Source of the DNA: Coleofasciculus sp. FACHB-1120
GTDB lineage: Bacteria > Cyanobacteriota > Cyanobacteriia > Cyanobacteriales > FACHB-T130
NCBI RefSeq assembly: GCF_014698845.1
Contig: NZ_JACJTV010000005.1
Location: 62,001 to 126,000, forward strand
Reading direction: 5' to 3'
DNA: 64,000 nt
The translations under genes were made by a program, and so were the position numbers. Each line of letters starts with the position of its first letter. The first letter of the stretch is position 1. Under the pieces are notes generated by a model. That model did no database searches. It was not told the DNA's origin and saw nothing but the letters and a program-made list of their open reading frames with translations. Of the stretch, positions 1 through 64,000 are shown piece by piece.

Positions 1-465
1 TCATAAGAAGCGGACTCTTCTAAATATCAATGACTGACTAATTGTTAACTATTAGCATTAAAAAAACTTAAGCTTTGCTAGATGAATTTATACAAATTAT
101 AAAAGTAATACGATTCATCGTTTATGCGTAAAAATAGGCTAAATATAAATTTATTCCTAATGAAGATAGGATATATTTACTAAGGATAAAACCGTATTTA
201 TATTGACTATTGGTCTGTTTCTTATAAAAAAGTCAGTAAATTTACAGATAAATGTCCTGAACTATTGTAAAAAGAACAATCTAGCGATCGCTTTTGTATT
301 TATCGCAAGCACGGTAGCGAATCGAGAAGCCTATAACCCAGCCCAGTCAAGCAATCTTGAAACCATTTAATCAATTCTTTTGCTTTCGTCCCTGATTCAG
401 GCGGGAAGGCAACAAATAGCATCTCTGAGCTATCCTGGAATCGCCAGATAGCAAGAGTTGACAGA
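1..465. other. AT-rich spacer at the window start
   Basis: This stretch is AT-rich with many stops in all frames and one HIP1 octamer near 284. I see no recognisable gene, RNA or terminator. A short minus-strand frame ends at 300 and could start at 422 (40 codons) or at 548 inside the next gene. It has no recognisable family and is not called. Confidence 0.5.
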
Positions 466-1299
466 ATGCACTGGATATTAACCGAACCTTTAAGCGTAGA
501 AAATGTGACAGTAGCGATCGCGGGTTTACCAGCATCGTTGCAAGGCACAAAGCTAGTACAACTGTCCGATTTGCACTACGATGGCAAGCGGTTATCCGAA
601 ACGCTACTCGCAGAGGCAATTGAAGCCAGCAATCAACTCGAACCCGACCTCGTTGTATTGACTGGCGACTTCGTAACGGATGACCCATCTCCCATTCATG
701 CCCTAGTAAAACGGCTAAAACACTTGCAAGGTCGCGCTGGTGTCTATGCTGTACTGGGCAACCACGATAATTATTATCGCCATTCAAAAAAAGAGGTGCA
801 AGACGCCCTGACTAGCATTGGGATTCATGTCCTCTGGAATGAAATTGCATATCCATTTGGAAAAGAATTACCCTTAGTCGGACTGGCTGATTTTTGGTCG
901 CGGGAATTTAATCCAGCGCCAGTGATGAATCAACTCGATCGGGATACACCCCGAATCGTCTTATCTCACAACCCAGATACCGCCGAGATTTTGCAAGAAT
1001 GGCGAGTGGATTTGCAACTGTCGGGTCATACTCACGGCGGTCAAGTGGTAATTCCTGGAGTTGGCCCAGCAGCGCAACTGCTGCAAAACATCCGTCACCT
1101 GATTCCCAAACCGCTCCAGCGTTGGGTGCCTTTTATGAAGGAATGCAATAAAGTGGTAGAGCGTTGGGAATGGGCGCAGGGGTGGCATCAGGTGGGAAAA
1201 AACCAGCTATATGTGAATCGAGGGCTGGGAACCTATTGGCCCGGACGCCTATTTTGTCCGCCAGAAGTCACGGCGATCGCGCTGGTGGATCAAAAATAG
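466..1299 (+). CDS. calcineurin-like metallophosphoesterase (YaeI type)
   Basis: A 277-residue protein with the metallophosphoesterase motifs in order: D35-L-H37, TGDFVTD, GNHDNYY, LSHNPD and SGHTHGGQ. These Asp, His and Asn residues bind the two-metal centre in the calcineurin-like family, and the spacing matches the YaeI/YkuE subgroup of phosphodiesterases. No signal peptide or membrane helix is visible, so a cytoplasmic or peripheral location is likely. The ATG at 466 fits the N-terminus I expect of cyanobacterial homologues. The gene ends 25 bases before the hisC ATG and probably shares its transcript. The substrate cannot be told from sequence. Confidence 0.85.
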   Translation: MHWILTEPLSVENVTVAIAGLPASLQGTKLVQLSDLHYDGKRLSETLLAEAIEASNQLEPDLVVLTGDFVTDDPSPIHALVKRLKHLQGRAGVYAVLGNHDNYYRHSKKEVQDALTSIGIHVLWNEIAYPFGKELPLVGLADFWSREFNPAPVMNQLDRDTPRIVLSHNPDTAEILQEWRVDLQLSGHTHGGQVVIPGVGPAAQLLQNIRHLIPKPLQRWVPFMKECNKVVERWEWAQGWHQVGKNQLYVNRGLGTYWPGRLFCPPEVTAIALVDQK

Positions 1300-1324
1300 T
1301 TTTTAGTTGTTAGATCAAGAATTT

Positions 1325-2449
1325 ATGTTCTCGTTCATCCGGTCAGATTTATCTCAGTTACGCGCCTATATGCCCCACCCAGGCGGCGCATCAGGAAGTC
1401 CAGTCACTGGTTCAATTCCGATCGATCGGCTGGATACCAATGAATGCCCTTTTGATTTGCCAAAAGAATTAAAAGAAAAGTTGGCATGGACTTATCAGCA
1501 GCTAATTGAGACGAATCGCTATCCTGATGGCAGTCACGCCGAACTCAAAGAAGCGATCGCCCAATACGCGAACGAATCCTTAGATGCCGCTATTACCCCA
1601 ACCAACATCTCTGTAGGTAACGGTTCCGATGAACTCATTCGTTCCCTCCTGATTGCCACCTGTTTAGGCAACGAAGGCTCGATTTTGGTAGCCGATCCCA
1701 CCTTCTCCATGTACGCGATTCTGGCTCATACCCTAGGCATTCCTGTGGTGAGTGTCGGGCGCAAGGAAGCGAATTTTGAAATGGATCTTGCCGCTGCCCA
1801 AAAAGCCATTGAGGAAACCCAGAATCCACCAATCCGGGTGGTATTTGTCGTTCATCCCAACTCCCCCACCGCTAACGCCTTAACTGCTGCTGAGTTGGAA
1901 TGGCTGCGGAGTTTGCCAGAGCATATTTTGGTGGTCATTGACGAAGCTTATTTTGAATTTAGCCAGACAACCGTGGTTGGGGAATTGTCGCAGCATCCAA
2001 ACTGGGTCATACTCAGAACATTTTCTAAGGCATTTCGGCTGGCAGCACTGCGGCTAGGATATGCGATCGCTCACCCAGAACTGATTGTCGCCCTCGAAAA
2101 AGTCCGTCTCCCCTACAATCTCCCCAGCTTCACTCAAGCTGCCGCTTTACTTGCCCTTTCCCAGCGGCAACTGCTACTTAGCTGTATTCCCCAAATTCTT
2201 ACCGAACGAGACAAGTTACTCGATTTTCTCAAACAGCAACCCGCCTTACAAGTTTGGTCTAGTGCCTCAAACTTCATCTACCTGCGTCTCCCGACAGAGG
2301 AAGCCCTGACTCGATTGGCGCAGCAACTCAAAGAACAGGGAACCTTGGTTCGTCACACCGGCGGCGGTATTCGTCTGACGGTAGGTAGCGAAGAAGAAAA
2401 TGAGCGATCGCGCCAGCATCTCCTGGCAGCTTTAAAAGCAATGAACTAG
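1325..2449 (+). CDS. hisC: histidinol-phosphate aminotransferase
   Basis: A 374-residue fold-type I PLP enzyme that transaminates imidazole acetol-phosphate to histidinol phosphate in histidine synthesis. Visible marks are the substrate region [28 protein letters not shown], the VIDEAYFEF cofactor Asp/Tyr segment, and [16 protein letters not shown], whose Lys (about residue 235) should form the Schiff base. A GTP/TTG start at 1307 would add six residues, but the ATG at 1325 gives the usual N-terminus and is preferred. Cyanobacteria often carry more than one HisC-like aminotransferase, so relaxed specificity (for example aromatic acids) is possible. Confidence 0.88.
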
Positions 2450-2461
2450 GAAGGAGTTTAG

Positions 2462-2497
2462 TTAAAAATTAGAAACTAGCTAGTTTCTAATTTTTAA
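2462..2497. terminator. perfect 36-bp palindrome between convergent genes
   Basis: Bases 2462-2479 are exactly complementary to 2480-2497, centred on CTAG/CTAG and ending in A-rich and T-rich arms. It lies between the end of hisC and the stop codon of the minus-strand gene at 2498. It is AT-rich, but as RNA it would fold into a strong hairpin ending in U from either side, so a bidirectional terminator is the simplest reading. Confidence 0.6.
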
Positions 2498-3049
2498 TTA
2501 ATCCCCCAAATCCCGTGCCCTACGGATAGTATCTGGCAACACCCCCACTAACAGCGCAAAGGCATCGTCCGGTACTTGCGTCAGCGTCTCCGTGCCAAAG
2601 AACTGCTTAAACTGTTCGAGTATCTTCTGCGCTCTTTGCAGCGGCACCGGGTTATCCGTAATTTGTTTCGTGAGTCGAATCCACTGTCGCCGAATCAAAT
2701 AAGCATTCTGCCGTTCCTGCGCGGATTCAGGAGTTACCAACGACAAATTGCCTACTGGCAACACCCATTTCGCATCCACATCAAACAATCCGCCCACAGC
2801 AGCTCCTGGCCCGGCAAACTCCGCATGATAGTGTTTGTAGAGGATCAAGCCATTCCGGCGGCGACTATTTACGATCAAAAGCTGTTTATTACACAGCTGA
2901 TTGAGGATATCAGACGATTCCTCGTCAGGGTTCGGGCTTTCGTTATTCATGCCATTAGAGCCTTGAGAGCGGGCGACACAGGTATGGCTTTGATTGGCAT
3001 CCGCTTTATATAGGGCAGTCTGGTAGCGCTGTTGGTTGTCGCTATCCAT
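2498..3049 (-). CDS. conserved cyanobacterial protein of unknown function
   Basis: 183 residues from the ATG at 3049; a longer frame to 3103 has a poor N-terminus. The first 50 residues are polar and probably disordered. The rest is a compact, mostly helical domain with IVNSRRRNGLILYKHYHAEF, GGLFDVDAKWVLPVGNLSLV and a charged C-terminal helix ending in IRRARDLGD. There is no signal peptide, membrane segment or catalytic motif that I recognise. Codon use and the clean frame support a real gene. It converges on hisC across the 36-bp palindrome. Confidence 0.6.
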   Translation of the reverse strand: MDSDNQQRYQTALYKADANQSHTCVARSQGSNGMNNESPNPDEESSDILNQLCNKQLLIVNSRRRNGLILYKHYHAEFAGPGAAVGGLFDVDAKWVLPVGNLSLVTPESAQERQNAYLIRRQWIRLTKQITDNPVPLQRAQKILEQFKQFFGTETLTQVPDDAFALLVGVLPDTIRRARDLGD

Positions 3050-3501
3050 GTCAACTCTTACTGCTATATTTTTTCTTTGGGTATGCACCCGAACCGGAAG
3101 CACAGAGGCAAACCCAATTCTGTTAGTTCTGGATGGATTGCAAGCTTGAGATTCAGTTTCTCATCTACTATGTATGTAAACAATAATTACATTATCAAAA
3201 CATTTGACATCAGTATAAGTCACCAAGCGGTAATTGCTTAATTTTATTTTATGGCATATTGCCCGAACGCAGGAAATACAACAGCCAGTGATAGCCAACA
3301 ACCTTACTGTATTGGGTATTCTTCAATAATCTACCCTCTAAAGTAATAATTGTTTAAAGTTAGTGTGAAGTTGCGATAAGTAAGAGTCACTTACTGATTT
3401 AATGACTGATTGAATTGATTAAACGTGTTTTCTGGCTAGCGATTTCCAACCCAATCATCCTTAAATCTAAGGAATCCCCGCGAGGTGAGGGGGCAGTTAT
3501 T
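3050..3501. other. spacer, about 450 bases, no gene seen
   Basis: AT-rich and broken by stops. It holds the upstream region of the minus-strand gene ending at 2498 and the downstream region of the acetyltransferase. A G/C-rich patch near 3474-3494 might form a weak hairpin after the acetyltransferase, but the pairing is poor. Confidence 0.4.
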
Positions 3502-4191
3502 TTAGTTTTTACGAGCTAAGTGTTTGTGCAAAAACAGCCGTCGAGGACGCCCCGGCAGCCAGTCACTCCAGCTGGGATCGCTTTGATGCGGTCGATATCC
3601 CGCCTTCAGATAAAGCTGCCGTGCCTGATGATTGTTTTCTAATACGTGCAGGTATAGGTCGCAAAATCCCCATTCCAAAGCTGTTCGTTCGCAGCGCAGC
3701 AGTAACTGCTGCGCCACCCCTCGTCGCCGACACGAGGGGTGGACAGCCAGATTCGAGATGTAAGGATATTGAGAACTCCAGGGTTGCCAGGAACAGGCAC
3801 GAAGTCCCAATTCGATCGTCCCCACTACGGAATCAGCATTTGCTCCTTGGCGTTCTTGTCCTTGGAGTTCTTGTGCGTTTAGAGGTGGGAAGGAAGCTTC
3901 CTCTCCACTCCCCCAATCGGTGCTAGCAGAGGACGTAGCGACAGCGGCTAAACAGATGTAATTCGGAGGAATCAACCGCAGTCGAGTCCGTAAATCTTCG
4001 TAAATTCCCAGCCGAAATAACGGATAGGTCAAAGCCCAAATTCCCGACCGAGGGTGAAAACTATCTGCCAGGATCTCGGTGAGGCTGGTCAAATCATTTT
4101 GGTGGGCTGCCCGGATGATAAAGTGAGAAGCACCATTCGGTTGTGCGGCTCTTTCAGGTTGGCGGTGCAAGAGTAGAAAGCAGGGATTCAA
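3502..4191 (-). CDS. GNAT family N-acetyltransferase
   Basis: 229 residues. The C-terminal half has the acetyl-CoA binding signature of GNAT enzymes: ISNLAVHPSCRRRGVAQQLL (motif A, RRRGVA pyrophosphate loop) followed by ALEWGFCDLYLHVLENNHQA and LYLKAGYRP (motif B). The N-terminal half has FIIRAAHQNDLTSLTEILADSF, the usual first strand and helix. A polar insert of about 35 residues near residues 85-120 lengthens the protein beyond a typical GNAT. Small-molecule versus protein substrate cannot be told. Monocistronic, with no functional link to its neighbours. Confidence 0.85.
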   Translation of the reverse strand: MNPCFLLLHRQPERAAQPNGASHFIIRAAHQNDLTSLTEILADSFHPRSGIWALTYPLFRLGIYEDLRTRLRLIPPNYICLAAVATSSASTDWGSGEEASFPPLNAQELQGQERQGANADSVVGTIELGLRACSWQPWSSQYPYISNLAVHPSCRRRGVAQQLLLRCERTALEWGFCDLYLHVLENNHQARQLYLKAGYRPHQSDPSWSDWLPGRPRRLFLHKHLARKN

Positions 4192-5064
4192 CAGCCGAGC
4201 GTAAGTTGGATATCTAGCAGGTTTTATCCTAGATCATTTTGCAGTGATTTTCGCAGGTTTAATATCAGGGTACTGGAGCAAAATGAATTAACTGGGAAGA
4301 TTGACAAGTCTCCGGGTTGGAGAGGTTCTAGGGCAAGCGAGCCTGCAAGAATGCCTACCCTGAGCAAAGCTTCTTTTCTTCCAGCAAGGATACTATTGTA
4401 CAAGGAGTGCATCAGCCTTTTGAGAATCGGCATCGGACAGTAGAGCCAGCATCGCTATCCTGTCCGGAGCAGCAGCGCTCGCCCAGGTATTTCTCTAACA
4501 GCCAGCCTGTTACCGATCTATTTCGGAGCAGGGGAATGGAAGCGCGATCGCAGCAATTATCACTGACATTCACGTCCAAACGTTAAAGTCAGTAATAAAG
4601 AGCGGGTATCTTAAATAAAAAGCAAGTGACAAGTGCATTTTCTCCCCAAAAAGTTATTCAGAGGGGCAGGGTCGTTATCAGTCGTCTGACGACCGCAAGC
4701 ATCACCTATACCCTACCCCTATCCCTCAGGAACCCCTGTGGGGTACGAGGGAGGCTTCGCCACCAGGGGATTGGGGAGCATGAGCCAGAACCAGGGTTGT
4801 TCTCTAAAATCGACACCAGAAGGTACAGCCGTACTGAAACTGCAAACTTAAAATTAATTGGGGTGCAACCAGCGGATTTCTATGGTTTCCGGATTCGGAA
4901 ACCCTGGGATGCGGATAGTAGCTTGGAGAGGGATCGTCCATCTTTCGCTCCCATCCGCTTTTCCATCTCAATCGCTGGAAGAATCTGTGCATGAAATGGA
5001 GACTGTTTTGCATTTGCATGGGCGTAGGCATGAGCTGCACCATACTACAGCAGGAGAGCGGGGC
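4192..5064. other. long leader region upstream of cyaC
   Basis: About 870 bases with short open frames on both strands but none with a recognisable product. Near 4720-4775 there is a C/G-rich stretch with self-complementary patches. It presumably holds the cyaC promoter; I could not identify a clear CRP- or NtcA-type site. An in-frame extension of cyaC to 4858 is possible but lacks a ribosome binding site and resembles no domain. Confidence 0.4.
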
Positions 5065-8000
5065 ATGAAATCCCAAGCCAGTAAAAAGCCCAAAATTCTG
5101 GTCGTCGATGACGAACCCGATAACCTCGACCTGCTTTACCGCACTTTTCATCGAGAATATAAGGTACTGAGGGCAGATAACGGCCCTGCGGCACTGGAGA
5201 TTCTGGCGCATGAGGGGGATGTTGCTGTAATCATCTCAGATCAGCGGATGCCCCTGATGAGCGGCACGGAATTTCTCAGCCTCACCGCCACCCAGTATCC
5301 AGATATTATCCGGATCATTTTGACGGGTTACACCGATGTGGAAGATTTGGTGGAAGCCATCAACGCCGGGAAGGTCTTCAAGTACGTCACCAAACCCTGG
5401 GATGCGACTGAGCTGAAAGCGCTGGTGCAGCAGGCAATGGATACCCACAACGTTTTGAAGGTTCGCACTGAGGAACTGTGCCGGACGTTGCGCCGCGAAT
5501 CGCTGCTTAATACAGTCACGAATACCATTCGCAGCGCCCAGTACCGGCGGGGCGGTTCCCCCCTTCAGCAAGTCCTCCAGACGATTGTGGAAACCGTGGG
5601 TCATATGCTGGAGGTGAGCGTGTGCATTTTGCGTCCCTTCCAGGAAGACGGGATGGCAGATGAGGGATTCATTTATCAGCAACAAGATGCAAAAGGCAAG
5701 CGGCAATCTTCAGGATTGATTATTTCCGAACTGAGTCCATCATCAGGGCAGAGAACGGCGGGACTGAGGACGGAGGAAGAAGGCGGGACGGCTCCGTCTT
5801 CAGTTTTACTGCCTGAGTCTTCTTTGGGAGAGCCTTTGGGAGAGAGCGAGACTGGGCATGGGCAGCAAAATGAAGATCCCCACTCAGTCCTTAGCCTTCA
5901 GTCCTCAGTTCTTAGCCAGTTGGTGTGGGAAACGCACGATGTAGAAGTCATTAATGATGTCGAAACCGATGAGCGACTCCCCGGCGATACCCCTGTAATT
6001 AGGCAACGCCTAGAGGCAATGCGACAGGCGGATATTCACTCTAGCTTGGTGGTGCCGCTGTATTGCCAACTGGAATTGATGGCAGTTCTGGCGCTGCATC
6101 AGTGCGGACAGCCGCGCGTGTGGCAGGATGATGAGATTCAGCTGGTGGTGATGGTGGCGGATCAAGCGGCTTTGGCTCTTTCTCAGGCGCGGGCTTACGA
6201 ACAGGTTTCCCGGCTTGCACAAAGAGAGGCGCTTGTCAATACAATTACCACGGCAATTCGCTCTAGCCTTGACCCGCAGGACATCTTTGCAGCGATTACG
6301 CAACAGTTAGGACAAGCTTTGGAGGTGGATGGCTGTGCCCTGTCGCTGTGGCGCAGGGAGGATGAGTTTGTTCAGTGTGTGGGCTTGTATGACGGAACAG
6401 AAAGCCTGGTTCTGGATACATCGGGGAGCGAAAACTCGATTTTCGGCAATCCAAGCGAAGCCTTTGTCGCCAAAACGCTGGAATTAGACCCGCATCTCGG
6501 CAATCATGCTTCGCCATTGCAAGCGAAGAATCCTCAATTGCCCCACTCAGTTGTCCCGATTGCCGGAAATCCGGTATTGCAAGAGCTGCTGAATACACAA
6601 CACCCCGTGGCAGTCCACGATCTAGATCGGAACCCGGAAATGAACGGGTTCGATCTCCCGTTGCGGAGTCCGGCGCGGGCGTTGTTGGTGGTACCGTTAC
6701 TCTCCGATGGTCAAATTATTGGTAGCATCACCTTGCGCCAAACGAACCGACCTCGCCGCTGGCACGCTTCAGAGGTTGAGTTAGCGCAGGCGGTAGCAGC
6801 ACAGGCAGCGATCGCAGTCACGCAGTCCCGACTGTATCAAAAAACTCGGCAGCAGGCGGAGCGGTTATTGGAATTAGACCGGCAGAAAACCGAGTTTTTC
6901 CAGAACGTTTCTCACGAATTTCGCACACCGCTGACTCTGATGCTAGGGCCGCTAGAGTCAGCGGTCAATCAGCATCAGGATATGCCCTACGATCAAGCTG
7001 CGATCGCTCTACGCAACTCTCGTCGCTTACTGCGGCTGGTCAATCAACTGCTGGATATCCAACGACTCGACGCCGGTCGGATGCAAGCCAGTTTCCGTCC
7101 TTGTAACTTAGTAGAATTTATCGAAACAATTATCGAAGCTTTTCGCCCCTACTGCGAGAAAAAAGGCTTGCAGCTGACGCTGGAAATGAAACGCTGCAAG
7201 CCGGTTTATTTAGATTTAGAAAGATTTGATAAAGTAATCTACAACCTTCTCTCCAATGCCATGAAATTTACCGAAGCGGGGGGTACGATAGCCGTGGTGG
7301 TGCAACCCGCTGGAGATCACGTCCGCATCCAGGTTTCGGACACCGGCATTGGCATTCGCCCGGAACAAATCCCCCATCTGTTCGAGCGCTTCCGTCAAGC
7401 GGAAGGGTCAGTCAACCGCTCCTATGAAGGCAGTGGCTTGGGTTTAGCGCTGGTGAAAGAACTGGTGGAACTCCACAGCGGTCAAATCTCTGTCGAGTCG
7501 GTTTACGGAGAAGGCAGTACCTTTACCGTCTGGCTGCAAACTGGAACCGCACACCTACCGCTGGATCAGGTGTTGGAAGTGCCAACTGAAGTCCAATCCA
7601 ATCGTGCCGCTGTGGAATTGGCAGATTTGGAGGTGGAAGAAGAAACTGGAGACTGGGAACTTTTGAGACAGGATGAAGCAGCACCTACTCTAAATTCACT
7701 CCCAACAGAGTCGCAACCCGTATCAGGTTCCAGCGTCAATTCCTCCGTGATTCGCACCGTCTTAGTGGTGGACGACAATCCGGATTTACGAGCTTATGTG
7801 TCTCGGATTTTGCTCAATGATGGCTATCAAGTCTGCATGGCTCGAAACGGCAACGAAGGATTCGCTGTTGCCAAAGAAAGGCGTCCCGATCTGATTGTGA
7901 CGGATTTGATGATGCCCTTTGTGTCCGGTTTGGATATGATTCGGATGCTCCGCGACAACCAAGAACTCAAGGGAACGCCGATCATTTTGCTCACCGCCAA

Positions 8001-8832
8001 AGTAGACGAAGATACTCGCATTGAAGGCACCGAGAGGGGAGCAGATGCCTATCTGGCTAAGCCATTTAACGACCGGGAACTGTTAGCGTTAGTCCACAAT
8101 TTGCTAGCGCTAAAGGAAAATGAGCGCCGGGTGGTGGAGCTGAATTCTTATCTGACAGAATCGGTGCTGAAGCGCTTTTTACCGCCAATCATGGTGCAGA
8201 AGGCAGCACAAGGCGAACTGAAGTTAGACTTGAGTCCGGAACCCAGGTTAGTGACGGTTTTATTTAGTGACATCGTGGGTTTTACCAGTTTGGCAAATAC
8301 CTTGCGAGCGCGACGAGTGGCTGAGTTGCTCAATGAATACCTGGAAGCCATGACTAAAGCCGTATTTGATAACGGTGGTACGGTGGATAAGTTTATGGGG
8401 GATGCAATTTTAGCGCTGTTTGGTGCCCCAGAGGAGCTGACACCCAACGAGCAGGTACGACGCGCGATCGCAGCGGCGCGGCAAATGCACGCTTCTTTGG
8501 AGCAACTTAATCAGAAATGGTTGGCGGCAGGCATTGTTGGCACGAGCGATCGCGCCGCCGTCCAGTTCCGCTGTGGCATTCACCAAGGCACTGCTGTGGT
8601 GGGAATGTTCGGAGGCGATCAACGGTCGGATTACACCGCTATCGGTCCCAGCGTGAATATTGCCTCGCGCCTTCAAGAAGCTGCGGAACCGAATTGCATC
8701 TTGGTTTCTGCTGCTGTTGCCGATTACCTGGACGAGCAGGAAATCACCAAAGGTAGCCCCCTCAAGCTCAAAGGCATCGATGAAACCGTCCTCACTTTTG
8801 CGGTGGAACTCAAAGAAAGTGCTGGGGACTGA
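5065..8832 (+). CDS. cyaC: CyaC-type hybrid sensor kinase / class III adenylate cyclase
   Basis: 1255 residues from the ATG at 5065, which has AGGAG eight bases upstream. In order: receiver domain (D15, D16, phospho-acceptor D59, K in TKPWD), a first GAF-like domain split by a low-complexity insert at about residues 220-289, a second GAF (about 400-590), a histidine kinase (H617 in SHEFRTP, N box NLLSNAMKFT, G boxes DTGIGI and GSGLGLALV), a second receiver (D903, D904, acceptor D947) and a class III cyclase (metal Asp D1069 and D1113; K1109 fits adenine). This order is that of Anabaena and Spirulina CyaC, in which phosphorelay to the second receiver stimulates cAMP synthesis. All key residues are present. 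The last residue point and Thr in YTAIGPSVNIASR favour ATP over GTP. Soluble; no membrane helix is seen. Confidence 0.93.
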   Translation: MKSQASKKPKILVVDDEPDNLDLLYRTFHREYKVLRADNGPAALEILAHEGDVAVIISDQRMPLMSGTEFLSLTATQYPDIIRIILTGYTDVEDLVEAINAGKVFKYVTKPWDATELKALVQQAMDTHNVLKVRTEELCRTLRRESLLNTVTNTIRSAQYRRGGSPLQQVLQTIVETVGHMLEVSVCILRPFQEDGMADEGFIYQQQDAKGKRQSSGLIISELSPSSGQRTAGLRTEEEGGTAPSSVLLPESSLGEPLGESETGHGQQNEDPHSVLSLQSSVLSQLVWETHDVEVINDVETDERLPGDTPVIRQRLEAMRQADIHSSLVVPLYCQLELMAVLALHQCGQPRVWQDDEIQLVVMVADQAALALSQARAYEQVSRLAQREALVNTITTAIRSSLDPQDIFAAITQQLGQALEVDGCALSLWRREDEFVQCVGLYDGTESLVLDTSGSENSIFGNPSEAFVAKTLELDPHLGNHASPLQAKNPQLPHSVVPIAGNPVLQELLNTQHPVAVHDLDRNPEMNGFDLPLRSPARALLVVPLLSDGQIIGSITLRQTNRPRRWHASEVELAQAVAAQAAIAVTQSRLYQKTRQQAERLLELDRQKTEFFQNVSHEFRTPLTLMLGPLESAVNQHQDMPYDQAAIALRNSRRLLRLVNQLLDIQRLDAGRMQASFRPCNLVEFIETIIEAFRPYCEKKGLQLTLEMKRCKPVYLDLERFDKVIYNLLSNAMKFTEAGGTIAVVVQPAGDHVRIQVSDTGIGIRPEQIPHLFERFRQAEGSVNRSYEGSGLGLALVKELVELHSGQISVESVYGEGSTFTVWLQTGTAHLPLDQVLEVPTEVQSNRAAVELADLEVEEETGDWELLRQDEAAPTLNSLPTESQPVSGSSVNSSVIRTVLVVDDNPDLRAYVSRILLNDGYQVCMARNGNEGFAVAKERRPDLIVTDLMMPFVSGLDMIRMLRDNQELKGTPIILLTAKVDEDTRIEGTERGADAYLAKPFNDRELLALVHNLLALKENERRVVELNSYLTESVLKRFLPPIMVQKAAQGELKLDLSPEPRLVTVLFSDIVGFTSLANTLRARRVAELLNEYLEAMTKAVFDNGGTVDKFMGDAILALFGAPEELTPNEQVRRAIAAARQMHASLEQLNQKWLAAGIVGTSDRAAVQFRCGIHQGTAVVGMFGGDQRSDYTAIGPSVNIASRLQEAAEPNCILVSAAVADYLDEQEITKGSPLKLKGIDETVLTFAVELKESAGD
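5882..5916. repeat. five degenerate 7-bp repeats inside cyaC
   Basis: Read in sevens from 5882 the sequence is ACTCAGT, CCTTAGC, CTTCAGT, CCTCAGT, TCTTAGC: a heptanucleotide array of the kind found in spacers of this window. It lies in frame within the first GAF domain and encodes the low-complexity stretch SVLSLQSSVLSQ. A related diverged patch runs from about 5728 to 5815. Confidence 0.7.
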
Positions 8833-8837
8833 GTAAA

Positions 8838-9518
8838 GTGCTGAGTCCTCAGTCTTCAGCACTGGTCTCTGCTTTGCGCTTGTCGCTGTGGGTGGCGCTG
8901 ATTTCTACCGTCTTCGTTGCGATCGCGGGAGGACTGCTAGGCTACCTCTTGGCACGTTACCGCTTTCCCGGTCGAAACTGGGTGGATGCGATCGTTACGC
9001 TGCCCCTAATTTTGCCGCCGACTGTGGTGGGATTCTATCTGCTGGTTCTCTTTGGACGCCAGGGGTTAATTGGACGTCCTCTCTACGAGGCGACTGGTTG
9101 GACGCCCATTTTTACCTGGCAAGGCGCAGTCTTGGCGGCAAGCATTATGGCGTTACCGCTGATGGTAAAAACGACAAAGGCAGCTTTAGAAAGTGTTGAC
9201 CCCGTTTACTTACAAGCCTCTGCGACATTGGGTCAATCGAATCTGCAAACCCTCTGGCGCGTTTGGTTGCCTTTAGCCTGGAAAGGTATCCTGGCGGGAA
9301 TTGTCCTGAGTTTTGCCCGCGCTTTAGGAGAATTTGGCGCAACTTTAATGATTGCGGGAAATATTCCCGGTGTGACGCAAACGATGCCAATGGCAATCTA
9401 CGAAGCCGTTCAGTCAGGACGCGACAACATCGCCTTGATTTTGGTGGTTATTCTCACTTCGCTGTCTCTGTTCATTCTTTTTTTGACAAATTTTCTGGAA
9501 CGTAGCGGATTCAGGTGA
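8838..9518 (+). CDS. modB: molybdate ABC transporter permease, ModB-like
   Basis: 226 residues, about five membrane helices, with the binding-protein-dependent permease signature: LPLILPPTVVGFYLL, ASIMALPLMVKTTKAALE and ARALGEFGATLMIAGNIPG, the last being the EAA-loop region typical of ModB. The length is normal for the family. It starts with GTG only five bases after the cyaC stop, and its first residues are encoded by a CTGAGTCCTCAG repeat patch, so the true start is uncertain. No modA or modC lies nearby. In cyanobacteria the partners may be encoded elsewhere. Tungstate or another oxyanion cannot be excluded as substrate. Confidence 0.85.
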   Translation: MLSPQSSALVSALRLSLWVALISTVFVAIAGGLLGYLLARYRFPGRNWVDAIVTLPLILPPTVVGFYLLVLFGRQGLIGRPLYEATGWTPIFTWQGAVLAASIMALPLMVKTTKAALESVDPVYLQASATLGQSNLQTLWRVWLPLAWKGILAGIVLSFARALGEFGATLMIAGNIPGVTQTMPMAIYEAVQSGRDNIALILVVILTSLSLFILFLTNFLERSGFR

Positions 9519-9561
9519 ATGTTTACTGTTTCTAACAATAAGAGTCCTTCAAGTTTTGAGA

Positions 9562-10776
9562 ATGGCACTACCAAACCAGCGTCCCAACGATCCGCCTCAG
9601 AGTCCCACTACTCGCCACTTACATCTTGTTAGCGCATCAACTCCACCTCCTTCAGAGAAGCCAGATGCGATCGCCTCCCAGCAGCAGCGAGTCAATGCCC
9701 GGAATCGCTCTACATCGTCCACGGTGTGGAGTATTTATACCCTAATTTCTGTAATTGTCCATGTATTAGGGATGTGGATGTTGCAGAGGTTAATCATGGG
9801 AACTGCCATCGTCGATGTGGGTACGGAACCCATTCCCGTTGATCTGATTACCACCGTTCCCAATGCCGAAGATAGGTTGGAGCCACAAGCGGCACCTCCC
9901 CAACAGAGGCAAGAGCGCGATCGCAATTTTAACGTTTCAGGTGGAAACCCAGTACAGCAGCCGATACCCGCCCAGATTCCCCAGGAAAATTCTCCGGTAA
10001 ATTCTCAACCAAGGATTCAACGCTCTTTCAGAATCCGTTTAAATCCTTTCCCTCAAGCTCAAAACCCTACCGCTAACTCGCCTTCTACCCCGCAAAGACA
10101 GCAGCCGAACTCTGATGTTGTTGCGACCAGACCGAGCATCCCTACACCCGCTCAGCGCCCGCCATTGGTGCCGCAACAACCTCCTGAAACGGGTCGTCCC
10201 TTGGGGTCATCCTCCCAAGATGCAGGAACCCCGGCACCTGCACCGCCATCTCAACCGCAGCCATCATCGTCCCAACCCGTCGAACCAGCCCCAGCTCCTG
10301 TCACCCCTCCGCCAGCTCCTCCTGTACAGGCAAGCCAAGCCCCAGCTCCCATTCCACCAGCACCGCCTGCTGAGGAGCCACAAAGCGCACCGTCACCCGC
10401 ACCCGCAGCACCCGCAGCGCAAGGGAAAGGCGTTGTGGCAACTTTGTTCAATGTCCGCTCTGGTAACGCTGGTGCTGATGAGCCGAACCAATTAGCGGTA
10501 CCGCAGCAAGCGCAGAAACAAATTCCCGACCTTGATTATCCGCTGCTAACTGGGCAAGCTCCCGACGAGCCTATCGTCTTGGAAGTTTTATTGTTGATTG
10601 ATAACACGGGTAAACCGTCAGTTCAGCGAGTGCTGCAAGGAAGTGGAAGTTTAGCCGATTCGCAGTTTGTCAATGAGCTAATTCAAGGCTGGAGATTTCA
10701 ACCCGCTTACATGGGAGGTGGAGCCGTTGACAGCTTGCTGGAAGTGTCTATCCGAGTTTCTCCTCTCTCCCAGTGA
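9562..10776 (+). CDS. TonB-like periplasm-spanning protein
   Basis: 404 residues from the ATG at 9562; a TTG at 9556 is an alternative. The layout is that of TonB-family proteins: a polar cytoplasmic N-terminus, one membrane helix at about 55-77, a long Pro/Gln/Ala-rich linker (about 100-295), and a C-terminal domain (about 325-404) with PIVLEVLLLIDNTGKPSVQR and FVNELIQGWRFQPAYMGGGA, the strand-helix pattern of the TonB C-terminal domain. It probably energises outer-membrane transport, but no ExbB/ExbD or receptor gene is close. The Pro-rich linker produces long open frames in other phases that are not genes. Confidence 0.75.
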   Translation: MALPNQRPNDPPQSPTTRHLHLVSASTPPPSEKPDAIASQQQRVNARNRSTSSTVWSIYTLISVIVHVLGMWMLQRLIMGTAIVDVGTEPIPVDLITTVPNAEDRLEPQAAPPQQRQERDRNFNVSGGNPVQQPIPAQIPQENSPVNSQPRIQRSFRIRLNPFPQAQNPTANSPSTPQRQQPNSDVVATRPSIPTPAQRPPLVPQQPPETGRPLGSSSQDAGTPAPAPPSQPQPSSSQPVEPAPAPVTPPPAPPVQASQAPAPIPPAPPAEEPQSAPSPAPAAPAAQGKGVVATLFNVRSGNAGADEPNQLAVPQQAQKQIPDLDYPLLTGQAPDEPIVLEVLLLIDNTGKPSVQRVLQGSGSLADSQFVNELIQGWRFQPAYMGGGAVDSLLEVSIRVSPLSQ

Positions 10777-10857
10777 AAATAATGCACGCCTCCCCTACTC
10801 AAGCTCTAAAAAATTGTGGTATACTAATCTAGTTATGGTTTGACCATACCTCAATTT

Positions 10858-10928
10858 GCGGGTGTAGTTTAGTGGTAAAACCTCAGCCTTCCAAGCTGAT
10901 GATGCGAGTTCGATTCTCGCCACCCGCT
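10858..10928 (+). tRNA. trnG-UCC: tRNA-Gly, anticodon TCC
   Basis: A 71-nt cloverleaf: acceptor GCGGGTG (10858-10864) pairs with CACCCGC (10921-10927), anticodon stem TCAGC/GCTGA, anticodon TCC at 10890-10892, T-loop GTTCGATTC, discriminator base T at 10928. The CCA end is not encoded. A good -10 box, TATACT, lies at 10820-10825; no clear -35 is seen. The gene marks the left edge of the accessory block that ends near 15.93 kb. Confidence 0.95.
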
Positions 10929-11016
10929 TTTTCTTTTATACAAAATAGTTCAGCCATCGCTTTCTTGTCTTTGAAGCAAAAGCAGGCGATCTCGCTTTCT
11001 TCTTACCATTCTCTTT

Positions 11017-11034
11017 AACCCGTTTTAACGGGTT
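11017..11034. repeat. left-end hairpin of the Y1 element
   Basis: Six-base stem AACCCG/CGGGTT around a TTTTAA loop. Likely the left recognition hairpin for the transposase. Confidence 0.75.
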
Positions 11035-11040
11035 AAAGCT

Positions 11041-11535
11041 TTGAGCCGGAAATTTATTTCCCGGCGACAATCTACGCGATCGCCACTTCCAATCCGAATT
11101 TTTAAACTCATAGCATTTTGGCGCACCTACTACCATCTCATCTGGGCAACGGAATCTCGTCAACCTCTAATTACCCCAGAAAGAGAGGCTGAACTTTACA
11201 GTTATATTATCGGCAAAGCTGATGCAATTGCCTGTATTATTCATGCAATTGGTGGTATCGAAGATCATATTCATATTGTGGCTTCCATTCCACCAAAGTT
11301 ATCAATTGCTGATTTCGTAAAAACCATCAAAGGAAGTAGTGCTTATCATTTGAACCATACTCCATTAGCTTCTGGTTTAGCGTTTAGCTGGCAACATGGA
11401 TATGGAGTGTTTTCATTAGGAGGTAAGCAATTGGATGAAGCGAAGGCTTATGTGAATAATCAAAAGCAACATCATTTACAAGGAACGGTTATTTCAGCTT
11501 TGGAACGGGATGATGAGCCAGGAAGGGGAGCGTAG
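11041..11535 (+). CDS. Y1 (HUH) transposase, IS200/RAYT type
   Basis: The domain begins at AFWRTYYHLIWATESRQPLI and includes the HUH motif in GGIEDHIHIVASIPP and the catalytic Tyr region LDEAKAYVNNQKQHH, so the single-strand nuclease core is complete. The family normally starts with Met directly before A/T-x-W-R-x-Y-Y-H. Here that codon is ATA at 11110, so translation must start upstream, for example at the TTG at 11041 inside the left end, or be impaired. The call is certain for the family and uncertain for the start and activity. The downstream end runs into the right-end repeat. Confidence 0.8.
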   Translation: MSRKFISRRQSTRSPLPIRIFKLIAFWRTYYHLIWATESRQPLITPEREAELYSYIIGKADAIACIIHAIGGIEDHIHIVASIPPKLSIADFVKTIKGSSAYHLNHTPLASGLAFSWQHGYGVFSLGGKQLDEAKAYVNNQKQHHLQGTVISALERDDEPGRGA

Positions 11536-11579
11536 TGAGCGCAGTGAGCGCAGAAATAAATTTCTGGCTCAAAGCTGAA

Positions 11580-11597
11580 ACCCGTTAAAACGGGTTG
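11580..11597. repeat. right-end hairpin of the Y1 element
   Basis: AACCCG/CGGGTT stem around TTAAAA; it is the inverted counterpart of 11017-11034. Confidence 0.75.
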
Positions 11598-11712
11598 GGG
11601 AAATCAAATCAATTTGGGTTGCGATCGCCTCTGGTATTTAAATGTCAGCCAGTAATTTTGCTGCGGCTAGATGTAGTTTTTTAGCCGTGGGTGGGAATAC
11701 TAAATAAGGGAT

Positions 11713-11865
11713 GTGATCGCGCACTGTATCCGAAGTTGAATTATGCGATCGCGTCTCTGCAATGCTTGTAGGACTTGACAAATTACCTTTTTATGAATTA
11801 GTTTTCTAATAAATAGTATTTATGTACTAATCTGGAAGAAAGTGATCGCACATTGTCTCCGAAGT
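11713..11865. repeat. pair of imperfect 24-bp direct repeats
   Basis: The segments 11713-11736 and 11842-11865 match at 21 of 24 positions (GTGATCGC, then CA-TGT, then TCCGAAGT). They are 129 bases apart in otherwise gene-free DNA between the Y1 element and the frameshifted gene. Function unknown; possibly the scar of an old insertion or a dispersed repeat. Confidence 0.5.
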
Positions 11866-11900
11866 ATAGTCATCCATAAGTTGATTAGCTGATGTTCAAT

Positions 11901-12211
11901 ATGTCTCTTGGTTATGCCTGGGAAAAGTTTCATCTATCTGTACTCATACTAGCTGGTGGTCAAGGCAGTTTACAGAAGAGGCTTACACTTACCAACTGGG
12001 ACTACTCAAAGTAGAGCAAGTTCCAGAAGAATTACAGGAAGCGTTTAGCTTGCTAAAAGAAGAATTAAAAACAGTTAAATGTCCTGACAAGCAAGTAAAT
12101 TTTGCGTCAGTTCAAAGAGCTATAGGCACAGAAAAGGCAAAGGAACTAGCCGAAAACATTGTCGAAATATATGACGATATAGCGCAAATATATGGTCGTA
12201 CTAAGCAGTAA
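11901..12211 (+). pseudogene. frameshifted small hypothetical gene
   Basis: From the ATG at 11901 one frame reads MSLGYAWEKFHLSVLILAGG, QGSLQKRL and then soon stops. A second frame takes over near 11975 with EEAYTYQLGLLKVEQVPEEL and runs to the stop at 12209-12211, ending AENIVEIYDDIAQIYGR. I recall a bacterial small-protein family (about 100 residues, helical) that starts MSLG-AWEK and continues through a Y-Y-L segment into the second part, so the two pieces look like one gene broken by a short indel around 11970-11985. Function unknown. It lies 39 bases before the helicase-methyltransferase gene and may once have been co-transcribed with it. Confidence 0.6.
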
Positions 12212-12250
12212 TCCATGAACCTACTCAACGCGAAGTGTAAATTTTGAGTT

Positions 12251-15200
12251 ATGGATAGCCAGAGAAAACCCAACAACTACTGGGATGAATTGACTAATCT
12301 AGAACGCGAACTTATGGCTTTTATTAACGAACACGGTACGCTCGGTTTAATGCCAAGAGCTATAAAATTCGTAAAAGCTGGGCGCAGTGATTTAGCAAAC
12401 GCCATGCGTAAGCATGGTGGATTTCAATCGGTAGCTGAAAAATTAGGGTTAACTTACGCTAGAAAACGACCTGGCTATTGGGATGAATTCACTAATGTTA
12501 AACAAAACCTATTTACCTTTATTGAAAAAAATGGTGTTTTTGGTGTGATGCCAACAAAACAAGAACTCCAAACCGCTGGTTATGGTGACTTAGCAAATGC
12601 CATTGAGGGAGAGTATGGAGGATATGCAGCAGTAGCAAAGCGGTTAGGTTTGACTTGTGCAAAAAGACAGCGAGGTTATGCGGATGACATAAACAATGTC
12701 AAACATGAAATTTTAGCCTTTGTCGAAAAACACGGTACTCCCGGAGTAATGCCGACAGAAGGAGAACTTAAAAAAGCTGGTCAAGGCGCTCTTTTGGGAG
12801 CTGTGAAAAAGCATGGTGGAACTCACAAGGTAGCTGAACTATTAGGGCTAGCTTGTGTGAATAGACAGCGAGGTAGCTTGAATGACTTTGAGTGCTTTGC
12901 AGGGGAGCTTCTAGCTTTTATTGAGAAACAAGGTACTGCCGGAGTAATGCCGACACAAAAAGAACTTGCAAAAGCGAAGAAAACCAGTCTTGCAAGTGCT
13001 ATTGCGAGGCATGGTGGTTTTCCCACTGTGGCTGAACGATTGAAATTGAAGTTTACTCATACAGCAAAGCCAACCGATTACTGGAAAGACTTTGCCAATG
13101 TAGAACGAGAACTTTTCGTCTTCATCGGGAAAAAAGGTACTCCCGGTATGATGCCGGAATTTTATGAACTTGTCCGCGCTGGACACAGTTCCCTCGCAAG
13201 TGCTATTGGAAGGCACGGCGGATTTTCAGCAGTAGCTGAACGTTTAGGGCTGAAGTTGTCGTACACGGCTGGGTGGACAGTAGAAGCTATCCGCAGGTTT
13301 GTTGCCTCTCTAATAAACCATCTCGGAACTCTCACGCCTGCCGAACTCTATCTACTCTTCCAGCAGAATGGGATGCTTCAGAGTACAGGCAGGGGGAAAA
13401 GCTTTGTAAAGGCTCTTGCTACCGGACGATTCCCGCAAGAAGAGATTGAAAAGTTCGTCAATGGTCAGTCGTCAACCGTTGATAAATTCCTGCAAGACAA
13501 GCAGTTGACTCTCGAAGCGCTTGAAACTAGCGGCAATAATGACATCTCTGATAAAGGAAATGTAACCTCCCAGGACAATCTTGACGACCAGATTGACAAG
13601 ACTGTTGAAGCATCCGAAGAAGAGGACGACCTTGACCTTCCGGTTGTCCAGACGCGGGAAGTCCTGGCATCCTTAGATCACTCCGTCGTATCCTCAGCCG
13701 ATGAAGAAGCTGTCGAATTTCTCATCGCATCGGCAAAGGCAAAGATTTGGAAGCACGTCTTTTGGGATGAAGCCGCAGCCGTAGCGCAGGCTCAAAGCTA
13801 CACAGGCGACAGCTACGCCGAAAAAGTTAAATCAGAATTCCTAGACGAATATCATCAAGCCAAGAATCTCCCCATCCCAACTGGCTACACCTTCCGTATT
13901 AACGGCAAAATAGCAGAACCCAACCTCATGCAGCGACTCGCCGCCGTTCAGGTACGCGACAAGAAACGAGTCGGCAATTGGTCGGGAACTGGTGCAGGCA
14001 AAACCCTCTCCGCCGTCCTCGCCAGTCGCGTCATTAACGCTCATCTGACCCTTATCTGCTGTCCTAACAGCGTTGTTGATGGTTGGAAAAAAGCGATTCT
14101 CAACATTTTCCCGGATAGCGCGATCGCTACCAAAACCTTTACACCCGATTGGGCAAAAGCTTTCGCTGACGAAACTGGGTTAGGTGAGGCGCTGAATTCA
14201 AATGCTCACCGTTACATCATCCTGAACTATGAGATGTTCCAGCAGCCAGATTCCGCTGATTGGGTGCGCTCATTGGTGGAAAGTGAGTTAATCGACTTCA
14301 TCGTTATTGATGAAATCCACTACACAAAACAACGCCATGTCGAGAATATATCGCGGCGCAAGCAACTGGTAAGCGCATTCATCACCGCCGCCAGCGATCG
14401 CAACCCAAATCTACACATCATTGGGATGTCCGCAACACCAGTAATTAATAATTTGCAAGAAGGGAAAAGTTTGGTTGAACTGATAACAGGAGTCACCCAC
14501 GACGAACTCGACATCCGCCCAACCATCCCCAACTGCATGAAACTGCACCAGCGACTCGTTTCCCTTGGGATACGCTGGATGCCTGAGTATAACTTGGGTT
14601 ACGAGCAAATCGAGATTCCTGTAGACTGTAGCGAATTTATCGAAGAGATCCGGGCGCTTGGTCAGAATGGCACCCCACTTGAACTTGAGAAAATCCTCAC
14701 TCGCGCCCGATTACCTGACATTCGCCGCCACATTCAACCGAAAACCCTAATTTACACCCATTACATCCAGGGAATCGACCGATTACTGAGAGAAGCGCTA
14801 GAGGAAGACCGATGGAAAGTTGGCTTCTACACAGGCGAAGATAAATCGGGTTTAGAAGGGTTCTTGAATGGCAAAATTGATGTACTCATCGGCTCTAGCG
14901 CCATTGGGACTGGCGTAGATGGTCTACAGCAAGTCTGCAACCAATTAATCGTTAACGTCCTTCCCTGGACTCATGCTGAGTTCGAGCAACTGAAAGGTCG
15001 CATCTACCGCCAAGGACAACGCCAAAACAACGTAAAAATGGTGATTCCGCTAACTTACGCCATCGTAAATGAGCAGCGGTGGTCTTGGTGCGACTCGAAA
15101 ATGCAGCGACTGAGATTTAAAAAGTCTATCGCTGATGCTGCTGTTGACGGTGTAGTTCCAGAGGGATACTTGCGATCGCCTGCCCAAGCCTATCAAGATG

Positions 15201-15910
15201 TAATCGCTTGGCTAGAACGCCTCGAAGCGGGCGTTGTCGAAGTTATCACCCGTCCGAAGATTGTAATTCCGATTCCCGATAACGACCCAGCAGACGTGCA
15301 GCGGCGGTTGCGGCGTTACGGCGACTTTTCCGCCATGAACCGCCACTGGAACCAAACCCAAAGCGAAACTACTCACCAACGCTTACAGGAGAATCCAGAG
15401 GAGTGGGCGAATTACCATACTTTATACGCTGAGTTAAGAAAAAATTGGGCGGTCATCCCTTATCAAGAGATGATTCGTTGGTGCCAACAGCGTAGCGGCT
15501 ACACTATTGGGGACTTCGGTTGTGGTGAGGCAAAACTGGCTGAGGCGGTTTCAGATCGCCATACAGTTTACAGCTTTGACCATGTTGCTGTGAATACGGA
15601 TGTTATCGCTTGCGACATGGCTCACGTTCCCCTTGAGGATGAGAGGCTGGATGTAGCGATTTTCTGCCTGTCACTCATGGGAGCAAATTTCACCGATTAC
15701 CTGCGGGAGGCGAACCGCACTCTGAAACTGGATGGTCATTTGCACATTATCGAAGCAACTTCAAGATTTAGCGATCGCACTCAATTCCAAACTGACCTAG
15801 AGGCTTTAGGATTTGTGGTTGTCAGCGTTCAGGATGTATGGAAATTCACCCATATCCGCGCCTTGAAGACTGAACGTAAACCCCAAGATGGCGTAAAACT
15901 CCACTTCTAG
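12251..15910 (+). CDS. repeat domain - SNF2-like helicase - Rrp8-like methyltransferase fusion
   Basis: 1219 residues in three parts. Residues 10-341 are five tandem repeats of 65-68 residues with the consensus YW-F-N-E-FI-G-GMPT-EL-AG-LA-AI-HGGF-VAE-LGL. After an acidic linker (about 420-470) comes a superfamily 2 helicase of SNF2-like cast: Walker A GTGAGKT at 579-585, DEIH at 687-690, SATP, and HELICc with GTGVDGLQQ and KGRIYRQGQ near 915-921. Residues about 1040-1219 are an AdoMet methyltransferase closely patterned on Rrp8, the rRNA m1A methyltransferase of eukaryotes: GDFGCGEAKLAEAV (1087 on), CDMAHVPLEDE, DVAIFCLSLMGANFTDYL, REANRTLK, SRFSD. No nuclease motif is seen. Functions in DNA or RNA modification, or defence, are inferences. 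It sits in an accessory block next to a tRNA. Confidence 0.85.
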   Translation: MDSQRKPNNYWDELTNLERELMAFINEHGTLGLMPRAIKFVKAGRSDLANAMRKHGGFQSVAEKLGLTYARKRPGYWDEFTNVKQNLFTFIEKNGVFGVMPTKQELQTAGYGDLANAIEGEYGGYAAVAKRLGLTCAKRQRGYADDINNVKHEILAFVEKHGTPGVMPTEGELKKAGQGALLGAVKKHGGTHKVAELLGLACVNRQRGSLNDFECFAGELLAFIEKQGTAGVMPTQKELAKAKKTSLASAIARHGGFPTVAERLKLKFTHTAKPTDYWKDFANVERELFVFIGKKGTPGMMPEFYELVRAGHSSLASAIGRHGGFSAVAERLGLKLSYTAGWTVEAIRRFVASLINHLGTLTPAELYLLFQQNGMLQSTGRGKSFVKALATGRFPQEEIEKFVNGQSSTVDKFLQDKQLTLEALETSGNNDISDKGNVTSQDNLDDQIDKTVEASEEEDDLDLPVVQTREVLASLDHSVVSSADEEAVEFLIASAKAKIWKHVFWDEAAAVAQAQSYTGDSYAEKVKSEFLDEYHQAKNLPIPTGYTFRINGKIAEPNLMQRLAAVQVRDKKRVGNWSGTGAGKTLSAVLASRVINAHLTLICCPNSVVDGWKKAILNIFPDSAIATKTFTPDWAKAFADETGLGEALNSNAHRYIILNYEMFQQPDSADWVRSLVESELIDFIVIDEIHYTKQRHVENISRRKQLVSAFITAASDRNPNLHIIGMSATPVINNLQEGKSLVELITGVTHDELDIRPTIPNCMKLHQRLVSLGIRWMPEYNLGYEQIEIPVDCSEFIEEIRALGQNGTPLELEKILTRARLPDIRRHIQPKTLIYTHYIQGIDRLLREALEEDRWKVGFYTGEDKSGLEGFLNGKIDVLIGSSAIGTGVDGLQQVCNQLIVNVLPWTHAEFEQLKGRIYRQGQRQNNVKMVIPLTYAIVNEQRWSWCDSKMQRLRFKKSIADAAVDGVVPEGYLRSPAQAYQDVIAWLERLEAGVVEVITRPKIVIPIPDNDPADVQRRLRRYGDFSAMNRHWNQTQSETTHQRLQENPEEWANYHTLYAELRKNWAVIPYQEMIRWCQQRSGYTIGDFGCGEAKLAEAVSDRHTVYSFDHVAVNTDVIACDMAHVPLEDERLDVAIFCLSLMGANFTDYLREANRTLKLDGHLHIIEATSRFSDRTQFQTDLEALGFVVVSVQDVWKFTHIRALKTERKPQDGVKLHF

Positions 15911-15916
15911 GGCATT

Positions 15917-15933
15917 GATTCCCGCCACGCACT
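15917..15933. other. imperfect copy of the tRNA-Gly 3' end (att-like)
   Basis: The 17 bases here match the last 17 bases of the tRNA-Gly gene (10912-10928) at 14 positions, including GATTC and CGCCAC. The copy starts six bases after the helicase-methyltransferase stop. It could be a decayed right attachment site of an element that entered at the tRNA. With three mismatches a chance match is also possible, and no integrase lies between. Confidence 0.35.
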
Positions 15934-15973
15934 CCAACAAGCAAGCGTTTCCGTCTCGCCAGCCCAAAAAACA

Positions 15974-15989
15974 AGGCAGGCTCCTGCCT
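15974..15989 (+). terminator. GC-rich hairpin after the helicase-methyltransferase gene
   Basis: AGGCAG, a four-base loop, then CTGCCT. The motif resembles the dispersed GGCAGGC/GCCTGCC hairpins common in cyanobacterial spacers. It may stop the upstream transcript, but no T-run follows. Confidence 0.4.
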
Positions 15990-16098
15990 GCCCTACATAA
16001 CATCAAGAAGAATCCCTGCGGAATTGCCCTGATGATGAGACCCTGCATCGCCACTCAGGAGATACTAGGGCGCTCAGTCTTGAGCAAATACTGTCTCC

Positions 16099-16482
16099 TT
16101 AATCTTTGCCTGTAATGCCTTCCAGAGCCTTCTGAACTTTTTGTTCAACTGAGTCAACGCCTTGCGAATTTTCGTTGGTACTCATCTTCTCAGCATCAGC
16201 GGCTCCTTGAATTTCATTCAGACCCTTGTTGGCTTCCTGTTGAGTTTCCTTAAGCGAATAGGGTTTGTCTAGAACCGCCTTTTGTGATTTTTCCTCAATC
16301 TTCGTCAGATTGGATTCTCCGTCTCTGGGGCTACTGTTGGTGCCGCTATACCCTGCGGGGGTTTTTGTGCTGCTGTAGGCTGGGGTTGCATAGCTGAACA
16401 TTAGTAAAGCGCAAAAACAAGCAGCAATCGCCATACGCACTGGACGTACCCAAGCAGACAGGTTGAAACGGATCGATTTCAT
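16099..16482 (-). CDS. small secreted protein, low-temperature-induced-like
   Basis: 127 residues from the ATG at 16482, preceded by GGAGAGA; the frame extends to 16551 but this start gives a proper signal peptide. Residues 1-37 form a signal sequence with a hydrophobic core (AIAACFCALLMFSYA) and a likely cleavage after AYS. The mature part is polar and helical with LNEIQGAADAEKMST and VEQKVQKALEGITGKD. The pattern recalls small cyanobacterial exported proteins annotated as low-temperature-induced. Actual function unknown; probably periplasmic or thylakoid lumen. Confidence 0.65.
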   Translation of the reverse strand: MKSIRFNLSAWVRPVRMAIAACFCALLMFSYATPAYSSTKTPAGYSGTNSSPRDGESNLTKIEEKSQKAVLDKPYSLKETQQEANKGLNEIQGAADAEKMSTNENSQGVDSVEQKVQKALEGITGKD

Positions 16483-16661
16483 AGAGTATATCTCTCCTAA
16501 TTTGTCGAAATTAGCACTATTAAGATTTGTTGATCGGATCAGACGAAACAACTGCCTGACCGACCTCTCTTATTTGCTCAAATTTTGGAGCTTCTGACAT
16601 CTGTACCTAGGTATACTTGCAATAAATCTTTAGAAAAGGCAATAGAAGTCAATAATTTGGC

Positions 16662-16955
16662 TTAACTCGGCGATAAAAACTGAATTTTGGGTAATAGCGG
16701 GTCTTCAACCATCCCAATTCCCTTAAATTCCCAGCGTTGCAGCAACCCTTTTACTTGGTTTCCAGAGATAGACTCGACAGCGAAGCGATCGCTAACATCT
16801 GGGGCATGGGCGTTGAGATAGCTTAGCGCATCAAAATGTTCGCCAAACATCAACAAATAGCCAGAGCTACTGGTTGAAGAACTTCTATCGGGTTGAGCTA
16901 GAAGATATTGACCATCAGCTCTCGAACGAATTAGGTAATAGACTTGGGAAAACAT
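16662..16955 (-). CDS. small conserved cyanobacterial protein, unknown function
   Basis: 97 residues starting MFSQVYYLIRSRADGQYL, with a central YLLMFGEHFDALSYLNAH and a C-terminal RWEFKGIGMVEDPLLPKIQF. The sequence is compact and soluble, without cysteines, signal peptide or catalytic motif. The tidy ATG start and composition support a gene. Neighbours give no hint of role. Confidence 0.6.
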   Translation of the reverse strand: MFSQVYYLIRSRADGQYLLAQPDRSSSTSSSGYLLMFGEHFDALSYLNAHAPDVSDRFAVESISGNQVKGLLQRWEFKGIGMVEDPLLPKIQFLSPS

Positions 16956-17024
16956 AGAAAATGCAAAGATAATAGGCTAATCCGTAATTGAGAATTGGAC
17001 GGGAAGAAACCATTAGCCACTTCT

Positions 17025-18086
17025 TCATTTAAGATTTTCCAACTTAATTCTCGGATCGGCTACTTTTAGCAACAAATCAGCGATAAGATTGCCGACAATT
17101 AGCATCACTGCCCCCATAATCAAACTTGCCATTACTAAGTAGATATCTTGGATAGTGACTGCCTGTAAAATCAACCGCCCTAATCCGGGCCAATTGAAGA
17201 AAAATTCGGCAATAAATGCTCCACTTAATAAGCTAGCAAACTCAAATCCTAAGAGCGTTATGAGAGGATTAATCGCATTGCGGAGAGCGTGAACATAAAT
17301 CACCCGGTCTTCTGGGAGTCCCTTTGCTCGAGCTGTCTGGATGTAGTCTTGGCGGAGAACATCCAGTAATTCTCCTCTGGTAATTCGCTGCAAACCTGCA
17401 AAACTGGTGACACTCAGCGCCAGGGTGGGCAAAATCATATGCCAACCGATATCTAAAATTTTGCCCACCCAGGATAAATCAGCGTGATTGATGCTGGTTC
17501 TGCCACCGACTGGAAATAGGGGTGACGTGTACTGGGCGAAAATTAGCAACACCAGCGCCGTGATGAAGCTAGGAAAGCCCTGTCCGGCGTAGCTCAGCAC
17601 TTGCAGGAGGCGATCGCTCATGCGATTTTGGTTAACCGCACCAACGATCCCTAGTGGAATCGCGATCGCCCACGTCAGAATCACCGATGCGATCGCCAGT
17701 TCCAATGTCGCTTGGATACGCTCCCACAATAGCGATGACACCGAACGCTGATAGACAAAACTCGTACCAAAATTGCCATAGCGCAAAATCTGCCACAGCC
17801 ATCGTCGGTACTGTTCAATTGCTGGTTTATCCAAACCAAACTGTTGTCTGAGTTCCTCAATTCGTTCCGGGGAAATTTTGGGATTCTGCCTCAAAGTATC
17901 TAAATAATCTCCCGGAGCCATCTGACTAATTGCAAAACTTAGCGTCGAGGCGAGAAACAAAGTCAAAACTGCCTGTAATAGCCGTTTCGCTACGTAGAGA
18001 AAAGTTTCACTCGTGACCAGCCTTTTGAGCCAATTCCCACTAGCCGTTAACCCATTCTGACCTGAAGAATTTCTAGTAGAAGTCAT
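17025..18086 (-). CDS. ABC transporter permease, DppB/OppB family
   Basis: 353 residues with six predicted membrane helices. Family marks are FAISQMAPGDYLDTL near the N-terminus, PERIEELRQQFGLDKP in the first loop, SYAGQGFPSFITALVLL, and the permease signature DYIQTARAKGLPEDRVIYVHALRNAINPL (the EAA loop that contacts the ATPase). It should import peptides, nickel or another solute with a second permease, ATPases and a binding protein. None of these is in the window, as is common for scattered cyanobacterial ABC genes. A heptamer repeat tract precedes it. Confidence 0.88.
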   Translation of the reverse strand: MTSTRNSSGQNGLTASGNWLKRLVTSETFLYVAKRLLQAVLTLFLASTLSFAISQMAPGDYLDTLRQNPKISPERIEELRQQFGLDKPAIEQYRRWLWQILRYGNFGTSFVYQRSVSSLLWERIQATLELAIASVILTWAIAIPLGIVGAVNQNRMSDRLLQVLSYAGQGFPSFITALVLLIFAQYTSPLFPVGGRTSINHADLSWVGKILDIGWHMILPTLALSVTSFAGLQRITRGELLDVLRQDYIQTARAKGLPEDRVIYVHALRNAINPLITLLGFEFASLLSGAFIAEFFFNWPGLGRLILQAVTIQDIYLVMASLIMGAVMLIVGNLIADLLLKVADPRIKLENLK

Positions 18087-18122
18087 GAAATACAGAATCC
18101 CATATCGCCAAATTTTTTGTAG

Positions 18123-18183
18123 TTGCTAATCGCTAATTGTTTAATAGCTGATTAGCCATTAACCATTAGCCATTAGCATTTGC
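18123..18183. repeat. 7-bp tandem repeat tract (CCATTAG type)
   Basis: GCTAATCGCTAAT followed by variants of CCATTAG/CCATTAA in 7-base steps. It lies between the apt stop and the start of the permease gene. Confidence 0.7.
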
Positions 18184-18186
18184 TTC

Positions 18187-18699
18187 CTAATACTCAACTA
18201 GCGTCACAATTGGCACATCAGGAAGTCGTTGACGCCCACCCAAATCTCTTAGCTCGATGATAAATCCAAATCCTACTAAGGTGCAGCCAATTTTCTGTAT
18301 CAGCTCAGCCGTAGCCGTTGCCGTTCCACCCGTCGCGATCAGATCGTCCACAATCAAAACACGACTTCCGGGATGTAGAGCGTCTTGATGCATCTCCAGC
18401 CGATCCATCCCGTACTCTAATTCATACTCAACCGTGTGAACCGCAGCTGGTAGCTTTCCAGGCTTCCGGACAGGGATAAACCCAATTCCCAGTTTGTATG
18501 CCAGAGGTGCCCCAATAATAAAACCCCGCGACTCCATCCCGACGACGTACTCTGGAGACAACTGGGCGCACTTTTCGGTTAAGGTTTCAATGGTGTAGCG
18601 CAGTCCTTCCGGATCGCGCAGTAGCGTCGTTATATCCCGAAACAGAATTCCTGGTTTAGGAAAGTCTGCAATGTCGCGTATCAGAGACTTGAGATCCAT
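18187..18699 (-). CDS. apt: adenine phosphoribosyltransferase
   Basis: 170 residues from the ATG at 18699, giving the standard N-terminus [20 protein letters not shown]. It converts adenine and PRPP to AMP in purine salvage in the cytoplasm. Typical APRT marks are [29 protein letters not shown] and the PRPP loop [17 protein letters not shown] at 114-130. An in-frame extension to 18750 resembles no family sequence. Divergent from the DUF3038 gene. Confidence 0.95.
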
Positions 18700-19099
18700 A
18701 GCAGCTCGTAAAAAGAGGGTTGTGGGTGAACTCGGTATCCGTTGCATCACAGAGGCAGGATCTCCCCCGGATGTGCAAGGATATACCTGGAAAATCGTAC
18801 ACTAGAAGGTTGCATGGTTTTGGAGCATTCCTGACACTCAAGAGCCAGCGGGCGGCTATTGAGGCGAGTGAGTCGTCGTGTCTCTTCGGATTCAAGTACA
18901 CTCAGCGACAAAGTCATTCACCTGCCCGAAGCTTCAATCCCGATCGCGACATCCTGATTTTAGTAAAATCCAGCTGGGCATATAAATAATCGGATAGCAG
19001 ATGGACACAAATGTAACTCTCAAAAGTCATTGATTCCCGTATGCAATTCGTTGTAGCCCATGCAAGCCATCAACCAGTTCAACTGTCCTGCTATTTGGA
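18700..19099. other. divergent spacer between apt and DUF3038 gene
   Basis: About 400 bases, presumably holding the two opposed promoters. I see no gene, repeat or known operator in it. Confidence 0.4.
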
Positions 19100-19723
19100 A
19101 TGAATCTTTCTGTGAGCGTAATGCCATTAAACAGTCCTCCACGAGAGTCAATGCCGCTGATTTTAGACAATCTCCCTGACCCACCAATTTCGTTTAGTGG
19201 GTGTCCGCGTCGAACTCGGCTACAAATTGACCTGATGCTACTAGCAATAGAAGCCCTGGAATTGGGAGGGTCTGAAGCAATGCTGACAGTAGCTAAGGAT
19301 TTGGAACTCCAGGGAATTATCAAAAATCGGGTACACCTATGGCGAATCCGAAGTACCAACCCGCTACGACGATCTTATACACGCCGCTTGCTAACCCTAG
19401 AGGAAGCCAAAGCGATGGTGATCGTAGTCTGCCATCTAGCGCGGCGGTTAACCGTCTTGATCCGGCAGATGCTACTGGCTTATCAACAACTGCGTGACAA
19501 GCAGGTGCCATTAGAACATCACTTTCGCTTGTCTGAGTATTTAGAAAGGTTCCGCGCTCACTTCCGGAGCCGAATGAATCCGCGCCGCGCTGGTGTTGCT
19601 GCCTATAACTCTGATGACAAGTTAAACAATTTGGCTATTGAGCTGTTAAGCGAGCTGCTATTTTGTACGGGAACGTCTGGAATGCAAAGATTTTGGAGCA
19701 GCCTTTTTGATGGAGAAGTGTAA
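19100..19723 (+). CDS. DUF3038 family protein
   Basis: 207 residues; starts at 19121 or 19151 are also possible. The core matches the cyanobacterial DUF3038 pattern: CPRRTRLQIDLMLLAIEALE, LGGSEAMLTVAKDLEL, RVHLWRIRSTNPLRRSYTRR and EEAKAMVIVVCHLARRLTVL. It is predicted soluble and helical. The role is unknown. The next gene encodes DUF4335, and I know these two families as frequent neighbours in cyanobacteria, which suggests a shared job. The spacer to it carries a repeat tract. Confidence 0.8.
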   Translation: MNLSVSVMPLNSPPRESMPLILDNLPDPPISFSGCPRRTRLQIDLMLLAIEALELGGSEAMLTVAKDLELQGIIKNRVHLWRIRSTNPLRRSYTRRLLTLEEAKAMVIVVCHLARRLTVLIRQMLLAYQQLRDKQVPLEHHFRLSEYLERFRAHFRSRMNPRRAGVAAYNSDDKLNNLAIELLSELLFCTGTSGMQRFWSSLFDGEV

Positions 19724-19847
19724 CTTTCATTGAAAAGGGATAATCGGTAATTAAAAATGAGAGTGATGAGCATCCGTGTTGAGTGTTGAGACGAGAACAA
19801 AGTTCTTGAATTGAAAACTCAACCCTCAAACTTAAAACTTTTCCCAG

Positions 19848-19906
19848 ATTACCCGTTACCAATTACCCATTACTTTTTTCCCCATTACCAATTACCAATT
19901 ACCAAC
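19848..19906. repeat. 7-bp tandem repeat tract (ATTACCA type)
   Basis: Runs of ATTACCA, ATTACCC and near variants in 7-base steps, interrupted by a T/C-rich patch at 19874-19883. It ends six bases before the ATG of the DUF4335 gene, so it occupies the place of the ribosome binding site. Confidence 0.8.
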
Positions 19907-19911
19907 TGAAA

Positions 19912-21306
19912 ATGACTATTCGCCGTCCGTACAGTCTGCCTAACTGCACGCTAATCCTAGAAGGGTTAAGCGATGCAGCTGCTGGTCAGGTGGACGCCCG
20001 ACCCTTAATGTCTATCCTGGTTAATGCTGAGTGCCATTTTTCGGGTAAGGAGAAGCCATTAACGGGAGGACGTGACTTTTTTGAAAGCCTGGTAACAGCA
20101 GCCAGCAACTATGCTCAAGAATTCTTAAGTGGGGTACCTCACTCCTATAGTCTGAAAGACAAGCCAAGCTTAGTGCAGTTTCAGAAAATAGATGCCCATC
20201 TGCATCGGTTAATGGTTGAGTCGCCAGGAAATAGTGGCGACTCGACTCATCGTGGTGCGTCCACAACTGCCCAAGCGAGGCAAGTTGATATCACGACAGT
20301 ACAGCTGTTTGATTTGGTGGAGGCGGTGGATCAGTTCCTGGCTGATGGTCGCACGCTGCCAGATATCATGCTTTCAATCGCGCCAGTTCCGAAACGCTAT
20401 GCGAAGGCTGAAGTGCCGGTGGCACAACGCGCCGCACCAGCAGCAGTCGGGGTTACAACTTTGGCATTGGCAGCGATCGCATTTTTCATGGTTCCTCCTC
20501 CCGAAGTCAAGAGATCCGAAGATCCCTTGCTTCAGCCCAACTCCAGCTCGACGACGCCTGCTAGCCCTGTCTCGTCCGAGCAGCCGACAGCAAGCCCAAG
20601 CCCGACAACGTCATCCAGCGTTGATGCTGCTGACTTGGAAAACTTAGTTACAGCCGCACCGGAAATTCTCGATCCGACCCAGTTGTACTTCTTACAACGA
20701 AAACTTCAAAACAACATTTATCAGAAGTGGACGACCCGCCGCCAGTTTCGGCAAGACTTAGTTTATCGGGTGGGGGTCGGCAAAGACGGAGCTGTGGTGG
20801 GTTACAAGCCAGTTAACTCAGCAGCAAGCGATCGCTTAGAAGAAACCCCACTGCCAGAATTGCTCTATATCCCCGCCGCTGGTAGCGACATTACCAAAGA
20901 ACCGCTCGCTCAGTTCCGGGTGGTATTTACGAGGCGAGGCGTCCCGCAAGTGAGTCCCTGGTATGGCTACAAAGAAAAACCCAGTCTGGGTCCAGAAATT
21001 ACCGATCCCACTCAGATAGAGAGTTTAGAAGCTCGGCTTTCCGAACAACTCAAGCAAAATTGGCAAGCCACTCCCAGTTTTCCACGGAGTCTACAGTACC
21101 GTGTCGCCGTAACCAAAGACGGTATCGTTGCCGATTACGAGCCACAGAATCAACCCGCCTTTGATTATGAGGATGAAACTCCCTTGCCTAAACTCTTCCA
21201 GCCGAGCAGCTCGCCAGACGCGGTTCCCCAGGAACCCCTCGCCCAATTCAGAGTCGTGTTCGCACCCAACGGCACCATCGAAGTTAGGTCGTTGCAGAGA
21301 AATTGA
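19912..21306 (+). CDS. DUF4335 family membrane-anchored protein
   Basis: 464 residues. The N-terminus (RRPYSLPNCTLILEGLSDAA, PLMSILVNAECHFSG, FFESLVTAASNYAQEFLSGV) fits DUF4335. A single membrane helix lies at about 177-196 (VGVTTLALAAIAFFMVPPP), followed by a Ser/Pro/Thr-rich linker. The C-terminal half holds two copies of a domain of about 110 residues, each containing DPTQ...L...L, W, YRVAV/GV-KDG-V-Y-P, ETPLP-L and EPLAQFRVVF. Function unknown. It is probably translated with the upstream DUF3038 gene. Confidence 0.78.
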   Translation: MTIRRPYSLPNCTLILEGLSDAAAGQVDARPLMSILVNAECHFSGKEKPLTGGRDFFESLVTAASNYAQEFLSGVPHSYSLKDKPSLVQFQKIDAHLHRLMVESPGNSGDSTHRGASTTAQARQVDITTVQLFDLVEAVDQFLADGRTLPDIMLSIAPVPKRYAKAEVPVAQRAAPAAVGVTTLALAAIAFFMVPPPEVKRSEDPLLQPNSSSTTPASPVSSEQPTASPSPTTSSSVDAADLENLVTAAPEILDPTQLYFLQRKLQNNIYQKWTTRRQFRQDLVYRVGVGKDGAVVGYKPVNSAASDRLEETPLPELLYIPAAGSDITKEPLAQFRVVFTRRGVPQVSPWYGYKEKPSLGPEITDPTQIESLEARLSEQLKQNWQATPSFPRSLQYRVAVTKDGIVADYEPQNQPAFDYEDETPLPKLFQPSSSPDAVPQEPLAQFRVVFAPNGTIEVRSLQRN

Positions 21307-21325
21307 TAGCAGCCAATAGTCAGGA

Positions 21326-21371
21326 GTCAGTTGTTAGTGATTAGCGTTTCCCCTAAACCCTAACAACTGAC
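21326..21371. terminator. inverted repeat between convergent genes
   Basis: GTCAGTTGTTAG (21326-21337) pairs perfectly with CTAACAACTGAC (21360-21371) around a 22-base loop. It lies between the ends of the DUF4335 gene and the PBP2 gene. It appears to be built from two opposed repeat units and can serve both strands. Confidence 0.6.
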
Positions 21372-21381
21372 CCCTCACAAT

Positions 21382-23178
21382 TTACTTAGCGGGTTTAACG
21401 GGTTTCTTGACCTGGAAATAAGACTCCAGAACTTTTAACACCATCGGGGCTGCCACCTTACCGCCGCCGCCTCCAGAATGTTCCGCAAAAGCCACAACCA
21501 CAATCTTTGGCTTGTCCGCAGGCGCATAGGCACCAAACCAGGCGTGAGACAGTCCTGGTGGAGCCTCTGCCGTACCACTCTTCCCAGCAACTGGGGGTAG
21601 AGTTGGCGCATTCACCGCTTTTCCAGTGCCGCTAGTTACAACGCTCCGAAGTCCTTGGCGCACCACTCTTAGCGTTTCTGGTTTCATATTTAAGGACTCT
21701 CGCCAATTTTTGGACGCCTCATTATCTTTGAGCAGGTGGGGTTTAACTCGATAGCCCCCATTTGCCGGAACCGCAAACATCACGGCAACTTGTAGCGGCG
21801 TCGTTTGCAAGAAGCCCTGCCCAATGGACATATTTACCGTGTCTCCGATTGTCCATTCCTGCTTCAATCGCTTCTGCTTCCAGGCTGCATCCGCAACTAA
21901 ACCCGGCAATTCTTCTGAAGCTAACTCAATCCCCGTTTTTTGACCAAAACCATACTTCCGAGTCCAGTCAATCAAGGTAGGACCACCGATTCCTCTACCA
22001 ATCTGATAAAAGAAAGTATCGCTACTCATCGCTAGCGCCCCAACAAATCCCAAGGGGCCAAATCCAGCATGGTTCCATTCCCCAAACCGAATCCCACCGA
22101 CGGTTAAGTAAGGATAGGTTGCCAATACCGTATTCGGAGAATATTTACCCGATTCAATCGCAGCGCTCGCGGTAACAATCTTGAAGGTACTCGCCGGTGG
22201 AAAGACTCTCAAAGCGCGGTTGACGAAGGGGTTGCCCTTACTTTGCACTTTCTTCCAAGTTTCTGGGGTGATCCGCTTAGAGAAAACGTTGGGATCGAAG
22301 CCTGGGCGGCTGACCATCGCCAAAATTGCCCCATTATTGGGGTCCATTGCCACGATTGCGCCCTTGCGATCGCCCAATGCCCTTTCCGCTGCCTTCTGCA
22401 ACTCCAGATCCAGCGTTAAATGCACATCCTTCCCAGCCTTTGCTTTTTTCTGACCGAGAATCCGCAACACTTGACCTGCACCATCTACCTCAACCTGTTG
22501 ACCGCCCCATTCTCCCCGAAGCGGTTTTTCAAAAGCTGCCTCCACTCCCATTTGACCAATCACATCTCCCAAGCGGTAGCCTTGACCTCGCATCTTGGCT
22601 AGCTCTTCATCGTTCATTTCCCCCGTATACCCTAAGACGTGAGCTGCCACCTCAGCGTTGGGGTAGTTTCGTACCCCTTCAATATCCACCTCTACGCCCT
22701 CTAGTTCACTCCTGTACTCTTCCAGCGCTGTAATTTGGGCAGGATTGATGTCACGAGCAATCCGCAACAGCGAGGTAGAGGTATAACCGGCTTTTTCCAG
22801 TTGCTTTTGAATTTCGCTTTCAGGAACATTTAACAGATTCGCGAGGCGTTTGAGGGTAGCGGGCCAGTCCTTCTGTTGGCGGGCGATGGGCCACAAAAAA
22901 ACCGAGTGAGACAGCCGACTGCTTGCCAAAACTTTGCCCTTGCGGTCGAAAATGGTGCCTCGGGCTGGCTGTTTGGGAATCAAACGAATCCGATTGTTTT
23001 CTGCCAGTTGTCGGTTACGTTCCCCCTGAACCACTTGTAAAAAAACTAACCGAGCGCCAATCCCACCCGCCAAGAGTAAGGTAACGATCAGCATGATGAT
23101 TACAGATTGGAGGCGTCGGCCCACAGTTCGGGGAGTGGATTGACGCCCAATTGAGGAAGACTGAGCGATTAAGGTCAT
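21382..23178 (-). CDS. mrdA: penicillin-binding protein 2
   Basis: 598 residues, class B PBP. One N-terminal membrane helix (IIMLIVTLLLAGGIGARLVF) leads to the PBP dimerisation region (RGTIFDRKGKVLASS) and the transpeptidase domain with FPPASTFKIV (catalytic Ser of SxxK), SSDTF (second motif) and GKSGTAE (KTG-like motif). It cross-links peptidoglycan during elongation together with a SEDS glycosyltransferase (RodA), which is not in the window. Length and motif spacing are normal for PBP2. The C-terminus is lysine/proline-rich. Confidence 0.92.
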   Translation of the reverse strand: MTLIAQSSSIGRQSTPRTVGRRLQSVIIMLIVTLLLAGGIGARLVFLQVVQGERNRQLAENNRIRLIPKQPARGTIFDRKGKVLASSRLSHSVFLWPIARQQKDWPATLKRLANLLNVPESEIQKQLEKAGYTSTSLLRIARDINPAQITALEEYRSELEGVEVDIEGVRNYPNAEVAAHVLGYTGEMNDEELAKMRGQGYRLGDVIGQMGVEAAFEKPLRGEWGGQQVEVDGAGQVLRILGQKKAKAGKDVHLTLDLELQKAAERALGDRKGAIVAMDPNNGAILAMVSRPGFDPNVFSKRITPETWKKVQSKGNPFVNRALRVFPPASTFKIVTASAAIESGKYSPNTVLATYPYLTVGGIRFGEWNHAGFGPLGFVGALAMSSDTFFYQIGRGIGGPTLIDWTRKYGFGQKTGIELASEELPGLVADAAWKQKRLKQEWTIGDTVNMSIGQGFLQTTPLQVAVMFAVPANGGYRVKPHLLKDNEASKNWRESLNMKPETLRVVRQGLRSVVTSGTGKAVNAPTLPPVAGKSGTAEAPPGLSHAWFGAYAPADKPKIVVVAFAEHSGGGGGKVAAPMVLKVLESYFQVKKPVKPAK

Positions 23179-23560
23179 AGCAGGAGGCTGGATAAATTGG
23201 CTCTAAACAGGGAAACAACAGGTATTTTGTGTGGGCGACAATTCCCAAAGGGATTGCTCCTACATAGTGTATCCTCACACTTCAATAAGATGAAGTGGAG
23301 GTGACCTATCAACGGATGCCGTGGAAAGGGCATCTCCTAGAGAGCGGGAATCACTTGCACTTTTTCAGGTTCAACGTTTTGGAAAATGGCAAATTTTTAA
23401 GCAAATCGCAATCGGACTGAGTCCGACAGCTAAAATAAACCAAAGTTAGCAATCACTGCTCAACCAAGCATCACCGGCTCAGCCTTCACAAAACAGACGC
23501 GACGGCGTGTGTTGAGCAATTCACACCTCTGTGGGGCATCGCCACTGGGAATCATCAACT
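23179..23560. other. divergent spacer mrdA/potA with two hairpins
   Basis: About 380 bases. CACTTCA-ATAAGA-TGAAGTG (23278-23297), flanked by CCTCA and GAGG, is followed by GATGCC-8 nt-GGCATC (23315-23334). These could form two stem-loops in the leader of potA, about 230 bases upstream of its start. No known riboswitch class is recognised. The rest shows nothing. Confidence 0.45.
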
Positions 23561-24688
23561 ATGTCTCAAACTTCTTTAGCAGAACAACGCTCTCCGGAGA
23601 CTACAAATGAACTGGATGTGGAACTCCGCAAGGTTTTTAAGGTATTCAATGGAGAAACGGCGGTTCGGGGGGTTGATCTGGAGATCCGCCGAGGAGAATT
23701 TTTCAGTATTCTAGGTCCCTCTGGCTGTGGCAAGACTACAACTCTGCGCTTGATGGCTGGGTTTGAAACTCCCTCGGCGGGAGAGGTGCTGATTCAGGGG
23801 CAGACCATGAACCATGTGCCGTCCCACCGGCGTCCGGTGAATACTGTCTTCCAGAGCTATGCTTTGTTTAGCCATTTGAGCGTTTGGGAAAATATTGCTT
23901 TCGGATTGCGAATCAAAAAGCGACCCAGAGCAGAAATTGCTGAGCGGGTTCAAGAAGCGCTAAAGCTAGTCAAAATGGAAACTTATGCCAACCGCTTTCC
24001 CTCCCAGCTTTCTGGGGGACAGCAGCAACGAGTGGCTTTAGCGCGGGCGCTGGTGAATCGTCCAGCAGTGGTTTTGCTGGATGAACCTTTGGGGGCATTG
24101 GATTTGAAGCTGCGTAAACAAATGCAGGTGGAATTATCCAATTTACATCAAGACCTCGGTTTGACGTTTGTGATGGTGACGCACGACCAGGAAGAAGCGC
24201 TGAGTCTTTCTGACCGGATTGCGGTGATGCGTGGGGGCAAGATTGAGCAAATTGGTTCGCCTACAGAAATCTACGAGCACCCCAAAACGCCATTTGTGGC
24301 GGATTTTATTGGGGATACGAATCTGTTTGAGGGGCGGATGGAAGGTTCTGACTACTCAACGCTCAAAGTTGTGACCAAAAGCGGGTTGCCAATTGTGGTG
24401 CAGCCGTTGGAGCCTTGGGATGAGATTGGTGCCCAGGAGGTTGTGGTATGCGTGCGCCCAGAGAAGATTCAGCTGAGTCTCTATCCGCCAGCGACACCCA
24501 TCAACTGCTTTGAAGGTCGTCTGAAGCACGTGATGTACATGGGCACTCATGTTCATTATGTGGTGGAGTTACTTTCAGGCGATCGCTTAACGGTTCGGCA
24601 GATGAATACTGTGGGACTTGAGCCTGCTTTCCATACCCCCATCTATGCCCACTGGGCGGCTACCGATTGTCTAGCAATGAATGCCTAG
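23561..24688 (+). CDS. potA: spermidine/putrescine ABC transporter ATP-binding protein
   Basis: 375 residues from the ATG at 23561; the frame extends ten codons upstream, but homologues start near here. ATPase marks: Walker A GPSGCGKTT, Q loop, signature [15 protein letters not shown], Walker B VVLLDEPLGALD, and the switch His in VTHDQEE. Residues from about 260 on form the TOBE domain typical of PotA/MalK-class ATPases (VCVRPEKIQLS, HYVVELLSGDRLTVRQ). It powers polyamine uptake with PotB, PotC and PotD, whose genes follow on the same strand. Confidence 0.92.
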   Translation: MSQTSLAEQRSPETTNELDVELRKVFKVFNGETAVRGVDLEIRRGEFFSILGPSGCGKTTTLRLMAGFETPSAGEVLIQGQTMNHVPSHRRPVNTVFQSYALFSHLSVWENIAFGLRIKKRPRAEIAERVQEALKLVKMETYANRFPSQLSGGQQQRVALARALVNRPAVVLLDEPLGALDLKLRKQMQVELSNLHQDLGLTFVMVTHDQEEALSLSDRIAVMRGGKIEQIGSPTEIYEHPKTPFVADFIGDTNLFEGRMEGSDYSTLKVVTKSGLPIVVQPLEPWDEIGAQEVVVCVRPEKIQLSLYPPATPINCFEGRLKHVMYMGTHVHYVVELLSGDRLTVRQMNTVGLEPAFHTPIYAHWAATDCLAMNA

Positions 24689-25196
24689 AGGCAAGGCACC
24701 AGCGCAACCTTCCCGGAACCGACCGAGCTGAATCCAGTTTCTACAAGCGTTAGACTCTCATTGTCACGCCCAGCGCGATCGCTACTTCTAGGGGCAACCC
24801 GGTCAACCCACTTGTCGTTGATTTGAGACGCTTAAGCGATCGCGTTATTTCCCGCTACAACCAAAACTTAAAAAATTATTCATTGCCATCAATGACTGCC
24901 AGCCCTCTGCTTCAATGGTTTTGCGCTCTCCAGCACTTGACAAATTGACTCAGTGACCGATTCAATCACTCTGGCGCTATCTCCTCAAACGTCAAGATGA
25001 CGGGCAATTCGAGAAACCCCTACAAAGCAAAGTATTTGCCAGTCAAAATACCGACGCCCAAACAGGTGAACCGCTCCCTCTAGAGCAATCTGTAAGATAC
25101 TGTTAAAGAGAAATTAAAAATTAAAAATTAAAACTAAAAAATGAGCTTAATAGTTTTTAATTTCCCATACTAAATTTTGATGATTGACGTGCAACT
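24689..25196. other. spacer potA-potD, about 500 bases
   Basis: No gene recognised. It contains two HIP1-like sites and, at 25110-25165, AT-rich heptamers of the ATTAAAA type with an opposed AGTTTTTAAT arm that could form a weak hairpin. The gap is unusually long for an operon, so potD may have its own promoter. Confidence 0.4.
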
Positions 25197-26336
25197 TTGC
25201 TGAATCCCGTGCCTCCAACTGCTCAACGAACGACTCCAAAACACCCAACACGACGTAGATTTTTACAAACGTCAGCAGCCGCTACCCTCGGACTGACAAT
25301 GTCTAGTTGCGGCTGGACGCTTGCCCAAGTGCGCTCAGCACCCGCCAACTCTGAAGCATCCAACAAAAAGTTGTTGTATCTCTACACTTGGGCTGGCTAT
25401 ACCGATGAGGATTTGTTAAAGCGCTTTACCAAAGAGACTGGAATCAAGGTGATTGCTGATGTCTATGATTCCAACGAAGCGATGCTAGCCAGGATTCAAG
25501 CCTTGGGAGGCGGGGACTACAGCATTATTTACCCATCTGACTATACGGTGAGGAAGATGGTAGAACTGAGCTTGCTCAGTGAATTAGATCATTCCCGTAT
25601 CGTAGGTTTAGATCGGCTGTTTCCCCGCTTCCGAAATCCCGTCTATGACCCAGAAAACCGCTACAGCGTACCCCTGAGCTGGGGAACAACGGGTCTCATT
25701 TACAACACCCAGAAGCTGAAGCAACCACCAGCAGATTGGAATTATCTCTGGGACAATCAGCAGGCACTTTCTCGAAGAATGACCTTGCTGAATGATGTTC
25801 GGGAAGTGATGGGGGCGGTGCTGAAAATGCTGGGGTACTCTTACAACTCAAAAGACCCGCAGCAGATTAAACAGGCGTATGAAAAGTTAATGGCGCTTAA
25901 ACCCGCCCTCGCTTCTTTCACCTCTGACGCCTGGAGAACTCAAATTTTAACTGGGGATTTGCTACTGGCAATGGGATTTTCATCCGATGCCAATGAAATT
26001 ATTCCAGAAAATAAAAACTTACAGTATCTAATCCCTCGGAGTGGTTCTTCAGTATGGACTGACACGCTGGTCATTCCAATAACAGCTCCCAATCCAGAAG
26101 GAGCTTATGCCTGGATTAACTTTATGTTGCAACCTGATGTCGCCGCTCAGATTTGCGAACGTTTAAGTTTCGCGACACCCAATCAAGCTGGCTACAACCA
26201 GTTACCGGATGAAATCCGTAACAATCAGATTTTATTTCCCCCAGAGTCGGTACTTGCCCAATGTGAAGGCGTTGCGCCGCTTGGAAAAGTGAGCGAGGTT
26301 TATGAATCTTATTGGACTCGATTGACGAGCAGCTAA
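25197..26336 (+). CDS. potD: polyamine ABC transporter substrate-binding protein, Tat-exported
   Basis: 379 residues from the TTG at 25197; a GTG at 25209 is an equally good start. The N-terminus has a twin-arginine signal (TRRRFLQTSAAATLGL) and a Cys in MSSCGW, so it may be a Tat substrate or lipoprotein. The mature part is a PotD/PotF-type binding protein: LYLYTWAGYTDEDLLKRFTK, SDYTVRKMVE, PLSWGTTGLIYNT, LLAMGFSSDANEI and SVWTDTLVIPITAPNPEGAY. It should bind spermidine or putrescine in the periplasm and hand it to PotB/PotC. Confidence 0.9.
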   Translation: MLNPVPPTAQRTTPKHPTRRRFLQTSAAATLGLTMSSCGWTLAQVRSAPANSEASNKKLLYLYTWAGYTDEDLLKRFTKETGIKVIADVYDSNEAMLARIQALGGGDYSIIYPSDYTVRKMVELSLLSELDHSRIVGLDRLFPRFRNPVYDPENRYSVPLSWGTTGLIYNTQKLKQPPADWNYLWDNQQALSRRMTLLNDVREVMGAVLKMLGYSYNSKDPQQIKQAYEKLMALKPALASFTSDAWRTQILTGDLLLAMGFSSDANEIIPENKNLQYLIPRSGSSVWTDTLVIPITAPNPEGAYAWINFMLQPDVAAQICERLSFATPNQAGYNQLPDEIRNNQILFPPESVLAQCEGVAPLGKVSEVYESYWTRLTSS

Positions 26337-26410
26337 CATTAAATAAGCTTGAGTTTTGAATTATGAATTGAAGCAATAATCGGTATTTCCTATCAATCAT
26401 CTTTCATTAC

Positions 26411-26444
26411 TAACTCAAAACTCAAAACTCAAAACTCAAAACTC
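26411..26444. repeat. five copies of ACTCAAA just before potB
   Basis: A near-perfect heptamer array ending ten bases before the potB GTG. An inverted unit, GAGTTTTGA, at 26351-26359 just after potD could pair with it and act as a terminator or attenuator. Confidence 0.8.
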
Positions 26445-26453
26445 TTTTCTGTC

Positions 26454-27386
26454 GTGTCTACCCCAACTTCCCCTCCCTCAATCCCCAATCCCACTCCTTC
26501 TGATGGAATAGAATCGCCAGTGCTAATGGGCAGCAAACGCCCCGGTTTGAAGTGGTTGGAACCAATCGCGCTGCTGGGTCCGGCTGGTATCTGGTTGGCT
26601 TTGTTGCTAGTGCTGCCAACGCTAGTGATTTTTCAGCTAAGTTTAGTGCCAGGAATCCGACCTGGGGATGTAGTGAATCCCAGCGGTTTGGATAATTATA
26701 CGCTGGTGTTTCAACCAGTTTACTTGCAGGTGATCGGGCGATCGCTATTTTTTGCAATTGGCACTACAATCGTTTGTCTTTTACTGGGATTCCCGGTTGC
26801 CTACTGGATTGGTCAGATGGCACCGAAACAGTGGCGAAATTTGCTGCTGCTAGGCTTTGTCTTGCCTTTGTGGACATCATCGCTGCTGCGTTCTTACGCC
26901 TGGATTACAATCTTGCGTCCTACGGGTGTCCTGAACACGATGTTAACGACTTTAGGACTTCCGGCTTTGGAGTTGCTGAACCAGAGTTCAGCCGTATTTA
27001 TTGGGATGGGTTACAGTTATTTGCCGTACATGGTGTTAATTCTTTACGCTTCGGTAGAAAAACTGGATCGCCGGTTGCTGGAGGCATCTGCGGATTTGGG
27101 GGCAAATCCGATTGACACTTTTTGGAAAGTGACTGTCCCGCAAACGCTACCAGGAATTGCGGCTGGTTCTTTGCTTGTATTTATTAGCACTTTAGGAGAT
27201 TTTGTCGATCCGGAATTGCTGGGCGGTGCTTCTAGTATGACGATATCCCGCTTGATTTATAACCAGTTTTTGGGTGCAACTCAGAATTGGGGATTTGGCT
27301 CGTCTTTGAGTATGGTTTTAATTTTTGCCGTCAGCATAGCGATCGCGCTTTTGATTAAATACGGCGATAGCACACCGCAAAAATAA
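26454..27386 (+). CDS. potB: polyamine ABC transporter permease
   Basis: 310 residues with six membrane helices. Family marks: LLGPAGIWLALLLVLPTLVIF, FLLGFPVAYWIGQMAP-like segment, PLWTSSLLRSYAWITILRPTG, and the EAA loop LLEASADLGANPIDTFWKV. It pairs with PotC to form the membrane channel. The start is GTG, preceded by an ACTCAAA repeat array instead of a clear Shine-Dalgarno sequence. Its partner potC is separated from it by a kinase gene. Confidence 0.9.
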   Translation: MSTPTSPPSIPNPTPSDGIESPVLMGSKRPGLKWLEPIALLGPAGIWLALLLVLPTLVIFQLSLVPGIRPGDVVNPSGLDNYTLVFQPVYLQVIGRSLFFAIGTTIVCLLLGFPVAYWIGQMAPKQWRNLLLLGFVLPLWTSSLLRSYAWITILRPTGVLNTMLTTLGLPALELLNQSSAVFIGMGYSYLPYMVLILYASVEKLDRRLLEASADLGANPIDTFWKVTVPQTLPGIAAGSLLVFISTLGDFVDPELLGGASSMTISRLIYNQFLGATQNWGFGSSLSMVLIFAVSIAIALLIKYGDSTPQK

Positions 27387-27703
27387 GGCTTATATAGAAG
27401 GTGCGTTGGCGATAGTGTAACGCACCATTATTTTCAGAAAATATCTAAAATTTCTGTTAAATATTTGCCATAAGTACTAGACAACTATTGGCGCAAATGC
27501 TAGGTTTATATAATGGGAATCTGTGCGCCCATATAAAGTATTATTTGAATTTAATAATGATTGATTGGTCAGTAAGCGCTGACTAATTCACTGTTTAGAA
27601 TAACTGTAAGTTGGGTTGAGGAACAAAACCCACCAAATTGTTTAAAGGGGTTGGATTTCCTTACCTTAACCCAATCTATGCTTAATCAAATTTTCAATTA
27701 TTT
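27387..27703. other. spacer potB-kinase gene
   Basis: About 316 AT-rich bases. Near 27400-27430, AAGGTGCGTTGGCG and AGTGTAACGCACC can pair (GGTGCGTT/AACGCACC), giving a plausible terminator-like hairpin after potB. Nothing else is seen. Confidence 0.45.
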
Positions 27704-29464
27704 ATGAGTTATTGCTTAAATCCCGCCTGTCAGAAGTGCCAAAACTCCCACAATGACAAATTTTGCCAAGGTTGCGGGACAAAGCTGGTACTTTTAGGGC
27801 GTTACCGCGCTGTAGCACCACTGGGACAAGGCGGGTTTGGTAGGACTTTTCGGGCAATTGATGAAGCGAAACCGTCCAAACCAGCTTGTGTAATTAAGCA
27901 ATTTTTCCCGATTCAACAAGGCACAAATACAGCTAATAAAGCAGCAGAATTATTTCATCAAGAAGCTGTACGGCTAGAAGAATTAGGCAATTATCCGCAG
28001 ATTCCAGAATTGTTAGCCCATTTTGAGGAAGAGAACCGTCAATATTTGGTGCAACAATTTATCAACGGGCAAAATTTAGCTCAAATATTAGAACAAAAAG
28101 GCGCTTTCAGCGAAACCGAAATTCACAGCTTGTTGACAGACTTGCTGCGCGTCTTGGAATTTGTGCATAGTAAGCAGGTAATTCACCGAGATATTAAGCC
28201 AGAGAATATCATTCGTCGTCAGGTTGATAATCAACTGGTGTTAGTAGATTTTGGTGCGGCTAAATTTGCGACGGGAACTGCATTAGCCAGAACTGGAACA
28301 GTAATTGGTGACTTTCGATATATTGCACCAGAACAAGCAGTCGGGAAAGGAGTTTTTGCCAGCGATTTGTATAGTTTGGGTGTCACCTGCATTCATCTGC
28401 TGACAAATGTTGAGCCTTTAGAGCTATTTGATACTGATGAGGATGCGTGGGTTTGGCAGAATTATTTACCAAGTTCAATTAGCGATGAATTGCGTAGCAT
28501 CTTAGATAAGATGATCCAAAGAGGTGCGAAACGGCGATATCAATCAGCCGAAGACGTAATAAATGCATTAATTTCGCAAAAATTATCTGTAGCGCCAACA
28601 ATTCTGAATATTCCCCAAGCTTCACTACTAAAAACATTTAATTTTGATGTGGTGACAGTAAACGCATACGGAAGAGAAACTAACCGCCGCCAAATGCAGG
28701 CAAAATATTTCTCTGAAAATTTAGGCGCTGGAGTGACACTAGAAATGGTAGAAATTCCAGGTGGTACTTTCCTGATGGGTTCTCCAGACACGGAGGAGGG
28801 GCGAAATAACAGGGAAAGTCCGCAACATCAAGTAACTGTAGCAACGTTTTTCATAGGAAAATTCACTGTTACACAAGCGCAGTGGAAAGCAGTAGCAAAT
28901 CTGCCAAAAATCAACCGATATTTGCAACTAGATCCTTCAAGCTTAAAAGGTCCAAAACGACCTGTAGGAAATGTATTATGGGACGATGCTGTAGAATTTT
29001 GTGCGCGATTGTCTAAAAAAACTGGCAAGAATTATCGTTTACCCAGTGAAACCCAATGGGAATATTCTTGTCGTGCAGGAACAACTACACCTTTTCACTT
29101 TGGCGACACAATTACTATAGATTTAGCAAACTACGACGGAAATTCTACTTACGCATCTGCACCAAAGGGGAAATCTTGTCAGCAGACAACAGACGTGGGG
29201 AGTTTTCTACCCAACGCCTTTGGACTATATGATATGCACGGAAACGTTTGGGAATGGTGTGCTGATATTTGGCACCCTAGTTACAACGGTGCGCCTAATG
29301 ATGGGAGTGCGTGGGAGTCGGGCGGAAATAATTCGTTCCGGATGCTTCGCAGTGGTTCGTGTATCAACGATCCCTGGGCCTGTCGTAGTGCGGTTCGTGC
29401 CAGGAATCAGCCGGATAGCAACAACAGGTACTTTGGATTTCGAGTGGTTATTGCCTCGGCATAG
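27704..29464 (+). CDS. zinc ribbon - Ser/Thr protein kinase - FGE-sulfatase (CLec fold) protein
   Basis: 586 residues. Residues 1-28 hold a Cys-rich ribbon (CLNPACQKC, FCQGCG). A Hanks-type kinase follows: G loop PLGQGGFGRTF, Lys in ACVIKQFF, H161-R-D-I-K-P-E-N, DFGAAK, APEQAVGKG; it looks active. From about 345 to 586 comes an FGE-sulfatase/SUMF1-like domain (EMVEIPGGTFLMGSPDTEEG, RLPSETQWEYSCRAGT, LYDMHGNVWEWCADIW, FGFRVV). The last about 40 residues have the layout of DGR variable regions. Kinase-FGE proteins of this kind are known DGR targets in cyanobacteria. The gene splits potB from potC. A role in phospho-signalling triggered by a ligand bound at the CLec domain is inference. Confidence 0.88.
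   Translation: MSYCLNPACQKCQNSHNDKFCQGCGTKLVLLGRYRAVAPLGQGGFGRTFRAIDEAKPSKPACVIKQFFPIQQGTNTANKAAELFHQEAVRLEELGNYPQIPELLAHFEEENRQYLVQQFINGQNLAQILEQKGAFSETEIHSLLTDLLRVLEFVHSKQVIHRDIKPENIIRRQVDNQLVLVDFGAAKFATGTALARTGTVIGDFRYIAPEQAVGKGVFASDLYSLGVTCIHLLTNVEPLELFDTDEDAWVWQNYLPSSISDELRSILDKMIQRGAKRRYQSAEDVINALISQKLSVAPTILNIPQASLLKTFNFDVVTVNAYGRETNRRQMQAKYFSENLGAGVTLEMVEIPGGTFLMGSPDTEEGRNNRESPQHQVTVATFFIGKFTVTQAQWKAVANLPKINRYLQLDPSSLKGPKRPVGNVLWDDAVEFCARLSKKTGKNYRLPSETQWEYSCRAGTTTPFHFGDTITIDLANYDGNSTYASAPKGKSCQQTTDVGSFLPNAFGLYDMHGNVWEWCADIWHPSYNGAPNDGSAWESGGNNSFRMLRSGSCINDPWACRSAVRARNQPDSNNRYFGFRVVIASA
29344..29455 (+). other. candidate DGR variable region at the 3' end of the kinase-FGE gene
   Basis: The encoded segment has the frame typical of FGE-type variable regions (LR-G-S-NDP---CRSA-R---PD-NN---GFRVV). 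The positions that are usually Asn (AAC/AAT) in a template repeat are here ATC, AAC, TGG, GCC, GTT, GCC, CAG, AGC, AAC, AGG and TAC, while the framework codons (TGT CGT AGT, CCG GAT, GGA TTT CGA GTG) are kept. That is what adenine-directed mutagenesis leaves. No reverse transcriptase or template repeat is in the window. Confidence 0.55.
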
Positions 29465-29765
29465 ACTCCTTAGTCCTTTCCTCCCTTCCCCTCTTCCTTC
29501 GCGCTCTTTGCGTCTTCGCGGTTTATAGAAATCAATTTACCTGAACGCACAGATTTCCATTCTATAAGTATAATCCTAATTCCCGAAAACGCAGTATAAA
29601 ATAATACAAATAATTGAAAGTTCACGGAGACGATAAGACTTGAGACGCGATCGCACTCTTCCAAACACGCGATCGCATCCAGTAAAGTGAAGAAAGTTGG
29701 CATAGAGCGCGTAGCGAAGTGGCTGCTCTCTTCAGCATCGCAAACCCGACAAATGGTGAAATTGA
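29465..29765. other. spacer with dispersed repeat and paired HIP1 sites
   Basis: 29497-29527 (TTCGCGCTCTTTGCGTCTTC and GCGGTTTATAG) is a motif I recognise from many cyanobacterial spacers. Two GCGATCGCA octamer extensions follow at about 29647 and 29667. No gene is seen. This 300-base gap precedes potC. Confidence 0.5.
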
Positions 29766-30617
29766 ATGACAGGCACCGTCAGCCATCAGCAGGAGGAAAT
29801 CCCTTTAGAGATTATGTTGAAGTCCCAAGATAAACCTCGTATTTCTTGGCAGGTTATTTTCACACTGCTTATGTTCTTTTATATGTACCTGCCCATTCTG
29901 GTACTGACGTTTTATAGCTTTAACGAGTCTACCTATAGCGCCGGTTGGGAAGGATTTACCCTCAAATGGTATCTAAAGCTGTTTCAGGACACCCGTATCC
30001 TGACGGCGCTGCAAAATAGCTTAACCGTGGCTTTGTGTGCCGTAGCGATCGCTGCCGTCTTAGGCACCATAATGGCAGTTGGTTTAGCCCGTTATACCTT
30101 TCCGGGGAAAAGCTTGTATCGCGGCGTTTCTTACCTGCCGCTGATTATTCCCGATATTGCGATCGCCGTTGCCACTCTAGTATTTTTAGCCGTCATTGGC
30201 ACGCCGTTGAGCTTGTGGACAATTGTGGCAGCTCATGTCGTCTTTTGTCTTGCCTACGTCGCCTTGGTGGTTTCTTCTCGAATTAGCGGCTTAAACCCCC
30301 ACTTAGAAGAAGCTGCCCTCGATTTAGGGGCGACGCCAGTACAAGCTTTTATCCAAGTGTTGCTTCCCGAATTAATGCCAGCAATTATTTCCGGTTGCCT
30401 GTTAGCCTTTGTCCTCAGTATGGACGACTTTCTCATTGCTAGCTTCACTGCCGGTACGGGTGCCACAACTTTACCCTTAGAAATCTTTAGCCGCATCCGC
30501 ACTGGCGTTAAACCAGATATCAATGCTCTCAGCGTCATGCTGATGATTGTGTCAGGTTTTGTCGCTTTTGTTGCTGAATTACTCCGCTACCGCAGTGAGC
30601 AGAAACGCTTTAAATAG
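29766..30617 (+). CDS. potC: polyamine ABC transporter permease
   Basis: 283 residues, six membrane helices. Marks: FMYLPILVLTFYSFNES-type first helix, WYLKLFQDTRILTALQNSL, SYLPLIIPDIAIAVATL, and the EAA loop LEEAALDLGATPVQAFIQV. It forms the channel with PotB. The ATG at 29766 has no good ribosome binding site. A second ATG at 29814 follows an AGGAGG at 29790, but that is 18 bases away, so the start remains open between the two. It is separated from potB by about 2.4 kb containing the kinase-FGE gene. Confidence 0.88.
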   Translation: MTGTVSHQQEEIPLEIMLKSQDKPRISWQVIFTLLMFFYMYLPILVLTFYSFNESTYSAGWEGFTLKWYLKLFQDTRILTALQNSLTVALCAVAIAAVLGTIMAVGLARYTFPGKSLYRGVSYLPLIIPDIAIAVATLVFLAVIGTPLSLWTIVAAHVVFCLAYVALVVSSRISGLNPHLEEAALDLGATPVQAFIQVLLPELMPAIISGCLLAFVLSMDDFLIASFTAGTGATTLPLEIFSRIRTGVKPDINALSVMLMIVSGFVAFVAELLRYRSEQKRFK

Positions 30618-30868
30618 CTTTTAAAATAGCTTTGAATTTATAGGGAGGTATCAGGTTTTAAAATTTAACGAGGAACAAAAGATTGTCATTAATAAACTAC
30701 TTTGCTGGTAAAATAATTTTATCAACTTAAACGTAATTCTTTATAATGGCAATCTAAGCAAAATTTTTAAAAACGCCTATATTTTTATTATTTAGTAATA
30801 CTAATAATACCAAATCAAGGGGAAAACATAAATTAGAAATGTTTCCAATTTAGACACCATCAGAATTG

Positions 30869-30897
30869 AAAAGGAGGCTGGTAATCAGCCTCCTTTT
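30869..30897. terminator. strong bidirectional terminator after potC
   Basis: AAAAGGAGGCTG (30869-30880), loop GTAAT, CAGCCTCCTTTT (30886-30897): a perfect 12-bp stem with A-run and T-run flanks. It serves potC on the plus strand and the DUF1517 gene on the minus strand. Confidence 0.9.
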
Positions 30898-30948
30898 CAG
30901 AAGAAATAGATAGGGGCGCATAGCAAGAGTGCCCGTATCCGTTGAGGG

Positions 30949-31953
30949 TTAAACAAGTTTCAGAGTGGGATACTCAGCCATCAAATCATCAGAGGTGAGT
31001 GTGTCACCGTCTGCCTGAGGTGCCCAGAGAATTTCTACTGCAAGTAGGCGATCGCTCCCGATGCCACCAATCTGACGCAAGGCTTGACGCAAATCGTCAC
31101 TGCTGTTGATTTTCGGTAGTTGCAGATTGCCTTCGGCACCCACCAAAATCGTCACAATAATATATTCACCAGGGCCTTCGGTTATCGCCTGATTTGCCAG
31201 CTTGCCAGCTTCCTCAGATCCCGCGGGTAAAGATGCTTTCGGCGTTGCTGCCTTGAGCTGATTGTTCACGTTCGAGAGAGTCTCTTCCGTGAATTTGCTG
31301 CGTTCGCCCAATGCTAGCTGATTAAACTTAGCTTCTGCGGCTTGTAGCGCTGTTTGCTGAGATTCTGCTGCCCCATACACCCAATATTCCGGGTGACGTA
31401 GCAAAGCTAGGGTACTTTCCTGAAGCACTTGGGCACGACCGATGGCGGAACTCATATCAGATGTACGCGCCAACTCGTCTAATTCTCCTTGCAAGCCGCG
31501 AGCTTCTGCCAAAAGACCTACTTGCACCTCTGCCACGGAAACTTTGGGATTGCCGTAGCCCAGAGAATCGGCTTCACCCGCGTCACCAGCACCCACGCGG
31601 CGGAAGCTGGAAACCAAGAAGTTAGCGATTCCCAGGAAAATCAAAATCGTAAACAGACCGCCAAATCCGCCCCCGATGCCAAAGAAGGGAAATAGCAAGG
31701 GGAACCCAAACCCGCCCCCAAATCCACCCCCAGGATAAGGAGCCGGATAATATCCGCCGGATGGTGGCGCATAGGTTCGGCTAGGAGGCGCATAGGTGCG
31801 GCTGGGCGCTCTAAAAGAACCGCCTCCAATCCGACCGCCTGTGCGAGCTGCTAAGGCTCCGTCAGCATGACCCAGCGTCAGGGTAAGGATCAGACCAAAG
31901 ACGAACAAAGATTTCAAAAAGGGTTTAATGGCTGAAAGCAGTTTATTACGCAT
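30949..31953 (-). CDS. DUF1517 / FLAP1-like membrane protein
   Basis: 334 residues. A signal sequence (about 1-36, ending GALAA) is followed by a Gly/Tyr/Pro-rich stretch with three RTYAPPS-like units, a Gly/Phe-rich membrane segment (GGGFGGLFTILIFLGIANFLVS, about 95-117) and a soluble C-terminal domain with GNPKVSVAEVQVGLLAEAR, LALLRHPEYWVYGAAES and GEYIIVTILVGAEGNLQLP. This is the DUF1517 pattern shared by cyanobacteria and plastids; the plant member FLAP1 affects thylakoid response to fluctuating light. A thylakoid or plasma-membrane location is likely. Confidence 0.82.
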   Translation of the reverse strand: MRNKLLSAIKPFLKSLFVFGLILTLTLGHADGALAARTGGRIGGGSFRAPSRTYAPPSRTYAPPSGGYYPAPYPGGGFGGGFGFPLLFPFFGIGGGFGGLFTILIFLGIANFLVSSFRRVGAGDAGEADSLGYGNPKVSVAEVQVGLLAEARGLQGELDELARTSDMSSAIGRAQVLQESTLALLRHPEYWVYGAAESQQTALQAAEAKFNQLALGERSKFTEETLSNVNNQLKAATPKASLPAGSEEAGKLANQAITEGPGEYIIVTILVGAEGNLQLPKINSSDDLRQALRQIGGIGSDRLLAVEILWAPQADGDTLTSDDLMAEYPTLKLV

Positions 31954-32302
31954 ACATACTGTGCCTATTCAATCTGATTAAAACTGTAGCGGCTGGCAGC
32001 AACTCCCAGCATCTTCCTAACTATCGAGCCATCCGATCCGACTACATCTATAAATGTATCGCTTCCACTCGACTGGTGCGGGATCAATGCTGGGCGGATT
32101 TCCTCATGGGGAATCCGTACTCGAAAGGATGACCGATGACGAATGAGGGAATCGATATGCGTTATCCAGGAACTGGGCTAGAAACAATAGATGAAATAAC
32201 AGATGAAAAGCACCGGATGGGGAGCAAATCTTGGGGATGTTTTCCAACAAACGACCTGAAATTTATCTTGATCCACTTCTGCCTCATCCTTCATCTTCCC
32301 CC
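31954..32302. other. spacer DUF1517-thiS
   Basis: About 350 bases holding the upstream region of the DUF1517 gene and the downstream region of thiS. Several short repeats of CCATC/GATGA type are present, but no gene, RNA or clear terminator. Confidence 0.4.
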
Positions 32303-32524
32303 CTAGCCGCCGCCGACAATGGTGACGATTTCAATCGCGTCCCCCTCTTTGATCTCCGTTTGCGACCAAAACTGTCGATGGAGAATCTCACCGTTGTACT
32401 CAACCGCCACGAGGCGAGGGTTTAGCCCCAGATGCTCTAACAACTGGGGCAATTTCGTATCAGGTGGGCAGGTACGGGGTTCCCCATTCACTTGCAGTGC
32501 GATCTGACCAGACGGACTAAACAT
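32303..32524 (-). CDS. thiS: sulfur carrier protein ThiS
   Basis: 73 residues from the ATG at 32524, whose first codons overlap the thiE stop (32517-32519) by eight bases. This coupling decides the start over an upstream ATG at 32548. The protein is a ubiquitin-like beta-grasp domain: IALQVNGEPRTCPPDTKL, LVAVEYNGEIL, EGDAIEIVTIVGGG, ending in the Gly-Gly tail that is adenylated and thiocarboxylated to supply sulfur for the thiazole of thiamine. It is translationally coupled to thiE. Confidence 0.9.
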   Translation of the reverse strand: MFSPSGQIALQVNGEPRTCPPDTKLPQLLEHLGLNPRLVAVEYNGEILHRQFWSQTEIKEGDAIEIVTIVGGG

Positions 32525-33650
32525 AAGATTGGGGAACGCGAACATCAACAGCGCGGAGAGTTTGCAGACGACTCAGCTGGGAGAGGAAATACTGAGTCAT
32601 TAGCATCGGCTGATCTGCCTGCATGATGGCACGAACCGCTGCCACTCTTTCGGCTCCCGCCTCCAGCACATCATTTAAGTTATTCGCATCAATGCCCCCA
32701 ATGGCAAACCAGGGAATCGAGGCATTTTCCGCCGCATAGCGGACATAATCCAGCCCAGCAGCAGCTTTATCTACTTTGGTTGGAGTTTCATAAATGGGAC
32801 CAACTCCGATATAGTCAGCACCTTCCTGGATAGCTCGCTGCATTTCTTCCGGGTTCGTGGTGGAGCGACCAACTAGGCGTTGTGGTCCTAGTAACTGTCG
32901 AGCGAGGGCAATGGAGATATCTTGTTGTCCCAGATGCACGCCATCGGCATTCACTGCCAAAGCCAGATCCACCCGGTCGTTCATGATAAACAGGGCACCG
33001 TATTGATGGCATAGCTGGCGGAGTTTGGCGGCGTGAGCGACTCGCACAGAATCGTCGGCATTTTTTTCTCGATACTGTACCAAAGTCAGACCCCCTTGCA
33101 GGGCGGCTTCCACGATGGAAAATAGCTGTTCTGAGGCAGAGGTAACAAGGTACAGATGCGATCGCAACAGTACCTGATGTCGCCGGTAAGCCAGCAAATT
33201 GGTCTCCAGCGTATATACCCGATAGCGCAATTGCTTAGCCGCTGAGCCTAGATCGGGGTCGTAAAGCTTGCTATATTCTTCCAGCACCCGCAGGGCTTCT
33301 TCCACGCGAGCAAAATTGGCTTGCAACAGCTGCTGAATGCTAGAGCGCTGTTGTTCTTGAGGATGAGTCAACTCCGTACCCGCATCCCCTGGGGTATCCC
33401 GTGCAGCCCGAAGCTCCATGCCATGCCATTTGGCTAGCTCCTGTCGCATTTGCTTGCATTCATTGACTAATTGGGAGCTATTCACGCCAAAGCGACACCA
33501 TTCTTCGATAATCCGCAAGCCTTCTCTGGCTCGGTCTAAATTGGCGTCTAGAATGCGGCAAACCGCTGGCTGTGCTTGTATGAGCAAGTCCCCAACTGGC
33601 TCTCGAACGCTGTGTTTCTCGCCCATCGCAACCACTCCATTATTTTTCAT
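32517..33650 (-). CDS. thiE: thiamine-phosphate synthase with N-terminal extension
   Basis: 377 residues; a start at 33626 is also possible. The C-terminal TIM barrel (about 165-360) has the ThiE marks TLVQYREKNADD, FIMNDRVDLALAVNADGVHL, GQQDI, GRSTTNPEEM, ADYIGVGPIYETPTK and FAIGGIDANN. It joins the pyrimidine and thiazole phosphates to form thiamine phosphate. The N-terminal about 150 residues (LDANLDRAREGLRIIEEWCR) form a helical domain that is standard in cyanobacterial ThiE and absent from E. coli. No TPP riboswitch is seen upstream. Confidence 0.92.
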   Translation of the reverse strand: MKNNGVVAMGEKHSVREPVGDLLIQAQPAVCRILDANLDRAREGLRIIEEWCRFGVNSSQLVNECKQMRQELAKWHGMELRAARDTPGDAGTELTHPQEQQRSSIQQLLQANFARVEEALRVLEEYSKLYDPDLGSAAKQLRYRVYTLETNLLAYRRHQVLLRSHLYLVTSASEQLFSIVEAALQGGLTLVQYREKNADDSVRVAHAAKLRQLCHQYGALFIMNDRVDLALAVNADGVHLGQQDISIALARQLLGPQRLVGRSTTNPEEMQRAIQEGADYIGVGPIYETPTKVDKAAAGLDYVRYAAENASIPWFAIGGIDANNLNDVLEAGAERVAAVRAIMQADQPMLMTQYFLSQLSRLQTLRAVDVRVPQSYV

Positions 33651-34191
33651 CGTAGCAGTCTAGTTCCCTAATTTCTGAAATCCGTGAAGTGACAGGGTAG
33701 CACGTACCAACCAAATTTCCTCAATTGCCCCATATATTTTATCCAACTGAATAAAAAATAGAATGCGGGGATTAACAAGGTTGAGCAAAATGAACAATGC
33801 TGATATCGTGCGGATTGTGAACTCAGTCATGTGAACTAAGTCAGTGACATTTCGTCTATGGGTTAGGAGCAAGTAGCGTCCTTATCCCAAGTCTTTAGCC
33901 TACTGTTTTCTAGTTTTTTGTACCTACCTATTTAAGAGCGTTTAACAGCAGTATTATCATTCAAAGAATGCCCCCACAGAACTTTCTTTTGAAATGCCCA
34001 GCGAATTTCTCGCTTTGAAGAGGATGCTCAGGTTGATGAGCTGTTAGCTGTTGGGGTCTTTTTAGAAATGTAAGAAATGTAAACAAACAGGTAGCCTCTA
34101 TCCCAAAATAGGGGTGCATAGACTAAAACTAGGTGCTTTCTTCCATCAGCCTTTACCGATATTGCAGTGCCAACTTGAGAGGAGTAGAGCC
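33651..34191. other. spacer upstream of thiE and the beta-helix gene
   Basis: About 540 bases with divergent promoters expected. No gene, tRNA or repeat array is recognised, and the CTGAGA/ACCTGAT elements of a TPP riboswitch are absent on both strands. An open frame upstream of 34192 is in phase with the next gene but has no ribosome binding site. Confidence 0.45.
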
Positions 34192-36204
34192 GTGAGTTTG
34201 AGATGCCCCCACAATCATCAATTAAATGCCCTATTCAGAAAATGCCGCCCGTCTATTCGTACTAGTAGCACTTTCCTAGGATTAGTGACTGCGATCGCAA
34301 TCCCGTGGCTGGACGTTACGGCAATCCAGGCACAGCCTACAGTGGCTCAGGTTCCTCCGGATGAGCAGACGCAGATGTCACAAATGAATCGGTTGTATGT
34401 CAACCCCGCTGCGGGAAATGACAGCAATGGCACTGGAGACGAGCAGGAACCCTTCCAAAGTATTACTCATGCCTTGCAGGTCGCTCAGCCGAACACCGCC
34501 ATCGTACTGGCACCGGGTACCTACAGCACCGAGACGGGTGAAACCTTTCCTTTAAGACTCAAAGCTGGTGTGACGATTCAGGGCGATCGCGGCACCAAAG
34601 GGGAGAATATCGTCATCGTCGGCGGTGGTCAGTTCCTCAGTCGCTTCTTTGGCGGTCAAAATATCGCGATCGCTGGGGCAAATCAGGCGGGGTTGATGGG
34701 CGTCACGGTGACGAATCCGAATCCACGAGGTTACGGTCTTTGGATTGAATCCACCAGTCTGATGGTGGCGGATAACACCTTTACGGGAAGTAAGCATGAT
34801 GGAGTTGCCGTCACTGGCAACAGTGCCCCCAGCATTCGCAACAACTACTTCTATGAAAACGGGGGCAATGGGATTACGATTTACGGGACTTCCCGACCGG
34901 AAGTGCGGGAAAATGTCTTTGAAAATACGGGATTTGGCATTAGTATCGGTCATAATGCTGCCCCGCAGCTAATTGCCAATCGCATCAGTGGCAACAAAGA
35001 TGGGGTCGTCGTCGAAACCAAGGCAACACCCGTTCTCCGGAATAATATTATTGAAAACAACACTCGCTATGGGTTAGTGGCAGTTTCCCAAGCTCGTCCT
35101 GATTTAGGAACGGCTGGCGAACCGGGAGGCAATATTTTTCGTGCTAATGGTCTATTGGACATTAACACCAAGGCTTCAAGCCAGGAGATTCCTGCCTATG
35201 GGAATGAGATCACTGCCAAAACGGCAGGACGCATTGACCTAACAGGCATGGCAATCCCGCCCACCCCGCTTGTAGAGGCTCCCATTGCCAGCGGTCTTCT
35301 GAAACCGCTTCCCTCCGCTTCCCTGCCGCCACAGGAAGCCCTGGCACCGATTCAGCCACTAGCGAGGAATGGTGGAAGTTCTCAATCTTTGCCACGCCTC
35401 TCCAACCGCCCGAACTCAGAAATTTTAACTCCAGTACAATCGGCACCCACCGACAGCACTGGGATTAAAATTTCCGTTCAGCCGCCTGCCCCAACCTTCC
35501 AGGCAGCAAGAACGTCAGCTTATGGATTACCGACCTTGTCGCCACCAGTGCTGCCACCAGTGCTGCCACCAGTGCTGCCACCAGTAGTAGCGCCGGTGAT
35601 GCCGCCAATGGTGCCGCCGCAACAGCCTAGAGCGTCAGCGCCACCTTTCCCGACATCGCCTTTGCCCCAGACTGCACCCCTAGAAATTCCCGCACCGCCT
35701 CCGGTTGCCCGGTCGCCGCAGCCGACTTCCCGATCGCCCAGAGCGACCACATTACCGGCGCTCCCGGCGTCAGCTTCCACATTACCAGCACTCCCGCCTT
35801 CCGCCTCGTCTCAATCGTCGCCGGTTCCACCCCGGACTCTGGACTTCGGGGGGGCACCCCAGGAGCCTCTCCAAGCTTCGGCTTCCTCAGATTTGCTGCC
35901 AGTGCCAAGCTCTGATGTTCCTTTGGGGAATATCGGCAACAGTCGGGCGGCTAGTGGGAGAGTGCCTCGCCGATCTGGAGGTAGCCAACAGGCTCTAGGT
36001 TTGCGTTATCGGGTGGTGGTGGATGCCCAGAATTCGCGCCAAGAGGCTTTAGTGCGATCGCTCGCCCCGGATGCTTTCCGCACGCTCTCCAACGGTCGGA
36101 CGGTGATGCAGGCGGGAGCTTTTAGCACTCGCGATCGCGCTTTGGAAATGCAGCAAATGCTCACCAGTAAAGGTTTAGCAGCCACGATTGAGTCAAGGAA
36201 TTAA
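34192..36204 (+). CDS. exported beta-helix (DUF1565) protein with SPOR domain
   Basis: 670 residues. The GTG at 34192 has AGAGGAG seven bases upstream and gives a sensible signal peptide (hydrophobic TFLGLVTAIAIPWL), so it is preferred over a start at 34114. Residues about 75-345 are a right-handed parallel beta-helix of the DUF1565/pectate-lyase type: RLYVNPAAGNDSNGTGDEQE, TYSTETGETFPLRLKAGVTI and turns such as NNYFYENGGNGITIYG. A long Pro-rich linker with PPVLPPVLPP repeats follows, then a C-terminal SPOR domain (about 595-670: YRVVVDA, FRTLSNGRTVMQAGAFSTRD), which usually binds denuded peptidoglycan. A cell-envelope carbohydrate-binding or -cleaving role is inferred. Confidence 0.82.
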   Translation: MSLRCPHNHQLNALFRKCRPSIRTSSTFLGLVTAIAIPWLDVTAIQAQPTVAQVPPDEQTQMSQMNRLYVNPAAGNDSNGTGDEQEPFQSITHALQVAQPNTAIVLAPGTYSTETGETFPLRLKAGVTIQGDRGTKGENIVIVGGGQFLSRFFGGQNIAIAGANQAGLMGVTVTNPNPRGYGLWIESTSLMVADNTFTGSKHDGVAVTGNSAPSIRNNYFYENGGNGITIYGTSRPEVRENVFENTGFGISIGHNAAPQLIANRISGNKDGVVVETKATPVLRNNIIENNTRYGLVAVSQARPDLGTAGEPGGNIFRANGLLDINTKASSQEIPAYGNEITAKTAGRIDLTGMAIPPTPLVEAPIASGLLKPLPSASLPPQEALAPIQPLARNGGSSQSLPRLSNRPNSEILTPVQSAPTDSTGIKISVQPPAPTFQAARTSAYGLPTLSPPVLPPVLPPVLPPVVAPVMPPMVPPQQPRASAPPFPTSPLPQTAPLEIPAPPPVARSPQPTSRSPRATTLPALPASASTLPALPPSASSQSSPVPPRTLDFGGAPQEPLQASASSDLLPVPSSDVPLGNIGNSRAASGRVPRRSGGSQQALGLRYRVVVDAQNSRQEALVRSLAPDAFRTLSNGRTVMQAGAFSTRDRALEMQQMLTSKGLAATIESRN

Positions 36205-36324
36205 TATTTTTTGCCAGGATTCGATGGCGAGTTATCAGTTGCCATTAATCCCGGATGATTACCCACGACCGAATGCTCTACCATTGTTGATTTTGACCCG
36301 TAATCATTCTTAGCTCAGACCGCT

Positions 36325-36981
36325 ATGCCAAGAGATGAGTCGCTCTCTCGAAGCTTGATGCTAATTTGTTTTGGAACAGCGGTAGCGTTGTTCTCACTTT
36401 CTTGGCGGACAAGTTTTTCAAGGTTGACGACTGTCAGCTTGGAATCATCAATGGGAAGTCAGCGCAAGGTTACTAAGTTAGCGAGTTGGCAGCTTGGAGA
36501 CTTGTGGAGTTCCCATCAATCTTCAAGGTTTAGCCGCTCAACCGATCGGGAATATTCGATGTCCCAAAGCGCTGAGGCGGCATCTGCTTGGCAATCGCAT
36601 CTCGTTGTCGATTTGAGCGATCGCTTAGTTTATCTCTACCGTGACGATCGGTTGCAAGCCAGTTACCCCGTGGCGGTGGGGCAGTTGGGTTGGGAAACGC
36701 CTACGGGTTCGTTTCAAGTTTTGCAAATGAACCAAAATCCGGCGTGGCGTCAACCGATTACGGGTGAAGTCATCCCATCTGGGGCGAATGATAATCCCTT
36801 AGGCGATCGCTGGATTGGCTTTTGGTCAAATGGGCGTCATCAAATTGGGTTTCACGGCACCAACGAAGAACACCTGATCGGGCAGGCAGTCTCTCACGGC
36901 TGCTTGCGAATGCGAAATCAAGATATTCGGATGCTGTATCAGCAGGTCGCGAAAGGGACGCTAGTGCTAGTTCGCAGGTAG
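36325..36981 (+). CDS. L,D-transpeptidase (ErfK/YbiS/YkuD family)
   Basis: 218 residues. An N-terminal hydrophobic helix (LMLICFGTAVALFSLSW) acts as signal anchor. The YkuD domain starts at HLVVDLSDRLVYLYRDD and has PTGSFQVLQM, H177 in GFHGTNEE, and the catalytic SHGC(193)LRM with R195. It forms 3-3 cross-links in peptidoglycan or attaches proteins to it. Length is normal. It follows the SPOR protein on the same strand with 120 bases between and ends in a hairpin shared with the convergent comFB-like gene. Confidence 0.9.
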   Translation: MPRDESLSRSLMLICFGTAVALFSLSWRTSFSRLTTVSLESSMGSQRKVTKLASWQLGDLWSSHQSSRFSRSTDREYSMSQSAEAASAWQSHLVVDLSDRLVYLYRDDRLQASYPVAVGQLGWETPTGSFQVLQMNQNPAWRQPITGEVIPSGANDNPLGDRWIGFWSNGRHQIGFHGTNEEHLIGQAVSHGCLRMRNQDIRMLYQQVAKGTLVLVRR

Positions 36982-36990
36982 GGGGGAAAA

Positions 36991-37027
36991 GTTTTGAGTT
37001 TCGAGTTTTGAATTAATCACTCAAAAC
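36991..37027. terminator. inverted ACTCAAA-type repeats between convergent genes
   Basis: GTTTTGAGT (36991-36999) pairs with ACTCAAAAC (37019-37027). Units of the ACTCAAA heptamer in opposite orientation make the stem, so a repeat has probably been recruited as terminator. Confidence 0.6.
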
Positions 37028-37055
37028 TCAAAATTCATCATTCATAACTCTTCCA

Positions 37056-37613
37056 TTATTCGTTTCTATAGTTACTCGATTGGGGTTCAAAGCTGGGTGC
37101 GTAGGTTTGTAATAAGGAACTCACCTGCTTGAACACGTCGCTGTCGTTAGCCTTGCTGAGAGCTTGCCGTTCTGGGAAAAATTCGGGACGATCCAGATTT
37201 CGGGCGATCGCTTCACTCACTTGCTGGGTAATTAGCTCTTGGAGTTCATCCTTTGCCCGCATCCGCTGATAGCTAGCACCTTCCTCCGTCGTCGCATACA
37301 GCGGAGGCAAGCGATTGAGCGCATAGGCGGCAATATCACCGACATCCAGAACGCGATCGCTCGTCGCCTCTATTTCTGCGACTCTAGCGATCGCTTCCGT
37401 TAATACCAACTCTTCCATGACATTGATGAACTGTTTTCGAGGAACTGCAACCACTTCCCCAGTTAACAGTGCGCCCATCAGACGGTCTAGAGCCATGTAT
37501 TCTTCAATTGAAAGCTCAGAAGCCGTGTCACAGATGCGCCCCACCTCTGCTTCCATCGCTGGCGTCAGATAACCATCCTGCAGGGCTTGTTCAACAATTT
37601 TTTCAATACTCAT
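37056..37613 (-). CDS. ComFB-domain protein (possible c-di-GMP receptor)
   Basis: 185 residues. The centre carries the late-competence ComFB pattern: FINVMEELVLTEAIARVAEI, VLDVGDIAAYALNRLPPLYA, and EGASYQRMRAKDELQELITQ. In Bacillus ComFB is a small protein of unknown role. Cyanobacterial homologues (CdgR type) have been shown to bind c-di-GMP and to influence motility, competence or cell size. The extra N-terminal about 65 residues are helical. Cytoplasmic. Its neighbours are cell-wall enzymes, with no operon partner. Confidence 0.8.
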   Translation of the reverse strand: MSIEKIVEQALQDGYLTPAMEAEVGRICDTASELSIEEYMALDRLMGALLTGEVVAVPRKQFINVMEELVLTEAIARVAEIEATSDRVLDVGDIAAYALNRLPPLYATTEEGASYQRMRAKDELQELITQQVSEAIARNLDRPEFFPERQALSKANDSDVFKQVSSLLQTYAPSFEPQSSNYRNE

Positions 37614-38114
37614 CTAAAAATCCTGCTGGATACCCCATCCAAACTGTTTTGGTTGGCTAGGAAAGCGAGGCAGGGATTACCGCTTCCCTAAAAGTGCTTG
37701 CCCGTCCCGTTTCTCAGCGTTGATACGCCTTCAACGAAGCCGAAACCTGCGTTGATGTCTTTTCGCCCATGCCCACTCATCTATCCTGGCATAACCAGCG
37801 CCTCAAATACGCAAAACTACGCAGGCTTAACATCAGTCGGTTATCAAACCAACAAAATGGCTTTGATAGTGGGAATTTTTGGGATTTTTCCCATCGGCTA
37901 TTCAACATTTGCGTAGCCCAGATGACTATCTACAACCCCCGCCCGCAAAGCTTTCGCTTCGGAAAAGCCTACAACGGCTCCCGGTGGGTTAGTGGAAAGC
38001 ATCGAAAAATGCTTCGCAATCTCGTTTCGTAGAGGCAACCCTGCCACAATCTTTCCTCAATACAACACCAAATACATGAAAACCTCAAGAAATTCATTAA
38101 AACTTTAAAAAGCC
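37614..38114. other. spacer, about 500 bases
   Basis: Two overlapping open frames (37698-37916 and 37769-38032, plus strand) encode sequences without recognisable motifs and are not called. No repeat array or RNA is seen. Confidence 0.4.
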
Positions 38115-39065
38115 TCATTCAACCCCTTGAGTTCGCCAAGGTACTGGGTCAACAGAAAGACTATTTACATACAATCCCCAGTGTAAGTGAGGACCCGTTG
38201 AAGCTCCCGTCGAACCAATTGCCCCAATCACCTGTCCCGCTTTTACAAAATCCCCTTCCTTGACATCAATCCGGCTCAAGTGCATAAAAATGCTGGTGAC
38301 GCCTTGACCGTGATCGACCCCAATGACATTTCCGTGAACTCGGAAACCCTGAGCAACCCGTCCCACCAGCGCTACTCGTCCCGATGCCGGTGCCGTTACT
38401 GGCGAACCATACCCGCCCGCGTAGTCAACCCCACGATGGTAGTAGTCATTTGCAAATTTGCCATTGTAGTAACGGCGAACTCCGTAAATACTGGTGATCC
38501 TGCCTCGGTTCGGTTTGAGAAAAGGACCATTCCAGAACTTTTGCGGTGTCACCAATTTTTTAAAAGCGGCTACGCGATCGAGTTCAAATTGAGTTGCTGA
38601 TTGTCCGGCTTTTCCGGGGGGTAGTGTAATCCGTTGCACGGGGAAATTGCGCTTTCGCAATGGCAGCGATAGGTTTTTGACTTCCCCATCCCCAGCAACC
38701 CGAATTTGTAGCGTTCCCGGTTTGTCTAAAGGCGTTGTCGGTAGCAAGACTCGAAAGCGATTTTGACCGAGGGAAAACGCCCGGTAAGTCTTCTGTTTGA
38801 AAGAAACCGTGGGACTCTGCGAACTAGGGGAGTCCGTCTGAATCACGACCGAGAGCGTATCCCCAAGCTGGGGATTGGTGGGTGCTACCTGTACCTGCAA
38901 AGCTTCGACAGGAAAAGCAGTAGAAACTAAAAAAGCAAAAGGCAACAGAAACAATTCTTTGTTTGTACGGTTGTTTGTACGGTTCGCTTTGGACTTTTGA
39001 CTGGACAAGAGTGTAGAAACCAGTCGCCGGTCATGGTGAGATTGAAGCAGAGTCTTATGCGACAT
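38115..39065 (-). CDS. M23 family metallopeptidase
   Basis: 316 residues from the ATG at 39065; GTG at 39068 and TTG at 39074 are alternatives, the last with GGAG close by. A signal-anchor region (ELFLLPFAFLVSTAFPVEAL) is followed by an Ig-like beta domain (VQVAPTNPQLGDTLSVVI) and the LytM/M23 domain: YYHRGVDYAGG (zinc His and Asp), VHGNVIGVDHG, FMHLSRIDV and GPHLHWGLYVN (HxH). Active-site residues are all present, so it is likely an active peptidoglycan endopeptidase in the periplasm. Confidence 0.88.
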   Translation of the reverse strand: MSHKTLLQSHHDRRLVSTLLSSQKSKANRTNNRTNKELFLLPFAFLVSTAFPVEALQVQVAPTNPQLGDTLSVVIQTDSPSSQSPTVSFKQKTYRAFSLGQNRFRVLLPTTPLDKPGTLQIRVAGDGEVKNLSLPLRKRNFPVQRITLPPGKAGQSATQFELDRVAAFKKLVTPQKFWNGPFLKPNRGRITSIYGVRRYYNGKFANDYYHRGVDYAGGYGSPVTAPASGRVALVGRVAQGFRVHGNVIGVDHGQGVTSIFMHLSRIDVKEGDFVKAGQVIGAIGSTGASTGPHLHWGLYVNSLSVDPVPWRTQGVE

Positions 39066-39303
39066 CACGGGCAATTTTCTCCGAGCCAGTAATTGACAAA
39101 GCGTCTATGACTTTGTCTATAACCTTTATTACTAGCGGATAGACTATCACCCTGCCTCGACTGTTTCCACCGCCTTCCCTCAATTGATCCCAGTTGCCCG
39201 ATCGGAAACCTGAGGCAATTGCAGTAGCACAGTCCAGAAACTCTGTATCCTAAAGTATCCTAAAGTTTATATACCTTTATACTTGTTCTCATAAAACAAA
39301 CTT

Positions 39304-41640
39304 GTGCAAGAAGACTTTAGACTGATTGTTGACTTAGTATCCGTTCTGGCAGCAGCAGCCGTCGGTGGAGTGGTGTCAGCGCTGCTGCGGCAACCTGCGT
39401 TACTGGGCTATATCGTCGGGGGAATCGTCGTTGGGCCTGCGGGGTTAGGACTGATTAAAGAATTGATTCAGATAGAAACCCTGGCTCAATTTGGCGTCGC
39501 CTTTTTGTTGTTCGCCTTGGGCGTTGAGTTTTCGTTTGCGGAATTAAAAAAAGTTAAAGGCATCGCCTTAGGCGGTGGCGGACTACAGATTGCCCTGACA
39601 ATTGGGGTCACGGTTGCAGTCTGTGGAATCACGGGAGCTTGGGATACCTTACCAGCGAAGGGCGTCTTCCTGGGGGCAATTCTGTCTTTGTCTTCAACCG
39701 CGATTGTCTTTAAGTGTCTGATGGAGCGAAATGAGACGGGAACGCCTCACGCTCAGGTGATGCTGGGGATTTTGGTGGTACAGGATCTGGCATTGGGATT
39801 GATGCTAGCTGTCTTGCCAGCGCTGGATCAACCGCCAGAAGCGATTGGCAAGGCTGTGGCTTTAGCGCTGTTACAAATCGGATTATTTGCGGCTGGGGCT
39901 GTGGCAGCAGGCATCTGGGTGATTCCTCCCTTGCTGCGCCTCCTGGCTCGAACAGAAAGCCGGGAGTTGTTTCTGTTGGGCGTGGTGGCGCTGTGTTTGG
40001 GGATTGCGTTGCTCACAGAGGCTATGGGTCTTTCAATTGAAATGGGGGCATTTGTCGCCGGTTTAATGATTTCGGAGGTGGAATACGCTGACCAAACCCT
40101 GAGTTATGTGGAGCCGTTGCGGGATGTGTTTGCGGCGCTGTTTTTTGCGGCGATTGGGATGCTCATCGATCCGATGTTCTTGTGGAACAACCTAGAGTTA
40201 ATTCTGGGGCTAGTTTTGCTGGTTTTTGTCGGCAAGTTTTTGATTGTGACGCCGATTGTCAGAGCATTTGGCTATCCGCTGAAAACTGCTGTAATTGCTG
40301 GGTTGGGGTTAGCTCAAATTGGAGAATTTTCGTTTGTTCTTGCCAGTGAGGGACAAGCTTTGGGGTTGGTTTCTCGGCGGGTTTACTTGCTGATTTTGGG
40401 CACGACTGCCGTGACGCTGGTACTGACGCCTTTTGTGATGCGGCTGGTGCCAAAATTGTTGGAGTTGCCTTGGCTGAAGCCGTACTTAGATCCGGTGGAT
40501 GACCCGATGGAAGTGGCGGTAGACTTGCCTTTGCAAAATCATGTGGTGGTCTGCGGTTATGGACGGGTGGGACGAAATCTGATCAAACTGGTGCAGGAGC
40601 ATAACTATCCGGTGGTGGTGATTGACCAGTCTGAAAGTCGGATTCAGCAGTTAAGAGAAGCAGAAGTTTCTTATGTTTATGGCAATGCGGTAAGTTTGCA
40701 CGTTCTGGAAGCTGCGGGGGTAGATAAGGCGAAGGGGATGGCGATCGCGCTTCCCGATCCGATGAGTACCCGCCTTTGCCTCAAACGCGCATTAGAATTG
40801 GCTCCGGATCTGGATATTGTCGTTCGCGCTAACCACAACAACGATATCGAACTGCTTTATCAGTTGGGGGCGCGAGAGGTGGTGCAACCGGAGTTTGAAG
40901 CCAGTTTGGAATTGGCGGCGCATCTATTAGCGGGTAGTGGATTGCCGACATGGCAGATCCAGAAGGAAATGCAGCAAATTCGCAATAGCCATTACCTGGC
41001 ACTGCGTCCAGAGCGATCGCCTTCGGAGATTGCTCATGACTTACAAATTGCCACTGCTGAAATGAATAGTAAGTGGTATTCCCTACCGCCCAACTCTCCT
41101 CTGATTGGGATGACGCTACAGGAGACGGATATGCGTCGATTGACGGGTGTCACGTTGATGGCAATTCGGCGAAATGGCGGGGAAGAAGTGGACTATCCAG
41201 ACAAGCAAACTTCTCTGCAAGCGGGCGATCGCCTCTTGGTGGTGGGAGAATCCAACGAACAAGCTGCCTTTAATCAACTGGCAAACGGTGAAGTGGCAAT
41301 CCCAAGCCAAACTGCTCCGTGTCAGTGGTTGCAGGTTCCAGAGGGCAGCCCAGCTGCCGGAAAACCGCTCTCCGAACTGCATATGCGCCGCCAGTACGGG
41401 GTGCAAGTGCAAGCAATTCGGCGAGATGGGAAGTTCATCCGCTTTCCGGGGGGCGACACCGAGCTGCAAGCGGGCGATCAGCTGCTCTTATGCGGTGGCA
41501 GTTTTCCCCTCAATCAAGTGCAACAGTTGTTGGCACCCGAATCTGAGCCTCCTGTTTTCCCGGTGCCTACGTTCCAGGTGCCGGTGAGCGAAGCAATGCC
41601 AGATTATCTTCCATCCGATCATCAGCGAACAGGCGAATAA
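39304..41640 (+). CDS. Kef-type cation:proton antiporter with TrkA domains
   Basis: 778 residues starting with GTG. Residues 1-390 form about 12 membrane helices of the CPA2/Na-H exchanger fold (LGYIVGGIVVGPAGLGLI, LFALGVEFSF, SLSSTAIVFK, GLAQIGEFSFVLAS). A TrkA-N/RCK NAD-binding domain follows (VVVCGYGRVGRNLIKLV, about 415-540), then two TrkA-C domains (about 575-655 and 665-745), each ending in a D/LQAGD-L-V/LCG motif. It probably exports K+ in exchange for H+ under nucleotide control. Two TrkA-C copies in series are more than in E. coli KefB/C. Confidence 0.9.
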   Translation: MQEDFRLIVDLVSVLAAAAVGGVVSALLRQPALLGYIVGGIVVGPAGLGLIKELIQIETLAQFGVAFLLFALGVEFSFAELKKVKGIALGGGGLQIALTIGVTVAVCGITGAWDTLPAKGVFLGAILSLSSTAIVFKCLMERNETGTPHAQVMLGILVVQDLALGLMLAVLPALDQPPEAIGKAVALALLQIGLFAAGAVAAGIWVIPPLLRLLARTESRELFLLGVVALCLGIALLTEAMGLSIEMGAFVAGLMISEVEYADQTLSYVEPLRDVFAALFFAAIGMLIDPMFLWNNLELILGLVLLVFVGKFLIVTPIVRAFGYPLKTAVIAGLGLAQIGEFSFVLASEGQALGLVSRRVYLLILGTTAVTLVLTPFVMRLVPKLLELPWLKPYLDPVDDPMEVAVDLPLQNHVVVCGYGRVGRNLIKLVQEHNYPVVVIDQSESRIQQLREAEVSYVYGNAVSLHVLEAAGVDKAKGMAIALPDPMSTRLCLKRALELAPDLDIVVRANHNNDIELLYQLGAREVVQPEFEASLELAAHLLAGSGLPTWQIQKEMQQIRNSHYLALRPERSPSEIAHDLQIATAEMNSKWYSLPPNSPLIGMTLQETDMRRLTGVTLMAIRRNGGEEVDYPDKQTSLQAGDRLLVVGESNEQAAFNQLANGEVAIPSQTAPCQWLQVPEGSPAAGKPLSELHMRRQYGVQVQAIRRDGKFIRFPGGDTELQAGDQLLLCGGSFPLNQVQQLLAPESEPPVFPVPTFQVPVSEAMPDYLPSDHQRTGE

Positions 41641-41649
41641 AGGGAATTG

Positions 41650-41693
41650 ATAATTGGGGAAAAAGTGATTGCCGATTCCTGATTACCAATTAT
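41650..41693. terminator. AT-rich inverted repeat between antiporter gene and hfq
   Basis: ATAATTGG (41650-41657) pairs with CCAATTAT (41686-41693), which overlaps the hfq stop codon. A weak convergent terminator built from ATTACCA-type repeat units. Confidence 0.45.
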
Positions 41694-41902
41694 TTTGGCT
41701 TCACATAAGCGATCGCGTGTCGCCAAACCAGCGTTTGCTGATTCGATTCATCTTGTAGACAAATACAGTTCTGATCTTGCCAACGCAGTTTACCAACGAG
41801 TACATCGTTCGTGAGGAGTTTCAGTTCAACCCTTTGTCCCTCTTTCACAAATGTTTGGACGAGACGAGTGCTTGGTAAGCCTGTTTCCAGTTCAGTTGTC
41901 AT
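41690..41902 (-). CDS. hfq: cyanobacterial-type Hfq RNA-binding protein
   Basis: 70 residues, an Sm-fold protein: RLVQTFVKEGQRVELKLLTN (Sm1), LVGKLRWQDQNCICLQDE and TLVWRHAIAYVKPK (Sm2). Cyanobacterial Hfq differs from the E. coli type in its RNA-binding residues and binds the pilus ATPase PilB in Synechocystis, affecting motility and DNA uptake. The gene is divergent from dapF, a pairing I know from other cyanobacteria. Length is normal for the group. Confidence 0.85.
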   Translation of the reverse strand: MTTELETGLPSTRLVQTFVKEGQRVELKLLTNDVLVGKLRWQDQNCICLQDESNQQTLVWRHAIAYVKPK

Positions 41903-42018
41903 GATGCAAGATTTTTCCTAATGCGAATTGCCAGATTTAAGGATTAAAGGACTGCCATTAACCATTACCCATTCCATAGTTTATGCTAATCGAAAATTGC
42001 GAATCGAAGGATTGCTAA

Positions 42019-42858
42019 ATGGGAATCGAGTTTACGAAGTATCACGGACTGGGCAACGATTTCATTCTGATTGACAATCGTTCCTCATCAGAACCCCAGG
42101 TAACGCCAGAACAAGCGGTCAAGTTTTGCGATCGCCACTTTGGCATTGGTGCCGACGGGGTGATTTTTGCCATGCCGGGACAAGATGGCACCGACTACAC
42201 CATGCGGATTTTCAACTCCGATGGTTCCGAACCGGAAATGTGCGGCAATGGCATTCGCTGTTTAGGCAAATTTCTCGCTGATTTAGAAGGGAAATCTACT
42301 CAAGAAATTCAATATCGGATTCATACCCTGGCGGGTGTCATGACACCGCACATCAAGCCGGATGGGAAAGTTACCGTCGATATGGGAATGCCGGGACTAC
42401 TAGCCGAGGAAATTCCCACAACGCTTGGTGCCCCCAACGAGAAAGTAATCGCTCAACCTTTAGAAGTCGCTGATGCTACTTGGTTGGTCACTTGTGTCAG
42501 TATGGGGAATCCTCACTGCATCACGTTTGTGGAGGATGTTGCCGCGATTCCCTTAGAAAACATTGGTCCCCAGTTCGAGCATCATCCCGTTTTTCCCAAG
42601 CGGACGAACACCGAGTTTATTCAAGTGGTGCGCCCGGATTACCTGAAAATGCGGGTCTGGGAACGCGGCGCGGGAATCACTTTAGCTTGCGGCACGGGTG
42701 CTTGTGCGACTGTGGTCGCTGGAGTGTTGACCGGAAAGAGCGATCGCATCGCCACCGTTGAATTACCCGGCGGCTGTTTAGAAATCGAATGGTCGGAAAT
42801 CGACCAGCGAGTTTACATGACAGGGCCAGCGGAGCGCGTATTCGCAGGTCAGATATAA
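42019..42858 (+). CDS. dapF: diaminopimelate epimerase
   Basis: 279 residues. It interconverts LL- and meso-diaminopimelate for lysine and peptidoglycan. Catalytic cysteines sit in [16 protein letters not shown] and in [14 protein letters not shown]. Also visible are [14 protein letters not shown] at the N-terminus, [10 protein letters not shown] and NTEFIQVV. The length is typical. The ATG at 42019 follows a HIP1-poor, AT-rich leader shared with divergent hfq. A decayed copy of its 3' end lies beyond the next gene. Confidence 0.95.
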
Positions 42859-43002
42859 TCCGATGTGCTTTTTCTTAGCCTTTCGATAAATGGGGATTGG
42901 GGGAGCAAAACTCGAACGGCTCTGTTGGTTTGATTCCCCTAGTCCCTCGTTCAATTGCCGGGAATTACACTGTAAAGTTGCACATCGCGCGATCTAGCAA
43001 AA

Positions 43003-43773
43003 ATGCAAAAGCAGCCAGAAAAGGCTCCCCGACTCATCACCATCTCCGTCAGCCATTACTGCGAAAAAGCACGATGGGCATTAGAACGGCTTGAGGTTCC
43101 CTACATTGAAGAACGCCATATACCGCTTTTTCATCGGCTAGCCACCCGCAAAAGTGGCGGCGGGCAAACGACTCCGGTTCTGGTGACGGAAGCGGGTACT
43201 TTGAGCGATTCTTCGGACATCTTGCAGTATCTAGATGGCATGACGGCTGAAAGTACAAAGTTTTACCCAGCCGATCCCAAGCTGCGCCGCGAGGTGGAAA
43301 AACTCGAAGATTTATTTAACAAGCAGCTCGGTCCCAGCATCCGTCTTTGGGCGTACTTTTATTTGTTAGATAATCGCCAGTTGATGCGGAGGCTGTGGTG
43401 CGATGGTGTAGCCCCAATTGAGCAGGCGTTATTTCCAATTGTCTTTCCGTTGATTCGCGAGGCGGCACGGCGAGGCTACAATATCACGGCAGAATCGTCA
43501 GCCAGCGCCCACGACAAGATTAAACGCATCTTCGAGAACGTCAATGCGCGGTTGGCGGATGGGCGTTCCTACTTAGTTGGCGATCGCTTCTCCGCAGCAG
43601 ACCTCACTTTTGCCTGTCTCGCGGCTCCGGCTGTACTGCCTGCCGAGTATGGGGCGAGTCTGCCCCACTTAGATGAGTTACCGGATGAAATTGCAGGGGC
43701 AATTAAAGAGTTACGGGAAACCCCGGCTGGAGCTTATATCTTGCGCCTGTTCCGTGAAGAACGCCAGCGGTAA
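43003..43773 (+). CDS. glutathione S-transferase family protein
   Basis: 256 residues. The thioredoxin-like N-terminal domain contains SVSHYCEKARWALERLEVPY, where S and C are candidate catalytic residues, then TTPVLVTEAGTLSDSSDILQ (cis-Pro and glutathione Glu/Ser site). The helical C-terminal domain has YLVGDRFSAADLTFACLAAP, the N-capping motif of GSTs. Cytoplasmic detoxification or redox role. It lies between dapF and a remnant of dapF's 3' end, so it may have been carried or trapped by a duplication. Confidence 0.87.
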   Translation: MQKQPEKAPRLITISVSHYCEKARWALERLEVPYIEERHIPLFHRLATRKSGGGQTTPVLVTEAGTLSDSSDILQYLDGMTAESTKFYPADPKLRREVEKLEDLFNKQLGPSIRLWAYFYLLDNRQLMRRLWCDGVAPIEQALFPIVFPLIREAARRGYNITAESSASAHDKIKRIFENVNARLADGRSYLVGDRFSAADLTFACLAAPAVLPAEYGASLPHLDELPDEIAGAIKELRETPAGAYILRLFREERQR

Positions 43774-43810
43774 TAGTTCGTTGCAACAGAGAGTGGGAAA
43801 GTGAAAGTGG

Positions 43811-43902
43811 AAAGCGATCGCATCCTCACGGTTGAACTAACCGGCGGCTTGGAAATCGCAGGGTCATAAACAGACCAGCCTGTTCGCAGGCAAAATCTAA
43901 TC
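43811..43902 (+). pseudogene. decayed copy of the dapF 3' end
   Basis: The segment repeats the end of dapF (42735-42861) with gaps and substitutions: AGCGATCGCATC, GTTGAA, CCGGCGGCT, GAAATCG, GACCAG and TTCGCAGG appear in the same order. It can be read in pieces as TVEL-GG-LEI and LFAGKI followed by a stop, against [13 protein letters not shown] and VFAGQI in dapF. It contains an internal stop and has no 5' part. Confidence 0.75.
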
Positions 43903-43964
43903 GCTATGTAACATCGAACCTTGAAAACGGGAACCTTAAATTAGGTCAACCCAAAGGAATTGTG

Positions 43965-45083
43965 ATGACAGGCGCTATTTACCTAATTCAAGACAAGGGT
44001 CAGCTGGTTGAAATGATCGAACAGCCCTATGACTCGGAAGCTTTGCTGCAAAAACTGCTAGCCGACTATCCCAGTTTGTTAGCTGGTGACCAAATCAACA
44101 GTGCGGCACCGAGACGTTGGTTGTTAGTTTCACAGGAGATGCCCGTGCCATCTGAAGAAAATGGCTTCGACCGATGGGCACTCGACCATTTATTTCTCGA
44201 CCAAGATGGAATTCCAACTCTGGTGGAAGTCAAGCGCAGCTGCAACACTCAAATTCGCCGAGAAGTAGCTGGACAGATGCTCGACTATGCTGCTAATGCA
44301 GTGGTTTATTGGCCTGTCGAGAAAATTATTGCCCAATTTAACGCTAATTGTCAGGTAAAAAGTCAAGATTCTGAACAGATCCTCAGCAATTTTCTAGGCG
44401 CTGATGCTAACCCCTCTGAGTTTTGGGAAAAGGTCAAGACAAATCTGCAAGCTGGCAAAATCCGTCTAGTCTTTGTTGCTGACAAGATTCCTCCTGAACT
44501 TCAACGTATCGTGGAGTTTTTAAATAAACAAATGAATCCAGCGGAGGTATTGGCAATTGAAATTAACCAATACGTTGGTCAAGGCTTAAAAACTCTTGTT
44601 CCTAGAATTATTGGGCAAACAGTGGCAGGAAAATCAACGCAATCGCTACTGAATTATGAGAGTAAGCAATGGAATGAGTCTTTGTTCTTTCAAGAATTAG
44701 AGGCAAAAAAAGGGAGTGATGTAGCTCAAGCTGCCAGAAGCGTTTTCAACTGGATAAATTGTGAAAAAATGCAGGTGAGTTGGGGGAAAGGAAAAATTGA
44801 AGGGTCTCTGATTCCTAGAATAATCAGTTACAAAGGAGAAACCAGAAAGTTTTTCACAATTTGGAGTGGTGGCAATATTGAGATTTATGCCTACGAACCT
44901 CCATTTAACTTGGAAGACAAAAAGACTGAACTTATCAACCGCTTAAAATTAGTCGTAGGTAACTCGATTTCTGTTAATGCCTATAACTGGTATATTCCCT
45001 TGTCTGCACTGAAGGATGAGTTAATAGCGAAGCAATTTTTGGAAGTGATTGACTGGGCGATTCGGGAAATTAAAGCATCATAA
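43965..45083 (+). CDS. PD-(D/E)XK-nuclease-like protein, unknown role
   Basis: 372 residues from the ATG at 43965, with AAAGGA six bases upstream. Residues about 70-130 show a nuclease-fold pattern: DRWALDHLFLDQDGIPTLVE, VKRSCNTQIRREVAGQMLDYA. The Asp, the Glu-x-Lys (EVK) and the later Gln fit a PD-(D/E)XK core as in NucS- or Holliday-resolvase-like enzymes. The C-terminal half (about 230-370) is a separate mixed domain (YKGETRKFFTIWSGGNIEIY). No methyltransferase partner is seen. It could be a repair or defence nuclease; the substrate is unknown. Confidence 0.65.
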   Translation: MTGAIYLIQDKGQLVEMIEQPYDSEALLQKLLADYPSLLAGDQINSAAPRRWLLVSQEMPVPSEENGFDRWALDHLFLDQDGIPTLVEVKRSCNTQIRREVAGQMLDYAANAVVYWPVEKIIAQFNANCQVKSQDSEQILSNFLGADANPSEFWEKVKTNLQAGKIRLVFVADKIPPELQRIVEFLNKQMNPAEVLAIEINQYVGQGLKTLVPRIIGQTVAGKSTQSLLNYESKQWNESLFFQELEAKKGSDVAQAARSVFNWINCEKMQVSWGKGKIEGSLIPRIISYKGETRKFFTIWSGGNIEIYAYEPPFNLEDKKTELINRLKLVVGNSISVNAYNWYIPLSALKDELIAKQFLEVIDWAIREIKAS

Positions 45084-45205
45084 TTACGAATACAGGCTGT
45101 CACGTAATATAAGTTGGTAACTTTTAACCGATTGCTGGTAGTAATCATCTGCTAGATCAGCCTATTGATATCGCCAGCGATCGCATTTGCTTCTCAAACT
45201 TATCG

Positions 45206-45679
45206 CTATCCATCAGCAACCTCATCTTTAGTCCACGCACGAACCTCAAAAGCAGAGTCCCCAGCCATCCGCACGTAGAACAGTTGGTGGAAACCTTCAT
45301 TATAAGAGGGGCGTTGTAGCTTCTTGATTGTCGCGTAAATCGCTACATCTGGCACTCGTGCTTTACCTAAGCGCTGCTTGTTACGTTCCTGGCATTGATT
45401 CACCGAGGATTTAAAGTAATAACCGATAATTTCGGCTCCATACATATAGCCCAATTGAATGAGGGACGCCCGTTCTTCGACCGTTGGGTTAGTATTATCC
45501 ACAACAACCGATTGTCCCATTTCAAGGGCTTCTTTAATAAGTTGTGTCTGCCTTCTAGAGCGGTTCTTGTTGTTCCGCAGCAAATCTTTGCTGACCAGCT
45601 TATGCGTTTCAGAAAAATGAGTGTGATAGAAGGTACTTTTCCCAGAAGCCTGCAAGCCGATAAAGATGACTAACTGCAT
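45206..45679 (-). CDS. P-loop kinase, polynucleotide kinase-like
   Basis: 157 residues from the ATG at 45679. MQLVIFIGLQASGKSTFYHT is a Walker A as in T4 polynucleotide kinase and zeta-toxin-like kinases. THKLVSKDLLRN and SVVVDNTNPTVEERASLIQL give the DxxR-like and DNTN motifs of the PNK kinase domain, and FKSSVNQCQERNKQR the lid region. The phosphatase domain of T4 Pnkp is missing. It may phosphorylate RNA or DNA ends or another small substrate. It lies tail-to-tail with the nuclease-like gene. Confidence 0.78.
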   Translation of the reverse strand: MQLVIFIGLQASGKSTFYHTHFSETHKLVSKDLLRNNKNRSRRQTQLIKEALEMGQSVVVDNTNPTVEERASLIQLGYMYGAEIIGYYFKSSVNQCQERNKQRLGKARVPDVAIYATIKKLQRPSYNEGFHQLFYVRMAGDSAFEVRAWTKDEVADG

Positions 45680-45840
45680 AGACAATAGCCCATCAATAGT
45701 CATTATTTAAGCATAAGATTTAAAATAAAGGTAATTTTAAACTAATGGTAATTGCAGTCTCCAATTAACACTTGTTAATTTACTATTAAAAAAAATACAA
45801 GTAAAAAAATTAGCGAATACCATCAACTGTTATTTGGATA

Positions 45841-45884
45841 GAAGATGCGATCGCACTTAGTAGAATTTGAGCGATCGCATCTTC
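45841..45884. terminator. HIP1-containing inverted repeat after the coiled-coil gene
   Basis: GAAGATGCGATCGC (45841-45854) and GCGATCGCATCTTC (45871-45884) pair perfectly over 14 bp around a 16-base loop. It lies 13 bases past the stop of the minus-strand gene 45898-47184 and probably ends its transcript. Each arm contains a HIP1 octamer. Confidence 0.65.
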
Positions 45885-45897
45885 CTATATTTAACTT

Positions 45898-47184
45898 TTA
45901 CGCCGTTACTGCCTCGTCTTCAGCTTCATCTCTGAATTTAAAATACCAGTACAGGTTAGCAACAGCTAAATTTGAGGCTTTCTGTAAATTTGAGGTAACT
46001 AAAGTTTTATAACCTGCGATCGCAGCTTGCTGACTAATATAAGATTCTGGCTCTCGACGTAATTCTGGCTGCATCATAAATTGAAGCTGATCGCGTAAAG
46101 ATTGAGGATGAGATTTTTGCTTTAAATTTTCATAGAGTAAATGTTCTGGAGGCACTGCCAAGGCAGCTGTATCCGTGGTGACAGGCACTTCTGAATTGCT
46201 AAAATCGGCACTTTGGAGCAGTTTTAGTTCTGCTGGAGCCAGACTTTGCATCCAATCAACTTGATTTTGCCAAGATTCTAGTACAGCCAGATCGTGATCG
46301 TGAATGCGGGTGATTTCAGGAAAGAGAAAATCAAGCTCATCCTCTGTTTCACACTTATCAATAACATTCAGAGAATCTTGACAGATTTTGCCTTGGAGGT
46401 GCGAGAGGCGATCGCTTACAGCAGAAGGCTCATTCTGTACCTGATAAGTTGTAATAATTGCCTGCTCAATTGCCCAAGCACATTCCAGCCTGCGAAGCTG
46501 TCCAGCCGAACAGGTTGCTTCCAACAGATGACGGTTGTCATAATCAGCTAAAGCCTGAAATAACATCCCTCTAGCACCGTCAATTTCAGCATTTCTACGG
46601 TTCGCATCTTGTATTTGCATTGCAGAGCGAAGACGGTGAAGCGCCTGAGTAAATAGTCCGTAGGCTCGAATTAAAATTGTGCGATGGTTCCTAAATTCAA
46701 CATCCTGAGCAACCTGCTCAATCAATTCTTTAATTTCTGCACCTTGGTCTTTTAACGCCTGTTTTAAATCAATAAAACCTTCTTTGACTTCCAGCCTTAG
46801 CTGCCCTACTTCTTTTCTCAGTTTCATTGTTTGGTGCAGGTTCACTGCTGCCAATGCCCCTACAGCTACAGTTCCAACCCCAATAAAGGCTGTAGTTGCT
46901 TGCAGCACTCCTAAGCTTGTCTGGATACTTTGCAGTCCAGCTTGGACAGCTTGAAATCCCATGTGCGTTTGATACATCTGCACTCCACTTGTAACCAAGT
47001 GTAAAGGGCTTACCAGCGGCGATAGAGGGCTATTTTGGGCTACAGCACCGATGGCATGGGCGACAAACTGACCAGTAGATGCGTCTCTAGCCATGCCTAT
47101 TGGGACTCCTGCTGATGTAAAAACTTGCACATATTTACCAGCCTCGATAGCAGCCTGAATTGCAGGAGCAAATTGAAAATACAT
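45898..47184 (-). CDS. helical/coiled-coil protein with membrane segment, unknown
   Basis: 428 residues. Residues about 1-90 include FAPAIQAAIEAGKYVQVFTS and GMARDASTGQFVAHAIG. A hydrophobic stretch TTAFIGVGTVAVGALAAVNL (about 97-117) could insert in a membrane. It is followed by a strongly helical, probably coiled-coil region (LRKEVGQLRLEVKEGFIDLK, EIKELIEQVAQDVEF) and a helical remainder. No enzyme motif. It is divergent from a dynamin-like GTPase gene across 137 bases, which suggests the two work together, for example on membranes. I do not recognise the family. Confidence 0.6.
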   Translation of the reverse strand: MYFQFAPAIQAAIEAGKYVQVFTSAGVPIGMARDASTGQFVAHAIGAVAQNSPLSPLVSPLHLVTSGVQMYQTHMGFQAVQAGLQSIQTSLGVLQATTAFIGVGTVAVGALAAVNLHQTMKLRKEVGQLRLEVKEGFIDLKQALKDQGAEIKELIEQVAQDVEFRNHRTILIRAYGLFTQALHRLRSAMQIQDANRRNAEIDGARGMLFQALADYDNRHLLEATCSAGQLRRLECAWAIEQAIITTYQVQNEPSAVSDRLSHLQGKICQDSLNVIDKCETEDELDFLFPEITRIHDHDLAVLESWQNQVDWMQSLAPAELKLLQSADFSNSEVPVTTDTAALAVPPEHLLYENLKQKSHPQSLRDQLQFMMQPELRREPESYISQQAAIAGYKTLVTSNLQKASNLAVANLYWYFKFRDEAEDEAVTA

Positions 47185-47321
47185 ATTTCTACGTTGTTAT
47201 TAGTTAATGTTTTCGAGCCTAGCTTGTCTTACTCGGCGAAGATAACCGTATTTCCACGGAGTTAGTTTCTGCTGAATCTGGGAATACTAGAGTACAAATA
47301 CGCTATAGGCTCACAGACTTT

Positions 47322-49898
47322 ATGGATATTTCACTGGTTAGCTCTGAAGCTGTTGATTTGTTGTCGCGAATTACTGGACAAAAGCTGCGTAAACAGGATC
47401 TGACTCCTCCGGTGATATTTTTAGCAGCTTTGATAACCGTTCTGTTGGGAGTGATGCTTTTAGATGGCGCAGTCACAGATGAGGAAAAGCGACGCTGGCA
47501 GCAAACCCTTAATCGTTTTATTCCCTCAGAGGATGCGCGTCAGTTATCACAACTGATGAGTAAGGGAGTCCGACAGAATCAAGTTTATAAAAAACTGAAT
47601 GAGTTGCTAATCCTAACGGCTCCGTTTTCAGAATCAGAAAGATTGTTGTTGATTGGCTTTGGCTATGAAATGTCAGCAGCAGATGGGGATATGGACGCCC
47701 GTGAGAAAAAGTATTTAGAAGTAATTGCTAATCGGTTAGAGATTAACCCACAACACTTAGCAGTTTTAGAAGCTGGATTCAGTCATCAAGGTACTGTGGA
47801 ACCAGCAGCTTTAGAGGAGGTTCAGTCTTTACTAGATCCCGCTCGCTTCCACGCGCTTGATGCAGTATTTATCAAAGCTGCTAATGATCTGTTGGCGATT
47901 CTACCTGCTAAATCTAAACAGCAAGCCAAGCAACAACAGCGCCTAAACTTGCCCTATGAGGAGCTACAGCGGTTTCAAGGGTATCGGCAACAGTTAGAAA
48001 CCGCTTCTAAGCAACTTGCCGAGATTATCCAAGAAGGCACGAATGAGGGTGTACTGCCTAACAATCTAGCAGCACAAGTAGAGCAAGCGTCTCAGAAATT
48101 GAGTTCTCAGCGCTTCCGAGTGGCAGTTGTAGGAGAGTTTAGCCAAGGAAAATCAACATTATTGAATGCTTTACTAGGTGAAGAAATTCAACCCGTTAGA
48201 GAGATTCCCTGTAGCGGTACGGTGACAGTTCTCAGATATGGAGAGCAAAAACGGGTAATTTGCCGTTATAAAGATAAACGAGAGGAAGAAATTCCATTTG
48301 AACAGTACAAAATTAAAGCAGCAATTTCAGAAGAAGCCGCCTTGGATTGCGTCAGTGATGAATTAGCTCGTTCTGATATTGAAGAGATTATTTTTGAACA
48401 TCCCGATTTAGAGTTATGCCGAAGTGGTGTTGAAATAGTGGATTCTCCTGGGTTGAACGAACATCCTGACCGAACTGCGATTACTCAACAACTACTCAAA
48501 GATACAGATGCCGCGATTTTCCTAATCAATGCCTCACGTCCTCTAACTCAAGGAGAACGCGACTTGATCCAAGATTTGAAGACTCAATTAAATGGTGGGA
48601 AGACAGATGAGGCTGCCAACAATTTGTTTGTAGTTGTGAATTTTATGGATCTGTTGCGTAGTGAAAATGGTCGGCAGCAAGTTCGACAACGAATTGAGAG
48701 GTTTGTTCAGGGTCAAAATCCTATCGTAGCAGGTGAAAACCGCGTTCATTTCATTTCGGCTCAAGCGACGCTGGATGCAATTTTTGCGGGAACTGAGGAT
48801 GATTATCTGAAAGCGTTTCAGAATTTTACCGGGTCTATCGAGAAGTTTTTAACAACTGAGCGTGGATTGATAAAACTTCAGCAATCGACAACCGGGCTTA
48901 ATCGGATTATTCAATCTTGCTGTGATGAGCTAAATCAATTTGAGGGAATTTTAAATGGGAAATTAAAAGTTTCTGAAGAAAATAAGCAAAAACTTTTAGA
49001 ACAAATGGGTGAGTCTAGCGGTCGTGATGTCAAAATTAAGCTTTTAGCAGCTCAATTGGTAGAGGAATCAACTGATGAAGCTATTGATTCTTATAATGAA
49101 TGGTGTGAAGAATTAGGTGATATCATGGCTGAGAACAGTGAAGGCTGGACTTCTAACCATAATCAGAAAAAGAAACTGTTTCAGGACTATGCTAAGCAGT
49201 TCTCCACAGATATATCCAAGGAATTTAACACTTGGGTAGATGAGAGTATAAAAGGTTCTATTTTACTACCAAACCTAGAAGTATTAAATACGGAAATACG
49301 TCAACACATAGAAGCAATTCACGAAAGTATCCAAAGCTTTGATTCAAAAATTGGATCTAACCTAAGTGACCAGTTTGACCTCTCGCTTTCCACTGCTGGA
49401 GTCAAGATGAACCTTGCTTCATCAAGTAACTTGGATGATGATACCAAGGGAATTGGTTTATTTGGCAGTTTAGGTACAGGTGGGGCAGTTGCTGGGACGT
49501 TACTGGCATTTACAGGTCTTGGTCTTGTTCCAATAGCGATAGCTGGGGGGGCGGCGGCTGCTATTGCCGGGTGGTTATTTGGTGAAGATGAAGAAGAACT
49601 TGAACAGCAAATCAAACAAGAAGTTTATGAGCAAGGGTTTGACAAATTTAACGAATCGGCGCAAGAAGTTTTTGACAAGGTTAGCGAATACATTGCCTCA
49701 GTTTTTTACGAACGCTCAGAAGCGGCAATAGAAGTAATTGAGCAAGCAATCTCCTTATCTGAAAACTTCTTAGCCCAGGAGGAGAAAGCTCATACAGAAA
49801 CACTAGAACAACGTCAAGCTGAAAAAGCTTTTCTCTCTAAGAAGCGTCAGGAACTTGAGCAGGTGCAAAAGAATATTGAAGCAATCCTTCCTTTCTGA
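47322..49898 (+). CDS. TerB-like domain + dynamin-like GTPase
   Basis: 858 residues. A hydrophobic N-terminal helix (FLAALITVLLGVMLLDG) leads to a TerB-like helical domain (LLLIGFGYEMSAADGDMDAR, about 105-160). The GTPase domain has P-loop GEFSQGKST (271-279), the switch Thr in CSGTVTVLRYG, DSPGLNEHPD (from 374) and a VVVNFMD base-recognition segment. Long helices follow, then a Gly/Ala-rich hydrophobic hairpin (about 710-755, GGAVAGTLLAFTGLGLVPIA) and a terminal coiled coil. This is the layout of bacterial dynamin-like proteins that tubulate or fuse membranes. Some bacterial dynamins protect against phage; a defence role here is inference. Confidence 0.8.
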   Translation: MDISLVSSEAVDLLSRITGQKLRKQDLTPPVIFLAALITVLLGVMLLDGAVTDEEKRRWQQTLNRFIPSEDARQLSQLMSKGVRQNQVYKKLNELLILTAPFSESERLLLIGFGYEMSAADGDMDAREKKYLEVIANRLEINPQHLAVLEAGFSHQGTVEPAALEEVQSLLDPARFHALDAVFIKAANDLLAILPAKSKQQAKQQQRLNLPYEELQRFQGYRQQLETASKQLAEIIQEGTNEGVLPNNLAAQVEQASQKLSSQRFRVAVVGEFSQGKSTLLNALLGEEIQPVREIPCSGTVTVLRYGEQKRVICRYKDKREEEIPFEQYKIKAAISEEAALDCVSDELARSDIEEIIFEHPDLELCRSGVEIVDSPGLNEHPDRTAITQQLLKDTDAAIFLINASRPLTQGERDLIQDLKTQLNGGKTDEAANNLFVVVNFMDLLRSENGRQQVRQRIERFVQGQNPIVAGENRVHFISAQATLDAIFAGTEDDYLKAFQNFTGSIEKFLTTERGLIKLQQSTTGLNRIIQSCCDELNQFEGILNGKLKVSEENKQKLLEQMGESSGRDVKIKLLAAQLVEESTDEAIDSYNEWCEELGDIMAENSEGWTSNHNQKKKLFQDYAKQFSTDISKEFNTWVDESIKGSILLPNLEVLNTEIRQHIEAIHESIQSFDSKIGSNLSDQFDLSLSTAGVKMNLASSSNLDDDTKGIGLFGSLGTGGAVAGTLLAFTGLGLVPIAIAGGAAAAIAGWLFGEDEEELEQQIKQEVYEQGFDKFNESAQEVFDKVSEYIASVFYERSEAAIEVIEQAISLSENFLAQEEKAHTETLEQRQAEKAFLSKKRQELEQVQKNIEAILPF

Positions 49899-49924
49899 AC
49901 AAGTTAAGAAAGTGGAGAGAAAAG

Positions 49925-49963
49925 CAACAGCCGATTTAACAGCAGATGTTAAATCGGCTGTTG
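49925..49963 (+). terminator. strong hairpin after the dynamin-like gene
   Basis: CAACAGCCGATTTAAC (49925-49940) pairs with GTTAAATCGGCTGTTG (49948-49963), a perfect 16-bp stem with a 7-base loop, 27 bases after the stop codon. Confidence 0.8.
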
Positions 49964-50065
49964 TAGCGAAAAATAAGGTTAACAGGAAAGAGAGTAACTG
50001 GAGCGATCGCATTCTCCTCAATCTCAAAGAGCGATCGCACCCGTGAAAATATCTAGCAACATAGC

Positions 50066-52315
50066 TTAACGCACCACTTGCCGCATATAGTTTGCCCAAA
50101 CTTGGGCAGCTTGTCCGCTACTTCCTCGCGTTGGAGTGTTGTCGTCATTTCCCAGCCAGATGCCGGTAACGAGATCCTGACTGGGAACGTAGCCGATAAA
50201 CCACAAGTCAACACCGCTATTCGTGGTGCCCGTCTTCCCCACCTCTCCGAAGCCAATCGACGCCGCCCGTGCCGTACCCCCTCGCACTGCGCCCCGAAGC
50301 ATATTCGTCATGGTATCTGCGATTCCCTGAGACAGCACCCGCTTTGTCGCCCCGGCTTCCTCCTCGAAGGAGTAAATCACCCGGCAGGTTTGCGGATTAT
50401 TGAAATCTTTGCAATCGCTGCTGTCCCGAATCCGCTGAATAGCGTGGGCGCGATTCCAGACGCCGCCATTTTCCAAGGCACCGAAAGCCCCCGTCATCTC
50501 CAAGACAGTGGTTTCGCTTTGCCCCAACACCAAACCGGGAACCGGATTAAGCGGCGTTGTGATGCCCAGTCGTCTCGCCATCTCCACAACCCGCTCTAAA
50601 CCGACATCCTGCGCCACTCGCAGCGCGATCGCATTCTCAGACTGGGCAAGCGCGGTGTACATATCCGTCCCGCTACCCCCTACTCTTTCGCACCCCCGAA
50701 AGCGTTGACTCTGCCATACTACAGGGGCGCAAGAATAAAACTTTCCCGGCGAGTTACCTTGTTCAAGTGCTGAAGCGTAGGCAAAAATTTTGAAGGTGGA
50801 ACCCGGTTGTCGCTTGGCTTGAGTCGCGCGATTAAATTGACTTTTTTGAAAATCTGTGCCACCGACCAAGGCGCGAATTGATCCGTTGCTGGAGTCGAGG
50901 GTGACAATTGCTCCCTCAGAGAACCTGTAACTTCCCCCAATGGTATTAACTCCGTTGCGGAGGGCAGTTTCCGCCTTTTGCTGAGTCTCTAGATCCAGGT
51001 TGGTTTCGACAAAAAAATTGCCTTCTTTTGCCAGTTGCTCTCCCAACAAGAATTGGAGTTCGGTGAAAACGTAGCTGTAAAAATAGGGTGCCTTAATGCT
51101 AGCCAAAGCTTCTCTGGCTTTGGGGCTAACGTCAATACGCGATCGCCTTGCTCGTTGAGCTTCTTCCGCACTGATAAACCCCAGATTTGCCATGCGGTTG
51201 ATAATGCGATCGCGCAGTCCAATCGCCGTTTTATAATCCCGAATCGGATTAAAACTATTCGGTGCTGGCAAAATCGCCACCAGCGTCGCCGCTTCGGAAA
51301 TATTTAAGTCTCTGGCAGATTTATCGAAATAAAACTGAGCCGCATCCTCAAATCCGTTCGCACCAACCCCCAAGTAGATGCGGTTCAGATAATTTCGCAT
51401 GATCTCGTTCTTACTGTAGAACGTCTCCAGCTTCAGAGCGACGATCGCCTCCTTGATTTTTCGCCCCGCGCTATCTTCTGTCCCCACATACTCCCGAAAC
51501 AAACTCCGCGCCAACTGTTGCGTGATCGTGCTACCGCCTTGACGAATTCCGCCTCCCTTGACATTCGTCACCACCGCCCGTAGCGTGCCAATAGGATCAA
51601 CCCCGAAGTGCCAGTAATAGCGGCTGTCTTCCGATGCAATCACTGCTTGAGGCAGATACTTAGAAAATTCTGATAATCGCCCCAATTCCCGGTGCGCCAC
51701 CGTTCGGGGACGCTGTAACGGCGTCCCATCATCAGAATTAATTACTACTGGCCCTTGTACGCCAGGAGGCAAAGGTCGAATCGGAATATTACGCCACTCA
51801 AAAAGAATCCACAATGCCAATAAGCTGGTCAGTCCACCCACCCCATAGAGGGCGTAACGAGTCCCTAGCACGTACCAGGGGGGCGGATTGTGGTATTGAA
51901 GCCGAACCGCATCCGCCAATTCGGGTGGTCCTAGGGTGAGGATATCGCCGTGGCGTAGCATGAGGCTATTCAGCCGCCGTCTCCCCCGGTAAATGCCATT
52001 AGTGGAGTTTTCATCCTTGATGACAAAGGAGTGCCCGCGCCGTCCTTCTCGGTTTAGTGAAAGATGAACCTGGCTAACGACTGGATTGCGGATGACGATA
52101 TCGCAAGATTTAGAACTGCGTCCTAGTAAATAGCGATCGCCTAACAGTGGATAAACCTCTGCCTTCGCAGCACCGGCATCCTGCACCCACAATTCCGGCA
52201 CCTTGGCATTGGGCTTCAGCGCTAGCGCATTAAAATTTACCTTGGCTTGAATGGTCTGTACTGCCTGAGTTAGCTGACCCAGGATGGTTTTCGGCGGTTG
52301 TTGGGGTGAGGTCAT
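50066..52315 (-). CDS. class A penicillin-binding protein with N-terminal FHA domain
   Basis: 749 residues. Residues about 55-125 form an FHA domain (YLLGRSSKSCDIVIRNPVVS, HLSLNREGRRG, DENSTNGIYRGRRRL), then one membrane helix (ALYGVGGLTSLLALWILF). A GT51 glycosyltransferase follows (EDSRYYWHFGVDPIGTLRA, GGSTITQQLARSLFREY), then a transpeptidase with QPGSTFKIF (catalytic Ser), SENAI and KTGTTNSGVDLWF. It polymerises and cross-links peptidoglycan. The FHA domain faces the cytoplasm and should bind phosphothreonine, linking wall synthesis to Ser/Thr kinases. Such FHA-PBPs are known in cyanobacteria. Confidence 0.92.
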   Translation of the reverse strand: MTSPQQPPKTILGQLTQAVQTIQAKVNFNALALKPNAKVPELWVQDAGAAKAEVYPLLGDRYLLGRSSKSCDIVIRNPVVSQVHLSLNREGRRGHSFVIKDENSTNGIYRGRRRLNSLMLRHGDILTLGPPELADAVRLQYHNPPPWYVLGTRYALYGVGGLTSLLALWILFEWRNIPIRPLPPGVQGPVVINSDDGTPLQRPRTVAHRELGRLSEFSKYLPQAVIASEDSRYYWHFGVDPIGTLRAVVTNVKGGGIRQGGSTITQQLARSLFREYVGTEDSAGRKIKEAIVALKLETFYSKNEIMRNYLNRIYLGVGANGFEDAAQFYFDKSARDLNISEAATLVAILPAPNSFNPIRDYKTAIGLRDRIINRMANLGFISAEEAQRARRSRIDVSPKAREALASIKAPYFYSYVFTELQFLLGEQLAKEGNFFVETNLDLETQQKAETALRNGVNTIGGSYRFSEGAIVTLDSSNGSIRALVGGTDFQKSQFNRATQAKRQPGSTFKIFAYASALEQGNSPGKFYSCAPVVWQSQRFRGCERVGGSGTDMYTALAQSENAIALRVAQDVGLERVVEMARRLGITTPLNPVPGLVLGQSETTVLEMTGAFGALENGGVWNRAHAIQRIRDSSDCKDFNNPQTCRVIYSFEEEAGATKRVLSQGIADTMTNMLRGAVRGGTARAASIGFGEVGKTGTTNSGVDLWFIGYVPSQDLVTGIWLGNDDNTPTRGSSGQAAQVWANYMRQVVR

Positions 52316-52523
52316 GTCAGCGGCAAAAGGCTCAATGCAACTAGCAAGAGGTTTGTACTGAATATTCTAATCTCTTGCCTAGGGAGGCGTTATGGAAAAG
52401 GGGCAGAACTTAGAAAGATAGGTTTTTCACAAATCGTCTTTTCAAGGACAAAGAAGGGGATTCATTATCAACGGAAAAATCAGATTTCTCGCCCTTCCCT
52501 CCGCTTCCTCTCTCCTTATCTCT

Positions 52524-53033
52524 TCAGCGGGGTCTGCCAGATGAGGAGGGTTGATTCCAAAACCAGGCAATCAACAAACACACCATACCTACATTAATAA
52601 ACATATCTGCGAGATTAAATACGGCAAAGTGAATCAACCGAAAATCTAAGAAATCAACGACACAACCGCTGAAAAATTTATCGTTGATGACGCAACTGTT
52701 GAAAAATCGGTCAATTCCATTGCCCACCGCTCCGCCTAAGATAAAGCCACAGCCTAATTGTTCCCAGCGATCCAAGTTGGGGTTTACTAAAGCGAATCCG
52801 ATTAAGAATAGACTTACCCCCAAAGAAAGCCAGGGCAACCAAACTTCTCCTTGAAACCAGCTAAAAGCAGCCCCAGGGTTCAATTCATAGGTAAAGTGGA
52901 ATACATTAGGCCACAGCGCTAAGGTTTCTTTATAGACAAAATTCTGCACCACCCAATATTTAGTTACCCGATCTAGAATCAGGCTAACGAAAGCGGCGAT
53001 CCAAAAAAAATAATTTTTGAAATTAATTCTCAT
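52524..53033 (-). CDS. lspA: lipoprotein signal peptidase (signal peptidase II)
   Basis: 169 residues with four membrane helices. Marks: LDRVTKYWV near the N-terminus, ELNPGAAFSWF, GGAVGNGIDRFF and FAVFNLADMFINVG, which supply the two catalytic aspartates. It cleaves prolipoproteins such as Psb27 in the plasma membrane. The ATG at 53033 is itself part of a heptamer repeat tract. It lies downstream of bioB and bioY on the same strand. Confidence 0.95.
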   Translation of the reverse strand: MRINFKNYFFWIAAFVSLILDRVTKYWVVQNFVYKETLALWPNVFHFTYELNPGAAFSWFQGEVWLPWLSLGVSLFLIGFALVNPNLDRWEQLGCGFILGGAVGNGIDRFFNSCVINDKFFSGCVVDFLDFRLIHFAVFNLADMFINVGMVCLLIAWFWNQPSSSGRPR

Positions 53034-53077
53034 TAGTCATTAGTCATTAGTTATTTGTAATCAGTGATTAGTCAATC
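53031..53077. repeat. 7-bp tandem repeat tract overlapping the lspA start
   Basis: CATTAGT repeated three times, followed by degenerate units (AATCAGT, GATTAGT). On the minus strand the unit is ACTAATG, and the last one supplies the lspA ATG. Confidence 0.8.
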
Positions 53078-53168
53078 GTTCTTTGGTAATCAGTATAGGT
53101 AGATTGTCAACCTCCTACTCCATGACTGCTTGACCAACGAGGGCTTGACTAATGACCGGACCAACGAC

Positions 53169-53753
53169 TTAATAAAGCATTAGCTGGCGTAAGAAATAAG
53201 CCAAGACTGTGACTGCACAAACGACTGCCATCTGGGCGGGCAAAGGATAGATGGAGTATTTCAAAATTGCTTCCCATAACGGCAGTAATACGGCTCCCCA
53301 GGTCAAAAAATGGGTTACGAAGAGATAAGTCAAACCAGTGATATGGATAACCACTAAGCCACAGATACAGCTGAAGGACAAAGACTCCAATCGCTGCGGT
53401 GCCTTAAAAGCTACTAAGCCACAAATCCACGCACCCGGAATAAAGCCTAGTAAGTAGCCAAAGCTGGGTTCTGTAAGATAGTCGAGACCTCCGCCTTGGG
53501 AAAAGACTGGAAACCAAGGAGTTAGACCCAATGCCAGGTAAGCAATTTGAGAGAGCGCCCCGGCATTTTTACCGCCCATACAGCCAACTAGCAGCACGGC
53601 TCCAATTTGATAGGTCACGCCCAGCGAGTGAGTTTGAATCCCTTGCTGAGACCAATTCCAGGGAAGGTTGGGGAAATACGCTTCTAGAAACGTACCACCA
53701 ATCGTCAGGAGTAAGCCAATCAAGGCCCACAGTAGTTCAGTGGGAGCAAACAC
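53169..53753 (-). CDS. bioY: biotin transporter BioY
   Basis: 194 residues, about six membrane helices, the substrate-binding S-component of a biotin ECF transporter. Marks are LLTIGGTFLEAYFP, the segment GVTYQIGAVLLVGCMGGKNA, GGLDYLTEPSFGYLLGFIPG and the C-terminal helix. The GFIPGAW region fits the BioY pattern. It lies downstream of bioB on the same strand, so synthesis and uptake of biotin are linked. No EcfA/T genes are in the window, and BioY can act with shared or no energy-coupling module. Confidence 0.88.
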   Translation of the reverse strand: MFAPTELLWALIGLLLTIGGTFLEAYFPNLPWNWSQQGIQTHSLGVTYQIGAVLLVGCMGGKNAGALSQIAYLALGLTPWFPVFSQGGGLDYLTEPSFGYLLGFIPGAWICGLVAFKAPQRLESLSFSCICGLVVIHITGLTYLFVTHFLTWGAVLLPLWEAILKYSIYPLPAQMAVVCAVTVLAYFLRQLMLY

Positions 53754-53761
53754 AAGGGTAA

Positions 53762-53901
53762 GGGAGCAGGAGAGTAAAGGAGCAGGAAGAGTATAAGGAG
53801 CCGGGGAATAGGGGCGTCGGAGACCAGCAGGGGTGTCGGAGACCAGCAGGAGAGAAAGAGTCCTGATTCCTCAGTTCTCAGTCCTCAGACCTCAGTCCTC
53901 A
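53762..53901. repeat. composite repeat tract between bioB and bioY
   Basis: A purine-rich part with GGAGCAGG-type units (53762-53815), a 16-bp direct repeat GTCGGAGACCAGCAGG at 53816-53831 and 53835-53850, and heptamers of the CCTCAGT type at 53861-53901. No gene. Confidence 0.75.
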
Positions 53902-53933
53902 CCAGGAACAGGGAGATTCCGCCCCTACAGCAT

Positions 53934-55019
53934 TCATCCCTTAGCAGTGTATTCGCCAGGAATGGGTGCTTCGCCGCCCGTAAGTCCTAGGGATTCGAGC
54001 ATAGCATGGTCTTGCTCTGGCGGTTGCCCGATGGTAGTGAGGTAGTGTCCAATCAGCATGGCATTCATTCCTGCTTGAAAGCCCATTGCTTGGAGTTCTC
54101 CCATCACGGCTTCCCGTCCGCCAGCGTAGCGCAGAATTTGTTCGGGAAGGATGAGGCGGAAAATGGCGATCGCTTTGAGGGCTTCATAAGGATCGAGTTT
54201 CGGGCGATCGCTTAGGGGTGTCCCTTCTCTGGGATTTAATAAATTCAGCGGGACGGATTCGACTTCCAATTCCCGCAGCGCCAACGCCAGATCCACTCGG
54301 TCTTCCCAGCTTTCGCCCAATCCCATAATTCCACCCGTGCAGGCTTGAATTCCTGCTGCTTTGAGATTTTGGATAGTTTGAACGCGATCGCGCCATGTGT
54401 GCGTCGTCACTATCTCTGGGAAAAAGTTCTCCGATGCCTCTAAATTATGGTTGTACCGCGTTACTCCAGCCTCAGCCAGCGCCTGGGCTTGTTCTGGTGT
54501 CACTTCGCCCAAAGCACAGCAAGGTTTAATCTGGGTTTCGGCAATAATTCCCCGTACCGTTTCCAGAATTTGTTCAAATTCCGCCGATTTGGGGCTGTTG
54601 TACTTAATGCCGCGTCCTTGAGAAACTAAACAAAACCGCTTTGCCCCGGCGGCTTCGGCTGCTTTGGCTTGGGCAAGAATCTCCTCAGTAGATTTCAAGC
54701 CATAAATTGGCGAGTCTTGACCGGGGTGGTGACTAGACTGGGAACAGAAGCCACAGTTTTCCGAGCAATTGCCAGATTTTACATTGACAATGCTGCACAA
54801 ATCGACTACGTTTCCGCAACAAGCTTGACGGACTTTGTCGGCTGCTTCGCATAGCAGCAAAATATTTTCTTCACCTTCAATTTGGGACAGCGCGATCGCT
54901 TCGGCTCTCCCAATCCGCTCACCAGCAATAATCCGAGAGGTCAGGTTTTGCAGCCATTGCCGCAGTGACTCCTGAGAATTGCTGTTAACATCCACGTTTG
55001 ACACCGATGCTTGAACCAC
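53934..55019 (-). CDS. bioB: biotin synthase
   Basis: 361 residues. A radical-SAM enzyme that inserts sulfur into dethiobiotin. KSGNCSENCGFCSQSS holds the CxxxCxxC cluster ligands C85, C89 and C92. Further marks: YNHNLEASENFFPEIVTTHT, GGIMGLGESWEDRVDLALAL, LNPREGTPL and the RYAGGREAVMGELQ region near the C-terminus. Length and motifs are normal. The N-terminal about 20 residues are variable. It is divergent from pstC and heads a bioB-bioY-lspA strand run, though repeat tracts separate the genes. Confidence 0.96.
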   Translation of the reverse strand: MVQASVSNVDVNSNSQESLRQWLQNLTSRIIAGERIGRAEAIALSQIEGEENILLLCEAADKVRQACCGNVVDLCSIVNVKSGNCSENCGFCSQSSHHPGQDSPIYGLKSTEEILAQAKAAEAAGAKRFCLVSQGRGIKYNSPKSAEFEQILETVRGIIAETQIKPCCALGEVTPEQAQALAEAGVTRYNHNLEASENFFPEIVTTHTWRDRVQTIQNLKAAGIQACTGGIMGLGESWEDRVDLALALRELEVESVPLNLLNPREGTPLSDRPKLDPYEALKAIAIFRLILPEQILRYAGGREAVMGELQAMGFQAGMNAMLIGHYLTTIGQPPEQDHAMLESLGLTGGEAPIPGEYTAKG

Positions 55020-55093
55020 GTTCGGCCCTTTTGATCGTATTTATTGAAACGATGGCATTTTATCACTAGGTTTGCAGACAACTAAAGCCATAC

Positions 55094-55124
55094 CTTAACC
55101 TGACCTTTACTCTATCCTTTACGA
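55094..55124 (+). promoter_or_regulatory. Pho-box-like tandem repeats upstream of pstC
   Basis: CTTAACCT (55094-55101), CTTTACTC (55105-55112) and CTTTACGA (55117-55124) are 8-base direct repeats spaced by three and four bases. This is the form of cyanobacterial PhoB/SphR boxes; the first unit matches the consensus and the others are weaker. They lie 170 bases before the pstC start, between bioB and pstC. Confidence 0.6.
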
Positions 55125-55264
55125 TTAGACGGTAGGCTAATAGCAAAACTGCCCCTGCTAAACTGGAATGTCAAGCAATTGAAAAAATTGCATTCCGAGT
55201 AAAAAAGACGGTACGAGTCTAGCTTGCATCAACGAATACAAGTGTTTATTGTTTTTACTAACCA

Positions 55265-56236
55265 GTGTCTGAGGAAAATAAGCCCGTGAGTTCCGTGACC
55301 TCCGGTTCGCAGAAAATTATGAAACCCCGCTCCGATTTGGATCGGACGATGGATCGGGGCTTTATTTGGCTAACTCGAATTTTTGCGTTTGCTGTTGCTG
55401 CAATCCTGCTTTGGATAACGGGGCAAGTTGCAATTAAAGCTTGGCCTGCGATTACCGAATTTGGGTTTGGCTTTATTACCTCCACCGATTGGGACCCAGT
55501 TCGAAATCAGTACGGAGCGCTGCCTCAACTATACGGCACGATAGCTAGCTCAGCGATCGCCCTGTTGCTTGCCGTACCAGTAGGGATTGGCGTAGCCCTT
55601 TTTCTGAGTGAAGATTATTTGCCGCCACGAATTCAGGTGGTAATTGTTTTCCTAGTAGAACTACTGGCAGCGATTCCCAGTGTGGTCTATGGTTTGTGGG
55701 GAATTTTTGTTCTAATTCCCCTGTTGAGAGGGGTGGGAACTTGGCTCAACGCTTCCTTTGGTTGGCTGCCCATTTTTAGCACGCCGTTACGTGGTCCAGG
55801 CTTGCTCCCCGCAGCACTCGTCCTCGCCATTATGGTATTACCGACAATCGCAGTCCTTTCCCGTGACGCCCTCATCTCTTTACCTCCGGACTTGCGGCAG
55901 GCGTCAGTTGGTCTAGGAGCGACTCGTTGGGAGACAATTCTCAAAGTGCTACTACCGTCCGCTTTCTCTGGAATTGTGGGCGCAGTGATGCTAGCGCTAG
56001 GTCGAGCTTTAGGAGAAACAATGGCTGTAACGATGTTGATTGGAAATTCTAACAACATCAGTCCTTCTATCTTGGCTCCGTCTAACACGATTGCTTCCCT
56101 ACTCGCCAACCAGTTTGCAGAAGCAAGTGGTCTGCAAGTGGCAGCTTTAATGTATGCCGCATTAGTTCTGTTTGCTTTAACGCTTTTAGTCAATATCCTG
56201 GCTCAGGTACTTATTGAGCGGGTACAGCGAATTTAA
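55265..56236 (+). CDS. pstC: phosphate ABC transporter permease PstC
   Basis: 323 residues from GTG, six membrane helices. Marks: FGFGFITSTDWDPVRNQYGA, LYGTIASSAIALLLAVPVGI, ELLAAIPSVVYGLWGIF and the EAA loop LRQASVGLGATRWETILKV, followed by GRALGETMAVTMLIGNS. With PstA it forms the channel of the high-affinity phosphate importer. pstA and pstB follow; no pstS or phoU is seen here. Pho-box-like repeats upstream fit induction by phosphate limitation. Confidence 0.95.
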   Translation: MSEENKPVSSVTSGSQKIMKPRSDLDRTMDRGFIWLTRIFAFAVAAILLWITGQVAIKAWPAITEFGFGFITSTDWDPVRNQYGALPQLYGTIASSAIALLLAVPVGIGVALFLSEDYLPPRIQVVIVFLVELLAAIPSVVYGLWGIFVLIPLLRGVGTWLNASFGWLPIFSTPLRGPGLLPAALVLAIMVLPTIAVLSRDALISLPPDLRQASVGLGATRWETILKVLLPSAFSGIVGAVMLALGRALGETMAVTMLIGNSNNISPSILAPSNTIASLLANQFAEASGLQVAALMYAALVLFALTLLVNILAQVLIERVQRI

Positions 56237-56338
56237 GTTGTGCGTTGTTCTGAGGAACTGACAACTGACTTGCACAGGCGGATTTATCAGGTTAGGAAAG
56301 CTACTGGCAGATATCTGGTAAAAGCCGCCCCTTTACAT

Positions 56339-56372
56339 CTGACTACTGACCTCTGACTACTGACCTCTGACC
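56339..56372. repeat. 7-bp tandem repeat tract before pstA
   Basis: Alternating TGACTAC and TGACCTC units, five in 7-base steps, ending seven bases before the pstA ATG and taking the place of a ribosome binding site. Confidence 0.8.
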
Positions 56373-56378
56373 ACAAAT

Positions 56379-57284
56379 ATGATGTCTCAACCCCAGGATC
56401 AGCCACATTCCGGATTTCCCAGTCGTAGTTTGAAGCGATCGCCTACTTCCCCCCGGACGCTCTTTGGGATAGTAATGACGGCGCTGACGTTTCTTTGTGC
56501 TATCCTTGCCATCCTGCCTTTGATAGCGGTGCTTTCCTATGTGGTCATTCAGGGTATAAGCCAGCTTAACGCCAGTGCGTTCACAGAACTGCCGCCACCT
56601 CCTTTGGTACCCGGAGGAGGGTTTGGCAACGCCATTGTAGGAACCATCATTATGGTCGGGATTGCTGCCCTGATTAGCATTCCATTTGGCATCATGGCAG
56701 CTATTTATTTGTCTGAATTTAGTAGTACAGGTAAGTTTTCTTACTGGATTCGCTTTGCTACCAACGTCCTTAGTGGAGTTCCCTCCATCATTGTGGGTGT
56801 CTTCGCTTATGCTGCTGTCGTGCTCACAATGGGAACTTATTCTGCATGGGCGGGAGGGTTTGCTTTATCAATTTTGATGTTGCCAATCGTAATCCGGGCA
56901 ACCGAAGAAGCTCTGAGGTTGGTTCCGCAAGAAATCCGACAAGCATCGGTTGGACTGGGAGCGACTAACTTTCAAACGGTGTCTCGCGTAATCTTGCCAG
57001 CAGCACTCCCGGCAATTGTGACGGGAACGACTCTGGCAATTGCTCGTGCTGCTGGTGAAACGGCACCCCTGTTATTTACTGCGCTCTTTACTCAGTATTG
57101 GCCTAATTGGAATAATCAATTAAAAGAACCAACGGCTTCCCTAGCGGTTTTAGTTTACAACTTCGCTACGTCTCCATTTAAAAATCAGCAAGCATTCGCT
57201 TGGGCGGCTTCTTTCATCCTTGTTTTACTGGTTCTGATAACCAGCATGATCTCTCGTCTGGCAACGGCTCGTCGAGTTTATTAA
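56379..57284 (+). CDS. pstA: phosphate ABC transporter permease PstA
   Basis: 301 residues, six membrane helices; a second ATG at 56382 is equally possible. Marks: AILPLIAVLSYVVIQGISQL, PPPLVPGGGFGNAIVGTIIM, NVLSGVPSIIVGVFAYA, the EAA loop IRQASVGLGATNFQTVSRV and ARAAGETAPLLFTALFTQYW. It is the partner of PstC. It lies 142 bases after pstC, with a heptamer tract between. Confidence 0.95.
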   Translation: MMSQPQDQPHSGFPSRSLKRSPTSPRTLFGIVMTALTFLCAILAILPLIAVLSYVVIQGISQLNASAFTELPPPPLVPGGGFGNAIVGTIIMVGIAALISIPFGIMAAIYLSEFSSTGKFSYWIRFATNVLSGVPSIIVGVFAYAAVVLTMGTYSAWAGGFALSILMLPIVIRATEEALRLVPQEIRQASVGLGATNFQTVSRVILPAALPAIVTGTTLAIARAAGETAPLLFTALFTQYWPNWNNQLKEPTASLAVLVYNFATSPFKNQQAFAWAASFILVLLVLITSMISRLATARRVY

Positions 57285-57513
57285 TGAACAATTGTTCAAA
57301 TATGTGTTGCAATGATACAGAAACTTAAACAAAGTAATGCAACAATGAATACATACCAAGGTTTAATAGTATGCTGGGCGCTGTTTTAACATTGAGGACG
57401 AAGCCGTAATTTTCTTTACTTCCCAAGCCCCACAATCCTTCGCCCAATCATCTGCCCAAAAACCCACACGGTTTTTGTTAGCCTGTTAAACCCCAAACCC
57501 GATCTGACTTTTT

Positions 57514-58320
57514 ATGTTGTCGAATCCTCAAACTAAGAATCAAACTGAGACTGTTTTACAGACGGAAAATCTAAAGGTATACTACGGAAATTTTCTAGCG
57601 CTTCGGGACATTTCGATAGATATTCCCAAAAATCGGATTACGGCTTTTATTGGACCTTCGGGTTGTGGGAAAAGTACGTTGTTGCGGTGCTACAACCGCC
57701 TCAATGATTTAATTAAAAGTTTTCGGGCAGAAGGCAAAGTTACTTACCACGGTCAAGACCTTTACGCTTCAGACATCGATCCCGTAGAGGTGCGGCGACG
57801 GATTGGGATGGTATTCCAAAGACCAAACCCATTTCCAAAATCGATTTATGACAATATCACCTTTGGTGCCCGGATTAACGGATACCGGGGCGATTTGGAT
57901 GAATTGGTAGAGCGGAGTTTGCGGCAAGCGGCTCTCTGGGATGAAGTGAAAGATAAACTTCGAGCAAGTGGCTTATCTTTGTCTGGTGGACAACAGCAGC
58001 GGTTGTGTATTGCCAGAGCGATCGCCGTTCAGCCAGACGTGATCCTGATGGATGAACCCTGCTCCGCTCTCGACCCCATTTCAACACTGCGAGTTGAAGA
58101 TTTGCTCCACCAACTCAAGGAGCAATATACCATCGTGATCGTGACGCACAATATGCAGCAGGCATCACGAGTATCCGATATGACAGCCTTTTTCAACGTC
58201 GAACCGACCGAAAAAGGAGGTCGCATTGGTTATTTAGTCGAGTACGACCGCACCGAAGTTATCTTCCAAAGCCCTCAGCAGCAAGCAACACAGGAATATG
58301 TAAGCGGTCGCTTCGGTTAA
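57514..58320 (+). CDS. pstB: phosphate ABC transporter ATP-binding protein PstB
   Basis: 268 residues. Walker [22 protein letters not shown] loop [19 protein letters not shown], signature [15 protein letters not shown], Walker [16 protein letters not shown], and the switch His in [13 protein letters not shown], all in PstB form. It powers phosphate import through PstCA. A 229-base gap separates it from pstA, and a perfect terminator follows. Confidence 0.96.
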
Positions 58321-58345
58321 TTAGCCAAGAAAAACGATTGATTGA

Positions 58346-58382
58346 AATGATGTAAGGGCAGGTTTTCTGCCCTTACATCATT
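58346..58382 (+). terminator. strong terminator after pstB
   Basis: AATGATGTAAGGGCAG (58346-58361), loop GTTTT, CTGCCCTTACATCATT (58367-58382): a perfect 16-bp stem 26 bases after the pstB stop. The core is the dispersed TGTAGGGGC-type spacer hairpin seen in many cyanobacteria. Confidence 0.85.
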
Positions 58383-58718
58383 CTGGTATACCTATCAGAA
58401 GTATCCCTACCAGATTGTTTTATTCAGCAAAGTCCAAAAGAGTTGGCGCTTTCATCTTTTTCCGCCTCTGTTAAAGGGATGAATAAAAAGATGAAAATCG
58501 TGAAATAGATGGGCACAAATAAATGTAACTGCCGGTGAGATGTCATGGATCATTCCGATGAACCATGAGTCATAAACCTTGAACCACCGAGAGTCTACGA
58601 TTATTTACACCAACCTGCTTATCTCTAAAATTAAAAATCTAAAATGCTAAGGGTTCCAATTCGAGATAGGATAAACTCTGATTTTGCATTTCCATCTCGT
58701 TTGGTAAAAAAAATACTT
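58383..58718. other. spacer pstB-psb27
   Basis: About 335 bases with no gene, holding the psb27 promoter region. An in-frame extension upstream of psb27 from 58644 has no signal-peptide character. Confidence 0.4.
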
Positions 58719-59120
58719 ATGAAACGTTATTGGTCACGTCTCCTAGCCCTGGTTTTGGTAGTTACGATGGGATTGATGGGCTGTTCCTCCAGCAGCTCGC
58801 TAGGACTGAGTGGAGATTACCGCCAAGATACCTTGGCTTTGTTGCAAGGCTTGAGAACAGCAATTGAATTGCCAGAGGGTACACCAGATAAAACCGCAGC
58901 TCAGACACAAGCGCGTCAGATCATTAATGACTTTGCCTCTCGCTATCGGCGGGATAGCTCTGTCGCGAAGCTGAGTTCTTACACGACGATGCGAACTGCA
59001 TTAAATTCCTTAGCAGGGCATTACAGCTCTTATCCGAATCGTCCGCTGCCGGAAAAACTGAAGACTCGCTTAGAGCAAGAGTTCCAGCAGGTGGAAGCCG
59101 CTCTGAGACGAGAGGCTTGA
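58719..59120 (+). CDS. psb27: photosystem II assembly lipoprotein Psb27
   Basis: 133 residues from the ATG at 58719, chosen because it gives a proper lipoprotein signal: basic MKRYWSRLL, hydrophobic ALVLVVTMGL and lipobox LMGC with Cys22 as acylated residue. The mature part is the four-helix Psb27 fold: YRQDTLALLQGLRTAIELPE, ARQIINDFASRYRRD, SYTTMRTALNSLAGHYSSYP and a C-terminal KTRLEQEFQQVEAALRR. It binds CP43 on the lumen side during assembly and repair of photosystem II. It needs LspA for processing. Confidence 0.92.
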   Translation: MKRYWSRLLALVLVVTMGLMGCSSSSSLGLSGDYRQDTLALLQGLRTAIELPEGTPDKTAAQTQARQIINDFASRYRRDSSVAKLSSYTTMRTALNSLAGHYSSYPNRPLPEKLKTRLEQEFQQVEAALRREA

Positions 59121-59604
59121 AGCATTAGCTGGCGAGTTTTTAGCTGTTAGCTGTTCATTGACTAGCTAATCGCTAATTTCTTGAATGGGGATAGCCTCTG
59201 CTTCTAGACCCGGTTGGGGATGATGGTAGATGGAATTAATTTCCCGTGACCAGTTGAGCGATCGCATCCGCTGCAACACGCAGCACAGACGGCGGATGCG
59301 ATCGCCGCAGACAAAGCAATGACAGATTACACCATTTTTTTTAAATTTCAGAAGATAAAATCTTGAAATCCAGTTTGGGCTTTGGTTTGATAATCCCAAA
59401 TGGCAAAAAACATGGCAGTTGGTATCGTCGGTCTTCTGGGTGCCTCTTTCAACTAAAAAGCAGAGATTTGCCCGGAAAAGCGGGTAAATCTGTGTATAGA
59501 GTCAATTGACAATTGCTGATATGATGCTCAACCAGCGAAATCGGTTCGGATGACACCTTATGTCCCATCCTTTCGTCTGATGGGTAGACATATCTAACAG
59601 TTCT
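59121..59604. other. spacer with HIP1 inverted repeat
   Basis: GCGATCGCATCCGC (59258-59271) and GCGGATGCGATCGC (59292-59305) pair over 14 bp and can form a long hairpin. Heptamer-like TTAGCTG units lie at 59125-59170. A minus-strand open frame (59166-59399) runs through the hairpin and is not called as a gene. Confidence 0.5.
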
Positions 59605-61137
59605 ATGAGATTGGTGCTTAGGAGGAAGTTCGTGGGTCAGGCATCGTTAAGATTGCCGCAAACTTGGCAGCGTGTCTATCGCGGTTTAGTTGCAGCAGTT
59701 CTGACCAGTAGTAGTCTTATCAACCCTTACTTGGGTTCGCAATCCGCTCTAGCTCAAACAAGGGCATATTGCCAGCTTTCAGCAGATGCGATCGCCCAAA
59801 AAGAGAGTTTACGTGCTTCAGCCGTAAAAGGAAACGCGGATTCCCAAAGTCGCTACAAAACACTCTTGAAAAAACACGCAGAGAGTTTGCAGCAGTGTCG
59901 TCAGCAAACTTGGCCCCGCGTACAGGCAATCTGGCTGCGCCTGTATCCCTGTGACATCCGTCCTGGGGCACTGGATCAATTAATGGATCGCTTGGTTAAC
60001 CGGGGCTATAACCAGGTCTATGTCGAAGTTTTTTCTGACGGTCAGGTGCTACTGCCTAAGGCAGAAAACTCCACACCCTGGCCATCTGTCGTCAGAACTC
60101 AAGGCGCTGAGAAAGTGGACTTGCTCGCACAAGCGATTAACAAAGGGCGCGAACGAGGGATGCAAGTCTATGCCTGGATGTTCGCCATGAACTTCGGCTA
60201 CTCCTACTCCCAGCGACCCGATCGACAGCAGGCGCTAGCCCGCGACGGTATGGGAAAAACCAGTTTGTCAGTCACAGAGGACGGTTCTCAAGCCTTCATC
60301 GATCCTTACAACGCCCAAGCAAAACGAGACTATTACCAGCTGGTTCAAGAGGTGGTTCGTCGCCGTCCCGATGGAGTGCTGTTTGACTACATTCGGTATC
60401 CCCGTCAGTCAGGAAGCGCTTCCGTGGTAACGAAAGTCCAAGACTTATGGATTTACGGAGATGGTTCTCGACAGGCTTTGTATGACCGTGGTCTCAACAA
60501 TAAGGGGCGAGAGCTAATCCAGCGATATATTACCAAGGGATTCATTAGCGCTGGCGATGTTGCAGGGGTGGATAAACTTTACCCAGATGAGGGATCACCC
60601 CTCTGGCAGGGACGCAACCCTGCTGCCGACGAAATGAAAGCAACCGCCTCACAGCGTCAAGCCCGTCTGCAATGGGAGTTGTGGCAACTGAGTGTTGCCC
60701 ATGCGGCTCAAGGCGTTGTGGACTTTGTGGCGTTAGCCAGCCTCCCCGCCCAGCGACAAGGAATCCGCACGGGGGCGGTGTTTTTCCCGGAGGGGAATCA
60801 AACCATTGGTCAAGGGGGATATGATTCGAGAGTGCAACCGTGGGATCGGTTTCCCAGTTATATGGAGTGGCATCCGATGTCCTATGCAACCTGCGGCAAC
60901 ACCAGCTGCATTGTCCCGCAAGTTGAGCGAGTTTTGAGTCTTGCGCCACCCGGCACTCAGGTTTCACCCGTACTAGCAGGGGCTTGGGGCAAATCGTTCA
61001 ATTCTCGTCCGTCCTTAGAACAGCAGATGCAAGCGATCCGCGCTGGGGCACCGCAAGTCAATTCAATCAGCCATTTTGCCTTTTCCTGGCAAGAACCGGA
61101 AGTAGACCGCGATCGCAAGTTCTGTGGTGCTGGCTAG
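59605..61137 (+). CDS. glycoside-hydrolase-like protein (GHL10/DUF187)
   Basis: 510 residues. A signal sequence (VAAVLTSSSLINPYLGSQSA, cleaved after ALAQ) precedes a coiled segment and a TIM-barrel domain of the GHL10 type: NRGYNQVYVEVFSDGQVLLP, GMQVYAWMFAMNFGYS, AFIDPYNAQAKRDYYQLVQE, RPDGVLFDYIRYPRQ. The Asp of LFDYIRYP and a later Glu are candidate catalytic acids. Such proteins are extracellular or periplasmic and may cut a wall or sheath polysaccharide; the substrate is unknown. Convergent with the STAND gene, nine bases apart. Confidence 0.85.
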   Translation: MRLVLRRKFVGQASLRLPQTWQRVYRGLVAAVLTSSSLINPYLGSQSALAQTRAYCQLSADAIAQKESLRASAVKGNADSQSRYKTLLKKHAESLQQCRQQTWPRVQAIWLRLYPCDIRPGALDQLMDRLVNRGYNQVYVEVFSDGQVLLPKAENSTPWPSVVRTQGAEKVDLLAQAINKGRERGMQVYAWMFAMNFGYSYSQRPDRQQALARDGMGKTSLSVTEDGSQAFIDPYNAQAKRDYYQLVQEVVRRRPDGVLFDYIRYPRQSGSASVVTKVQDLWIYGDGSRQALYDRGLNNKGRELIQRYITKGFISAGDVAGVDKLYPDEGSPLWQGRNPAADEMKATASQRQARLQWELWQLSVAHAAQGVVDFVALASLPAQRQGIRTGAVFFPEGNQTIGQGGYDSRVQPWDRFPSYMEWHPMSYATCGNTSCIVPQVERVLSLAPPGTQVSPVLAGAWGKSFNSRPSLEQQMQAIRAGAPQVNSISHFAFSWQEPEVDRDRKFCGAG

Positions 61138-61146
61138 CGATCGCTT

Positions 61147-62562
61147 TTAGCTGCTCGCTGCCAATCTGGGATACTCGTCACTAGACACGATTCGCAGCGG
61201 CACTTGGGTGATTTTTTCTTCCATTAATTGGTCGCTTACAAATTCCATAACCACAGGCTGCAAAAAGAAAAATGCAGCCTTTTTTTCGATTAGCGATCGC
61301 TCTTCTAAAGATTCCAAGGCTTCTAGCAATTTTTGCGGTGATAGCACAGCCTGGATCTCCTCTCGCAGTTGTGAAAATGAAAGGATTTGGTTACTCAGGG
61401 CGAGGCAATTAATAATTATCTTTTCTGTCTCCGACAACCGCTTAAATTGTTGCTCTAAAAGATTGCGAATCTCACCAAACACGGTAATTTTTTGGTTTAA
61501 AAAATCAGAAATATTCCCATGAAATAACTTTTGAATCGTCGTCGAGACGATTTTCAATGTCAATGGATTGCCTGCATAGTATTCAATTAACTGGCTCCAG
61601 TCGCTTGGCGAACCCCATAAAGAACCTTTAGCCCGCAATATTTCCTGTACTGGTTCTACCTGCAAGCCTTTTAGTTTCAAGACTCGAACAGGTAAAGTTT
61701 CTCCTTCGAGTAGTCCGATTCCTTTTGGCTTCTCCCGACTCGTTAGCACCAAGCAACTTTGATGGGGTGTTTCTCCTAGCCGTTTCAAAAGTTCACCATA
61801 ATCCTCATAGCCTTGACGATAGTGTCCAGTGCTAAAGTGCAAGGAAGGCTTGGACAAATCGCCCCCGTGCAGAATCGCCTCCGCATTATCGAATACCAAC
61901 AGACAGCGAGAAAGCTTTAAATAACGAATCAATAGCGAAATTCTTCCGTCTACCGTTGCGGGTAAATCAGTTTCTCGCTCGTTGGATAGGAATCGGATCA
62001 GCTCTGCTAGCAGCTCTTTGAGCGGCGGAGCATTGCGTAGACTTCGCCAGATGACAAACTCGAATCGCTCTTGAATTTGAAGCGCTAACTTCACCGATAA
62101 ACAGGTTTTGCCAATCCCGCCCATTCCCAACAGTGTCACCAATCGGCAGCGTTCCGACAAAATCCAGTGGGTTAATATTGCTAGTTCTTCTGTACGCCCG
62201 GAGAAAAAACCATACTCAGGTGCTTCGCCCCAATCTTGCCGTCCTTCTTTCGTCGTGGCGCTTCCTAGCTCTGCAATCGGCTCAATTTTAGAAGCGGGTA
62301 AATCGTAATCACTTTGTTCTAATAAGAGGTTAAAAGCTCTGAAGCAACGACTCAGGGTGCGCTTATCAACCCCAGCTTCACAAGCAAATACCTTCATCAG
62401 GGTATCTGGATCTAAGCCAGTGCGATCGCTTAACGCTTCCAGAGTGTACCGATTGTGAGATTTTTCACAACTTTCCGCTTCAGATTTTGCAGCCTCGAGT
62501 TTCTTTAATCCTTGAGGCGTGAGAATCACACCACGCCTGCGTTTTTGTTGTTGTAAATTCAT
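61147..62562 (-). CDS. STAND NTPase (NB-ARC) with N-terminal HTH-like domain, no sensor repeats
   Basis: 471 residues from the ATG at 62562. The N-terminus (RGVILTPQGLKKLEAAKSEA, LEALSDRTGLDPDTLMKVFA, DKRTLSRCFRAFNL) is the helix-turn-helix-like adaptor often found before NB-ARC in cyanobacterial vWA/MoxR-associated and STAND proteins. The NB-ARC part has FFSGRTEELAILTHW, Walker A GMGGIGKT (146-153), Walker B CLLVFDNAE, VLTSREK and the winged-helix end (LSQLREEIQAVLSP, FFLQPVVMEFVSDQLMEEK). Homologues usually continue into WD40 or TPR repeats; this one stops about 20 residues later. It is either a truncated remnant or a minimal form. Confidence 0.82.
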   Translation of the reverse strand: MNLQQQKRRRGVILTPQGLKKLEAAKSEAESCEKSHNRYTLEALSDRTGLDPDTLMKVFACEAGVDKRTLSRCFRAFNLLLEQSDYDLPASKIEPIAELGSATTKEGRQDWGEAPEYGFFSGRTEELAILTHWILSERCRLVTLLGMGGIGKTCLSVKLALQIQERFEFVIWRSLRNAPPLKELLAELIRFLSNERETDLPATVDGRISLLIRYLKLSRCLLVFDNAEAILHGGDLSKPSLHFSTGHYRQGYEDYGELLKRLGETPHQSCLVLTSREKPKGIGLLEGETLPVRVLKLKGLQVEPVQEILRAKGSLWGSPSDWSQLIEYYAGNPLTLKIVSTTIQKLFHGNISDFLNQKITVFGEIRNLLEQQFKRLSETEKIIINCLALSNQILSFSQLREEIQAVLSPQKLLEALESLEERSLIEKKAAFFFLQPVVMEFVSDQLMEEKITQVPLRIVSSDEYPRLAASS

Positions 62563-63360
62563 CAGAGAAATATCTGAGTTTAACAAACATACCAACCCGT
62601 GGGGCAGGCAAAACCCGGTGTATGTGGTCTGTGGGCAATAGGTTCCACCCCACTAAATAGACTGCTACAAACTTCGGATACAGATTTCCTGAACCTCAAG
62701 GAACTTAATCACCCCGATTATGGCAAAGCTATCGGCTGGTTGATCCGAAGATTAAGAAAATTTTCCGATTTTAAGCAACTTCGTAAAGTTAGCATCTTAA
62801 TTTTTTTCCAGATGAAAAGCTTACGATATCTGGCTTTAGAGAATTCATTGCCAGAAATATTTAAGTTCTTTGTTTAGATCCTAAACTTCGGTGGCTGATA
62901 TTTGATGGACGCTGCAAACTGGACTTATGCAAACCTCAATGAATTTTGCTTGTTCAAGCACAAACACTTCGTTAGAGAAAATTTTCAGGAATTGATTTGC
63001 TGGGTATTGTGGTTTTCTTCCGAAGCAAGCTCTCAAGTTCGTTTGTGTACCAGTATCCGCGATGAATCATGGGTAGGATACTTTTTTTCACAAACAATTA
63101 TGTTGACATTAGGCAAATCTAAGAATCATGAGTCAGAAAAGAACCGGATAAATCTACTCTTTAAAATCCCACAGTAAAACCAGCAGTCAAAAAGACTTAA
63201 ATTCCCCTATTAGGAGCGCTGGAAGGAATCAGTGTGTAAGACCTGCAAAATTCACAAAATTACAGCTAAGTACAAGTCGTGTACCCATCTCAAAAAGGCT
63301 TAATTTAGCACCTTTATTGTCATCAACAGTCCATCGCATTCATTTATGGAGACATCCGCA
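62563..63360. other. spacer, about 800 bases
   Basis: AT-rich. Two plus-strand frames (62599-62877 and 62902-63177) have unusual composition and no recognisable motif; they are not called. No RNA or repeat array is seen. Confidence 0.4.
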
Positions 63361-64000
63361 ATGACCTCACTACTCAACTTAAATTCAACAGACGATCTGG
63401 AGTTCGGCAAACACGTCTCGCGAACGAACGTCCAAAAGATACCCATTTCGGTAAACCAGTTTTGGTCCGGATTCGATGACTATCTCTCGTTGCAGAAAGT
63501 TCTCGGCGCACACGAAAATACTGAACTGGAAACCGGGGATGGAAAACCGGAGAATGGAGTAGGAGCCATCATCCGATTCGATTTCATGGGTGGAATCACT
63601 CGCGAGCGGCTGGTTGTTAAGGACGATCAAAACCACGTGTGGAAGATCGACATCCCAGAGCCGAATGTGCTGTTCACGTTCTACGAAGCTACTGCGCGGG
63701 TATACGACACGGAGACTGGCCCAGAAGTAGCGCTGACGATGGAAGTCGTGATGCGGAGCGAGAACCGAGAAGATCGGGCAAAAGCACTCCAGATTCTGGA
63801 AAACTTCCTGCCAACGCGCATTCCTGAAGTCACCAACTTCATCCTCCAAAGAGACGGAATCAAGTGTTCGTTCGAGTTTGATGTCTACTGTCCCGTAGAT
63901 AAGTTGTGGGCTGTCGTTGGCAATTGGCAGGATGTCTCATGGGTGCAATACGCCACTGGGGTGAAAATAGGGCCTGACAATAAGCGGCAGATCCTCTTCC
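63361..64000 (+). CDS. SRPBCC/START-like protein, cut by the window end
   Basis: 213 codons are visible and the frame is still open at 64000. The ATG at 63361 has GGAG nine bases upstream; an in-frame ATG at 63346 has none. The first domain (VQKIPISVNQFWSGFDDYLS, GAIIRFDFMGGITRERLVVK, NVLFTFYEATARVYD) has the strand order of a polyketide-cyclase/START fold, which binds hydrophobic ligands. A second copy starts at CSFEFDVYCPVDKLWAVVGN. Thus it appears to be a tandem two-domain SRPBCC protein. The ligand is unknown and there is no signal peptide. Confidence 0.7.
   Translation, partial: MTSLLNLNSTDDLEFGKHVSRTNVQKIPISVNQFWSGFDDYLSLQKVLGAHENTELETGDGKPENGVGAIIRFDFMGGITRERLVVKDDQNHVWKIDIPEPNVLFTFYEATARVYDTETGPEVALTMEVVMRSENREDRAKALQILENFLPTRIPEVTNFILQRDGIKCSFEFDVYCPVDKLWAVVGNWQDVSWVQYATGVKIGPDNKRQILF

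What the first reader, a model, noticed from the sequence alone, without database searches (positions are those of the whole stretch)
12251..15910. SNF2-like helicase fused to an Rrp8-like methyltransferase in a cyanobacterium
Seen: one 1219-residue frame joins five N-terminal repeats, an SF2 helicase (GTGAGKT, DEIH, SATP, GRIYRQGQ) and a C-terminal domain that follows eukaryotic Rrp8 almost block by block (DFGCG, CDMA-VPLEDE, DVA-FCLSLMG-N, EANR-LK, SRF-D). Known: Rrp8 makes m1A in large-subunit rRNA of eukaryotes; helicase-methyltransferase fusions in bacteria are mostly restriction or defence proteins (for example ISP enzymes, DISARM pairs) with DNA methylases, not Rrp8. Inference: either an RNA-modifying remodeller or a new defence-type protein acting on RNA or DNA. 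Its place beside a tRNA, a transposase and a broken gene marks it as accessory.
Basis: partly seen in the sequence, partly recalled or inferred. Interest (0 to 1): 0.88.

Follow-up and report, generated by a model that had tools for sequence, protein, structure and literature searches.

The report
Swappable-repeat Snf2 motor with Rrp8-like methyltransferase
One bacterial protein joins an interchangeable set of probable DNA-reading repeats, a Snf2-type DNA motor and a methyltransferase otherwise known from eukaryotic ribosome maturation; it turns up rarely in bacteria, archaea, plasmids and phages, and two sister species carry the same gene with entirely different reading repeats.

Summary
ORF 12251-15910 is intact (1219 aa): five repeats, a Snf2-type motor and an Rrp8-type methyltransferase (PF05148 E 1.4e-51; predicted fold matches human nucleomethylin, Z 29.8, rmsd 1.6 A). 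It is no local artefact: I aligned 41 motor+methyltransferase cores from bacteria, archaea, plasmids and virus contigs. All 24 motif residues checked are identical in 41 of 41; core dN/dS against the sister species is 0.22. The gene is rare (6 of 386 cyanobacteria drawn).

What varies is the N-terminus: DUF4379, DUF723/CapR-like or INT_rpt repeats, or the window's own HTH-like repeats. In the sister genome flanks and core are collinear (91-93%), but exactly the upstream DNA plus repeats (11722-13270) is replaced, by seven zinc-finger repeats. No nuclease fold and no constant partner gene were seen; nearby defence genes were no richer than in a control.

Best reading: a stand-alone accessory conflict protein. 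Repeats choose a DNA target, the motor moves on duplex DNA, the Rrp8-like domain methylates a base there (N1-adenine expected, not shown). Architecture is near certain; function is inferred. My open-access searches found no paper on the fusion.

The parts
12251..15910 (+). whole gene: repeats + Snf2-type motor + Rrp8-like methyltransferase, 1219 aa
12278..13267 (+). five HTH-like repeats (residues 10-339; about 12278-12475, 12476-12673, 12674-12874, 12875-13075, 13076-13267), 37-51% identical to each other
   Evidence: only sub-cut-off HTH_1, YdaS and ARID matches; model all helical but pLDDT 65 and no PDB match better than E 1.2
11722..13270 (+). exchanged cassette: upstream DNA plus repeats; not homologous in the sister genome G001, while 8001-11721 (93.4%) and 13271-20000 (91.1%) are collinear
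   Evidence: the sister has seven DUF4379 repeats here
13268..13864 (+). helical linker between repeats and motor (residues 340-538), partly low confidence
   Evidence: secondary structure of model
13865..15172 (+). Snf2-type motor (residues about 539-974); GTGAGKT 13985-14005, DEIH 14309-14320, SATP 14429-14440, QLKGRIYRQGQ 14987-15019
   Evidence: INO80 8atf_G Z 21.9, ISW1, CSB, Chd1, Sulfolobus 1z63; motif residues 41 of 41
15293..15907 (+). Rrp8-like (Methyltransf_8) methyltransferase (residues 1015-1219); DFGCG 15512-15526, CDMAHVPLEDE 15611-15643, FCLSLMG 15662-15682, EANR 15707-15718
   Evidence: 2zfu Z 29.8, 1.6 A, 200 residues, 36% identity
11041..11535 (+). IS200-like Y1 transposase upstream, also present in the sister genome
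10858..10928 (+). tRNA-Gly (tcc)

Best explanation
A stand-alone accessory protein of genetic conflict, carried by hosts, plasmids and phages. Step 1 (inferred): an exchangeable N-terminal repeat array binds a DNA target. Step 2 (shown as fold and intact motifs, not as activity): a Snf2-type motor moves along duplex DNA from that place. Step 3 (fold and active site shown, substrate inferred): the Rrp8-like domain transfers a methyl group to a base in the DNA or in RNA being made there; N1 of adenine is expected from Rrp8. Such a mark blocks Watson-Crick pairing, so the methylation itself could be the blow, which would explain why no nuclease is present. Cassette exchange changes the target while the machine is kept.
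For: Both catalytic sites identical in 41 of 41 aligned cores (24 motif residues); core dN/dS 0.22, motor 0.19, methyltransferase 0.26. Motor fold closest to INO80, ISW1, CSB, Chd1 and Sulfolobus Snf2. Methyltransferase fold = nucleomethylin; of 17 residues invariant in my 26-row alignment that fall inside the human alignment, 16 are the same in human RRP8 (my own reading). N-terminus alternates between DUF4379, DUF723/CapR-like, INT_rpt and the window's repeats; at least 5 changes on the core tree (my labels) and a clean swap between sister species. PMC10448857 (passages) regards DUF723/CapR Zn-fingers as modular DNA-binding parts of phage homing proteins whose exchange would change the target. 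Present on plasmids and in virus contigs, several with phage terminase. Patchy and often decayed.
Against: No defence enrichment over control, no constant partner. Nothing here shows the substrate; Rrp8 acts on rRNA, and none of the repeats was tested for binding. The window's own repeat type has no known fold. Five relatives keep repeats and motor without the methyltransferase (L052, L058, L068, L069, L073), so methylation is not always needed. No match among 50,697 named phage records.
Confidence: 0.4

Rival explanations
1. Self-protection: a solitary sequence-chosen DNA modification enzyme that shields the host, plasmid or phage from restriction or marks DNA for regulation; the motor spreads or directs the mark.
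For: Carried by plasmids and virus contigs; no nuclease fold; exchangeable recognition part.
Against: The methyltransferase is Rrp8-like, not one of the usual DNA amino-methyltransferase families, and the NPPY-type motif of those (recalled) is not where it would be; a base-pair-blocking N1 methyl would be a poor protective mark.
Confidence: 0.2
2. Transcription-coupled RNA modifier: a RapA/Mot1/CSB-like remodeller that follows RNA polymerase on chosen genes and methylates nascent RNA, for example to silence invading transcripts.
For: Mot1 and CSB are among the closest motor folds; the methyltransferase is related to an RNA enzyme; DNA-binding repeats would pick the locus.
Against: No RNA-polymerase-binding part recognised; no RNA-binding domain over cut-off in the Pfam scans of the proteins tried.
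Confidence: 0.17
3. A ribosome-directed Rrp8 equivalent that remodels and methylates large-subunit rRNA, as in eukaryotes.
For: 36% identity and 1.6 A fold match to nucleomethylin, which makes m1A in 28S rRNA (PMC6085284, abstract).
Against: Rare and patchy (6 of 386 cyanobacteria, 7 of 232 in the phylum of L064, 1 of 296 and 1 of 279 elsewhere, each including the seed genome), on plasmids and phages, with swapped N-termini: not how a housekeeping rRNA enzyme behaves.
Confidence: 0.1
4. A selfish homing-like mobile gene without benefit to its carrier, using homing-type DNA-binding repeats.
For: DUF723, DUF4379 and INT_rpt repeats occur in homing or integration proteins (PMC10448857, PMC12350094, passages); different sites in two genera; homing endonuclease families near the virus copies.
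Against: No nuclease, integrase or transposase domain in the protein; both catalytic sites are kept over great distances.
Confidence: 0.08

Closest known systems
Eukaryotic Rrp8 / nucleomethylin (Pfam Methyltransf_8, PDB 2zfu)
   Same: Methyltransferase fold, motifs and 16 of 17 compared invariant residues
   Different: Fused behind a Snf2 motor with exchangeable repeats; prokaryotic, patchy, on plasmids and phages
Snf2/Swi2 motors (INO80, ISW1, CSB, Chd1, Mot1, Sulfolobus 1z63)
   Same: Two-lobed motor fold, Z 18-22
   Different: 15-20% identity; no chromatin or TBP parts; ends in a methyltransferase
CapR / DUF723 / DUF4379 and INT_rpt repeat proteins (homing endonucleases, phage satellites)
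   Same: Same kind of repeat array at the N-terminus of most relatives
   Different: Nuclease replaced by motor plus methyltransferase; the window's own repeats belong to none of these
Type I and type ISP restriction-modification enzymes
   Same: Works like them in outline: SF2 motor, methyltransferase and an exchangeable target-recognition part
   Different: No nuclease seen; methyltransferase of another family; recognition part is a repeat array at the N-terminus
DISARM DrmD, BREX BrxH and PLD-helicase defence proteins
   Same: Weak similarity in the second motor lobe (best E 3.9e-10 to PbeA, 1.9e-8 to DrmD; NCBIfam far below cut-offs)
   Different: No DISARM or BREX partner genes recurring beside it; different C-terminal half

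Membership tests
Methyltransf_8 (Rrp8) domain family | Profile score over the curated cut-off | tested here: met
   176 bits against 27; note that the family search also rings over cut-off in 7 of 14 control genomes, so the cut-off alone is loose; 2zfu match is the stronger proof
Methyltransf_8 (Rrp8) domain family | N1-methyladenosine activity on large-subunit rRNA | not testable with these tools
   needs biochemistry
Snf2/Swi2 motor family | Snf2 two-lobe fold with intact Walker A, DExH, SAT and motif VI | tested here: met
   by sequence SNF2-rel_dom is under its cut-off
Snf2/Swi2 motor family | ATP-driven movement on duplex DNA | not testable with these tools
   needs biochemistry
Type ISP / type I restriction-modification | Nuclease domain | tested here: not met
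   No nuclease family in Pfam scan; the parts outside motor and methyltransferase are helical in the model, though 340-464 and 976-988 are partly low confidence and were not folded alone
Type ISP / type I restriction-modification | DNA amino-methyltransferase family (N6_Mtase, Eco57I or similar) | tested here: not met
   Methyltransf_8, then Methyltransf_11
DISARM / BREX | Helicase over the family cut-off and partner genes | tested here: not met
   NCBIfam DrmD 34.7 bits against 610; no recurring partner
Anti-phage defence gene | Sits among defence genes more often than chance | tested here: inconclusive
   44 PADLOC families among 142 near genes, 58 among 142 far genes; crude, counts families not genes
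CapR/DUF723/DUF4379/INT_rpt repeat proteins | Repeat profile over cut-off, in the window protein | tested here: not met
   none for the window's repeats; met in relatives L022, L056, L058, L067, L025, L037, L078, L061

The most novel reading that the evidence does not exclude
A nuclease-free, re-targetable interference machine: a repeat array reads a DNA sequence, a Snf2 motor runs from it, and an Rrp8-type domain puts Watson-Crick-blocking N1-methyladenine into the target DNA or its transcripts, disabling an invader chemically instead of cutting it. The same mobile prokaryotic and viral family could be the kin or the source of the eukaryotic rRNA enzyme Rrp8.
Probability: 0.2. Interest if true: 0.95.

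Novelty: categorically new. Interest (0 to 1): 0.8.

Why it matters
Each domain is known; the combination, its spread over bacteria, archaea, plasmids and phages, and the replacement of the whole recognition part at one chromosomal site between sister species were not found in print by my searches (open-access full texts only). If the methyltransferase keeps Rrp8 chemistry, this would be a way to silence nucleic acid by blocking base pairing. It also gives a natural experiment: one core, several recognition arrays. And it supplies prokaryotic relatives for a pan-eukaryotic ribosome enzyme. 'Categorically new' refers to the architecture; the function is not shown.

Tried and rejected
Frameshift or assembly artefact: rejected, 41 aligned cores. 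Restriction enzyme: no nuclease recognised. Conserved partner gene: none; the clusters in more than three loci are response regulators / histidine kinases (10 loci), a mixed zinc-finger/HTH repeat group (5) and HNH proteins (4). Fold of the window's repeats: single-sequence model, pLDDT 65, best PDB E 1.2, so no conclusion. Giant-virus origin: capsid profile PF16903 rang nowhere, also not in the controls, so no conclusion; phage terminase PF03237 over cut-off in 4 of 13 virus records. Stand-alone Rrp8-like methyltransferase in prokaryotes: no independent lineage seen, but methyltransferase-only frames exist: G036 244 aa and G005 357 aa (78% and 92% identical to the window's C-terminal part), a 156-aa fragment in L051's genome, a 194-aa frame with a stop and a split copy in the phylum of L064, and virus contigs L100 and L101, where no motor is found upstream in any frame beyond the last part in L101. 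I read these as decayed copies; that they work alone is not excluded. Named phages: no match.

The tree is the quick method; N-terminal labels are mine, three of them (L054, L064, L081) from adjacent frames, two rows (L053, L060) unlabelled. An earlier count said that all virus loci with enough sequence are fused; one search corrects this to 16 of 19 (L094 cut by the contig end, L100 and L101 short).
Full report
What is there. The frame at 12251-15910 encodes 1219 residues without a stop. Residues 10-339 are five repeats, 37-51% identical. Residues about 539-974 are a two-lobed motor and 1015-1219 a class I methyltransferase. Methyltransf_8 scores 176 bits (E 1.4e-51; cut-off 27), ResIII and Helicase_C pass their cut-offs, SNF2-rel_dom does not. 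The PDB sequence search gives one match at E 0.01 or better, human nucleomethylin 2zfu (E 2.8e-34; 2.7e-53 with the family profile).

Structure. AlphaFold2 on residues 340-1219 with 39 aligned relatives: pLDDT 80, pTM 0.65; low confidence in parts of the linker. VIA-align: methyltransferase against 2zfu Z 29.8, rmsd 1.6 A, 200 residues, 36% identity; motor against INO80 8atf_G Z 21.9, rmsd 2.9 A, 379 residues, 17% identity, then ISW1, SRCAP, CSB, Chd1 and Sulfolobus Snf2 (Foldseek). Of the 17 residues invariant in 26 family methyltransferases that lie inside the human alignment, 16 are the same in human RRP8; the exception is W1052, F in human. This last comparison I made by eye.

Spread. Of those 19, 16 hold motor and methyltransferase in one frame over nearly the whole profile, L094 is cut by the contig end, L100 and L101 are short. 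Several of these contigs are tailed-phage-like: terminase over cut-off in 4 of 13; phage-type families near the gene (53 neighbours scanned).

Rarity. With the methyltransferase profile at E 1e-12: 2 of 146 and 6 of 386 cyanobacterial genomes, 1 of 296 in the phylum of L056, 1 of 279 in that of L034, 7 of 232 in that of L064; the seed genome is counted in each, and not all first-look candidates were scored. Among 16 genomes already known to hold a relative, 14 have a match, L069's and L073's have none.

Conservation. In the 41-row alignment A3 the 24 motif residues that I checked are identical in 41 of 41. The 41 rows are those with an unbroken core; one near-copy (L082) and one Rhodococcus copy (L020) were left out, as were fragments. 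Between window and sister core dN 0.085, dS 0.38, ratio 0.22; motor 0.19, methyltransferase 0.26. Five relatives end after the motor and have no methyltransferase in the DNA held (L052, L058, L068, L069, L073). Broken copies are common (L048, L059, L070, L071).

The exchangeable part. By inspection and Pfam the N-termini are: DUF4379 zinc fingers (20 of 41 rows), INT_rpt (14), DUF723/CapR-like zinc fingers (4), the window's repeats (1), none or unknown (2). Pfam support over cut-off was obtained for those rows that I scanned, L077 and L057 staying under it. The labels need at least 5 changes on the core tree. The window's repeats were otherwise found, at 44% identity, only in a protein beside a recombinase on an Allocoleopsis plasmid, with two short marginal matches in virus contigs. 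Virus contigs L095 and L104 appear to mix zinc-finger and INT_rpt repeats in one protein (by eye).

The swap. Window 8001-20000 against the same-genus genome G001: 93.4% over 8001-11721 and 91.1% over 13271-20000; the 1.5 kb between has no counterpart (the two segments, 1551 and 2140 bases, share nothing better than E 0.12). The break falls at residue 341, where conservation of the core begins. The sister has seven DUF4379 repeats there (E 1.3e-146). In the other genus (G002, G005) only decayed pieces are left, at another site: both match the window up to 15923, 13 bases past the stop, and then share a flank of their own; G002 also keeps 11621-11873. So the core was inherited or moved as a unit, and the recognition part was replaced.

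Neighbourhood. No gene family recurs as a partner. In some loci the gene directly downstream is suggestive: an Mrr-type restriction endonuclease in L057, a T5orf172 protein in L081; an FRG protein lies upstream in L046, and a DUF4379 protein with a weak REase match near L037; others scanned had no family. PADLOC matches are not enriched over distant genes (44 against 58 families). In L054 two adjacent upstream frames consist of INT_rpt repeats and in L081 one of zinc-finger repeats, as if the array could also be supplied as a separate protein, or be split by frameshift.

How it probably works. Shown: domain order, folds, conservation, cassette exchange. From established knowledge: Snf2 motors move on duplex DNA; Rrp8 and nucleomethylin make m1A in large-subunit rRNA (PMC6085284, abstract); DUF723/CapR zinc fingers are treated as modular DNA-binding parts whose exchange would change targets (PMC10448857, passages; likewise CapR-like/DUF4379/DUF723 repeats with a Vsr-like nuclease in PMC12350094, passage). 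Inferred: the array binds a target, the motor moves from it, the methyltransferase modifies a base there. The jumbo-phage survey PMC7824862 has no 'Rrp8' or 'rRNA methyl' in its text, and PMC12839542 on BREX no 'Rrp8' or 'DUF4379' (passages only).

Novelty. Full-text searches for the fusion or its parts brought no description; these cover open-licence papers only. Public annotation calls the plasmid relatives 'zinc-ribbon domain-containing protein'.

Noticed in passing
window 11017-11060 and 11553-11596: Inverted 44-base copies (93% identical) flank the Y1 transposase.
   Followed up: partly
L054 7942-9877 and 12558-13088: Beside the Nitrosopumilus copy, two upstream frames are made of INT_rpt repeats and a downstream one holds one more repeat: recognition arrays perhaps supplied in trans.
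   Followed up: partly
L052, L058, L068, L069, L073: Relatives with repeats and motor but no methyltransferase.
   Followed up: partly
L021 4320-5816 (Allocoleopsis plasmid pMIC7113.04): Protein with the window's repeat type, annotated as terminase ATPase subunit, next to a recombinase and near caspase-family genes.
   Followed up: no
L023 8402-11734 (G001 contig C22): The sister species has a second, distant copy (core about 42% identical) with INT_rpt-like repeats.
   Followed up: partly
L076 (113.6-kb virus contig) and L040 (Microcystis): Phage and host copies are sisters on the core tree; a terminase match lies in the same phage contig near the gene.
   Followed up: partly
L037 11922-14150: 743-aa protein with six DUF4379 repeats and a weak REase match near a Simkaniaceae copy.
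   Followed up: no
L018 9411-17933 (Crinalium plasmid pCRI9333.01): The plasmid copy lies beside a polyketide-synthase gene cluster.
   Followed up: no
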